36,632 nt of DNA from Clostridia bacterium (GTDB taxonomy: Bacteria; Bacillota; Clostridia; Oscillospirales; CAG-272), in the NCBI GenBank assembly GCA_029007295.1, contig JAQXHN010000005.1, positions 1 to 36,632 on the forward strand, in the 5' to 3' direction. Below, piece after piece: positions 1 to 36,632 of this stretch. The notes beneath the pieces were generated by a model, which was not told where the DNA came from, searched no databases, and worked only from the letters and a program-made list of their open reading frames with translations. Every line of letters begins with the position of its first letter. Positions within the stretch are counted from its first letter, which is position 1. The position numbers and the translations under genes were made by a program.

Positions 1-195
1 ATTGGTTATCAGTGCGTGTTTGCGTATGCCATCTCCCTGATGATCTATCAGTTCGGATCGGTATTTACCGGGAATCTGAATGTACTTGGTTTGATCGCGG
101 CAATTGCCGTTCTTGCCGGGATGGCGTATACGCTGTTCATCAAGCATGATTCGGAGGCTGCAAGGTTCACCAGGGGTGTTAAAGTGAAAAAATAA
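1..195 (+). CDS. feoB: FeoB ferrous iron transporter, C-terminal end (partial)
   Basis: The window opens inside this gene; 64 codons and the stop remain. The tail begins IGYQCVFAYAISLMIYQFG, which matches the last membrane segments of FeoB, where a GYQC-F-AY-ALIVYQ type motif is common. A second hydrophobic helix (about residues 34-52 of the fragment) and a basic cytoplasmic end (KVKK) follow. FeoB is the inner-membrane GTP-dependent Fe(II) permease; its G domain and gate motifs lie outside the window. The call is supported by the next gene, a small Cys-rich peptide typical of feoB operons, and by the ferritin downstream. Confidence 0.85.
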   Translation: MGYQCVFAYAISLMIYQFGSVFTGNLNVLGLIAAIAVLAGMAYTLFIKHDSEAARFTRGVKVKK

Positions 196-220
196 ACAGA
201 CAGGAACAGGAGGTAAGAAT

Positions 221-394
221 ATGCTTACTTGGCTAACGGAAAACATAGCAACAATCATTATCTGTGCCATTTTAGTTGCCATTGTTGCGGCAATTATCTC
301 CGGCATGATAAAAAACAATAAAAAAGGAAAATCCTCCTGTGGGTGCGGGTGTGCAGACTGCCCGATGAGCGGTTCCTGCCATCCTGAGAAATAA
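221..394 (+). CDS. FeoB-associated Cys-rich membrane peptide
   Basis: A 57-residue protein that starts 25 nt after feoB behind a clear AGGAGG site (207-213). One membrane helix lies at about residues 8-28, followed by a short Lys-rich stretch and a tail in which Cys residues are dense (CGCGCADCPMSGSCH). This is the layout of the small FeoB-associated Cys-rich proteins that sit behind feoB in many Firmicutes. Their role is thought to be in ferrous iron uptake or metal sensing, but the mechanism is not known. The spacing and shared strand say it is co-transcribed with feoB. Confidence 0.85.
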   Translation: MLTWLTENIATIIICAILVAIVAAIISGMIKNNKKGKSSCGCGCADCPMSGSCHPEK

Positions 395-580
395 TGCTTG
401 GAAAAACGCAAAATTAAGGGCGTCCGGCACACTTATTAATTATAAAGCGGTATAGATAATACATTATTATTAACGGCAAAAGGCTCTGACAAATCCGTTT
501 TTCTTATAGATGTTTAAGCATTTTTAAAGAAAAAAGACATAAAAATTTTTTTAAAAAATGCGAAATTAACATAAAACAAC

Positions 581-608
581 TTGATAATTCGATGATGTGT
601 GGTATAAT
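581..608 (+). promoter_or_regulatory. Promoter of the ferritin gene
   Basis: TTGATA at 581-586 and TATAAT at 603-608 with a 16-nt spacer, about 55 nt upstream of the ferritin ATG. The surrounding 395-660 stretch is A+T rich and shows no other gene. I saw no convincing Fur box, so iron control is not shown by the sequence. Confidence 0.7.
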
Positions 609-663
609 ACTAATTAGTTAAGCGGCTTTGCCGTTATACAAATAAATTCAGGAGGAACAAGTT

Positions 664-1173
664 ATGAACGAAAAGGTTTCAGCTCTGCTGAACGATCAGA
701 TCAACAAGGAGTTTTATTCGGCATATCTTTACTTGGATATGGCAAACTTCTATACTAGGAAGGGACTTGACGGATTTGCCAATTGGTACGAGATTCAGGC
801 AAAGGAAGAACAGGACCACGCAATGCTCATGTATCGGTATTTGCAAAACAACGACGAAACGGTTACATTAGAGGCGATTGCAAAGCCCGACAAAACCTTT
901 GAGTCATTGATGGATCCGCTCAAGGCCGGCTTTGAGCATGAAAAATATGTTACTTCCTTGATAAACAATATCTATGCCGCAGCCTCAAAAGAGAACGACT
1001 ACCGCACGGTACAATTTCTCGACTGGTTCGTTAAAGAACAGGGAGAGGAAGAAAAAAACGCTATGGATTTGATAAATAAAATGGAGCTTTTCGGCGATGA
1101 TACCCGCAGTCTTTATATGCTTAACAATGAGCTTGCGGCAAGGGTTTATTCCGCCCCCTCGCTGACTCTTTGA
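664..1173 (+). CDS. ftn: Ferritin (non-haem iron storage protein)
   Basis: 169 residues, the usual length of bacterial ferritin. It stores iron by oxidising Fe(II) at a di-iron ferroxidase centre inside a 24-subunit cytosolic shell. The expected ligands are in place: Glu16, Glu49 and His52 (in KEEQDHA), Glu93, Gln126 and Glu129 (in FVKEQGEEE). The four-helix pattern with the long BC crossover is recognisable. The start is the ATG 9 nt after AGGAGG (651-656), with its own promoter upstream and a terminator downstream, so it is monocistronic. It follows a feo locus, which suggests a joint import and storage block. No haem-binding Met of bacterioferritin type is evident. Confidence 0.95.
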   Translation: MNEKVSALLNDQINKEFYSAYLYLDMANFYTRKGLDGFANWYEIQAKEEQDHAMLMYRYLQNNDETVTLEAIAKPDKTFESLMDPLKAGFEHEKYVTSLINNIYAAASKENDYRTVQFLDWFVKEQGEEEKNAMDLINKMELFGDDTRSLYMLNNELAARVYSAPSLTL

Positions 1174-1204
1174 AAAAAGCTTCACGGAAATTTCGAAAAT
1201 TATT

Positions 1205-1240
1205 AAAGGGCGACAGCACAAAAAAGTGCTGCCGCCCTTT
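1205..1240 (+). terminator. Terminator after ferritin
   Basis: A 15-bp stem (1205-1219 with 1226-1240, one A-C mismatch) with an all-A loop. The 3' arm ends in CCCTTT and the following sequence is A+T rich rather than a pure T run. Confidence 0.75.
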
Positions 1241-1316
1241 AATATATACCGTTTTCTCGTCTGTTTTTATTCAATATTCGGGGGAAAGTGTATTGCTTTT
1301 GTAAAATTCACTATAA

Positions 1317-1443
1317 TTTGCATAAATATTACATAATAATAGATGAAAACTGCATAAATATAAAAAAGTGCTTGACAAATCGGCGAAACTGTAGTATAAT
1401 TGATGAAAATTCAATAATAAAGAAAATGCATATTTATTCATGG
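1317..1443 (+). promoter_or_regulatory. Cluster of ARG-box-like ArgR sites before argC
   Basis: The ArgR/AhrC consensus is roughly TNTGAATWWWWATTCANW. The best match is on the minus strand at about 1425-1442 (CATGAATAAATATGCA). Weaker half or full matches lie at 1317-1334 (TTTGCATAAATATTACAT), about 1349-1362 (CTGCATAAATATAA) and across 1401-1416 (TGATGAAAATTCAATA), the last just downstream of the -10. The cluster flanks and overlaps the start of transcription, the layout expected for arginine repression. The identity of the sites is inferred from the consensus and from the gene they precede. Confidence 0.6.
1372..1400 (+). promoter_or_regulatory. Promoter of the arg operon
   Basis: TTGACA at 1372-1377 and TATAAT at 1395-1400 with the optimal 17-nt spacer. 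Transcription would begin near 1407, leaving a leader of about 255 nt before argC. The leader holds ARG-box-like sites and a short ORF. Confidence 0.85.
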
Positions 1444-1488
1444 CGTGCCGATACAGAAGGTAAGGACGTAAAAGGCGGTTTTGAATAA
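1426..1488 (+). CDS. Possible 20-codon upstream ORF in the arg leader
   Basis: An ATG about 20 nt after the predicted transcription start opens a 20-residue frame beginning MHIYSWRADTEG and ending GGFE. The upstream AAAG is a poor ribosome site. The start codon lies inside the strongest ARG-box-like site, so translation and repressor binding would overlap. It could be a leader peptide or simply chance; it has only one Arg codon, so a classical arginine attenuation peptide is not supported. Confidence 0.25.
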   Translation: MHIYSWRADTEGKDVKGGFE

Positions 1489-1661
1489 TATTGCAGGCTT
1501 TTCAATAATTCTGCCGGTGAAGAAAACTAAAAACACAGCTTCTTTTTGCGAATATAAATAAGGGCGGAAAGAAAAAACTGTTCAAAGCAGTATTATTTTG
1601 CGTGAAAAGCCTATAACCTTGAAAAAAGTTTAGCATAATTTTTAAAAGAAAGAAAAAAGCA

Positions 1662-2594
1662 ATGAAAAATGTTTTTATTGACGGTTCTGCCGGTACTACC
1701 GGGCTTCGTATTGCCGACAGGCTCAAGATAAGAAAGGATATAAATCTTATAACCTTGAGCGAAGAAAGGCGCAAGGACGCAAGGGCAAGAAGCGAGGCGT
1801 TAAACGATTCGGATATAGCTTTTCTTTGTCTTCCGGACGAGGCGGCGCTTGAAGCGGTATCCTTAATTAAAAACGAAAAAACGAGAGTAATCGATACCTC
1901 AACGGCACACAGAACACAAAAGGGGTGGACATACGGCTTTCCGGAGCTTAAAGGACAAAAGGAAAAAATATTATCTTCCAAAAGAATTGCCAATCCCGGA
2001 TGCCATGCAAGCGGATTTGTTGCATTGATTAAACCCTTGACCGATGCGGGAATACTCGACCTTGACGCCGATTTAAGCTGCTTTTCAATCACCGGTTATT
2101 CGGGCGGGGGCAAGAAAATGATAGCCGAATATGAGGATGAAAACCGCAGTCCCTTGCTTTCGGCTCCAAGGCAGTACGCCCTTACCCAGGAGCATAAGCA
2201 TTTAAAGGAAATGAGCTTTGTTTCGGGTATAAAAAAGAGTCCCGTATTTTGTCCCGTCGTTGCCGACTTTTACAGTGGTATGGAGGTAACCGTTTCGCTG
2301 TGCAAAGATATGTATAAGGGCGATATTGAGACACTTAAACAGATATATAAGGAATATTACAGCGAAGGCTCTGTGTTCTTTTCCGAGAATCCGGACGAAA
2401 AAGGCTTTTTGTCGGCAAAAAAGCTTTCCGGTACAGACGATATGGAAATATCGGTGCTCGGAAACAACGACAGAACGCTTCTCGTTTCAAGATTCGATAA
2501 TCTCGGAAAGGGCGCTTCCGGAAGCGCCGTACAAAACATGAATATCCTTTTAGGTGTAAACGAAACCGAAGGATTAATACACGGAGGAATATAA
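1662..2594 (+). CDS. argC: N-acetyl-gamma-glutamyl-phosphate reductase, type 2
   Basis: Third step of arginine synthesis: NADPH-dependent reduction of N-acetylglutamyl phosphate to the semialdehyde. The N-terminus has the nucleotide-binding loop DGSAGTTGLRI (residues 4-14), and the catalytic cysteine is Cys114 in NPGCHASG. At 310 residues it is the short form (type 2) rather than the 345-residue form of Bacillus. It is the first gene of argCJBDF, and argJ starts 5 nt after its stop. The ribosome site is weak (AAAGAAAG), with ATG at 1662 the first good start; the long leader may contribute to control. Confidence 0.93.
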   Translation: MKNVFIDGSAGTTGLRIADRLKIRKDINLITLSEERRKDARARSEALNDSDIAFLCLPDEAALEAVSLIKNEKTRVIDTSTAHRTQKGWTYGFPELKGQKEKILSSKRIANPGCHASGFVALIKPLTDAGILDLDADLSCFSITGYSGGGKKMIAEYEDENRSPLLSAPRQYALTQEHKHLKEMSFVSGIKKSPVFCPVVADFYSGMEVTVSLCKDMYKGDIETLKQIYKEYYSEGSVFFSENPDEKGFLSAKKLSGTDDMEISVLGNNDRTLLVSRFDNLGKGASGSAVQNMNILLGVNETEGLIHGGI

Positions 2595-2598
2595 TCAT

Positions 2599-3813
2599 AT
2601 GAAAATCATTTCCGGAGGCGTATGTGCCGCAAAGGGATTTAAAGCAAGCGGAGTTCATTGCGGAATAAGAAAGAATAAATTCAAGAAGGATTTAGCCTTA
2701 ATATACAGCGAAAAAAAAGCGGCGGCGGCAGCCGTTTACACAACAAACTCGGTAAAGGGAGCTCCCTTAACGGTTACCAAAGAGCATATATCGGACGGCT
2801 TTGCAAAAGCGATTATCTGTAACAGCGGAAACGCCAACACCTGTAACCTTAACGGCATAGAAATTGCCGAGAGTATTTGCAATATAGCGGCAAGAGAGCT
2901 TTTTGCGGATTCAAAGGATATTATTGTAGCTTCTACCGGCGTTATCGGTCAAACCCTTGAAATTGAGCCGTTTGAGCGAGGAATCCCCGACGCGGTCAGG
3001 AAGCTGTCCGAAAGCGGCAACACCGACTCCGCCAACGCCATAATGACTACCGATACGGTTCCGAAGGAAATTGCGGTTGAATTCATGTTGGGCGATAAGG
3101 TGTGTAGAATAGGAGCTATGGCAAAGGGAAGCGGTATGATCCACCCCAATATGGCAACAATGCTTGTATTCATTACCACCGATGTTAATATTTCTTCCGA
3201 AATGCTCGGAAAGGCGCTTAGCACAGACATAAGGGAAACCTTTAATATGGTTAGCATTGACGGCGATACGTCAACCAACGATATGGTTGCGGTTCTTGCA
3301 AACGGCGAGTCCGGAAACGAAATCATAACCGCCGACGGTGATGATTTTAAGGTGTTTATGAAGGCGCTTAACACCGTTACCGTCAGCCTTTGCAGAATGA
3401 TTGCGGGCGACGGGGAGGGAGCTACCAAGCTTCTTGAATGTAAGGTTGCAAGAGCAAGGTCTTCGGAAGATGCAAAGACCGTCGCAAAAAGCGTTATTTG
3501 TTCAAGTCTTTTAAAGGCCGCTATGTTCGGCGCCGACGCCAATTGGGGCAGGGTGCTTTGCGCTATCGGCTATTCGGGAGCCGATGTGAACGTTGATAAA
3601 ATTGACGTTGCGTTTAAGTCGGATAAGGGTATAATTGATGTTTGCAAAAACGGCAGGGGAATTTATTTCAGTGAAGAAAAGGCAAAGGAAATTCTTCTGG
3701 AAAAGGAAATCGACATTTTAGTGAATCTTAACGACGGCGAGTATGAATCCACTGCTTGGGGCTGCGACCTTACCTACGATTACGTTAAAATAAACGGTGA
3801 TTATCGCACCTGA
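2599..3813 (+). CDS. argJ: Bifunctional glutamate N-acetyltransferase / ornithine acetyltransferase
   Basis: 404 residues. ArgJ recycles the acetyl group from N-acetylornithine to glutamate, giving ornithine and N-acetylglutamate, and in bifunctional forms also uses acetyl-CoA. The precursor cleaves itself before a threonine; here the motif is HPNMATMLVF with the nucleophile at Thr187, giving alpha and beta chains. The oxyanion-loop pair is visible earlier as ASTGVIGQ. Start is the ATG 2599 behind GGAGG at 2583-2587. The presence of argJ means the pathway is the cyclic one and does not need ArgA or ArgE. Confidence 0.95.
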   Translation: MKIISGGVCAAKGFKASGVHCGIRKNKFKKDLALIYSEKKAAAAAVYTTNSVKGAPLTVTKEHISDGFAKAIICNSGNANTCNLNGIEIAESICNIAARELFADSKDIIVASTGVIGQTLEIEPFERGIPDAVRKLSESGNTDSANAIMTTDTVPKEIAVEFMLGDKVCRIGAMAKGSGMIHPNMATMLVFITTDVNISSEMLGKALSTDIRETFNMVSIDGDTSTNDMVAVLANGESGNEIITADGDDFKVFMKALNTVTVSLCRMIAGDGEGATKLLECKVARARSSEDAKTVAKSVICSSLLKAAMFGADANWGRVLCAIGYSGADVNVDKIDVAFKSDKGIIDVCKNGRGIYFSEEKAKEILLEKEIDILVNLNDGEYESTAWGCDLTYDYVKINGDYRT

Positions 3814-3835
3814 ATAAGAGGTAAAAATAAATAGT

Positions 3836-4699
3836 ATGTTTAACGATTTTTCCAATGCGCAAAGGGCGGAGGTTTTAACTCAGGCATTACCGCACATAAA
3901 AAGATATACGGGAAAGACGGTCGTTATCAAATACGGCGGAAACGCTATGATAAACGAAGAGCTGAAGCAGCAGGTTATGGAGGATATAGTTCTTCTGTGG
4001 CTTATCGGCATTAAGGTCGTTTTGGTGCACGGAGGCGGTCCCGAAATCAGCGAGCTTATGAATAAGCTGGGCAAAAAGGCAGAGTTTGTAGACGGACTGA
4101 GAGTTACCGATAAGGAAACGGTTGACATTGTTCAGATGGTGCTGGCAGGCAAGGTTAATAAAACGCTCGTTAACCTTCTTGAAAAAAAGGGCAGCAAGGC
4201 AATCGGTATTTCAGGTATGGACGGCAGACTTATTGAATCAAAAATCAAAGACGAGCGTTTGGGTTTTGTGGGAGAAATTACCAAAATCAATATTGCCCCC
4301 GTTGCGGACCTACTCGAAAAAGGATATATTCCGGTTGTTTCAACTCTCGGATGCGACAGAGAGGGCAATGCATATAACATAAACGGCGATACTGCCGCCG
4401 CTTATATTGCAGGCGCCCTAAACGCCGAAAGACTTATTATGATGACAGATATTGCAGGCGTATTAAGAGATAAGGACGATCCGTCAACATTGATCTCAAA
4501 TATTACCGTGTCGGAAGCAAAGGCTCTTTATAAGGAGGGAATAATTTCCGGCGGAATGATTCCGAAAATAGACTGTTGCATAAACGCTCTGGATAAGGGA
4601 GTAAAGAATGTTGTTATAATGGATGGCAGAGTGCCCCACTCCATTCTGATGGAATTGTTGACCGATGAGGGTGCCGGAACTATGATTATGGGTGATTGA
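3836..4699 (+). CDS. argB: Acetylglutamate kinase
   Basis: Phosphorylates N-acetylglutamate with ATP, the usual control point of the cyclic pathway. The amino acid kinase fold is shown by KYGGNAM (residues about 29-35), the glycine loop HGGGPEI, and NINGDTAAA for nucleotide binding. 287 residues fits the family. The extended N-terminal helix (residues 1-20, with a Leu-rich segment before the first strand) resembles the arginine-sensitive hexameric kinases, so feedback by arginine is plausible but only inferred. The ribosome site is AAGAGGT; argD follows one base after the stop. Confidence 0.95.
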   Translation: MFNDFSNAQRAEVLTQALPHIKRYTGKTVVIKYGGNAMINEELKQQVMEDIVLLWLIGIKVVLVHGGGPEISELMNKLGKKAEFVDGLRVTDKETVDIVQMVLAGKVNKTLVNLLEKKGSKAIGISGMDGRLIESKIKDERLGFVGEITKINIAPVADLLEKGYIPVVSTLGCDREGNAYNINGDTAAAYIAGALNAERLIMMTDIAGVLRDKDDPSTLISNITVSEAKALYKEGIISGGMIPKIDCCINALDKGVKNVVIMDGRVPHSILMELLTDEGAGTMIMGD

Positions 4700-4700
4700 T

Positions 4701-5870
4701 ATGAAAGGTTTTTCTTCTATAGATAAAGAATATACGGCGTCAACTTATAAACGCTTTGATTTGGAAATCATTTCGGGCAAGGGCTCTATACTTACCGATT
4801 CTTCGGGGAAGGAGTATATTGATTTAGGCTCCGGAATAGGCGTTACGGCATTCGGAATTAATGACGAGGTATGGAAAAACGCCGTTACAGAGCAGCTTTC
4901 CAAGGTTCAGCATACTTCTAACCTTTACTATACGGAGCCGTCGGCGCTTCTTGCCGAAGCTCTGTGCCGAAAGACGGGCTTTAAAAAGGTTTTCTTTTCT
5001 AATTCGGGAGCGGAGGCCAACGAGTGCGCCATAAAGGCTGCGAGAAAATACGGTAATGACACTAAGGGCGAAGGGTGCTATAAGATAGTAACCTTGGTTA
5101 ACAGCTTCCACGGAAGGACGATAACTACATTGTCGGCTACCGGTCAGGACAGTTTTCATAAGCTTTTCAATCCGTTAACCGACGGTTTCATACATATACG
5201 GGCAAATGATATTTCTGCACTTAAAGAAACCTTGGACGAAAGCGTTTGCGCCGTGATGTTTGAGGTTTGTCAGGGCGAGGGCGGAGTAATACCGCTTGAA
5301 AAAAACTTTGTGGACGAAATGGTTAAAATCTGCAGAGAAAAGGATATTCTTCTTGTTACGGACGAGGTGCAGACGGGTAACGGCAGAACCGGCGAGCTAT
5401 ACGGATATATGAACTACGGTTTTACACCTGATATTGTATCCACCGCTAAGGGTCTCGGCGGCGGACTGCCGATAGGAGCCACTCTTTTGGGCGATAAGGT
5501 TAAGGCGGTTTTTTCATACGGCGACCACGGCTCTACCTTCGGCGCAAACCCGGTTTGCTGTGCGGGAGCGCTGAGTATTATCAACCGCCTCGACAAAGCT
5601 TTTCTGGATGAAGTTAAAGCGAAAAGCGAATATATTTTTAAAACCTTGGGTTCTTTGGAAAATATCGAGAGCGTAAGGGGACTCGGTCTTATGATAGGCT
5701 TTAAGGCGAAGAATAAAACAAGCGCCGAAATTGTCTCGGGCTGTATGGAGAAGGGAGTATTATGCCTTACCGCCAAGGATAGGGTCAGATTGCTTCCGGC
5801 TCTTAATATTCCCGAAGCTACGCTTGAAAAAGCGATAAATGTTATCAAAGAAGTTGTGGAGGAAAATTAA
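4701..5870 (+). CDS. argD: Acetylornithine aminotransferase
   Basis: PLP enzyme that converts N-acetylglutamate semialdehyde to N-acetylornithine with glutamate as donor. Class III aminotransferase signs are present: SNSGAEANECA for phosphate binding, the TDEVQTGNGRTG aspartate motif, and the Schiff-base lysine Lys250 in STAKGLGGGLPIGA. I prefer ATG 4701, which forms TGATATG with the argB stop and gives 389 residues; a GTG at 4692 in the same frame overlaps argB and has no better ribosome site. Expression is probably by translational coupling. Confidence 0.94.
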   Translation: MKGFSSIDKEYTASTYKRFDLEIISGKGSILTDSSGKEYIDLGSGIGVTAFGINDEVWKNAVTEQLSKVQHTSNLYYTEPSALLAEALCRKTGFKKVFFSNSGAEANECAIKAARKYGNDTKGEGCYKIVTLVNSFHGRTITTLSATGQDSFHKLFNPLTDGFIHIRANDISALKETLDESVCAVMFEVCQGEGGVIPLEKNFVDEMVKICREKDILLVTDEVQTGNGRTGELYGYMNYGFTPDIVSTAKGLGGGLPIGATLLGDKVKAVFSYGDHGSTFGANPVCCAGALSIINRLDKAFLDEVKAKSEYIFKTLGSLENIESVRGLGLMIGFKAKNKTSAEIVSGCMEKGVLCLTAKDRVRLLPALNIPEATLEKAINVIKEVVEEN

Positions 5871-6854
5871 ATGAATCTTAAAGGTAAAAGCTTTTTAAAG
5901 CTTCTTGATTTTACCCCCGAGGAGATTTCATATCTGATAGACCTTGCCGAAGAACACAAAAAATTAAAGAAAAAGGGCGAGGTTAATAAGAAGTACGAGG
6001 GTAAGAATATTGCTCTGATTTTTGAAAAAACCAGTACACGCACCCGCTGCGCCTTTGAGGTTGCGGCGGCAGACCTCGGTATACATCCCGTTTATTTGGA
6101 GCCGACCGGTTCCCAAATAGGTAAAAAGGAAAGCATTGCCGATACAGCGAGGGTGCTGGGCAGAATGTTTGACGGAATTGAATACAGAGGTTTCGGTCAG
6201 GAAATAGTTGAAGAGCTTGCCGAGTATGCCAAGGTTCCGGTGTGGAACGGATTAACAAATGAATTCCACCCTACTCAAATTTTAGCCGATTTTTTAACCG
6301 TTAAGGAGCATTTCGGCTCTCTTAAGGGTAAAAAGCTGGTCTATATGGGAGACGCCAGATTCAATATGGGCAATTCACTTATGGTAGGATGCGCAAAAAT
6401 GGGTATGCACTTTGTAGGATGCGCTCCGGAAAAATATCGGCCGGGGAAGGAGCTTGTTAAGCAATGTCTTGCTGTTGCCAAAGAAACGGGAGCCGTTATT
6501 GAGTTTAACGAAAATCCGGACGAGGCAGTTAAGGGGGCGCATGTTATTTATACCGATGTTTGGGTGTCAATGGGTGAGCCGTACGATGTTTGGGAGGAAA
6601 GGATTAAAGACCTTTCTTCCTACAGAGTAACGTCGAAGCTTATGGAAAAAGCGGGAGATAAGGCTAAATTTATGCACTGTCTTCCGGCCTTCCACGACCT
6701 TAAAACAACAACGGGAAAGGAAATTTACGATAAGTTCGGCATCACTTGTATGGAGGTTACCGACGAGGTATTCGAAAGTGAGCGTTCGATAGTTTTTGAT
6801 GAAGCCGAAAACCGTATGCATACTATAAAAGCGGTCATAGACGCCACAATATAA
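5871..6854 (+). CDS. argF: Ornithine carbamoyltransferase
   Basis: Transfers the carbamoyl group from carbamoyl phosphate to ornithine to give citrulline. The carbamoyl-phosphate loop STRTR is at residues 55-59, HPTQ at 133-136, and the ornithine/catalytic motif HCLPAFHD near residue 268. Length (327) is typical of the trimeric enzyme. The ATG follows the argD stop directly, so it is the last gene of the operon. argG, argH and carAB are not in this window. A catabolic arc context (arcA, arcC) is absent, so the anabolic role is the better reading. Confidence 0.95.
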
Positions 6855-6893
6855 AATGTTAATTACGTGAAAATAATTCTTTTAAACGAAGAA

Positions 6894-6927
6894 GTGGCAG
6901 TACAGAGAAAAACCTCCGTACTGCCAC
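6894..6927 (+). terminator. Hairpin after the arg operon
   Basis: Perfect 10-bp stem, GTGGCAGTAC at 6894-6903 with GTACTGCCAC at 6918-6927, 40 nt after argF. There is no clear T run on either strand, so it may be an imperfect terminator or an mRNA 3' stabiliser. Confidence 0.5.
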
Positions 6928-6954
6928 AAACAAAGGCTATTTACCATCTTATAG

Positions 6955-7005
6955 AAAAACAACAAATCCGAACCCTTCACCGATTGGTATTGGGTTCGGA
7001 TTTGT
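6955..7005 (-). terminator. Terminator of tRNA-Leu
   Basis: A perfect 14-bp stem (6962-6975 with 6992-7005). Read on the minus strand it is followed by TTGTTTTT, so it ends transcription of the tRNA-Leu gene just upstream on that strand. Confidence 0.85.
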
Positions 7006-7012
7006 ACTGTTT

Positions 7013-7099
7013 TGGTGCGGATAACAGGACTTGAACCTGCACCGAGTTGCCCCGACTAGAACCTGAATCTAGCGCGTCTGCCAATTCCGCCACATCCGC
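7013..7099 (-). tRNA. tRNA-Leu (anticodon CAG)
   Basis: 87 nt including an encoded CCA. The acceptor arms GCGGATG and TATCCGC pair; the anticodon arm CTAGA-TTCAGGT-TCTAG shows anticodon CAG; the long variable arm (GTCGGGGCAACTCGGT region) is that of a class II tRNA; the T arm carries GTTCAAGTC. It has its own promoter and terminator and reads CUG codons. Confidence 0.96.
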
Positions 7100-7138
7100 A
7101 GATAAGTTAACCTAAAGATCATTTTTGGTTGCCTTGGT

Positions 7139-7168
7139 ATTATAGCATAAGAAAAGGCACTTTGTCAA
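7139..7168 (-). promoter_or_regulatory. Promoter of tRNA-Leu
   Basis: On the minus strand, TTGACA (7163-7168) and TATAAT (7139-7144) with an 18-nt spacer, about 33 nt upstream of the tRNA 5' end. Confidence 0.85.
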
Positions 7169-7399
7169 TGATTTTAATATTTTGTTTGCATTTGCATTTG
7201 AAGTGGTTAAATTCGGATTTGCAGTTTATTGCTTTCATGTCGTTGTACAGCGCTTGTGCGGGCGACAGTTTTTGTTTTTACACATATTCGTATTAGTGAA
7301 CGTCACATGCGATTTTTCATCTTAATACTCTTTTATTCGGCATTATTACTGCGCCGTTATGAGACTTGTTATTTAATTTACCGAAAACGGGAAACAAAA
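7169..7399. other. A+T-rich spacer with no recognised gene
   Basis: Between the tRNA-Leu promoter and the terminator of the SIS-domain gene. A 65-codon frame on the plus strand (7229-7426) has no ribosome site, is rich in Arg, Phe and Cys, and runs into a terminator, so I do not call it. I see no repeat or RNA gene here. Confidence 0.5.
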
Positions 7400-7422
7400 A
7401 GGGCGCCTTGTTCAGACGCCCT
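7398..7422 (-). terminator. Terminator of the SIS-domain gene
   Basis: Minus-strand stem AGGGCGT with GCGCCCT (arms at 7416-7422 and 7400-7406), followed by TTTTTGTTT. It lies 14 nt after the stop codon. Confidence 0.8.
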
Positions 7423-7435
7423 GTGAATATATAAC

Positions 7436-8170
7436 TTAATATCCGAGTTCTGCGAAGCGGTGCTCCATTTCAAGGTTGTATTCATCGCCGCCGGGAGTAT
7501 TTGAACTCTTCAAAACGGACGGAGTCTTGCCGCGGGCCAACATCTCCTCAAGACATGCACAGTAAACCTGCCACATTATATAGCAAGCGGAAAGACCCGA
7601 AGCGGGCGCAAAGGGCATAGGCACGCCGGGTATATTGAGCATACCGTCGCCGAGCGGAGCGCAGTTGTCAAGGACAATATCCGCAAATTCAAAAAGACGC
7701 AGACCTGATGAGTGCATACTCTTAACATTGCTTGAATATTCTAGGGACGTCAGAGCGATAAGCTGGCAGTTGTGCTTTCTCTTTGCGTTGAGTGCAATGT
7801 CAACGACCTGGTCGTTTCTTCCGGAAACAGAACCTACAATAAGAACGTCGCCGTCGCATATCTCGGAGGAATTGAAAACCATCTCGCCGATACCCTCCAT
7901 GCTGCGATTCTTTGTCGCATTTGCGGGACGGGGACGTCCATCGCTTTCCGTTTTCAGATAGTAGCGAAGCATCTTGGGAGCAAGAAGTCCTCCGGAACGC
8001 TGGGTCATTTCGGAATTGATTATGTGGCCGGAGTCAAAAATGTGAATCATTCTGCCTTCGCACATGGCGTCAGCCATCATTTTTCCTGCTGCGATGATAG
8101 CTTCTGTTTGAGTTTCGTTTACCCTTGCGAATAATTCGTCAATGGCCTTGCGGTAATCGTCGATAATCAT
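7436..8170 (-). CDS. SIS-domain protein (sugar phosphate isomerase type)
   Basis: 244 residues from the ATG at 8170, chosen because AAGGAG stands 8 nt before it; an in-frame extension to 8248 would start inside the promoter. The protein has a single SIS fold, a phosphosugar-binding Rossmann-like domain: an N-terminal helical segment (IDELFARVNETQTEAI), HIFDSGHIINSEM, then DVLIVGSVSGRNDQVVD as the sugar-binding loop, and LIALTSLEYSS. It resembles the UPF0309-type SIS proteins, which are uncharacterised or linked to amino-sugar phosphates. No kinase or PTS gene adjoins it. Monocistronic, with its own promoter and terminator. Confidence 0.8.
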   Translation of the reverse strand: MIIDDYRKAIDELFARVNETQTEAIIAAGKMMADAMCEGRMIHIFDSGHIINSEMTQRSGGLLAPKMLRYYLKTESDGRPRPANATKNRSMEGIGEMVFNSSEICDGDVLIVGSVSGRNDQVVDIALNAKRKHNCQLIALTSLEYSSNVKSMHSSGLRLFEFADIVLDNCAPLGDGMLNIPGVPMPFAPASGLSACYIMWQVYCACLEEMLARGKTPSVLKSSNTPGGDEYNLEMEHRFAELGY

Positions 8171-8236
8171 ATAAAAACTCCTTAATATTGGATAATAAAT
8201 CGGATGAACGGAATATATTCGACCGATACGAGCACA

Positions 8237-8265
8237 ATTATACAACACGATTTTACAATTTGCAA
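8237..8265 (-). promoter_or_regulatory. Promoter of the SIS-domain gene
   Basis: Minus strand: TTGCAA (8260-8265) and TATAAT (8237-8242), 17-nt spacer. It is divergent from the promoter at 8327-8355, leaving about 60 nt between the two -35 elements. Confidence 0.8.
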
Positions 8266-8326
8266 TAGTTTTTGAGATAATTTTTTATTAATCAAATTTA
8301 AACATAACCAAAAAAGAACAGGGTTA

Positions 8327-8355
8327 TTGCATTTTTATTTTAAGTATGTTATAAT
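8327..8355 (+). promoter_or_regulatory. Promoter of the DUF1934-holA operon
   Basis: TTGCAT (8327-8332) and TATAAT (8350-8355), 17-nt spacer. Transcription should begin about 7 nt after the -10, at or next to the ATG at 8362, so the mRNA would have no 5' leader. Confidence 0.8.
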
Positions 8356-8361
8356 TCCCGT

Positions 8362-8826
8362 ATGATGAAAAACGACATAAGAGTAATAATCAACTCGCAA
8401 ATGATAAATCTGCTTGAAGCAGAAAGTGAAAACGGCGTTGAAAAGACGGAATATATAACCGACGGAGTTATTACGGATAACGGAAAAACGATAGAATTAA
8501 CATATGCCGAAAGCGTTGATATGGGCTTTGACGCCCAAACCTACACGACGCTTCTTTTTGACAAGCAGTTTCCGAAAAGGGTAAATATGACGCGCACCGG
8601 AAGCAATACTGCGGGATTGTGCTTTGATCCCGACGTCAAGCGTCAGATGTGTGCGTTGTCCGTAGGGGATATGTCAATGGAATTTTGCATACAGACAAAC
8701 ATGCTTAAAAATTTTATGACGCTTCAGGGCGGAGCGATTGACCTTGACTATATTCTCGAATTTCACGGCTGCCGTACTCAGAGAACAATATTGCATATAG
8801 AAGCCTGCCGAAAGGAACAGCTATGA
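8362..8826 (+). CDS. DUF1934 (YwiB-like) beta-barrel protein
   Basis: 154 residues, the length of the DUF1934 family, predicted small calycin-like beta barrels of unknown role. Features seen are the N-terminal strand DIRVIINSQM, a central TYTTLLFDKQFPKRVNMTRTG, and the FCIQTNMLKN...LDYILEF segment. In Bacillus the homologue lies beside argS; here it is first in an operon with holA, whose ATG overlaps its stop (ATGA). There is no ribosome site before the start (the upstream bases are TAATTCCCGT); an adjacent ATG at 8365 is an alternative. The start coincides with the predicted transcription start. Confidence 0.8.
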   Translation: MMKNDIRVIINSQMINLLEAESENGVEKTEYITDGVITDNGKTIELTYAESVDMGFDAQTYTTLLFDKQFPKRVNMTRTGSNTAGLCFDPDVKRQMCALSVGDMSMEFCIQTNMLKNFMTLQGGAIDLDYILEFHGCRTQRTILHIEACRKEQL

Positions 8827-9857
8827 CACAGGTACTGTCTTACCGTGACTTCACGGCGAGAATGAAGAAAAGTCAGATAGGTAATTTTTTGTTTTACGGC
8901 GAAGAAGCGTATACTAAGGTTCATTCGCTGAAAAAATTGAGAAGCACCGTGCTTGCGAACGAAAACGACACATTCAATCACATCAAAATTGACGCATGCG
9001 ACGAAATTGAAGCGGATATTGACAATGCTATAGAAGCTCTTCCCGTTTTCGCAGACAGAAAATTGGTCGAGCTGCACGGATTTGATATCGCCCATATGAA
9101 AGCCCGTGAATACGACGCATTCCTTTCGCACTTTGATTTGCTTGCGAACAACCCCGAAACATGCCTTGTGCTTGTTACCACCCCTTTTGAATTCGATCCC
9201 GGGACCGCTAAAAAGCCGTCGAAGCAATTTTCGGATTTGACGAGATTTCTCACTCCCGTAGAATTTTCTCATGAGAGCCGCACGTCCCTTGAAAAGTGGA
9301 TTTGCGCTCATTTTTCTGCAGAGCATATAAATGTGCATTCAACCTATGCCTCCATGCTTATTGACAGAGTCGGAGCAGACATGTTTGTCCTGTCGGGGGA
9401 GATCGAGAAGCTGTGTGCGTATCTTCGCGAAAACAAAAAGGACGTTCTCACAAAAGCTGACATTGAGACGGTTTGCTGCAGAAATACGGTATTCGATACG
9501 TTTGATTTGTCGAATGCGGTGGGAGACGGAGACAGAGCAAAAGCTTTAGCGATAATTAAGGACGCCGAAAAGAGGGGAGAAGCTCCCGAGAAGCTTCTTT
9601 CTCAAATTTCCGGAGTTTTCTGCGATTTTATGAAGCTCAGGGTGCTCTTTGACGCCGGAGAAAGCAGTAAAAGTGCGTCCTTGGCGCTGAAAATGAACGA
9701 ATACCGCACGAAGCTTTACTATTCCAAACTCGCAAAATTAAGCTTTGAAAAGATAGCAAGGGGCATTAAGCTCTGCAACGAAGCCGATGTTAAAATAAAG
9801 TGCACCGGGCTTGATAAGTATGTTGTGCTTTCCCGTCTGATTACAGAGGTGCTGTGA
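8823..9857 (+). CDS. holA: DNA polymerase III delta subunit
   Basis: 344 residues, standard for HolA. Delta is the clamp-loader subunit that opens the sliding clamp. The N-terminal AAA+-like domain begins with NFLFYGEEAYTK, a degenerate P-loop region as expected of delta, which does not hydrolyse ATP. The middle lid region (LSGEIEKLCAYL, then NTVFDTFDLSNAVGDGD) and the C-terminal collar helices (KLAKLSFEKIARGIKLCNEADVKIK) follow the family pattern. ATGA overlap with the DUF1934 gene and a TGATG overlap with the next gene indicate coupling. Confidence 0.92.
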   Translation: MTQVLSYRDFTARMKKSQIGNFLFYGEEAYTKVHSLKKLRSTVLANENDTFNHIKIDACDEIEADIDNAIEALPVFADRKLVELHGFDIAHMKAREYDAFLSHFDLLANNPETCLVLVTTPFEFDPGTAKKPSKQFSDLTRFLTPVEFSHESRTSLEKWICAHFSAEHINVHSTYASMLIDRVGADMFVLSGEIEKLCAYLRENKKDVLTKADIETVCCRNTVFDTFDLSNAVGDGDRAKALAIIKDAEKRGEAPEKLLSQISGVFCDFMKLRVLFDAGESSKSASLALKMNEYRTKLYYSKLAKLSFEKIARGIKLCNEADVKIKCTGLDKYVVLSRLITEVL

Positions 9858-10453
9858 TGGACAGACTGCATATTACTCTGCCCGTTTTTGTTGAAGGCAG
9901 ATATGATAAAGTTCATTTACAGAATATTACCGACGCCGTCATTATCTCGCTCGACGGCTTCGGGATATTCAATTCGGCGGAAAAAAGGAAATTGATTCGC
10001 AAAATCGCAGCCGAAAGCAGGGTTATTGTTTTGACCGACAGCGACGGTGCTGGCTTGCTGATACGAAATCATCTTCGGAATATTATTTCCGCAGACAAGA
10101 TTATAAATCTTTATGTTCCGGAAATCAAGGGCAAGGAAAAGCGCAAAAACGCCCCGTCAAAGCAAGGCTTGCTCGGCGTTGAGGGAATTGATCCCGAAAT
10201 CATCCGCAAGCTGCTTTTGCCCTTTGCGCAAAACGGCGAAGTAAAAAAGAAATCGAGACAAGTAACCAAGACCGACTTTTTTGAGGACGGCTTATCAGGT
10301 GGGACGGGCAGCTCGGAAAAACGTAAAAAAGCGGCTCAAAAAATGGATTTACCCGCAAATATATCCGCGAATGCGTTGCTTGAAGCGGTAAATTTGCTTT
10401 ATTCATACGAGGAATACAAGGAGATAATAAATGGAATTAACACTGAAGGATAA
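9857..10453 (+). CDS. RNase M5-like Toprim protein (DUF4093)
   Basis: 198 residues from ATG 9857; a GTG at 9854 is also in frame, and AGAGGTG lies upstream. The Toprim fold is shown by the glutamate strand PVFVEGRYDK (residues about 9-18) and the metal-binding LTDSDGAG (about 59-66), followed by YVPEIKGKEKRKNAPSKQGLLGVEGID. This order matches ribonuclease M5, which matures 5S rRNA in low-G+C Gram-positives. The C-terminal part (DUF4093-like) differs from the Bacillus enzyme, so I give no symbol. It is not beside ksgA or tatD, the usual context of rnmV. A Lys-rich linker occupies about residues 125-165. Confidence 0.72.
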   Translation: MDRLHITLPVFVEGRYDKVHLQNITDAVIISLDGFGIFNSAEKRKLIRKIAAESRVIVLTDSDGAGLLIRNHLRNIISADKIINLYVPEIKGKEKRKNAPSKQGLLGVEGIDPEIIRKLLLPFAQNGEVKKKSRQVTKTDFFEDGLSGGTGSSEKRKKAAQKMDLPANISANALLEAVNLLYSYEEYKEIINGINTEG

Positions 10454-10976
10454 AATAAAGGAAATCGTCAGATACGTAATAACGGGCACATCCGTTACGG
10501 TTACCACCCTATTGCTTCTGGCTTTGTTTAACAGCAAATTCGGTATTGATTACGATATTGCAAATGCGCTTGCCGGCTTTATTATGATTTTCGTTGCGTT
10601 TTTTCCGTATAAATTATTTGTATTCCGTTCAAGGTCATGGTCAAGAAAGCTGTTTATTCCCGAATTTTTGGAGTTTGCGTCCGCAAGAATTTTTACATAC
10701 CTTTTCGACATCGTTTTTGTTTGGTTTTTTGTAAGAATAATAGGCTTTAACGACGTATTTCATTTCACGCTTTCACATTTCACCGAAGGTGGAGAGGAAA
10801 TACGGGGAATGTTTCCGTGGACTGTAAAAATTACAGATGAATGGGTTGTAAAATTCTTTTCGATGGTAATCACAACGGTGGCAAATTACCTTTTCTCCAA
10901 GCTCGTCATCTTCAAAAAGGGTCAGTATAAAAACAAATTCGAAAATGAAGACGAAAGCAATAACGCTAATAAATGA
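10431..10976 (+). CDS. GtrA-like membrane protein
   Basis: 181 residues with four membrane helices at about 15-33, 45-63, 80-103 and 135-158. The first half has the GtrA pattern (RYVITGTSVTVTTLLLLALF, NALAGFIMIFVAFFPYKLFVF). GtrA-family proteins are thought to help move lipid-linked sugars across the membrane for wall or O-antigen modification. It overlaps the preceding gene by 23 nt and has its own AAGGAG site. A soluble insertion between helices 3 and 4 (residues about 107-133) is longer than in minimal members. No glycosyltransferase adjoins it, so its partner is unknown. Confidence 0.75.
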   Translation: MELTLKDKIKEIVRYVITGTSVTVTTLLLLALFNSKFGIDYDIANALAGFIMIFVAFFPYKLFVFRSRSWSRKLFIPEFLEFASARIFTYLFDIVFVWFFVRIIGFNDVFHFTLSHFTEGGEEIRGMFPWTVKITDEWVVKFFSMVITTVANYLFSKLVIFKKGQYKNKFENEDESNNANK

Positions 10977-11071
10977 TATTTGCTTCAGACTGAGAAAAAA
11001 GCCGCTTGATTATTTGAATTTGTTCTCGTCGGCTAACTCGGTACGCAAGAGGTCAATTTCGGATAAGAGCA

Positions 11072-11110
11072 GTAACTACGGGCTTTTCAGCCCGTAGTTA
11101 CACTTTTTTT
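11072..11110 (+). terminator. Strong terminator of the holA operon
   Basis: Perfect 12-bp stem (11072-11083 with 11090-11101), loop TTTTCA, then ACTTTTTTT. A textbook intrinsic terminator. Confidence 0.93.
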
Positions 11111-11193
11111 GTTATTATGTACTGATAATAAGAGGTATTACCTTATTCTTGTTTTATTATTACTGCCGGTCAAGCAAGCTTGTCTTCGGTCTG

Positions 11194-11228
11194 AGAGCTT
11201 CAATTCGTTTTTTGCGAATAGAAGCTCT
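11194..11228. terminator. Hairpin next to the TauE/SafE stop
   Basis: Stem AGAGCTTC (11194-11201) with GAAGCTCT (11221-11228), with a smaller inner pairing ATTCG/CGAAT. The T-rich side (CTTTTATTTT) is on the plus strand, yet the gene that ends beside it is on the minus strand; it may act in both directions. Confidence 0.5.
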
Positions 11229-11229
11229 T

Positions 11230-11604
11230 TTATTTTAATATCATGATAACGCCGGAAATACCTATCAAAACGGCGAATATTTTGCGAACGGTATTCAAAT
11301 TTAATTTCCAAAGCAGAAATGCCCCGATAATGCCTCCGATAGCGCTCGGAAAAGCCAGCTTCCATACAAGAGAGTAATCTACGTTACCGCCCTCGGAGTA
11401 CCGTGAAAGCGATATCAGCGACATGGGAAGAATGGCGCAAATTGCACTCGGAAAGTCGGATTTGGCGTCGCTTTCCTTTGTTTTTTTGTATTTTCTCATT
11501 AAAATAAGCGATACGATGATTATGATTCCGCCTCCGGAGCCGAGAAATCCGTTAACAAACCCCGCCAGAGCGCCGCATAATATTAGGAGTATTTCTTCCG
11601 TCAT
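11230..11604 (-). CDS. Half-size TauE/SafE (TSUP) permease
   Basis: 124 residues with four predicted helices, starting EEILLILCGALAGFVNGFLGSGGGIIIIVSLIL. The glycine-rich GFLGSGGG loop is the signature of the TauE/SafE sulfite or organic-anion exporter family. Family members are usually about 250 residues with two such halves; some Clostridia encode two separate half genes. Only one half is seen here, and no partner lies beside it, so it would have to form a homodimer or pair with a gene elsewhere. Start ATG at 11604 with AGGG 8 nt upstream. Substrate unknown. Confidence 0.8.
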   Translation of the reverse strand: MTEEILLILCGALAGFVNGFLGSGGGIIIIVSLILMRKYKKTKESDAKSDFPSAICAILPMSLISLSRYSEGGNVDYSLVWKLAFPSAIGGIIGAFLLWKLNLNTVRKIFAVLIGISGVIMILK

Positions 11605-11687
11605 AAAAAATTCCCTGTAAATACTTGTAATGTTTTTTAATGTGTGATATTATATATGTATTATAATTATCATGAGGTATTATCGCT

Positions 11688-12530
11688 ATGAGTATATTAT
11701 TCGCTGTATTATCGGGCATTATTCAGGGCTTAGCTGAGTTTTTGCCTATTTCGTCTTCGGGGCATCTGGCTCTTTTTGAAAATGTATTCGGAACAAACAA
11801 AGTTCCTATGAACTTTGATATATTACTGCATATAGGTACGCTGCTTGCTGTTTTTGTTGTATATTACAAGGACATTTTCGCTCTTATTCCGGCATTTTTT
11901 TCATTGCTCGGAAAGGTATTCAGAGGAAATTTTAAAATGAAAACATATAACGAAAACGAGAGGCTGTGCGTATTTTTTATCATCGCCTGCATTCCCATGA
12001 TTCCGGCGGCATTTCTCGATAATGCGGTTGAAGCGCTGGGAACATATACCTGGGCAGTCGGCGCTTTGCTTATCGTAAATGCGATTATTCTGTTCGTATC
12101 CGACAAGATGGCAAAGGGTACCGTTACCGAAGCAAACGCAAGACCGAAAAACGCATTAATCGTCGGACTTTGTCAGCTGTTTGCCGTAATCCCCGGCATC
12201 TCTCGTTCGGGTTCTACTATTACGGGCGGACTGACTCAGAAATTTACAAGAGAGTTTGCGGTTAAATTCTCATTTATTTTAAGTATCCCCGCAATTATCG
12301 GAGCTTTTATTTTGAATGTCAAGGATATGACGTCCATCCCTTCGTCAGACGTTCTGCCCTATGTTTTGGGCACTGTCGCCGCATTCGTGTGCGGTGTTGC
12401 CGCAATGAAGCTCCTTATCTTCATTTCGAGAAAAGCAACTTTCCGTCCCTTTTCGTATTATTGTGCGATAATAGGTGTTACAGCGGTTATTTTAGGAATA
12501 TTTGACATTAAAATCCCGATAAAATTTTAG
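11688..12530 (+). CDS. uppP: Undecaprenyl-diphosphate phosphatase
   Basis: 280 residues with about eight membrane segments. UppP (BacA) dephosphorylates undecaprenyl diphosphate to recycle the wall lipid carrier and gives bacitracin tolerance. Both catalytic motifs are present: GLAEFLPISSSGHLALFE near the N-terminus (the E-rich motif with the SSSGH loop) and the PGISRSGSTITGGL arginine motif near residue 165. The ribosome site is GAGGT at about 11674. TATAAT at 11662-11667 is a likely -10 with a poor -35. The neighbours ftsK and mltG also serve the envelope. Confidence 0.95.
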   Translation: MSILFAVLSGIIQGLAEFLPISSSGHLALFENVFGTNKVPMNFDILLHIGTLLAVFVVYYKDIFALIPAFFSLLGKVFRGNFKMKTYNENERLCVFFIIACIPMIPAAFLDNAVEALGTYTWAVGALLIVNAIILFVSDKMAKGTVTEANARPKNALIVGLCQLFAVIPGISRSGSTITGGLTQKFTREFAVKFSFILSIPAIIGAFILNVKDMTSIPSSDVLPYVLGTVAAFVCGVAAMKLLIFISRKATFRPFSYYCAIIGVTAVILGIFDIKIPIKF

Positions 12531-12558
12531 GTTTATCCTTTTAGGATAGGAAGGTAAA

Positions 12559-15054
12559 ATGGCCAAAAAATCTAAAGCATATCCTGTGAAGAAATCGCAG
12601 GCGAACAAAAAAACCGATAAAAAAAATTCGAAAAACAAAAACGAACAAAGTGAAGTAACTCCCGTAATACCGTGGATAATCGGAATTGTTGCGGTATTTG
12701 CAGAGTTTTGTTTTATCGTGCCTTCGGCAACGGGCGTTGTCGGCAGACTCCTGAAAAATACGTTTTGCGGACTTTTTTCGGTTGGCGCATATATTATTCC
12801 GGTGTTTATTCTGCTTATTCTCTTTAAGCAAAACAAGGACAGAGAAAACGGCTTCCTGGCGAAGAGAATCGTTCTTTGCTCTATGTCCGCAATATCCCTC
12901 TCGGTGCTGTTTCATACCGTAAACGGTGTTGATAAATGCTTTGAGATATCCGTGCTTTTTAAACAGGGAAAGATAATCAGGGGCGGCGGCGTTATAGGAG
13001 GAGTCATTGCCGGTGCGCTTGAGGTTCTGATTGACAAGGCTTGGACAACCATAGTCGGAATAATACTTTTGCTGTTCTGCACTCTTTGGTCTTTCGGCGT
13101 CACACCGAGAAAATTCGGCGCATATGTTTCGTCCTATTTTCATGATGTCGGAGATAAGCTGTCCGAGAAGAAGAAGTCGAGGGTAACCTATGAAAACAAG
13201 CCGAACGCATATTTGCCGGACGAGGCGGTTGATATTGAACAGGACGGTAACTCGGACGCCGGTCCTGTAATTGACGAGTTTGACGAGGAAGCGTTTGACA
13301 GATCCTTTGAAACCGGGGATTATGATGACTCGGAGTCCGATATTGTACCGGAAACAGTTAATACCGAGCTCGGAAAGAAGAAGTTCCCCGACACCGAAGG
13401 GGTAGTTGATCTTAATGCAATATTGTCGAGCGAGGAGGATTTCGAAAATTTTGCCGACGGATTTGCCGACGGCAAAAAGCAAGACGGAAGCGGGCTTGCA
13501 GGAGAAAAGCATGATTTAGTTGAAAATTCCATTGACAAAACTCCGGACAAGGCGGAAGAGAAACCGCAAAAGCCGGAATATGTATTCCCTCCCACCAAGC
13601 TGTTAAACAAGGAAAAAAGCACTCTTCGCACAGATACCCCGGAGCAGCTTAAATTAACTGCGCAGAAGTTAGTGGATACGCTTGCAAGCTTCAGGGTGAA
13701 AACGCACCTTGTCAATATTTCAAGAGGTCCGACAATCACAAGATACGAGCTTGCCCCCGAGGAGGGCGTCAGGGTGCGTTCCATTGCGAATCTTGTCGAC
13801 GATATTTCCCTGAGTCTTGCGTCGAGCGGAGTCCGCATTGAAGCTCCGATTCCGGGAAAATCCGCTGTCGGTATCGAGGTTCCCAACAAAAATGTCGCAA
13901 CGGTATATCTGCGCGATCTTATTGAAAACGAGCAGTTCAGGAATAATAAATCGAGAGTAAACGTATCTCTCGGTATGGACGTAGCCGGAAAGCCGATATA
14001 CGTCGATATTGCGAAAATGCCCCATCTGTTAATTGCAGGCGCTACCGGTATGGGTAAGAGCGTTTGCATTAATTCTATGATTGTAAGCCTTCTTTACAAG
14101 GCTTCTCCCGACGAAGTAAAGCTTATTCTTATCGACCCGAAAAAGGTGGAGCTGAATATATACAATTCTTTGCCTCATTTGCTGGTTCCGGTTGTCAGCG
14201 ATCCGAAAAAGGCGGCGGGCTCTCTTCAGTGGGCGGTAAAGGAAATGGAACGCAGGTTTGAGCTTATCGAGAACGAGGGCGTTCGTGATATTTACAATTA
14301 CAATATGCAGACAAAGGACGACCCCACAATTGAGTTTCTGCCTCATATTGTTATCATAATAGACGAGCTTGCCGACCTTATGATGACCGCTCCGGAGAAT
14401 GTCGAAAGCTCAATTTGCCGTCTTGCACAGAAGGCGAGGGCGGCCGGTATGCATCTTGTGATAGGAACGCAAAGACCGTCTGTAGATGTCATCACGGGTC
14501 TTATCAAGGCTAACATCCCGTCAAGAATTGCCTTTACCGTGGCTTCGCAGGTAGACTCAAGGACAATAATTGATATTTCCGGCGCCGAAAAGCTGATAGG
14601 GCGGGGCGATATGCTGTACTCTCCCGTTGGGTCGTCTAAGCCCATTCGCGTGCAGGGAGCCTTTGTTTCGGAGAGCGAGGTTGAGGCGGTTACACAGTTT
14701 ATCCGCGAAGAAAGCGGAAAAATTGAGTACAACTCCGAGGTGCTTGAAAACATCGAAAGGGAAGCGGAACGTTGCGTTATTAAGAAGGTCGTCGGAGAAA
14801 ACGCCGACGTATCGGAGACCTCGGCAGATGAGGATCCGCTTATCGGCGAAGCGATTAAGCTTGCAGTCGAAAGCGGTAAAATCTCTACCTCGCTGATTCA
14901 GCGTCGCCTGTCCGTAGGATACGGAAGAGCCGCTAAGCTGATTGACCAAATGGAACAAAGAGGTATAGTAGGACCTCCCGACGGCAATAAGCCGAGAGAA
15001 ATACTTATTTCCAAGGAAGCGTATCTTGAAATGACAGTTTCGGGAAAAGATTAA
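12559..15054 (+). CDS. ftsK: DNA translocase FtsK/SpoIIIE
   Basis: 831 residues. An ATP-driven hexameric pump anchored at the septum that moves chromosomal DNA at division or into the forespore. The basic N-terminus (rich in Lys) is followed by four membrane helices (about residues 34-160), then an acidic linker (about 200-345). The motor has Walker A GATGMGKS at 494-501, the RecA-like strand LILIDPKKVELNIYN, and Walker B region HIVIIIDELADLMM. A C-terminal gamma winged-helix domain (about 765-831, with SLIQRRLSVGYGRAAKLIDQ) reads polar DNA motifs. Size and layout fit SpoIIIE as well as FtsK; sequence alone cannot say whether it acts in sporulation. Confidence 0.93.
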   Translation: MAKKSKAYPVKKSQANKKTDKKNSKNKNEQSEVTPVIPWIIGIVAVFAEFCFIVPSATGVVGRLLKNTFCGLFSVGAYIIPVFILLILFKQNKDRENGFLAKRIVLCSMSAISLSVLFHTVNGVDKCFEISVLFKQGKIIRGGGVIGGVIAGALEVLIDKAWTTIVGIILLLFCTLWSFGVTPRKFGAYVSSYFHDVGDKLSEKKKSRVTYENKPNAYLPDEAVDIEQDGNSDAGPVIDEFDEEAFDRSFETGDYDDSESDIVPETVNTELGKKKFPDTEGVVDLNAILSSEEDFENFADGFADGKKQDGSGLAGEKHDLVENSIDKTPDKAEEKPQKPEYVFPPTKLLNKEKSTLRTDTPEQLKLTAQKLVDTLASFRVKTHLVNISRGPTITRYELAPEEGVRVRSIANLVDDISLSLASSGVRIEAPIPGKSAVGIEVPNKNVATVYLRDLIENEQFRNNKSRVNVSLGMDVAGKPIYVDIAKMPHLLIAGATGMGKSVCINSMIVSLLYKASPDEVKLILIDPKKVELNIYNSLPHLLVPVVSDPKKAAGSLQWAVKEMERRFELIENEGVRDIYNYNMQTKDDPTIEFLPHIVIIIDELADLMMTAPENVESSICRLAQKARAAGMHLVIGTQRPSVDVITGLIKANIPSRIAFTVASQVDSRTIIDISGAEKLIGRGDMLYSPVGSSKPIRVQGAFVSESEVEAVTQFIREESGKIEYNSEVLENIEREAERCVIKKVVGENADVSETSADEDPLIGEAIKLAVESGKISTSLIQRRLSVGYGRAAKLIDQMEQRGIVGPPDGNKPREILISKEAYLEMTVSGKD

Positions 15055-15071
15055 GATAAGGAAACAAAAAC

Positions 15072-15623
15072 ATGGTATATTTATTTTTAGCTGACGGATT
15101 TGAAGAGACAGAGGCTCTATGCCCTTATGATTTGCTTCTTCGCGCAGGGGTCGACATAAAAACCGTCTCCGTAAACGGCGATAAGGCGGTTACCGGAACG
15201 CACGGCATAAAGGTTTTTGCCGATTTTACCTTAAATGAAATCGAAGCCGAATGCGACGGAGTTATTTTACCGGGTGGCATGCCTGGCGCATCTAATCTCG
15301 ATGCGAATAAGAGAGTTGATGAAATTCTGTCAAAAGCATACTCCGAGGGAAAAATCATCGGCGCAATTTGCGCAGCACCCTTTATTCTCGGGAAGCGCAA
15401 TATGCTTTCCGGTAAGGAGGCGACATGCTTTCCGGGCTTTGAAGACAAGCTTTCGGGAGCTATAATCAGCGAAAAGGCTGTTGTCAAAAGCGGAAACATA
15501 ATAACCGCAAAGGGAATGGGCGTTGCGTTTGAGTTCGGATTAAAGCTTGTTGAGGCATTTTGCTCGACGGAGAGGATGCTGAAAATAATTTCAGATACAC
15601 AGGCACAAAAATGTATTCTCTGA
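15072..15623 (+). CDS. DJ-1/PfpI family protein
   Basis: 183 residues, the length of the YajL/DJ-1 branch. The conserved acidic residue appears in LADGFEETEA (Glu near residue 15) and the nucleophile-elbow cysteine is Cys100 in GAICAAPFIL. The family includes chaperones, glyoxalase-like and protease-like enzymes; this branch is often called 4-methyl-5(beta-hydroxyethyl)-thiazole monophosphate biosynthesis protein, though that role is doubtful. It starts 17 nt after ftsK behind AAGGAAA. Its stop lies inside the start of the next gene, so the two are translated together. Confidence 0.88.
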   Translation: MVYLFLADGFEETEALCPYDLLLRAGVDIKTVSVNGDKAVTGTHGIKVFADFTLNEIEAECDGVILPGGMPGASNLDANKRVDEILSKAYSEGKIIGAICAAPFILGKRNMLSGKEATCFPGFEDKLSGAIISEKAVVKSGNIITAKGMGVAFEFGLKLVEAFCSTERMLKIISDTQAQKCIL

Positions 15624-16195
15624 AGAATGAAAAGGATAAGCTCCGCCGGGAATATTTGAAAAAACGAGAGGAGCTTGACTGCGAATACCGCAAAAACGCA
15701 AGCTATGCCGTTTGTAAAAGGATAACGTCTTTAATTTCCTACCGATACTGTACAACTCTTCTTCTGTACTGTCCCGTCAACTGCGAGCTTGATATTTTAC
15801 CCCTTTTCGAAATAGCAATATGCGACGGAAAAAGCGTTGCTTTTCCGAGATGCGATAAGGCGAGAGGGACTATGAATTTTCATTTTGTGACCGATATGTC
15901 CGAGCTTAAAAAGGGTGCGTACGGAATCAGAGAGCCTGCGGAGGATTTGCCGGTGTACGATAAAAAATCCAAAGACGCAATTTGCATTATCCCGGCTCTC
16001 GTCTATGATAAGAAGGGCTACCGTCTCGGCTACGGAGGCGGATACTATGACAGATACCTTTCGGATTTCAAAGGAACGAAAATAGGAACCGGATTTTCGG
16101 GCTTTACGGTTTCAAAGCTTCCCCACAGCAGATACGATACCAAATGCGAGGTGCTCGTGACGGAAAAGGGGGTTGTTTCCTTCTATGAAAATTAA
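15611..16195 (+). CDS. 5-formyltetrahydrofolate cyclo-ligase
   Basis: Converts 5-formyl-THF to 5,10-methenyl-THF with ATP, returning folate to one-carbon metabolism. Key signs are the basic N-terminus KLRREYLKKREEL, which binds ATP, and the C-terminal glycine-rich YRLGYGGGYYDRYL motif (about residues 135-148). I chose ATG 15611 (194 residues, the family length), which overlaps the DJ-1 stop by 13 nt; an upstream start would add residues without family match. Also known as YqgN/FAU1/MTHFS. The following gene overlaps its end. Confidence 0.9.
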   Translation: MYSLKNEKDKLRREYLKKREELDCEYRKNASYAVCKRITSLISYRYCTTLLLYCPVNCELDILPLFEIAICDGKSVAFPRCDKARGTMNFHFVTDMSELKKGAYGIREPAEDLPVYDKKSKDAICIIPALVYDKKGYRLGYGGGYYDRYLSDFKGTKIGTGFSGFTVSKLPHSRYDTKCEVLVTEKGVVSFYEN

Positions 16196-17117
16196 AATAA
16201 AACGAAGCTTTACTGCGCCGCTGTTGGTGCTTATATGTTATATTCTGCTTATGCTGTCCGGCTTTATCTCAAAGTCGGAGCTGATGTACCGCGATAATCT
16301 TTATCTTTCGGTTATTGTAATTCAGGTGCTTATTTTCGTTATTCCGGGAATAATATACTGTAAGGTTGCTAACCAAAAGAGCAAAAAGATACTGACATTT
16401 CGGGGCTTCGGCATGAGAAAGCTTTTGTTTTCCGTTTTTTCCGTATGCGCGTTGATTTGTATTTCGGCTCTTGTAAAGCTCGGCCTGTATGAGCTGGGTT
16501 ATTCCAGCGAGACATATTCGCTTTATGCGCAGTACATTCCCGCCGGTGCTAACAGCTTGCGCGACGTAATGTATATTATTCTTGCCATTGCCGTATTACC
16601 GAGTGTAACCGAGGAATTTGTGTTTAGGGGAATCGTGCTTACTGAATACAGAAAGTCGGGATGTAAAACAAAATATGCGATTCTGCTGTCGTCCTTTCTG
16701 TTTGCAATGCTTCATTTTTCCGTTGAGCAGTTTCCGGTATATTTTATCGGCGGTATTGTGTTTTCTCTGGTTTATATTGTGACCGATTCACTGCCTGCGG
16801 CAATGACCGCACATATATTTAACAATGCTTTCAGCTTGCTGTTTGAAACTTCAATATTGCGCATTATAATCCAGTCAAGCAGTATAATTTTTGTTTTATT
16901 TATATTTTTTGGCTCTTTTTTGATTTTCTTTACTGTTGCGCTGCAGCTTGCGGAGAAAATAATGCTGTCAAGAGCCTTACGAGGCGAGGATATAGCAAAG
17001 CCTAATGCGATGTCAAAAAACAAAGGCAAAATGTCCGCCGATTTGGAAGCTGTTATTTCGCCGACGTTTATTGCCTGTATTTTGCTGTTTATTCTCCGTG
17101 TGCTAAAGGTAATTTAA
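16185..17117 (+). CDS. CPBP family intramembrane glutamic protease
   Basis: 310 residues with about eight membrane helices. The Abi/CPBP motifs are complete: EEFVFRG (Glu143, Glu144, Arg148), FAMLHF, and HIFNNAF. These enzymes resemble CAAX prenyl protease Rce1; in bacteria they serve in bacteriocin self-immunity, signal peptide processing or unknown roles. ATG 16185 is preferred over an in-frame TTG at 16173 because a GGGGGG tract (16167-16172) lies at a usable distance. It overlaps the folate gene by 11 nt. Substrate unknown; no bacteriocin gene is near. Confidence 0.88.
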   Translation: MKIKIKRSFTAPLLVLICYILLMLSGFISKSELMYRDNLYLSVIVIQVLIFVIPGIIYCKVANQKSKKILTFRGFGMRKLLFSVFSVCALICISALVKLGLYELGYSSETYSLYAQYIPAGANSLRDVMYIILAIAVLPSVTEEFVFRGIVLTEYRKSGCKTKYAILLSSFLFAMLHFSVEQFPVYFIGGIVFSLVYIVTDSLPAAMTAHIFNNAFSLLFETSILRIIIQSSSIIFVLFIFFGSFLIFFTVALQLAEKIMLSRALRGEDIAKPNAMSKNKGKMSADLEAVISPTFIACILLFILRVLKVI

Positions 17118-17159
17118 TTTTAAACATCTGCATTTCCATAGAAAGGAATGGTAATATAT

Positions 17160-18893
17160 ATGCGTATTCAAGGAAACGGACAGTCTCCGCTTGATGAGCT
17201 TCGCAAAATAAACGAGCAGGTTGCGGAACAAAAGAGCAAACGGGACGCTGTAAAAGCGTCTGATTCAGCCGTGTCCCGCACCGAAGCTGCAAGACGTGAC
17301 TCAATGCCGAAAGCAAATGCGCCCTCAAAAAAAGAGGCGGCAAATCAAATTAATAATTCTCAGAGCCCGAGTACCGAGAAGCCTTTGAATCCCAGCGAGG
17401 GAAGACGGTATGATTTTCAAAATCAAGCAGAATCCGACGGTGTATTCAATGCGGCAAAGAAAACGCCGAATCCTCGCCCCGTCGGCATAACGCGTAATTC
17501 CGAGGGCAGGGCGCCTCAGGGTGTAAAGCGCATTCCGAGAAGGACGGAGTTTAATCCCGATATGCCGACCCAAAGCGCAAAATCCGATACTATTCTTTAT
17601 AAGACAAACGCACTTAACCGAAGCGCTTCAGTTCCCGATTCGCATTCGCCGAAAACGGTTGTTATGAGTCAAGGCGTATCGGATAATCGAAGACGCACGG
17701 CAAGCCCAAGTCCTAACCGTCCGATGAAGAACTCCCGTTCCGACAAAAACGGCGCAAGGGAGAAAAAGGACGACTCTTATTCGGATTCATTTGACGAAAG
17801 TGTCGGTAAGGGTATAGTATCAAGCGCCGTAAAAGCGGTTATTTATATTGTTTGCGTTCTCGTTGTTTCGGGATTTTTGAGTCTTATGACCATTCTTGTT
17901 GCAAACGACGCCTTCGCATTTGTTAAGAGCGGAGATGAGGTTAAGATAACCATGTCGGAAAATGCAACGCTCGGTGATATTGCGTCTGTGCTCCATGACA
18001 ACGGAATTATTAAATATCCTACGATGTTTAAATTGTACTGCAATCTCCGTCATAAGACCAGTGATAATTACCTTTACGGTGAATTTACCGTATCACCCGC
18101 AATGGGCTACGATGCTTTGATTGAGGAATTTTTGCCGTCGGTTCATACACGAAAAGAAGTTACCGTTACGCTCATAGAGGGCATGAACGTTGATGAAATA
18201 ATTGATACCTTCCTTGAAAACGGTATAGGAACCCGAGAGGGCTTTGTGGATGTAATCCAAAATTATGATTTTGATTTTTGGTTTGTTGATGAGCTTGACG
18301 CAAAAATTGCTTCAAATCCCGAATCGGGCAGAAAATACCGCCTTGAGGGCTATCTTTTCCCCGATACCTATAATTTTTATAACACGGCAAGCGAAGCCGA
18401 CGTAATATATAAGCTGCTCGATAACTTTAATTCGAAATTTGACGAATCAATGCGTCAGAGAGCGCAGAGCTTGGGCTATACGGCGGACCAGATTGTCACG
18501 ATGGCGTCTATGATTCAGAAGGAAGCGAAATATGTTTCCGATTACGGCAACGTTTCATCTGTTTTCTATAACCGTTTGAATAAGGGACAGAACCTTGAAA
18601 GTAATGCAACGGTTCAGTATATGATGCCTAAAGAGGAGGTCGAATTGAAGCTTACCCGTGAGCAAATCGATAAATATGACAGCGCATACAACACGTATTT
18701 GCATTCGGGACTTCCCGTTGGAGCGATTTGCAATCCGTCGCTTAATTCGCTGAACTGGGCGCTCTATCCTACGAGTACAAAGTATTATTATTTTGTTTCC
18801 GACTCACTCGGCTATAACCTTTTTGCAACAACTTATTCAGAACATGAAAAGAACTGCGCAAAGGTCGAGTCGGCGAGCGCCGACGGGCAATAA
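17160..18893 (+). CDS. mltG: Endolytic murein transglycosylase MltG
   Basis: 577 residues from ATG 17160 (AAAGGA 12 nt upstream; an ATG at 17148 is too close to that site). MltG cuts nascent glycan strands and sets their length. A long basic, low-complexity cytoplasmic region (1-210) precedes one membrane helix (about 222-247), a LysM-like domain, and the YceG catalytic domain with Glu396 in EGYLFPDTY, followed by MASMIQKEAKY and YLHSGLPVGAICNP. The cytoplasmic extension is much longer than in E. coli, as in other Firmicutes. The last codons (ESASADGQ) lie in a sequence that recurs 100 bp downstream. Confidence 0.92.
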   Translation: MRIQGNGQSPLDELRKINEQVAEQKSKRDAVKASDSAVSRTEAARRDSMPKANAPSKKEAANQINNSQSPSTEKPLNPSEGRRYDFQNQAESDGVFNAAKKTPNPRPVGITRNSEGRAPQGVKRIPRRTEFNPDMPTQSAKSDTILYKTNALNRSASVPDSHSPKTVVMSQGVSDNRRRTASPSPNRPMKNSRSDKNGAREKKDDSYSDSFDESVGKGIVSSAVKAVIYIVCVLVVSGFLSLMTILVANDAFAFVKSGDEVKITMSENATLGDIASVLHDNGIIKYPTMFKLYCNLRHKTSDNYLYGEFTVSPAMGYDALIEEFLPSVHTRKEVTVTLIEGMNVDEIIDTFLENGIGTREGFVDVIQNYDFDFWFVDELDAKIASNPESGRKYRLEGYLFPDTYNFYNTASEADVIYKLLDNFNSKFDESMRQRAQSLGYTADQIVTMASMIQKEAKYVSDYGNVSSVFYNRLNKGQNLESNATVQYMMPKEEVELKLTREQIDKYDSAYNTYLHSGLPVGAICNPSLNSLNWALYPTSTKYYYFVSDSLGYNLFATTYSEHEKNCAKVESASADGQ

Positions 18894-18988
18894 TCGCATA
18901 CCGTTCGTATAAAATTCGATCTGCCACATCACGCAAACAAAACTTTGCCGAAGACAAAAATGCGACGAGTCGGCGAGCGATAACGGGC
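18866..18988. repeat. Imperfect direct repeat at the mltG 3' end
   Basis: CGAGTCGGCGAGCG at 18866-18879 recurs exactly 100 bp later at 18966-18979; after four differing bases CGGGC also matches (18884-18888 and 18984-18988). The first copy codes the MltG C-terminus and contains the palindrome GTCGGCGAGCGCCGAC (18869-18884). The DNA between stays open on the minus strand for more than 80 codons but has no ribosome site. It may be part of an interspersed repeat family, which cannot be tested from one window. Confidence 0.5.
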
Positions 18989-19052
18989 GTTCGAAACTCA
19001 TCATATGACAAATTTTTCACAATTTATTTAAGATAAAAATTAAACGTAGTTA

Positions 19053-19081
19053 TTGCAAATTATACAATTATAAGGTATAAT
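19053..19081 (+). promoter_or_regulatory. Promoter of the NifU-like/GGGtGRT operon
   Basis: TTGCAA (19053-19058) and TATAAT (19076-19081), 17-nt spacer. The operon's ribosome sites are strong (AAGGAGATAT and AAGGAGGATA), suggesting high expression. Confidence 0.8.
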
Positions 19082-19132
19082 AGCCGTGTATGAGTTTATC
19101 ATAGAAATATAATATAAAGGAGATATATAAAA

Positions 19133-19852
19133 ATGAGCAACACCGAATTCGGTTGTCCGTATGCCTGCTCCAAAGAAGTGCAGAATATGCATACGGTAGC
19201 AAAGGGACCAAAGCACGGTCCGGCGCCTATTCCCGAAGAGGGCAAATGGGTTGAATCCAAGCAGATTACAGACATTTCCGGCTATACGCACGGTATCGGC
19301 TGGTGTGCGCCTCAGCAGGGTGCCTGCAAGCTTTCGCTCAATGTAAAAAACGGCATTATTGAGGAAGCTCTCGTTGAAACTATCGGTTGTTCCGGTATGA
19401 CGCATTCCGCAGCTATGGCGGCTGAAATTCTTCAGGGCAAGACGCTTCTTGAGGCGCTGAACACAGACCTTGTATGCGACGCTATTAACACGGCAATGCG
19501 TGAGCTTTTCCTGCAGATTGTTTACGGACGTTCGCAGTCCGCTTTTTCCGACGACGGTCTTGTTATCGGCGCAGGCATGGAGGATCTCGGTAAGGGCTTC
19601 CGTTCGATGGTCGGTACTATGTACGGCACAAAGGGCAAGGGAGTTCGTTATCTTGAGATGACGGAAGGCTACTGCACAAGAATGGCTCTTGATGAAAACG
19701 ACGAGGTTATCGGCTATGAATTTGTATCTCTCGGCAAGATGACCGACTTTATCAAGAAGGGCATGGAGCCGAACGAAGCTTATAAGAAATCTATGGGAAC
19801 ATACGGCCGTTTCGACGAGGCGGTTAAGTATATCGACCCCAGATGCGAGTAA
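19133..19852 (+). CDS. NifU/IscU-like iron-sulfur scaffold protein
   Basis: 239 residues. The central part resembles the NifU N-terminal/IscU fold: ACKLSLNVKNGIIEEALVETIGCSGMTHSAAMAAEIL matches the pattern of a Cys after the strand pair and the helix that follows (here CSGMTHS). Additional Cys residues occur near the N-terminus (GCPYACSK), at GIGWCAPQQGAC, and in LVCDAI, so a cluster or metal could be bound. It is longer than IscU (about 130) and has no SufS, SufB or IscS neighbour. Such proteins are annotated as scaffold proteins by similarity; the real role is unproven. It is co-transcribed with the GGGtGRT gene 17 nt downstream. Confidence 0.72.
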   Translation: MSNTEFGCPYACSKEVQNMHTVAKGPKHGPAPIPEEGKWVESKQITDISGYTHGIGWCAPQQGACKLSLNVKNGIIEEALVETIGCSGMTHSAAMAAEILQGKTLLEALNTDLVCDAINTAMRELFLQIVYGRSQSAFSDDGLVIGAGMEDLGKGFRSMVGTMYGTKGKGVRYLEMTEGYCTRMALDENDEVIGYEFVSLGKMTDFIKKGMEPNEAYKKSMGTYGRFDEAVKYIDPRCE

Positions 19853-19869
19853 TAAGGAGGATATGAAAA

Positions 19870-20868
19870 ATGGCACAGTTTGAAGGCTATGAAAGACGCG
19901 AAGCGAAAATTCTCGCCGCGCTTAAAGAATTCGGAATTTCCTCCATCGACGAATGCAAGGAAATTTGCGCTTCCAAGGGTATTGACCCTTATAAAATTGT
20001 TGAAGAGACTCAGCCTATCTGCTTTGAGAACGCAAAGTGGGCTTATACGGTAGGCGCCGCAATCGCAATTAAGAAGGGCTGCAAAAAGGCTTCTGACGCC
20101 GCCGCCGCTATCGGTATCGGTCTTCAGGCGTTCTGCATTCCCGGTTCCGTTGCCGAAAACCGCAAGGTTGGTCAGGGACACGGCAACCTCGGCGCAATGC
20201 TTCTTTCCGACGAAACGGAGTGCTTCTGCTTCCTTGCAGGTCACGAATCCTTTGCTGCCGCAGAGGGCGCAATTAAAATTGCGCTCAATGCAAACAAAGT
20301 CCGTTCTAAGAATCTCCGTGTTATCCTGAACGGTCTGGGCAAGGACGCCGCTTACATTATTTCGAGAATTAACGGCTTCACATACTGCGAAACGGTATTT
20401 GATCCCTATACCGAAACAGTTACGGTAACAAAGGAAATCCCGTTCTCAAAGGGACCGAGAGCCGACGTAAAGTGCTACGGTGCGGACAACGTTCCCGAGG
20501 GTGTTGCGATTATGAGACTTGAAAATGTAGGAGTTTCCATCACAGGTAACTCTACAAACCCGACTCGATTCCAGCATCCCGTTGCAGGCACATACAAGAA
20601 ATGGTGTGTTGAAAACGGCGTTAAGTATTTCTCTGTTGCGTCCGGAGGCGGCACAGGTCGTACGCTTCACCCGGATAATATGGGCGCAGGTCCTTCTTCC
20701 TACGGTATGACGGATACAATGGGAAGAATGCACTCCGACGCTCAGTTCGCAGGCTCTTCCTCCGTTCCGGCTCATGTTGAAATGATGGGTCTTATCGGCA
20801 TGGGCAACAACCCGATGGTAGGTGCTACCGTTGCGGTTGCCGTTGCCGTAGAAGAGGCAATGAAGTAA
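19870..20868 (+). CDS. GGGtGRT family protein (unknown function)
   Basis: 332 residues, with the diagnostic SGGGTGRTLHPDN at residues 258-270 (GGGTGRT at 259-265). The family is named for this glycine loop and has no established function; the loop looks like a phosphate or nucleotide contact, which is inference. Other landmarks are GQGHGNLGAMLL, CFLAGHESFAAAEGA, and a C-terminal VGATVAVAVAVEEAMK helix. Start ATG behind AAGGAGGATATGAAAA. The gene pairs with the NifU-like gene, a conserved arrangement as far as I know. Its last 99 bp are duplicated about 2 kb downstream, which makes the 3' end a junction of an accessory islet. Confidence 0.88.
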   Translation: MAQFEGYERREAKILAALKEFGISSIDECKEICASKGIDPYKIVEETQPICFENAKWAYTVGAAIAIKKGCKKASDAAAAIGIGLQAFCIPGSVAENRKVGQGHGNLGAMLLSDETECFCFLAGHESFAAAEGAIKIALNANKVRSKNLRVILNGLGKDAAYIISRINGFTYCETVFDPYTETVTVTKEIPFSKGPRADVKCYGADNVPEGVAIMRLENVGVSITGNSTNPTRFQHPVAGTYKKWCVENGVKYFSVASGGGTGRTLHPDNMGAGPSSYGMTDTMGRMHSDAQFAGSSSVPAHVEMMGLIGMGNNPMVGATVAVAVAVEEAMK

Positions 20869-20871
20869 GCC
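20773..20871 (+). repeat. Direct repeat, copy A (3' end of the GGGtGRT gene)
   Basis: 99 bp that recur at 22825-22923 with three differences (at 20775, 20781 and 20823), all at third codon positions and all silent in the GGGtGRT frame. Identity stops sharply 3 bp after the stop codon (20872 T against 22924 G). Confidence 0.95.
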
Positions 20872-20955
20872 TTGTTAAATAAGTTTTTTGAAGCTTTTGA
20901 ACTTCACCTTGCGATTTTAAAAATTTAATCATATAATAGTAAAAAATAAATAATT

Positions 20956-21001
20956 AGACACATCATTTTTTAAGATTTCATAAATGATGTGTCTATATTT
21001 T
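20956..21001 (+). terminator. Terminator after the intact GGGtGRT gene
   Basis: Perfect 13-bp stem (20956-20968 with 20982-20994), then ATATTTTTT. Its outer arm AGACACATC resembles AGACGCATC of the terminator at 22970 beyond the second repeat copy. Confidence 0.88.
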
Positions 21002-21081
21002 TTGCATAACTAGCGATGAGCTTTGCAATGAAAAATTATAATGAAGGCGGTAAAAGAAAGTCTAAAAAAATGTCTTATATC

Positions 21082-21363
21082 TTATAAGCTCTCTAAAAAT
21101 GCAATCAAGAGCTTTTTTTGTTTTGGCGTGAGCTTAGAAAGCGCAACTAACAGTTTATCGTCCTTAGTCTCTAAATTAAAAAAATCTTGAAGCGAGATAC
21201 CCATTGCGTCGCATATCAACTGTAAGTGCCCAACAGTAATATCTGCCTGACCAAGTTCAACTCTGCGTAAATGTGTCTGAGATACCCCCGCCTTTTCGGC
21301 TAAACCGTTTTGTGTGAGACAACACATGGTTCTTAATTCAAGCAGTTTTTTACCAACATCCAT
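21082..21363 (-). CDS. XRE-family transcriptional regulator of the islet
   Basis: 93 residues. A single Cro/C1-type helix-turn-helix spans about residues 5-60 (LTQNGLAEKAGVSQTHLRRVELGQADITVGHLQLICDAMG), followed by a short basic tail ending in LIAFLESL. AAGGAG stands before the ATG. It is divergent from the membrane-protein gene, and three AGTCTTATA repeats lie between them, one just upstream of its own start. This suggests it represses both itself and the two-gene cargo operon. No protease or sensor domain is present. Confidence 0.88.
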   Translation of the reverse strand: MDVGKKLLELRTMCCLTQNGLAEKAGVSQTHLRRVELGQADITVGHLQLICDAMGISLQDFFNLETKDDKLLVALSKLTPKQKKLLIAFLESL

Positions 21364-21380
21364 ATTCCAACTCCTTAGTT

Positions 21381-21452
21381 AGTCTTATAGGAATATTTTA
21401 ACACAAAAAAATATTTTTATTAGTCTTATAAGGTTGACAAATCAGTCTTATA
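21381..21452. promoter_or_regulatory. Three AGTCTTATA operator repeats
   Basis: Identical 9-mers at 21381-21389, 21422-21430 and 21444-21452, all in the same orientation. The starts are 41 and 22 bp apart, close to four and two helical turns. The second copy lies just before the -35 at 21434 and the third lies within the spacer between -35 and -10. Likely binding sites of the XRE regulator; inferred from position and repetition. Confidence 0.7.
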
Positions 21453-21462
21453 ATGTTATAAT
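21434..21462 (+). promoter_or_regulatory. Promoter of the islet cargo genes
   Basis: Consensus TTGACA (21434-21439) and TATAAT (21457-21462), 17-nt spacer. Because of this, an in-frame TTG at 21434 cannot be the start of the next gene. Confidence 0.88.
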
Positions 21463-21532
21463 GTGTCTAATATTAGTTTTAATATTTTTTCATAATATTA
21501 AGGCTGTAAACAATCAAATGTGGGGGATAAAA

Positions 21533-22213
21533 ATGGAACCAAATGATAATTATTCAGAACAGTCGGTTTCTTTGGAAAAAGACACTATTGATTTAAGGGG
21601 GAACGAGTCTCATTCTGCGCCTCAGGAGAAGAAATATAAGAGACTTCTTTTCGCCGGTCTTTTGACGATTCCTGTTTTAGTAGTTATGATTATTGCAAGT
21701 CAGTTGTTTTTTGCATACGCAATGGCGTATTCAAATAACGCATTGTTTTTTGGATTGTTGATAGTATCGGTTCCGTTTGCTTTGGCATCCATACCGTTTT
21801 TGCTTCACGCTAAGGCCAAGTTTTCGGGTTCGGGAACAAAGCGTAAAATGGAAAAAGGCGCATCAACGCTGCTTTATATCTTGGCTATTTTAATGGTAGC
21901 GTCGGCTATGGTTTGTGGCTTTTCCAAAGCTTTTTCGAGTGTAGGATTATTAAACATGTTTTCTGTTGGATTATTTATTATTATGGCGATTACTTTCATA
22001 ATGTATTGCAACGCAGTTTCTAATCAAAGCGGTGTTGAAGCATATTATTGCTTTGCAAAAGCAATGTTAGTTGCATTTATATTGTCGTCACCTGTCGGAT
22101 TTGCTTTAGGAATGCTATTAAGATTGTTGGAAAAAGCTATAATTGCTGTTATTGTGCTTTTTGTTGTGTTTATATTTTTTGGAGGAAGCGTTATATATTA
22201 TCGTCGTGGATAA
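21533..22213 (+). CDS. Islet membrane protein, six predicted helices
   Basis: 226 residues from ATG 21533, which has GGGGGA before it and lies about 65 nt after the predicted transcription start. Residues 1-36 are polar and acidic then basic (KKYKR), so the N-terminus should be cytoplasmic. Six helices are predicted at about 38-62, 70-92, 111-132, 139-160, 172-196 and 201-222, with short basic loops (KRKMEKG after helix 2) and a YYRRG tail. I recognise no family and no catalytic motif. It is the first gene of the cargo operon; the zinc-ribbon gene follows 25 nt later. Confidence 0.8.
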   Translation: MEPNDNYSEQSVSLEKDTIDLRGNESHSAPQEKKYKRLLFAGLLTIPVLVVMIIASQLFFAYAMAYSNNALFFGLLIVSVPFALASIPFLLHAKAKFSGSGTKRKMEKGASTLLYILAILMVASAMVCGFSKAFSSVGLLNMFSVGLFIIMAITFIMYCNAVSNQSGVEAYYCFAKAMLVAFILSSPVGFALGMLLRLLEKAIIAVIVLFVVFIFFGGSVIYYRRG

Positions 22214-22238
22214 TTGAATAAAGAAAGGGCTTATAATT

Positions 22239-22832
22239 GTGGGATTTTTGGATTTATTTAGAAGTGTTGGAGAATTACAACAACAAAGCGGCATTGTTAA
22301 AAATACACGTCAGCAAATTTTTAATATACGCGACCGACTTCGCAATGCCCCTCAGTTTTCTGAAATCTTTTACAATATTGTAAAAGATCCTTCGCATCCG
22401 CCGTTGCAGATTGTGATAGATTATACACAAGGTAATTTTTTTAGTATGGACTGGGATGTTCGAACAGATAATTACGAGCCGTATCTTATTGCAAAATACA
22501 CTGATACGAATATCGCTTATGAGGAAGGTTGCGCAATTTTTCTTCTAATTCAGGAGTGTTATCCTGACGTGTATGATTTTCCGAATAGAACTGTTACTCA
22601 AATATCCGAAGGAGTTCCGCTGGAACTTAATATGAATAATAAGTTTCAGTGCAAACGATTAATTCCGGCTACAACTCCCGTTCAGCTTACTAATAAGTCT
22701 GATCAAAGCTCACCTCAAACAACATGCGAATCTTCGAGCGCCGCAACCGTGAATCGTTTTTGCTCAAACTGCGGCGCAAAGCTTGATGAAACAGCACGTT
22801 TTTGTTCGTCTTGCGGAGTTGCAACACGTTGA
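22239..22832 (+). CDS. Islet protein with C-terminal zinc ribbon
   Basis: 197 residues from a GTG start that has AAAGGG 9 nt upstream; no ATG is available. The N-terminal 140 residues (MGFLDLFRSVGELQQQSG, then a mixed alpha/beta region with IVIDYTQGNFFSMDWDVR) match no family I know. A Ser/Gln/Thr linker leads to a zinc ribbon with Cys175, Cys178, Cys189 and Cys192 (FCSNCGAKLDETARFCSSCG). The last two codons and stop fall inside repeat copy B, so its C-terminus was set by the junction. Probably acts with the membrane protein upstream. Confidence 0.78.
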   Translation: MGFLDLFRSVGELQQQSGIVKNTRQQIFNIRDRLRNAPQFSEIFYNIVKDPSHPPLQIVIDYTQGNFFSMDWDVRTDNYEPYLIAKYTDTNIAYEEGCAIFLLIQECYPDVYDFPNRTVTQISEGVPLELNMNNKFQCKRLIPATTPVQLTNKSDQSSPQTTCESSSAATVNRFCSNCGAKLDETARFCSSCGVATR

Positions 22833-22923
22833 GATGATGGGTCTTATCGGCATGGGCAACAACCCGATGGTAGGCGCTACCGTTGCGGTTGCCGTTGCCG
22901 TAGAAGAGGCAATGAAGTAAGCC
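22825..22923 (+). repeat. Direct repeat, copy B (displaced GGGtGRT 3' end)
   Basis: Second copy of the 99-bp repeat. It keeps the reading frame for the last 31 residues of the GGGtGRT protein and its TAA at 22918-22920, but has no start or ribosome site and so is not expressed as such. The zinc-ribbon gene stops within it (TGA at 22830-22832). Confidence 0.95.
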
Positions 22924-22969
22924 GTCGGGCAAAATAAAATTCTTATTACAAAATTATTTATTAATAATG

Positions 22970-23015
22970 AGACGCATCCCTTTGAAAGCTTTCAAAAGGA
23001 TGCGTCTTTATTTAT
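22970..23015 (+). terminator. Terminator after repeat copy B
   Basis: 10-bp outer stem (22970-22979 with 22998-23007) and an inner 16-bp palindrome TTTGAAAGCTTTCAAA (22981-22996), then TTATTTATT. Probably the original terminator of the GGGtGRT operon before the islet was gained. Confidence 0.85.
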
Positions 23016-23151
23016 TCCTAAAACAGGGTCAGTGACATTCGGGTAAAAGCTGTTGAATACCCTATTTGATAACTCATTTATTAAGAGGTTTTCCGCTTTC
23101 GTTTTGTTGCGGCTTTACAGACGAATGATGTGCTGACTTTTTCAATTATAC

Positions 23152-23180
23152 TTTACAATCTTATGCTTTTATGGTAGAAT
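23152..23180 (+). promoter_or_regulatory. Promoter of the sugar kinase operon
   Basis: TTTACA (23152-23157) and TAGAAT (23175-23180), 17-nt spacer, about 20 nt before GGAGGA of the first gene. Confidence 0.75.
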
Positions 23181-23207
23181 AAAACAAAACTGATTCGGAG
23201 GATAATT

Positions 23208-24161
23208 ATGTATTATTTAGGCATTGATCTCGGCGGTACCAATATTGCGGTAGGTATAGTCGATGAAAACTTCAACATAGTAATTAAGGATAAGGTGCCG
23301 ACGGGTGCGGGCAGGGATGCGGATCTTGTAATAGACGATATGGCAAAGCTTGCAAAAGAGCTTTGCGAAAAGTCGGGCATCTCATTCGATGAAATCGCAT
23401 ATGCAGGTATAGCCGCTCCCGGAACGGTTGATCCCGCTAACGGCGAAGTTAAATATGCAAACAATATTAAAATGTTCCACTATCCCATTGCCGCAAAGCT
23501 TACGGAGCGTATCCCCGTAAAGAAGGTTTATCTTGAAAACGACGCTAATGCCGCGGCTCTTGCAGAAGCAAAGGCAGGAGCCGGCAAGGGCTATAACAAT
23601 GTTGTCTTGATTACTCTCGGCACAGGGCTCGGCGGCGGTATTGTCCTTAACGGAAAGATTTACACAGGCTTTAACTACGCAGGAGCAGAGCTCGGTCACA
23701 TGGCGATTGAGTATGGCGGAAAGCCCTGTACCTGCGGCAGATGCGGCTGCTGGGAAGCATATTCGTCCGCAACCGGACTTATCAATATGACAATAGAAAA
23801 GCTTAATGAAACAAAGGACACCGAAATGTGGGATTTAATCGGCGGAGATATTGAAAATGTTTCGGGAAGAACTGCATTCAAAGCCGCAAGAAACGGCGAC
23901 AGGGCGGGGCTTGAGGTCGTGGATTCCTACATAAAATACCTTGCATACGGTATGACAAATATAGTAAACATTTTTCAGCCTGAGATTTTCGCCGTAGGAG
24001 GCGGTGTTTGCAACGAGGGGGATTATCTGATAGAGCCTTTAAAGAAGCTGGTTGATGAGTGGCAGTACGGAACAAGCTCCCACGATGACAAAACCGTAAT
24101 TTGCAAGGCTACCCTCGGCAACGACGCCGGAATTATCGGCGCCGCAGTATTAGGGTTGTGA
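23208..24161 (+). CDS. glk: ROK family glucokinase
   Basis: 317 residues. Phosphorylates glucose with ATP at C6. The ROK fold is shown by the N-terminal phosphate loop GIDLGGTNIAVGIVDE, the sugar-binding ENDANAAALAE, GTGLGGGIV, and the ROK zinc site CTCGRCGCWE with Cys174, Cys176, Cys179 and Cys181 plus the upstream His in GAELGHM. No DNA-binding domain precedes it, so it is an enzyme and not a ROK repressor. The ribosome site is GGAGGA. A fructokinase follows, so the pair could feed both halves of sucrose or similar sugars into glycolysis; no transporter is next to them. Confidence 0.92.
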   Translation: MYYLGIDLGGTNIAVGIVDENFNIVIKDKVPTGAGRDADLVIDDMAKLAKELCEKSGISFDEIAYAGIAAPGTVDPANGEVKYANNIKMFHYPIAAKLTERIPVKKVYLENDANAAALAEAKAGAGKGYNNVVLITLGTGLGGGIVLNGKIYTGFNYAGAELGHMAIEYGGKPCTCGRCGCWEAYSSATGLINMTIEKLNETKDTEMWDLIGGDIENVSGRTAFKAARNGDRAGLEVVDSYIKYLAYGMTNIVNIFQPEIFAVGGGVCNEGDYLIEPLKKLVDEWQYGTSSHDDKTVICKATLGNDAGIIGAAVLGL

Positions 24162-24162
24162 T

Positions 24163-25143
24163 ATGAAAGCATTTTCCGTTTGCGCCCTGGGGGAGTCTCT
24201 TATTGACTTTACGCCCTGCGGCAAAAGCAGTAAAGGTATGCCCGTTTACGAATGCAATCCAGGCGGTGCGGTTGCAAATGTGTTGGCGGCGGTTAATAAA
24301 TTAGGCGGTAAGGGAGCGTTTATCGGAAAGGTCGGCGATGATACATTCGGCAGATTTTTAACCGATAATATGAAAGCTGCCGGTATTAACCTTAAGGGAC
24401 TTTGTATAGACCGTGAAATTCCCACTACGCTTGCGTTTGTATCGCTGAATTCAAGCGGTGACAGGAGCTTCTCCTTTTACCGAAAGCCCGGCGCCGATAT
24501 CATGCTCAGCGTAGACGATATCGACAGGAGTATTCTTTCCGAATGCGATATTTTCCACTTCGGCTCCGTTTCGTTGACGGATGACCCTGCGAGAACGGCA
24601 ACGCTGGAAAGCGCAAAGGAAGCGAAGAGAAACGGGGCTGTAATAAGCTATGACCCGAATTACCGTCCTCTTTTATGGAAAAGCACGGAGGAAGCCTGTA
24701 AGATAATGAAAGAGGGCGCATATCTTGCCGACATTATCAAGGTCTCCGACGAGGAATTACAGCTGATTACCGGCAGTGACAGTTTGGAAGAGGGTGCCGA
24801 CCTTTTGATGGAAACGGGCGCGTCTATTGTATTTGTTTCAATGGGCCAAAGAGGCTCGTTTGTGAAGAACAAAACGGCAAGCGTAAGGCTTAATACCTAT
24901 GATGTTAAGACCGTTGACACAACAGGGGCGGGCGACGCCTTTCTCGGCTCTGTTTTATCGAAGCTGCACGGTATGAGCTGTGAAAAGCTGTCCTCACTTT
25001 CCGAGCCGGAGCTTTGGGATATTCTCGATTACGGCAACGCCGCAGGAGCTCTTACCACTGCAAAAACGGGAGCGGCTCCGGCAATTCCGACCGATGAAGA
25101 AATTGAAATTTGCCGAAAAACAGTCGGAAAATTAGTTATATAA
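24163..25143 (+). CDS. PfkB-family fructokinase
   Basis: 326 residues. The ribokinase/PfkB fold is shown by the N-terminal GGAVANVLAAVNKLGGKGAF glycine pair region, the KVGDDTFGRFL motif, and the C-terminal VDTTGAGDAFLGSVLSKL with catalytic Asp258 and the anion hole. Similarity of the N-terminus (ALGESLIDF) is to fructokinase rather than ribokinase or 1-phosphofructokinase. It starts one base after the glk stop (TGATATG), so the two are coupled. Fructose is the likely substrate; other ketoses cannot be excluded by sequence. Confidence 0.88.
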   Translation: MKAFSVCALGESLIDFTPCGKSSKGMPVYECNPGGAVANVLAAVNKLGGKGAFIGKVGDDTFGRFLTDNMKAAGINLKGLCIDREIPTTLAFVSLNSSGDRSFSFYRKPGADIMLSVDDIDRSILSECDIFHFGSVSLTDDPARTATLESAKEAKRNGAVISYDPNYRPLLWKSTEEACKIMKEGAYLADIIKVSDEELQLITGSDSLEEGADLLMETGASIVFVSMGQRGSFVKNKTASVRLNTYDVKTVDTTGAGDAFLGSVLSKLHGMSCEKLSSLSEPELWDILDYGNAAGALTTAKTGAAPAIPTDEEIEICRKTVGKLVI

Positions 25144-25153
25144 CGGTTACGTC

Positions 25154-25200
25154 AAAAAAATGCACCCCAAAAGTCAGACGCTTTTCGAGGCGCATTTTTT
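25154..25200 (+). terminator. Terminator of the kinase operon
   Basis: Stem AAAAAATGCACC with GGCGCATTTTTT (one A-C mismatch), ending in a T run at 25195-25200. Confidence 0.85.
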
Positions 25201-25269
25201 ATCGGGAAGAAAGAAAAATCAAAGCTAATAATACGGAATATCAATAGGCAAACAATGCGCAAACGGTAA

Positions 25270-25434
25270 AAACCGTTCTGTAAGATCGGCATTTATCAGA
25301 TTGAACATAATTTGCTAAAAAGAGCCTTTCATGCAGAAAAGCTCTTTGAAAAGATACGGGCGACACTGAAAAAATATAATGCTTATGATGAGGCAGTATT
25401 CCTTTTTCCTGCTTTGGATAAACAGAAATTGTAA
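25270..25434 (+). pseudogene. Possible gene remnant, about 54 codons
   Basis: An open frame from 25270 to a TAA at 25432 with a protein-like reading (KIGIYQIEHNLLKRAFHAEK, then KYNAYDEAVFLFPALDKQ). There is no ATG in frame and no ribosome site, so it looks like the surviving 3' end of a gene. A hairpin follows its stop. I do not recognise the family. Confidence 0.35.
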
Positions 25435-25437
25435 AAA

Positions 25438-25466
25438 AGTGTGCAATTCAGAAAAACTTGCACACT
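25438..25466 (-). terminator. Terminator, probably for the small XRE gene
   Basis: 9-bp stem AGTGTGCAA (25438-25446) with TTGCACACT (25458-25466). On the minus strand it is followed by TTTTTT; on the plus strand by GTATTTT, so it may work both ways. Confidence 0.78.
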
Positions 25467-25554
25467 GTATTTTACGGTATTTTTTAACTGAAATTTGTGA
25501 TTCGCTCCGGCACATGCAATTTTATTAAACCGCGTAAAGCGTTTATTTAGGCTG

Positions 25555-25818
25555 TTAGGAGTCTAATTCTCCGGCACAGTCGTCGTAAAGCGTTTTTGAT
25601 ACGGTTTCCCTGTCCCTGTCTGTCATGATGAATTCTGCAATATCGGAAAGCTCACAGTTGAGAATAGTACAAAGAGTATTGATGGTATAGGTACTGATGT
25701 TGTCATTTTTTCGAAGTCTGTCAAGCTGACCGGTACTTATTTTGTATTTATGGATAAGAGCATATTGGGATATATTTTTCTCCTTCAGCGTCTTCCACAG
25801 CTTATCATAAACTATCAT
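25555..25818 (-). CDS. Small XRE-type helix-turn-helix regulator
   Basis: 87 residues from the ATG at 25818 (GGGTG 8 nt before it); a longer frame to 25908 has no ribosome site and runs through promoter sequence. The helix-turn-helix covers about residues 3-65 (LWKTLKEKNISQYALIHKYKIS, then TGQLDRLRKNDNISTYTINTLCTILNC). This short type is common in integrated elements and next to toxin or phage genes. A divergent promoter with a palindrome between its -35 and -10 lies 40 nt upstream, the probable operator. What that promoter once drove is not clear. Confidence 0.82.
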   Translation of the reverse strand: MIVYDKLWKTLKEKNISQYALIHKYKISTGQLDRLRKNDNISTYTINTLCTILNCELSDIAEFIMTDRDRETVSKTLYDDCAGELDS

Positions 25819-25855
25819 TTTATCACCCAATACTATTTTAACCGAAAAAAAGGTA

Positions 25856-25884
25856 TTGACTATTGCCCGTAAACGGGCTATAAT
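25856..25884 (+). promoter_or_regulatory. Divergent promoter with an embedded palindrome
   Basis: TTGACT (25856-25861) and TATAAT (25879-25884), 17-nt spacer. The spacer holds GCCCGTAAACGGGC (25865-25878), a 6+6 inverted repeat. A repressor bound there would block polymerase; the XRE protein encoded on the other strand is the obvious candidate. AGGAG lies 6 nt after the -10 but no matching start codon follows. Confidence 0.7.
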
Positions 25885-25926
25885 AGTGTAGGAGATAAAT
25901 ATTTTCAAAGCACAATAAGAGGATTT

Positions 25927-26040
25927 TTGAAAAGAGAGTACTATTACGACAGGGAACAGCTCCGACGATTAACAAAAGCAAGCGGCAGCATAGCTGCGGC
26001 GTCCGAATCCGACCCTGAATTATTTTTTACAATTTTATGA
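25927..26040 (+). CDS. Doubtful 37-codon ORF behind the divergent promoter
   Basis: A TTG-started frame reading KREYYYDREQLRRLTKASGS then AAASESDPELFF. AGAGGA lies only 3 nt before the TTG, too close for good initiation. It is the only short frame in the expected place, but it may be the fragment of a lost gene. Confidence 0.2.
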   Translation: MKREYYYDREQLRRLTKASGSIAAASESDPELFFTIL

Positions 26041-26157
26041 CACCCGCTCGCAAAGTATTGCAAAGTTACTGCGATATTCTCTAATCTTTACATCATCATA
26101 GAGATTTGCATTTAAACGGGATTTCTGAATCGCAGATACAATGTACTCTTCCGTCAT
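26035..26157 (-). CDS. Doubtful 40-codon ORF, possible remnant
   Basis: Minus-strand ATG at 26157 to TAA at 26035. The product begins MTEEYIVSAIQKSRLNANLY and ends FAILCERVS, which reads like real protein, but it has no ribosome site and no promoter was seen. It converges on the ORF ending at 26040. Probably a leftover of a larger gene. Confidence 0.3.
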   Translation of the reverse strand: MTEEYIVSAIQKSRLNANLYDDVKIREYRSNFAILCERVS

Positions 26158-26279
26158 TTTTATTTAAATGTCGCACATGGACAAAAAACAGCTCCTTGTC
26201 TTCATGAATATGAGCCTGACATCTTTTCCCTTTAAAAATAACCCTTTAAATCAGGCTGACGGGTATGTACTGTATCATA

Positions 26280-26387
26280 AAGCCGTGATAATTCACGGCT
26301 TCCTTGTTATAAACCGAAAACCACGCGACTATCGCGTGGTTTTCGGTTTACAGTAATAAAATATCCACCCGCACAGCGGATGGATAT
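26280..26387. other. Three consecutive strong hairpins
   Basis: Hairpin 1: 9-bp stem 26280-26288 with 26293-26301. Hairpin 2: perfect 18-bp stem 26311-26328 with 26332-26349 and a 3-nt loop. Hairpin 3: 12-bp stem with one mismatch, 26361-26372 with 26376-26387. None has a clear T run on either strand. They could be terminators worn down by mutation, a structured RNA, or repeat units. Confidence 0.6.
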
Positions 26388-26393
26388 CTGTTT

Positions 26394-26415
26394 TGGGGTG
26401 AGCGATGGACCTCGA
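26394..26415. repeat. Partial copy of the tRNA-His 3' end (att-like scar)
   Basis: Matches 26602-26623, the 3' end of tRNA-His including CCA, at 20 of 22 positions (15 identical, two changed, five identical). Repeated tRNA 3' ends are the usual mark of site-specific integration. The copy lies 208 bp beyond the tRNA. Confidence 0.6.
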
Positions 26416-26454
26416 CATAAAACACCGCCTTTATTATCAAGGGTTTATCGGTCT

Positions 26455-26478
26455 TGGTGACATTTTTGGTGACATTTT
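26455..26478. repeat. Tandem 12-bp repeat
   Basis: TGGTGACATTTT twice in succession. On the minus strand a short frame reads through it (NVTKNVTK), through the tRNA-like scar, to a stop near 26346; this could be the tail of a lost integrase gene, but the evidence is slight. Confidence 0.55.
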
Positions 26479-26561
26479 TTTGATTATAATATAATCATTT
26501 TGATTAAATTATAATATTTTTAAAACGCCGTGAAGCCTTATAAACACTGGGTTTGCAAAGA

Positions 26562-26594
26562 AAAACCGCCTAAACACAAGGTTTAGACGGTTTT
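26562..26594 (-). terminator. Terminator of the tRNA-Arg/tRNA-His unit
   Basis: Minus-strand stem of 14 bp with one mismatch (26581-26594 with 26562-26575), followed by TTCTTT. The T run is partly inside the stem. Confidence 0.8.
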
Positions 26595-26601
26595 CGTTAT
26601 A

Positions 26602-26678
26602 TGGGGTGAGCGATGGGTCTCGAACCCACGACCTTCAGGGCCACAACCTGACGCTCTAGCCAACTGAGCTACGCCCAC
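26602..26678 (-). tRNA. tRNA-His (anticodon GTG)
   Basis: 77 nt with encoded CCA. The acceptor GTGGGCG pairs with CGCTCAC, the discriminator is C, and the base before the 5' end (26679) is a G on the minus strand, supplying the G-1 that tRNA-His needs. The anticodon loop TTGTGGC within TCAGG/CCTGA gives GTG; GTTCGAGAC marks the T arm. Confidence 0.96.
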
Positions 26679-26682
26679 CGTA

Positions 26683-26759
<77 letters not shown>

Positions 26760-26799
26760 TTAGCTTCCTCGGAACACTTAATCCCATAAGGCGAGATGT

Positions 26800-26828
26800 A
26801 TTATATCATACCCTGTTTTATTTGTCAA
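26800..26828 (-). promoter_or_regulatory. Promoter of the tRNA-Arg/tRNA-His unit
   Basis: Minus strand TTGACA (26823-26828) and TATAAT (26800-26805), 17-nt spacer, a full consensus promoter as expected for stable RNA. Confidence 0.9.
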
Positions 26829-26957
26829 TACATATTTTCATTTTTACAAAAAGTACAAAAACTAAGCCGATAAAATCCTTTTAGTTTATTGACAAATCGA
26901 CTGCGTTATAGTACCATAATTAAAGTACCTGACAGAATAAAAAACAAGGAAATAATT

Positions 26958-28136
26958 ATGCCGAATAAAAAGAGATTAATTGATATGATAGCGGTATATT
27001 TTGCGGTTTTCGCCGCAAGCCTTGCCGCTTCGTTTTTTCTGTCCCCCAAGACGGGACTTTCATCTGAAATTATAATTGAAATTGTAATTTTTGCAATTCC
27101 GTTTCTGGCCGTTAAAATCAGGGGCGAAAAAGTAACCGAACGCTTTAATCTCAGAGCCGTCCCTGCCCGGAATCTGCTCGGTTCGATATTATTAACCGCA
27201 GGAGCCGGCTTTGCTGCAAGCGCCATTTTGTCAGTATTGAGCGTTTTCTTTAAGGGAGCCTCCGAGGTGGATTCGGGGCTTAACTCTCTTATAAACGACA
27301 ATCCCGGGTTTCTTATCGTTACAGCGCTGATTGTTTTGCCCGCCGTATGCGAGGAGCTGCTGTTCCGAGGCTATATTCAAAGCGCCTTTAACGGAGCAAG
27401 ACCGTGGATTATGATATGCAGTGTAGGTATTCTTTTCGGAGTTATGCATTTTGACGTTTATAAAATGCTGCCGTGTGCCGTTATCGGCGGGGTGTTTGCC
27501 TACATCACCTATGTTACAGGCTCCGTGCTTCCGACGGTCATATGCCACCTTATCAATAACGCATATTCCGTTGTGACAAGATATATGTCCTCGGTACAGG
27601 GGGACGGCGATGTTTACGAAATTGTTTTTAAAAATACGTCCCGCATTTTCGTTGCCCTTGCAATGCTTGCGGCGGCGTTTATTATAGGATATATCGGTAA
27701 TAAAATTCTGACGGGAAGAAAACTCAAAAAGCCTTTCGGCGTAATCTTTGTGCTTGTTTCTTTGGTTGTTGTTTCCGTATCGTTTTCAATGATAACAAGG
27801 AGCGAATTCAAAATTGATATTATTTCCGAAAGCTCCGATAAGCTTTTAGAAAAAACGTTTACTGTCGACAGCGACAGGGTCATTGCAATAACGGTTTCCG
27901 CTCAGGAAAAAAGCGGTCAAGCGGTTTATATTTCCATTGACGGTGAAAACGGGGAGGTAATCGCCTCCGGAGCTTCGTCTGCGGGAATTATGTCCTGCCT
28001 TGAAAAGGGAGACTACAAAATTACCGTAACCTCGGACAGCGATGACGCCGAAATTACAGCAGATATTATGATTACCGCAGGACCTGAGGTTAAGAAGGTT
28101 CAAACGGAAATAACAAGAACAGAGGATAAACAATGA
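26958..28136 (+). CDS. CPBP intramembrane protease with an extra C-terminal domain
   Basis: 392 residues from ATG 26958 (AAGGA 7 nt upstream); an in-frame TTG at 26889 overlaps a TTGACA promoter element. The CPBP motifs EELLFRGYIQ, FGVMHFD and HLINNAY are all present within a helix-rich part (about residues 8-285). After the last helix comes a domain of about 100 residues rich in beta strands (TFTVDSDRVIAITVSA, VYISIDGENGEVIASG) that would face outside the cell. That addition is unusual for the family and its role is unknown. Its stop overlaps the start of the glycosidase gene (ATGA). Confidence 0.85.
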   Translation: MPNKKRLIDMIAVYFAVFAASLAASFFLSPKTGLSSEIIIEIVIFAIPFLAVKIRGEKVTERFNLRAVPARNLLGSILLTAGAGFAASAILSVLSVFFKGASEVDSGLNSLINDNPGFLIVTALIVLPAVCEELLFRGYIQSAFNGARPWIMICSVGILFGVMHFDVYKMLPCAVIGGVFAYITYVTGSVLPTVICHLINNAYSVVTRYMSSVQGDGDVYEIVFKNTSRIFVALAMLAAAFIIGYIGNKILTGRKLKKPFGVIFVLVSLVVVSVSFSMITRSEFKIDIISESSDKLLEKTFTVDSDRVIAITVSAQEKSGQAVYISIDGENGEVIASGASSAGIMSCLEKGDYKITVTSDSDDAEITADIMITAGPEVKKVQTEITRTEDKQ

Positions 28137-29731
28137 TTACAAACTGGTATAAGGACGCGGTAGTTTACCAAATATACCCAAAGAGCTTTTGCGATTCCAA
28201 CGGCGACGGTATCGGTGATTTCAACGGTATTATATCCAAGCTGGATTATTTAAAGGAGCTTGGAATAAATACTGTATGGATTTCGCCCTGCTACCCCTCC
28301 CCGCAGAAGGATAACGGATACGACATCTCGGACTACGACGATGTGGGACGGGAATACGGCACAATGGAAGATTTCAAACGTATGGCAGACGAGATGCACA
28401 GACGGGGTATCAAGCTCCTTATGGATTTGGTTGTAAAATCAAGCTCTGACGAGCATTTCTGGTTTACCGAAAGCATGAAGGGCAAGGACAACCCCTACCG
28501 TGATTACTATGTATGGAAGGATCCCGTCGACGGTCACGAGCCGAATGACTGGCAGGCGGGCTATCAGATTTCCGCTTGGACGTTTGATGAAAAATCGGGG
28601 CAGTATTGGCTTCACACCTTTATCGAGGGAGAGCCGGATTTAAACTGGGATAATCCCAAGGTAAGACAGGAAATATATGCGATGGTGAATCGCTGGCTTG
28701 ATATCGGAGTTGACGGATTCCGCTGCGACGTAATCAACTTAATTGCAAAGGATTATGACAGCGACCATATCGGCGACGGGAAGCACCTGCACGAGTATCT
28801 GCACGAGCTGCATGAAAATTGCCTTGCTCCACACGACGCCATGACAGTCGGAGAGGTGTACGACCTTACTCCCGATGAAGCGTTTGAAATGGTAGCTCCG
28901 GACAGGGGCGAGCTTTCGCTCGTGTTCCAGTTTGAGCATTTGAGAGAGGGGCGAATTGACGGTCAGAGATTTTTTATGACGGACTTCAATGCAAAGAATT
29001 TTGTCGACACATTGGCAAAATGGCAGTACGGCTTTATGGGCAGAGCATGGAATACTCTTGTTATGGAAAATCACGACCAGCCCCGTTGCATTGACCGTTT
29101 CGGCTCCGTTGAATACAGAAAAGAAAGCGCAAAAATGTTAGCGACTCTCCTTTACTGCTTGCAGGGAACCGTATTTATTTATGAGGGTCAGGAGTTTGGC
29201 TCAATAAATCCCGTGTTCCGTTCCCTCGAGGAATGCGATGACTGCGAAACAAAGCAGATTCAGGATCACCTCGTTGAATTATGGGGAATGGAAGGCGCAT
29301 TAAAGGCGATTTCCCTCGATTCACGCGACTGTGCAAGAGTGCCGGTGGCTTGGGACGGCAGTGAGACAGGAGGCTTTTCCGACGGCAAGGCCTGGATTAA
29401 ATACAACGATTTCAGACATGAGGTAAATGCCGCAAGCGACCTTGCCGACGAAAACGGCGTGTACCGTTTCTATCAAAAGCTTCTCTCTCTTCGAAAATCA
29501 AAGAGGGCTCTGTCAAGAGGAAATTTTGAGTTGATTCGCAACGATGAAGACGGAGGCGTTGTTTACAGAAGATATATCGAAGGCGAAAGGGACATTTTCG
29601 TTGTTCTGAATTACTCCGATAAGGAAAACGCTTTTGATTTTTCATCATATAAGGGCGAATTGCTTCTTTCGGGATACGGCGATATTCCCGATGTAATGCG
29701 TCCGTTTGAGTGTCTTGTATTCGAAAAATAA
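28133..29731 (+). CDS. GH13 alpha-glucosidase (oligo-1,6-glucosidase type)
   Basis: 532 residues. The GH13 family 31-like barrel is clear: WYKDAVVYQIYPKSFCDSNGDGIGD, the nucleophile Asp199 in DGFRCDV, acid/base Glu241 in VGEVYD, and His314-Asp315 in ENHDQPR. Together these predict hydrolysis of alpha-1,4 or alpha-1,6 glucosides in the cytosol; no signal peptide is present. Odd: conserved region I, normally DxVxNH, reads D98-LVV-K102-S103, so the Asn and His that contact the -1 sugar are missing. Activity may be altered or lost. It is coupled to the CPBP gene, and a glucokinase operon lies nearby. Confidence 0.88.
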   Translation: MITNWYKDAVVYQIYPKSFCDSNGDGIGDFNGIISKLDYLKELGINTVWISPCYPSPQKDNGYDISDYDDVGREYGTMEDFKRMADEMHRRGIKLLMDLVVKSSSDEHFWFTESMKGKDNPYRDYYVWKDPVDGHEPNDWQAGYQISAWTFDEKSGQYWLHTFIEGEPDLNWDNPKVRQEIYAMVNRWLDIGVDGFRCDVINLIAKDYDSDHIGDGKHLHEYLHELHENCLAPHDAMTVGEVYDLTPDEAFEMVAPDRGELSLVFQFEHLREGRIDGQRFFMTDFNAKNFVDTLAKWQYGFMGRAWNTLVMENHDQPRCIDRFGSVEYRKESAKMLATLLYCLQGTVFIYEGQEFGSINPVFRSLEECDDCETKQIQDHLVELWGMEGALKAISLDSRDCARVPVAWDGSETGGFSDGKAWIKYNDFRHEVNAASDLADENGVYRFYQKLLSLRKSKRALSRGNFELIRNDEDGGVVYRRYIEGERDIFVVLNYSDKENAFDFSSYKGELLLSGYGDIPDVMRPFECLVFEK

Positions 29732-29763
29732 AAAATCGAACCGGGTTGTTTTCTGAAGCAAAA

Positions 29764-29810
29764 AAAGACAGTGTAAAGGGCATAATTTCCTTTTGCACTG
29801 TCTTTGTTTA
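29764..29810 (+). terminator. Terminator after the GH13 gene
   Basis: 10-bp stem AAAGACAGTG (29764-29773) with CACTGTCTTT (29796-29805), inner AAAGG/CCTTT pairing, then GTTTA. Confidence 0.82.
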
Positions 29811-29901
29811 CCGTAAAAACGAAAAATTGAATCTTATATATTACAAATTGCTTGCCTGTTTGCCGTTGTCATTTGCGGCAATTTTTTTATTTACATTATA
29901 G

Positions 29902-30963
29902 TTACAGCTCGATAAGCTCGTGAGTCGCCTTTGTAATATTTTCTATTCTGTCCCGATGGAATACCACCATATCCTCGATTCTGACGCCGAATTTTCCTTC
30001 AATGTAGATGCCCGGCTCGCATGTCACAACATGACCCGCCGTTAACACCGTATCCGAGCCGGGAGCCACTCTCGGCGTCTCGTGAATATTTAAGCCTACG
30101 CCGTGACCGAGACTGTGTCCGAAGCATCCCTTGTAGCCCGATTTATCGATTATTTTTCTTGCAACGCTGTCAACCTCGCCCCCCGTTTTACCGAAATCAA
30201 ATGCCTCTCTTGCCGCAGCTTGTGCTTCGAGTACGGTATTGTAAACCCGTTTCATTTCGGTATCCGCCTTTCCGAGGCATACGGTTCTTGTCATATCGGA
30301 GCAATATCCGTTAACCTTTGCCCCGAAGTCCATTGTCAAAAAGCCCTTTTCCAGCTTAACGGGGCGGGGCTCTCCGTGAGGCAGTGAGGACGCTTTTCCC
30401 GAAACGGCTATCGTCTTAAAAGAGACGTCCTTGGCTCCGTGCGAACGCATAAAAAATTCAAGCTCAAGCGCAACGTCGATTTCCGTTCGCTCGGGGTTAA
30501 TGAATCCGAGAATGTGCTCAAAGGCTCTCTCGGCAATTCTCTGAGCGGCGATAATATTTGATATTTCGCCCTCGTCCTTAAATTCACGCATTTTATCAAT
30601 AATGTCGCCCATGGGAGAAAACGTGATGTCGACAAAGGTCTGTTCCAGCTTTTTCAAATCCGCAAAGATGAGCTCTTCGTCCTCGAAGGCGATATTTTTA
30701 ATACCCAGCTCAATAAAAATATCCTTCATATAAAGGCTTCGCTTGCCTTCAAACATGCGTACTTCAAATTCGTCGGAGGCAGTTTGCTTTGCGGCCTCGA
30801 TATATCTGAAATCGGTTAACAGCAGTGATGCGGACCTTGTGATTATTACATAACCGTCGGTGAATTCAAAGCCCGTTAAATAATACTGATTAATTTCGCC
30901 GGTAACGAGAAGAGCGTCAACGCCGTTCGGTATATTCAATTTGATTTTTTCTAATCTCGTCAT
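29902..30963 (-). CDS. M24 aminopeptidase (Xaa-Pro type)
   Basis: 353 residues, as in the short PepP/PepQ proteins of Firmicutes. It should remove N-terminal residues before proline. The N-terminal creatinase domain (about 1-128) is followed by the pita-bread domain with all five metal ligands: Asp212 and Asp223 (MDFGAKVNGYCSD), His287 (GHSLGHGVG), Glu316 (CEPGIY) and Glu330 (RIED). His294 in NIHETPR is the expected substrate contact. It is the last gene of the yqeG operon, 6 nt after the endonuclease-like gene. In many Firmicutes such a gene precedes efp; not here within the window. Confidence 0.93.
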   Translation of the reverse strand: MTRLEKIKLNIPNGVDALLVTGEINQYYLTGFEFTDGYVIITRSASLLLTDFRYIEAAKQTASDEFEVRMFEGKRSLYMKDIFIELGIKNIAFEDEELIFADLKKLEQTFVDITFSPMGDIIDKMREFKDEGEISNIIAAQRIAERAFEHILGFINPERTEIDVALELEFFMRSHGAKDVSFKTIAVSGKASSLPHGEPRPVKLEKGFLTMDFGAKVNGYCSDMTRTVCLGKADTEMKRVYNTVLEAQAAAREAFDFGKTGGEVDSVARKIIDKSGYKGCFGHSLGHGVGLNIHETPRVAPGSDTVLTAGHVVTCEPGIYIEGKFGVRIEDMVVFHRDRIENITKATHELIEL

Positions 30964-30969
30964 AATATT

Positions 30970-31821
30970 TTACAAATACTTACTGTACTCCGTTTTCATC
31001 ATGAGCGCATCCCTTGCCTGAGTGCCTGCCGACTCGCAAATAATGTGAGGGTGAAGCTTTTCGACGGCGATGACCCTGCAAAGAGGCTTAAATTCGGGAC
31101 CGTACACCGTGTCGTCAAAGGTTAAATGCTTCTTTTCGCCCTTGTCGGTGTATTCGATTTTCGAAAAGTGACAGTGAAGCCTGTCTGAGTAGTCGCTGCC
31201 TAATTTTTCGGAAATAAGGTCAAATAATCTCTTGTAATCGTCCTCTTTCGGGAACACATTTCCGCAGTCCCTTGCGTTCAAGTGTCCGAAGTCGACGACA
31301 GGGTGCAAAAGAGGGTCTATCGAGCAAATCTCGATAACCTCCTCAAGCGTGCCAAGCTGATTTTGCTTACCCATGGTCTCAAGTCCGTAATTCACGCCTT
31401 GGTCGCCCAGCTTTTCGAGCATTTTATACATTGTGTCCTTTGCAAGCTCAACAGCCTCGCGTCTTGAAATCTTCGATGCGCTTCCCGTATGAATTACAAT
31501 GGTATCCGCCTGCAGCAGCTTGGCGGCGCGCACGCTCTGCTCGATATATTCTATGCTTTTTAATCTTTTTTCCGTGTCGATTCCGGACAGCGATATAAAG
31601 TAAGGAGCATGAAGCGAAAGCTGAATTCCGCACTCCTTTGCTCTGTTTCCGATAGCTATGAAGGTTGCGTCGCTTCCCCTGACGCCCTGACCGCACTGAT
31701 ATTCGTACAAATCGAGTCCCTGCCTCGAAAGCCAGGGCATTGCGTCGATTGTGTTTTTAAAGCCCTCGGCATAAAATGCCTCGGAATTGCCGGCAGGTCC
31801 GAATAATGCTCTATCGTTCAC
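30970..31821 (-). CDS. Endonuclease IV-like TIM-barrel protein
   Basis: 283 residues from a GTG at 31821 with AAAGGAG 8 nt upstream; a longer frame to 31887 lacks a ribosome site and would overlap yqeG further. The fold is that of AP endonuclease family 2 (Nfo). The metal-binding residues are recognisable in order: LHAPYF, IVIHTGSA, GLETMG, VDFGHLNA, HCHFSKIEY and ICESAG. It should cut DNA at abasic sites, though related barrels act on sugars. Overlaps the yqeG end by 11 nt. Confidence 0.85.
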   Translation of the reverse strand: MNDRALFGPAGNSEAFYAEGFKNTIDAMPWLSRQGLDLYEYQCGQGVRGSDATFIAIGNRAKECGIQLSLHAPYFISLSGIDTEKRLKSIEYIEQSVRAAKLLQADTIVIHTGSASKISRREAVELAKDTMYKMLEKLGDQGVNYGLETMGKQNQLGTLEEVIEICSIDPLLHPVVDFGHLNARDCGNVFPKEDDYKRLFDLISEKLGSDYSDRLHCHFSKIEYTDKGEKKHLTFDDTVYGPEFKPLCRVIAVEKLHPHIICESAGTQARDALMMKTEYSKYL

Positions 31822-32326
31822 GGCGTTCTCCTTTATGTATTCTGTAATATTTTGAAATAATCGGTTTTTCCAAAAAACGCTTTGCACGGAAAAACGGCGT
31901 TAATTTGTCCTTTATGGGCGGCACTAAAAACGAGCGAAGTCCATGGCATTTGCCCGCAAAAACATCCGTGAATATCTGATCGCCTATAAGAGCCGTTGTC
32001 GAGGGAGTCGAGCCCATTGAATCCATTGCCTGCCTTATGTATTTGCCGAAAGGCTTTTTCCCTTTTCCTTTTGCATAGTAACCGAGATTTTTATTAAAAA
32101 GCTCCACCCGTTCAACATTATTGTTTGAAACGAAAGAGAGCTTAATTCCTGCGTTTTCCATCGAACGGAACCATTCGATTATCGGCGGGGTCGGCTCGGG
32201 ATCGTCGTATGTGACGAGGGTATTGTCTATGTCCAGAATCAAAGCGCAAATCCCGTTTTCCGCAAGGAACTCGGGGGTAACATGATAAATATCCGCAAAA
32301 ATGCGGTCCGGTAACAGCTTTCCCAA
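31811..32326 (-). CDS. yqeG: YqeG family HAD-IIIA phosphatase
   Basis: 171 residues from a TTG at 32326, matching the family length. A frame extension to an ATG at 32374 is ruled out because the promoter (-10 at 32357-32362) lies inside it. HAD motifs are present: LILDIDNTLVTYD (nucleophile and acid/base Asp), SFVSNNN (motif II Ser) and LIGDQIFTDVFAG (motif IV). YqeG homologues act on phosphatidylglycerophosphate in some lineages; in Bacillus the gene sits with ribosome and NAD genes. Here it leads an operon with an endonuclease IV-like and a peptidase gene. Confidence 0.88.
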   Translation of the reverse strand: MGKLLPDRIFADIYHVTPEFLAENGICALILDIDNTLVTYDDPEPTPPIIEWFRSMENAGIKLSFVSNNNVERVELFNKNLGYYAKGKGKKPFGKYIRQAMDSMGSTPSTTALIGDQIFTDVFAGKCHGLRSFLVPPIKDKLTPFFRAKRFLEKPIISKYYRIHKGERRER

Positions 32327-32356
32327 AATTAAACCAACTTTCTGAATATTACAGTC

Positions 32357-32385
32357 ATTGTACCACACAAGCATGCCAAAAGCAA
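32357..32385 (-). promoter_or_regulatory. Promoter of the yqeG operon
   Basis: Minus strand TTGCTT (32380-32385) and TACAAT (32357-32362), 17-nt spacer. It fixes the yqeG start downstream of the longest open frame. Confidence 0.75.
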
Positions 32386-32461
32386 TATTTTAATTAAAAA
32401 ACGCATATTTTTAAATTACGGTAATATAATTGATTTACAGATACAAACGGAGGAAACGGTA

Positions 32462-32947
32462 ATGTTTATTTATTCGGTTAGGGCGGCAACGGTGAAATTT
32501 TTTGCGATAATGTTTGTAGGAATAGCCGCACTTGTGGCGCTGATTCTTTTTATTCCCACGAACGCAAATTCTGTTGTCGACGCAAATTCCATGGCGGCGG
32601 CGTCCGTCAAGTATGACGGTGCGGATACCAACGAGGGAAGAGTGGAATTTCTCAAATCGTTCGGCTACGAGGTTTCTCAGGAGCCCACGGAGGAAAGACA
32701 GGTTACAATCCCGGAAAAATTCGACACCGTATTCGACGGCTATAACGAATTGCAAAAGGAGCAGGGACTGGATCTTGCAAAATACAAGCGCAAGAGCGTT
32801 ATGAGATATACGTACATTGTAACGAATTACGAGGGCTACGACGGGACGGTGCTTGCAAATCTTTTGGTATACAGGGGCTGTATCATAGGCGGCGACATTT
32901 GCTCGGAGGCGGCGGACGGCTTCGTCCACGGGTTCGAAAAAAAATAA
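32462..32947 (+). CDS. DUF4830 domain protein
   Basis: 161 residues. A membrane anchor (about residues 10-32, KFFAIMFVGIAALVALILFI) is followed by an outside domain with the DUF4830 pattern: a short EGRVEFLKSFGYEV motif, YNELQKEQGLDLAKYKRKSVMRYTY, and LLVYRGCIIGGDICS. Function unknown. The ribosome site is GGAGGAAA, 6 nt before the ATG. It is divergent from yqeG and ends just before the T-box promoter, so it appears to be monocistronic. Confidence 0.85.
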   Translation: MFIYSVRAATVKFFAIMFVGIAALVALILFIPTNANSVVDANSMAAASVKYDGADTNEGRVEFLKSFGYEVSQEPTEERQVTIPEKFDTVFDGYNELQKEQGLDLAKYKRKSVMRYTYIVTNYEGYDGTVLANLLVYRGCIIGGDICSEAADGFVHGFEKK

Positions 32948-32966
32948 TTAAATTTTTCAAAACCCC

Positions 32967-32995
32967 TTGACAAACAGAAAAAGGTATGCTATCAT
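32967..32995 (+). promoter_or_regulatory. Promoter of the T-box leader
   Basis: TTGACA (32967-32972) and TATCAT (32990-32995), 17-nt spacer; transcription would begin near 33002. Confidence 0.8.
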
Positions 32996-33004
32996 TTTAC
33001 CATA

Positions 33005-33268
33005 TTAAAACCGAAGAACGAGAGAAGTAGCAAGAGAGTAAGCCTAAAGAGAGCTGCGGACGGTGGAATCGCGGCGGTGTATACCTTGTGAATGGGCTCG
33101 GGAGGGCGTAGCCGAATCAAGTAGGCTCGACGGATGCCGACCGTTACAGCGGACAGTGCATTATTGTGCATGGTGAGTGCGTTCATTCAGTGAACGAATG
33201 TGGGTGGTACCGCAGGAATTATGATATTCTTGTCCCGGCAATTATTAATTGCCGGGATTTTTGTTTTT
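33005..33268 (+). promoter_or_regulatory. T-box riboswitch, probably tryptophan-specific
   Basis: Stem I elements are present in order: GAACGAGAGAAGTAG, AGAGAGTAAGC, the AGAGAGC bulge region, and a GGTG terminal loop (33062-33065). GTGAATGG at 33088-33095 gives a candidate specifier codon TGG (33093-33095). The T-box sequence GGGTGGTACCGC is at 33202-33213, and a 10-bp terminator follows (33233-33242 with 33248-33257) with TTTTTGTTTTT. Uncharged tRNA-Trp would stabilise the antiterminator and allow expression of the transporter genes. The Trp assignment rests on the codon position and the downstream genes. Confidence 0.9.
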
Positions 33269-33279
33269 GGGAGGTAAAA

Positions 33280-33318
33280 ATGTTCATCTTATCCGCAAAT
33301 TGGTGCTGCGGCACCTGA
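33280..33318 (+). CDS. 12-codon leader ORF with a Trp codon
   Basis: ATG at 33280 behind a strong GGGAGGT site. The product is MFILSANWCCGT. It lies between the T-box terminator and trpX, so it is made only after read-through. The Trp-Cys-Cys codons overlap a small hairpin (GGTGC-TGCG-GCACC, 33302-33315), so ribosome stalling could alter the fold. Role unproven. Confidence 0.45.
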   Translation: MFILSANWCCGT

Positions 33319-33410
33319 AAAGCGTAAACGTAAATCAAAAAGAAATTAAAAATCAAATAAACACATCAAAAAGCAACAAATAAACAAATAATAAAAGGAA
33401 GGACAAAACA

Positions 33411-34451
33411 ATGAAAAAGACACTCGCTTTAGTATTAGCGCTCGTTATGAGCATTTTCGCCTTTGCGGCATGCACAAATAAGGAAGAAAATAATTCCGGT
33501 CAAGGCAAAGCCGAAACAACCTACAAAATCGGCATATGCAACTTCGTAGACGATGCGTCGCTTAATCAGATTATCGAAAACATCGAATCGCAGTTAAAGA
33601 CTCTCGGAACGGAAAACAGCGTACAATTTGACGTAACCGTTGAAAACTGCAACATGGATGCGTCTTTGCTTCAGCAGATAATCGAGGAATTCAAGTCCGA
33701 CGAAGTTGACCTCATGGTAGGAGTCGCAACCCCTGTTGCCATGGCAATGCAGGCAAGCGTATCCGATATACCGGTAGTATTTGCGGCGGTATCCGACCCC
33801 TTGAGCGCAGGACTTGTCGAGTCTCTTGAAAAGCCCGGCTCAAACATTACGGGCACCTCGGACTACCTCGACACAAATGCTATCTTCAATCTCGTGACAA
33901 CGCTTAATCCCGATATAAAGAAGGTTGGACTCCTTTACGATATCGGACAGGATGCGTCTACGACTCCTATTGCGGATGCTAAGAAATATCTCGACGAACA
34001 CAATATCGAGTATGTCGAAGCAAACGGCACAACTATCGAAGAAATCATGATAGCGGCCGAGCAGCTTGTCTCCGAAAAGGTAGAGGCGGTGTTCACGCCT
34101 ACCGATAACTCAATCATGGCGGCAGAGCTGTCAATCTACGAAACCTTCTCAAAGGCGGGCATACCCCACTATACAGGCGCCGACTCCTTTGCACTGAACG
34201 GAGCGTTCCTGGGCTACGGAGTAGACTACGCAAACCTCGGCAGAGTAACTGCCGATATGGTAAAGGAAATTCTCGTAGACGGCAAGAATCCCGCCGAGCT
34301 GTCGGTACGCACGTTCGATAACGGAACGGCGACCGTAAATACCGATATATGCGAGGCATTGAACCTTGATTTTGAAGAAGTAAAGGAGCTTTTCGCTCCC
34401 AATTGCACCGAGGTTAAGAGCATCGTAACTGCGGAAGATTTTGACGATTAA
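33411..34451 (+). CDS. trpX: ABC transporter substrate-binding lipoprotein (TrpX type)
   Basis: 346 residues. A signal peptide ends in a lipobox, FAFAAC with Cys21, so the protein is anchored outside the membrane. The rest belongs to the ABC_sub_bind family (TYKIGICNFVDDASLNQIIENI, VAMAMQASVSDIPVVFAAVSDPL, then GITGTSD-like NITGTSDYLD and VGLLYD). Members with this T-box and gene order are described as the tryptophan uptake system TrpXYZ of Firmicutes. The ribosome site is AAGGAAGG. First structural gene of the operon; the substrate call depends on the riboswitch as much as on the protein. Confidence 0.82.
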   Translation: MKKTLALVLALVMSIFAFAACTNKEENNSGQGKAETTYKIGICNFVDDASLNQIIENIESQLKTLGTENSVQFDVTVENCNMDASLLQQIIEEFKSDEVDLMVGVATPVAMAMQASVSDIPVVFAAVSDPLSAGLVESLEKPGSNITGTSDYLDTNAIFNLVTTLNPDIKKVGLLYDIGQDASTTPIADAKKYLDEHNIEYVEANGTTIEEIMIAAEQLVSEKVEAVFTPTDNSIMAAELSIYETFSKAGIPHYTGADSFALNGAFLGYGVDYANLGRVTADMVKEILVDGKNPAELSVRTFDNGTATVNTDICEALNLDFEEVKELFAPNCTEVKSIVTAEDFDD

Positions 34452-34466
34452 TAATCGGAGAAAAAA

Positions 34467-35483
34467 GTGAAAACAGATAAAACGAGGGTGAAAAAAATAA
34501 TAGGAAAGGCGTCACCGCTTATCATACTGATAGCGGTGATGTCCTTGCTGCATATATTCGGCGTGCTGACATGGAACCGAGACCTTGCGGCGCTTGAGGT
34601 AGGACTTATCAATTCGCTGGTCGTGCTTGCGCTGTTTCTTAGCTATTCCATGCTGAATGTATGCGACCTTTCCACCGACGGCTGTTATACCCTTGGTATT
34701 GCGGTCGGCGGAGTTTTTGCCGCTATGGGACACCCGTTCCTTGCGATATTGGCCGCCCTTGCGGCAGGTGCGGCATCGGGCTTTGTTACGGCGTTTCTCC
34801 AAACTAAAATGGGAGTAAACAGTCTGCTCGCCGGAATAATAGTGAATACCGGACTGTACAGCATAAATATCGTAATAATGGGAAAATCCACAATCAACGT
34901 ATTCAAGAGCAATACGTTGTTTACATTAACCGCAAAGCTGCTCGGAGACGGTGAAATATCCGAATATTGTGCGCTTATCGTGAGCGGAGCGGCGGTAATA
35001 ACGGTGCTTACCCTGCTTTCGTATTTTCTGAGGACAAGGCTGGGACTTGCCATACGGGCAACCGGGGATAATCCCGACATGGTGCGTTCGTCGTCGATAA
35101 ATCCTGCCGTAACCACCATAATCGGACTTTGCGTTTCCGGCTCTGTAACGGCTCTTTCTGGTTGCCTTTTCATCCAATATGCAAAGTCTGCCGACATAAA
35201 CGTCGGCACCGGCATGGTGACAATGGCGCTTGCGTCTCTGCTTATCGGAGGGGTGTTCATCGGAGAGGGAGGAATATTTATCCGAGGAGTGGGCGCAGTG
35301 CTGGGAGCGATAATATTCCGGCTCATATACGCAATAGCGATTGCGCTCAAAATCGATACAAACCTGTTGAAGCTCGTTTATTCGCTGATTGTTGTATTGG
35401 CAATCTCAACGCCGTATATCAAAAAGCAGCTCCCTATGCTGAAAAGAAGAATGACGTACAAAAAGAAGGGAGCAAGACAATGA
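34467..35483 (+). CDS. trpY: ABC transporter permease (TrpY type)
   Basis: 338 residues from a GTG with GGAG 8 nt upstream. About nine hydrophobic segments, in the branched-chain permease fold (LivH-like): NSLVVLALFLSYSMLNVCDLSTDGCYTLG, GFVTAFLQTKMGVNSLLAGIIVNTGLYSINI, and LGLAIRATGDNPDMVRS, the cytoplasmic loop that contacts the ATPase. The basic tail (KKQLPMLKRRMTYKKKGARQ) is cytoplasmic. It overlaps the ATPase gene by ATGA. Substrate inferred from the operon. Confidence 0.85.
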   Translation: MKTDKTRVKKIIGKASPLIILIAVMSLLHIFGVLTWNRDLAALEVGLINSLVVLALFLSYSMLNVCDLSTDGCYTLGIAVGGVFAAMGHPFLAILAALAAGAASGFVTAFLQTKMGVNSLLAGIIVNTGLYSINIVIMGKSTINVFKSNTLFTLTAKLLGDGEISEYCALIVSGAAVITVLTLLSYFLRTRLGLAIRATGDNPDMVRSSSINPAVTTIIGLCVSGSVTALSGCLFIQYAKSADINVGTGMVTMALASLLIGGVFIGEGGIFIRGVGAVLGAIIFRLIYAIAIALKIDTNLLKLVYSLIVVLAISTPYIKKQLPMLKRRMTYKKKGARQ

Positions 35484-36277
35484 AGCCCTTAATGCTGGAG
35501 ATAAGAAACATTTCGAAAACCTTCAACCTCGGAACGGTAAACGAAAAAACTGCTATACATTCCCTGTCTCTTGAGGTAAAAAAGGGCGACTTTATTACCG
35601 TAATAGGCGCAAACGGAGCAGGAAAATCCACCCTGTTTAATGCGATAGCGGGCTCGTTTATCACGGACAGCGGAAATATCATACTCGACGGTGCGGACAT
35701 CACGATGATGCCGGAGCCGAAAAGAGCGAAAAGCATAGGCAGGCTGTTTCAGGACCCGATGAAGGGCTCTGCGCCCGGCATGACGATAGAGGAAAATCTG
35801 ACCCTGGCGGCAGGGCACGGCTCATGGTTTTCCGGGATATCAAAGAAGGACAAAAAGCTGTTTCGGGAACGGCTTGCCATGCTCGACATGGGGCTGGAAA
35901 ACAGAATGAGCAATCCTGTCGGACTCCTGTCGGGCGGACAAAGGCAAGCCCTGACGCTGATGATGGCGACCGTAAATCCTCCTAAGCTGCTTTTGCTGGA
36001 CGAGCATACGGCGGCTCTCGACCCCGGCACCGCCGACAAGGTTATCGAGCTGACAAAGAAAATCGTTTCCGAAAACGGCATAACCTGTCTTATGATAACC
36101 CATAATATGCAGTCGGCGTTGGATTTGGGAAACAGAACCGTAATGATGAATAACGGCAGTATCATAATGGACGTCGAAAAGCCGGAAAGAGATTCGCTGA
36201 CGGTAGAGAATCTGCTTCAAAAATTCCGTGAAATCTCGGGCTCTGCGCTGACAAACGACAGAATGCTCCTGATATAA
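35480..36277 (+). CDS. trpZ: ABC transporter ATP-binding protein (TrpZ type)
   Basis: 265 residues from ATG 35480; a longer open frame upstream runs through the permease gene and is not real. All ATPase motifs are present: Walker A GANGAGKST, Q-loop in LFQDPMKG, signature LLSGGQRQALTLMMA, Walker B LLLLDEHTAALDP, and the H-loop in MITHNM. It powers the permease by ATP hydrolysis at the inner face of the membrane. Ribosome site GAAGGGAG. Last gene of the operon, followed by a terminator. Confidence 0.9.
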   Translation: MKPLMLEIRNISKTFNLGTVNEKTAIHSLSLEVKKGDFITVIGANGAGKSTLFNAIAGSFITDSGNIILDGADITMMPEPKRAKSIGRLFQDPMKGSAPGMTIEENLTLAAGHGSWFSGISKKDKKLFRERLAMLDMGLENRMSNPVGLLSGGQRQALTLMMATVNPPKLLLLDEHTAALDPGTADKVIELTKKIVSENGITCLMITHNMQSALDLGNRTVMMNNGSIIMDVEKPERDSLTVENLLQKFREISGSALTNDRMLLI

Positions 36278-36365
36278 CCGGGTACGACGGCAGACAAACC
36301 AAACGGCGTATTCAGGCAGACAAGCTAAACGGCAAATTAAATAAAACAACATAAAAAACAATCGG

Positions 36366-36412
36366 AAATCACCGCACGGGCACAGCGTTCAAGCGGTGAT
36401 TTTTGTTATTTT
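36366..36412 (+). terminator. Terminator of the trpXYZ operon
   Basis: 10-bp stem AAATCACCGC (36366-36375) with GCGGTGATTT (36393-36402), then TTGTTATTTTT. Confidence 0.85.
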
Positions 36413-36496
36413 TGCAACATTGTAACATTATTAACGGATACGAAGAAAAAAGGTATAGAAAATTTACGAAAAAATGCATGGAAAATTAAAAAACGC

Positions 36497-36525
36497 TTGA
36501 CAAAATCCGGTGCGTGGTATACAAT
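36497..36525 (+). promoter_or_regulatory. Promoter near the window end
   Basis: TTGACA (36497-36502) and TACAAT (36520-36525), 17-nt spacer. No gene starts before the window ends. Confidence 0.75.
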
Positions 36526-36531
36526 GTAAGT

Positions 36532-36556
36532 GACAATAGGCGTATTGTCTTTTATT
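36532..36556 (+). other. Hairpin at the predicted transcription start
   Basis: GACAATA (36532-36538) pairs with TATTGTC (36543-36549), followed by TTTTATTT. The stem begins about where transcription should start. Another pairing, GCATTTT with AAAATGC, lies just downstream (about 36558-36582). A structured leader or a small RNA is possible; too little is visible to decide. Confidence 0.4.
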
Positions 36557-36632
36557 TGCATTTTTTAAATGAAAATAAAATGCGAATTTTCCTGTAACAA
36601 AGTGTGTTTTTTCGACAGCTTTTGACATAGGC

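Follow-up and report, generated by a model that had tools for sequence, protein, structure and literature searches.

The islet that follows the GGGtGRT gene in the window (the whole 36,632-nucleotide stretch that was analyzed) is very probably a cassette that lacks an integrase and belongs to a family of elements that would integrate into the last ~93 bp of GGGtGRT through tyrosine site-specific recombination. Comparison with related genomes shows that, as far as the sequences can tell, the islet is a member of a GGGtGRT element family (a core from about codon 303 to the stop codon, a hairpin, and a header), that the GGGtGRT 3′ end is a recurrent integration site with a mostly fixed boundary, and that a dedicated clade of tyrosine recombinases is linked to this gene end. 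All of the comparisons rest on draft assemblies, in which no excised circle was seen.

Anatomy of the islet and its flanking repeats

The host target, GGGtGRT (positions 19870 to 20868, forward strand), matched PF14057 with an E value of 7e-191, and its 3′ end was found to be reused across many relatives. The integration core corresponds to the final ~31 codons of the gene. The gene-side, attL-like copy of the core (20773 to 20871, forward strand; 31 terminal codons, the stop codon, and GCC) and the distal, attR-like copy (22825 to 22923, forward strand) form a 99-bp direct repeat with an identity of 96/99 and a start-to-start spacing of 2052 bp. The mismatches at 20775, 20781, and 20823 were all at third codon positions (the offset from 19870 is 2 modulo 3) and all silent, which confirmed the repeat, its positions, and its three silent differences as given in the original prediction. 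Random mutation within the gene tail is expected to be silent in 24% of cases, and the chance of three silent mismatches out of three is ~0.014 when the window pair is taken alone. The genome as a whole (size of 1.75 Mb, completeness of 97.1%) yielded no third copy, and good matches occurred at the two known places alone; thus, a common interspersed repeat, which the original prediction had named as potential counterevidence, was rejected. The source genome is a metagenome-derived draft in 60 contigs, its genus is represented by one species alone, and the closest relative among the fetched genomes had a GGGtGRT gene identity of 81.5%. Past the distal copy, a terminator-like inverted repeat read from the sequence (AGACGCATCC...GGATGCGTCT, 22949 to 23015) had no match to the element hairpin and is probably the native terminator of the GGGtGRT gene.

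The G+C content of the islet was 35.0%, versus 50.7% for the GGGtGRT gene, and its order was core, hairpin, convergent xre repressor gene, operators and promoter, cargo, and core, without an integrase. As originally described, three genes lie between the copies, coding for the Xre, membrane, and zinc ribbon proteins. The xre gene (21082 to 21363, reverse strand) encodes a 93-aa Cro/C1-type regulator (HTH_3, E value of 8e-11), a conserved regulator of these elements with 68 to 82% homologues in sister elements. The first cargo gene (21533 to 22213, forward strand) encodes a 226-aa predicted membrane protein of no family. The second (22239 to 22832, forward strand) encodes a 197-aa protein with a C-terminal zinc ribbon (Zn_Ribbon_1, E value of 4.5e-8), and its stop codon (22830 to 22832) falls within the distal core copy. 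This zinc ribbon protein had one homologue in the bacterial family, at 29% identity, and its structure prediction had a pLDDT of 51.5, too low for interpretation.

Beyond the features noted originally, the islet contained a hairpin and a conserved operator/promoter region. The left-end hairpin (GACACATCAT-N18-TGATGTGTC, 20957 to 20993) was a perfect match, unique in its own genome, followed by a T-rich stretch, and it had an RNA fold z-score of -5.0. Three operator-like repeats were located between 21379 and 21452 (TTAGTCTTATA at 21379 to 21389 and again at 21420 to 21430, and TCAGTCTTATA at 21442 to 21452), and a sigma-70-type promoter read from the sequence (TTGACA-N17-TATAAT, 21434 to 21462, forward strand) was directed into the cargo. 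The islet carried no integrase or transfer genes and no phage structural or packaging genes, the PHROG matches being generic regulators, zinc ribbons, and one weak membrane protein match. The right-end motif TATAATG...GATGTGTTC was absent from the window islet; as 22 of the 45 right ends have this motif, it is common in the element family but does not define it.

The GGGtGRT 3′ end in related genomes

Of 80 GGGtGRT loci retrieved solely on the basis of gene similarity, 6 carried an additional, truncated gene-end copy, separated from the first by different genes. A gene-end pattern was then run on 395 genomes from this family of gut Clostridia, which are uncultured; 265 genomes matched, and 27 of these 265 had two to four gene-end copies that in every case shared a contig and a strand and were ~1 to 16 kb apart. 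Loci with a complete gene had one full GGGtGRT copy and otherwise fragments, and the cargo between the copies differed from genome to genome. By our own count, the fragment started at residue 302 to 304 in 24 of 38 truncated copies. Longer gene fragments were present in some elements (loci L144, L146, and L153), and a fixed crossover therefore does not account for all of the copies. Arrays of several elements were seen in genome G095 (L134/L135) and at L254. In a close genome pair (~96% in the gene), one of which carried the integrase, divergence started at codon 303, as expected if the element supplies its own gene end. The att copies of the L148/L154 pair were mosaic; this pattern is not accounted for by one site-specific step and counts against the model, and the crossover position within the 93 bp could not be located from this pair. 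Given these mosaics, gene ends probably also undergo homologous recombination with one another. No empty-site relative was found in a ROK-kinase synteny comparison, and we found no description of GGGtGRT as an integration site in the literature searched.

In total, 27 intact adjacent copy pairs showed 204 silent and 20 nonsilent differences (91% silent, compared with the 24% expected), which indicates that both copies evolved as coding ends. This family-wide count is far stronger evidence than the three of three silent differences in the window, and it bears out the proposal that both copies were under coding selection and that the repeat is not a recent tandem duplication. Other inserts with different cargo, which the original prediction had suggested looking for at this site in relatives, were thus found, and, together with the mostly fixed boundary and the site-linked recombinase described below, they uphold its view of the gene end as an attachment or recombination site. 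Its idea that the incoming copy restores the host gene gains support from the same relatives, through the reused site and the boundary near codon 303.

A second type of insert, of ~100 bp, was observed directly after the GGGtGRT stop codon at L011, L116, L132, and L139. In its junction, GTCATTCC..TATGACATGTTGC precedes the final GGGtGRT codons, and the insert is microCIME-like with a different crossover point. Additionally, phage-type elements of other kinds were present at this gene end in the viral contigs L095, L098, L099, L101, and L102. The arm-like direct repeats of these phage-type elements differed (TAGGTAACA, ATAACTAACA, and TTCAACATT), and the GGGtGRT target may therefore be shared by several recombinase families.

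A tyrosine recombinase linked to the site

At many loci, a conserved tyrosine recombinase of ~316 aa (PF00589, E value of 6e-32) was encoded directly 3′ of the gene end. The catalytic-type residues R, K, HxxR, H, and Y were invariant and in the expected order, and the recombinase profile matched XerA and XerD structures. With an identity threshold of at least 47%, the recombinase started 103 to 499 bp past a GGGtGRT end at 22 of 24 distinct loci; the two integrase genes not adjoining a copy (L143 and L157) were both inside arrays. Homologues below 45% identity were located elsewhere, away from GGGtGRT. Similarly, in a scan of IMG/VR keyed on the integrase, all five matches of at least 47% with a 5′ flank adjoined GGGtGRT, while the weaker matches with a 5′ flank were not at this gene (by eye, two were tRNA linked and one followed the 3′ end of another gene). 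Named phage and plasmid records contained nothing above 30% to this clade. A candidate recombinase family has thus been identified in the relatives, and the original statement that the islet itself encodes no recombinase was correct. A cognate integrase was also absent from the window genome, where the only tyrosine recombinase homologue had 27% identity; the islet is thus a nonautonomous member of the family at most. Truncated integrases were present in other islets (L151, L154, L157, and L163).

A shared hairpin and repressor header

The hairpin GACACATCAT...TGATGTGTC was present in 36 of 45 element left ends, a set that includes a few duplicate fetches of one element and that was counted with a relaxed pattern that admits the 18-nucleotide spacer of the window. 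In the integrase-bearing forms, it sits just ahead of the integrase start. In the similarity-fetched sample, four of the eight occupied loci contained the hairpin, as opposed to none of the 56 unoccupied loci (Fisher P = 1.1e-4), and an origin from a host terminator was rejected on the latter count. The hairpin could serve as a replacement terminator, as a recombination-arm site, or as both.

Homologues of the window Xre protein were found at 68 to 74% identity in 13 other genomes of the bacterial family and at 82% in a viral contig. In at least nine other genomes they were in a GGGtGRT or hairpin setting with different cargo behind the shared header, and seven of these had the order of the window (hairpin, xre backward, cargo forward). 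Two to four TTAGTCTTATA-like repeats with similar spacing lay between xre and the cargo in all 15 xre cassettes, against a chance mean of 0.18 per region, and nearly all 15 had a promoter of the TTGACA-N17-TATAAT type; this set includes three cassettes not seen adjoining a GGGtGRT end. These three (L250, L255, and L256) had the same operator header and neither a GGGtGRT end nor the hairpin in the available sequence, and additional sites may also receive the header. The cargo behind the header differed almost every time and, by eye, included lipoproteins, a TIR-like protein, and ABC transporters. One integrase-less islet was 98.4% identical in two genomes whose GGGtGRT genes were 90.0% identical.

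Cargo of sister elements

Defense-like cargo in sister elements comprised GmrSD/HEC-06, SIR2-STAND, TIR, and AAA_21 with RloB (AbiL-like) genes (L143, 2923 to 4599 and 12889 to 15156; L134, 3052 to 3657; L186, 17091 to 19383). By analogy with this cargo, we would guess that the genes of the window islet have a role in phage defense or competition. Other sister elements carried, by eye, transporter-like and sugar-processing-like enzymes. At L151 (1890 to 4770, reversed locus), proB, proA, and proC-like genes lie after a truncated integrase between gene-end copies, an apparent case of core metabolism, proline biosynthesis, as cargo. A protein of 455 to 464 aa without a reliable family match was conserved at 70 to 98% among full elements (L141, 6218 to 7585; L143, 10183 to 11550; L186, 14884 to 16278; L090, 5081 to 6475). 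It is a candidate replication or transfer protein; the structure prediction for the 455-aa form had a pLDDT of 34, too low for interpretation. No relaxase, VirB4, or conjugation gene was recognized among the genes scanned in full elements.

Discussion

In the mechanism that we propose, the recombinase would exchange strands near codon 303, the last ~30 codons carried by the element would complete the host gene, and the native gene end would be displaced to the far side of the insert. Since the window genome has no cognate integrase, we infer that the integrase that inserted the islet either acted in trans from another element or has since been lost. Once in place, the Xre protein would repress its own gene and the cargo.

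Whether the islet can still move divides two readings that share a common origin and whose probabilities overlap with that of the main statement. It could be the decayed and now immobile remnant of an autonomous GGGtGRT element whose integrase and right end were deleted, an explanation to which we give somewhat less than an even chance. The genome without a cognate integrase, the window without a right-end motif, and the truncated integrases of other islets are all consistent with decay, but the integrase-less layout of core, hairpin, xre, and cargo recurred in at least seven other genomes from several genera, and a 98.4% identical integrase-less islet was present in genomes 10% apart. This recurrence and this near identity suggest that integrase-less cassettes still spread. 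A wider and slightly more tentative proposal is that the GGGtGRT 3′ end acts as an integron-like cassette platform, where nonautonomous cassettes with a shared front and interchangeable cargo would be moved in trans and the host gene would be rebuilt at each insertion from the coding end that the cassette brings. The common front would then consist of the gene-end core, the hairpin, the autoregulated xre gene, the operators, and the strong promoter, and a minority of the cassettes would also encode the dedicated tyrosine recombinase.

RecA-dependent homologous recombination, by which imported DNA with a donor gene end would recombine within the GGGtGRT gene, would account for the mosaic att copies of L148/L154 and the longer fragments at L144, L146, and L153; however, the clustering of starts at residues 302 to 304 (24 of 38 fragments), the dedicated recombinase clade at one site, and the conserved motifs at the element ends make it an unlikely source of the islet. 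An artifact of assembly would be conceivable in a metagenome-derived draft of 60 contigs, where a 99-bp repeat can mislead short-word assemblers, but the same anatomy appeared across dozens of independently assembled genomes, and we regard such an error as very improbable. Least probable, to the point of being nearly negligible, is a tandem duplication of the gene end with unrelated genes inserted later between the copies: these are adjacent and 97% identical, as a duplication would leave them, but a noncoding duplicate would not give 91% silent differences over 27 loci, and the hairpin and header are conserved.

Among known systems, site-specific integration of the islet into GGGtGRT most closely recalls CIMEs, which are integrated elements that have kept attL and attR, have lost their integration and transfer genes, and often lie in tandem (accretion) at the 3′ end of a gene (PMC5704250, PMC7563491). 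The streptococcal CIMEs and ICESt1-related elements occupy the 3′ ends of fda, rpsI, rpmG, and rplL (PMC5704250, PMC7563491). With 99-bp att-type repeats at a site used by an integrase and no integrase or transfer genes inside, the window islet fits the structural definition of a CIME. CIMEs are also defined by derivation from an ICE or IME and by mobilization in cis through a neighboring integrated element; on these points, the GGGtGRT family offers related integrase-bearing elements, whose scanned genes gave no relaxase or VirB4, and tandem arrays (L134/L135 and L254). The likeness extends to sizes of ~1 to 13 kb, to tandem arrangement at the 3′ end of a housekeeping protein gene, and to the presence of microCIMEs of 130 to 220 bp and full elements alongside. 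The GGGtGRT system differs in its target gene, in a recombinase clade with at most 30% identity to phage and plasmid collections, and in the full elements, where no relaxase or conjugation gene was recognized among the scanned genes. Unlike CIMEs, many of the integrase-less GGGtGRT cassettes have an xre/operator/promoter header in common, which suggests a lineage and not decay on separate occasions.

Integrative mobilizable elements, prophages, and satellites likewise combine a tyrosine recombinase beside a gene end with incoming sequence that restores the coding end, whereas the window islet has no integrase, no recognizable relaxase, and no phage genes; without phage structural or packaging genes, it was not assigned to prophages or phage satellites. 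Integron cassette arrays are similar in their tandem, same-orientation cassettes with varied cargo and a recombination site between them, and the recombinase resembles XerA/XerD-type proteins. In contrast to integrons, however, the core is part of a protein gene and not attC, the GGGtGRT cassettes carry their own promoter and repressor, and the integrase travels inside some elements with no fixed IntI platform. The gene-end core and these internal integrases place the islet outside the integron cassettes.

Overall, these results describe, for a large group of gut bacteria that have not been cultured, a sequence-definable integration hotspot together with its recombinase and nonautonomous passengers. 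Cargo such as GmrSD-type restriction, TIR, SIR2-STAND, and AbiL/RloB-like genes can be sought at this site, and the shared repressor/operator header ahead of varied cargo makes the spread of integrase-less islands directly testable.
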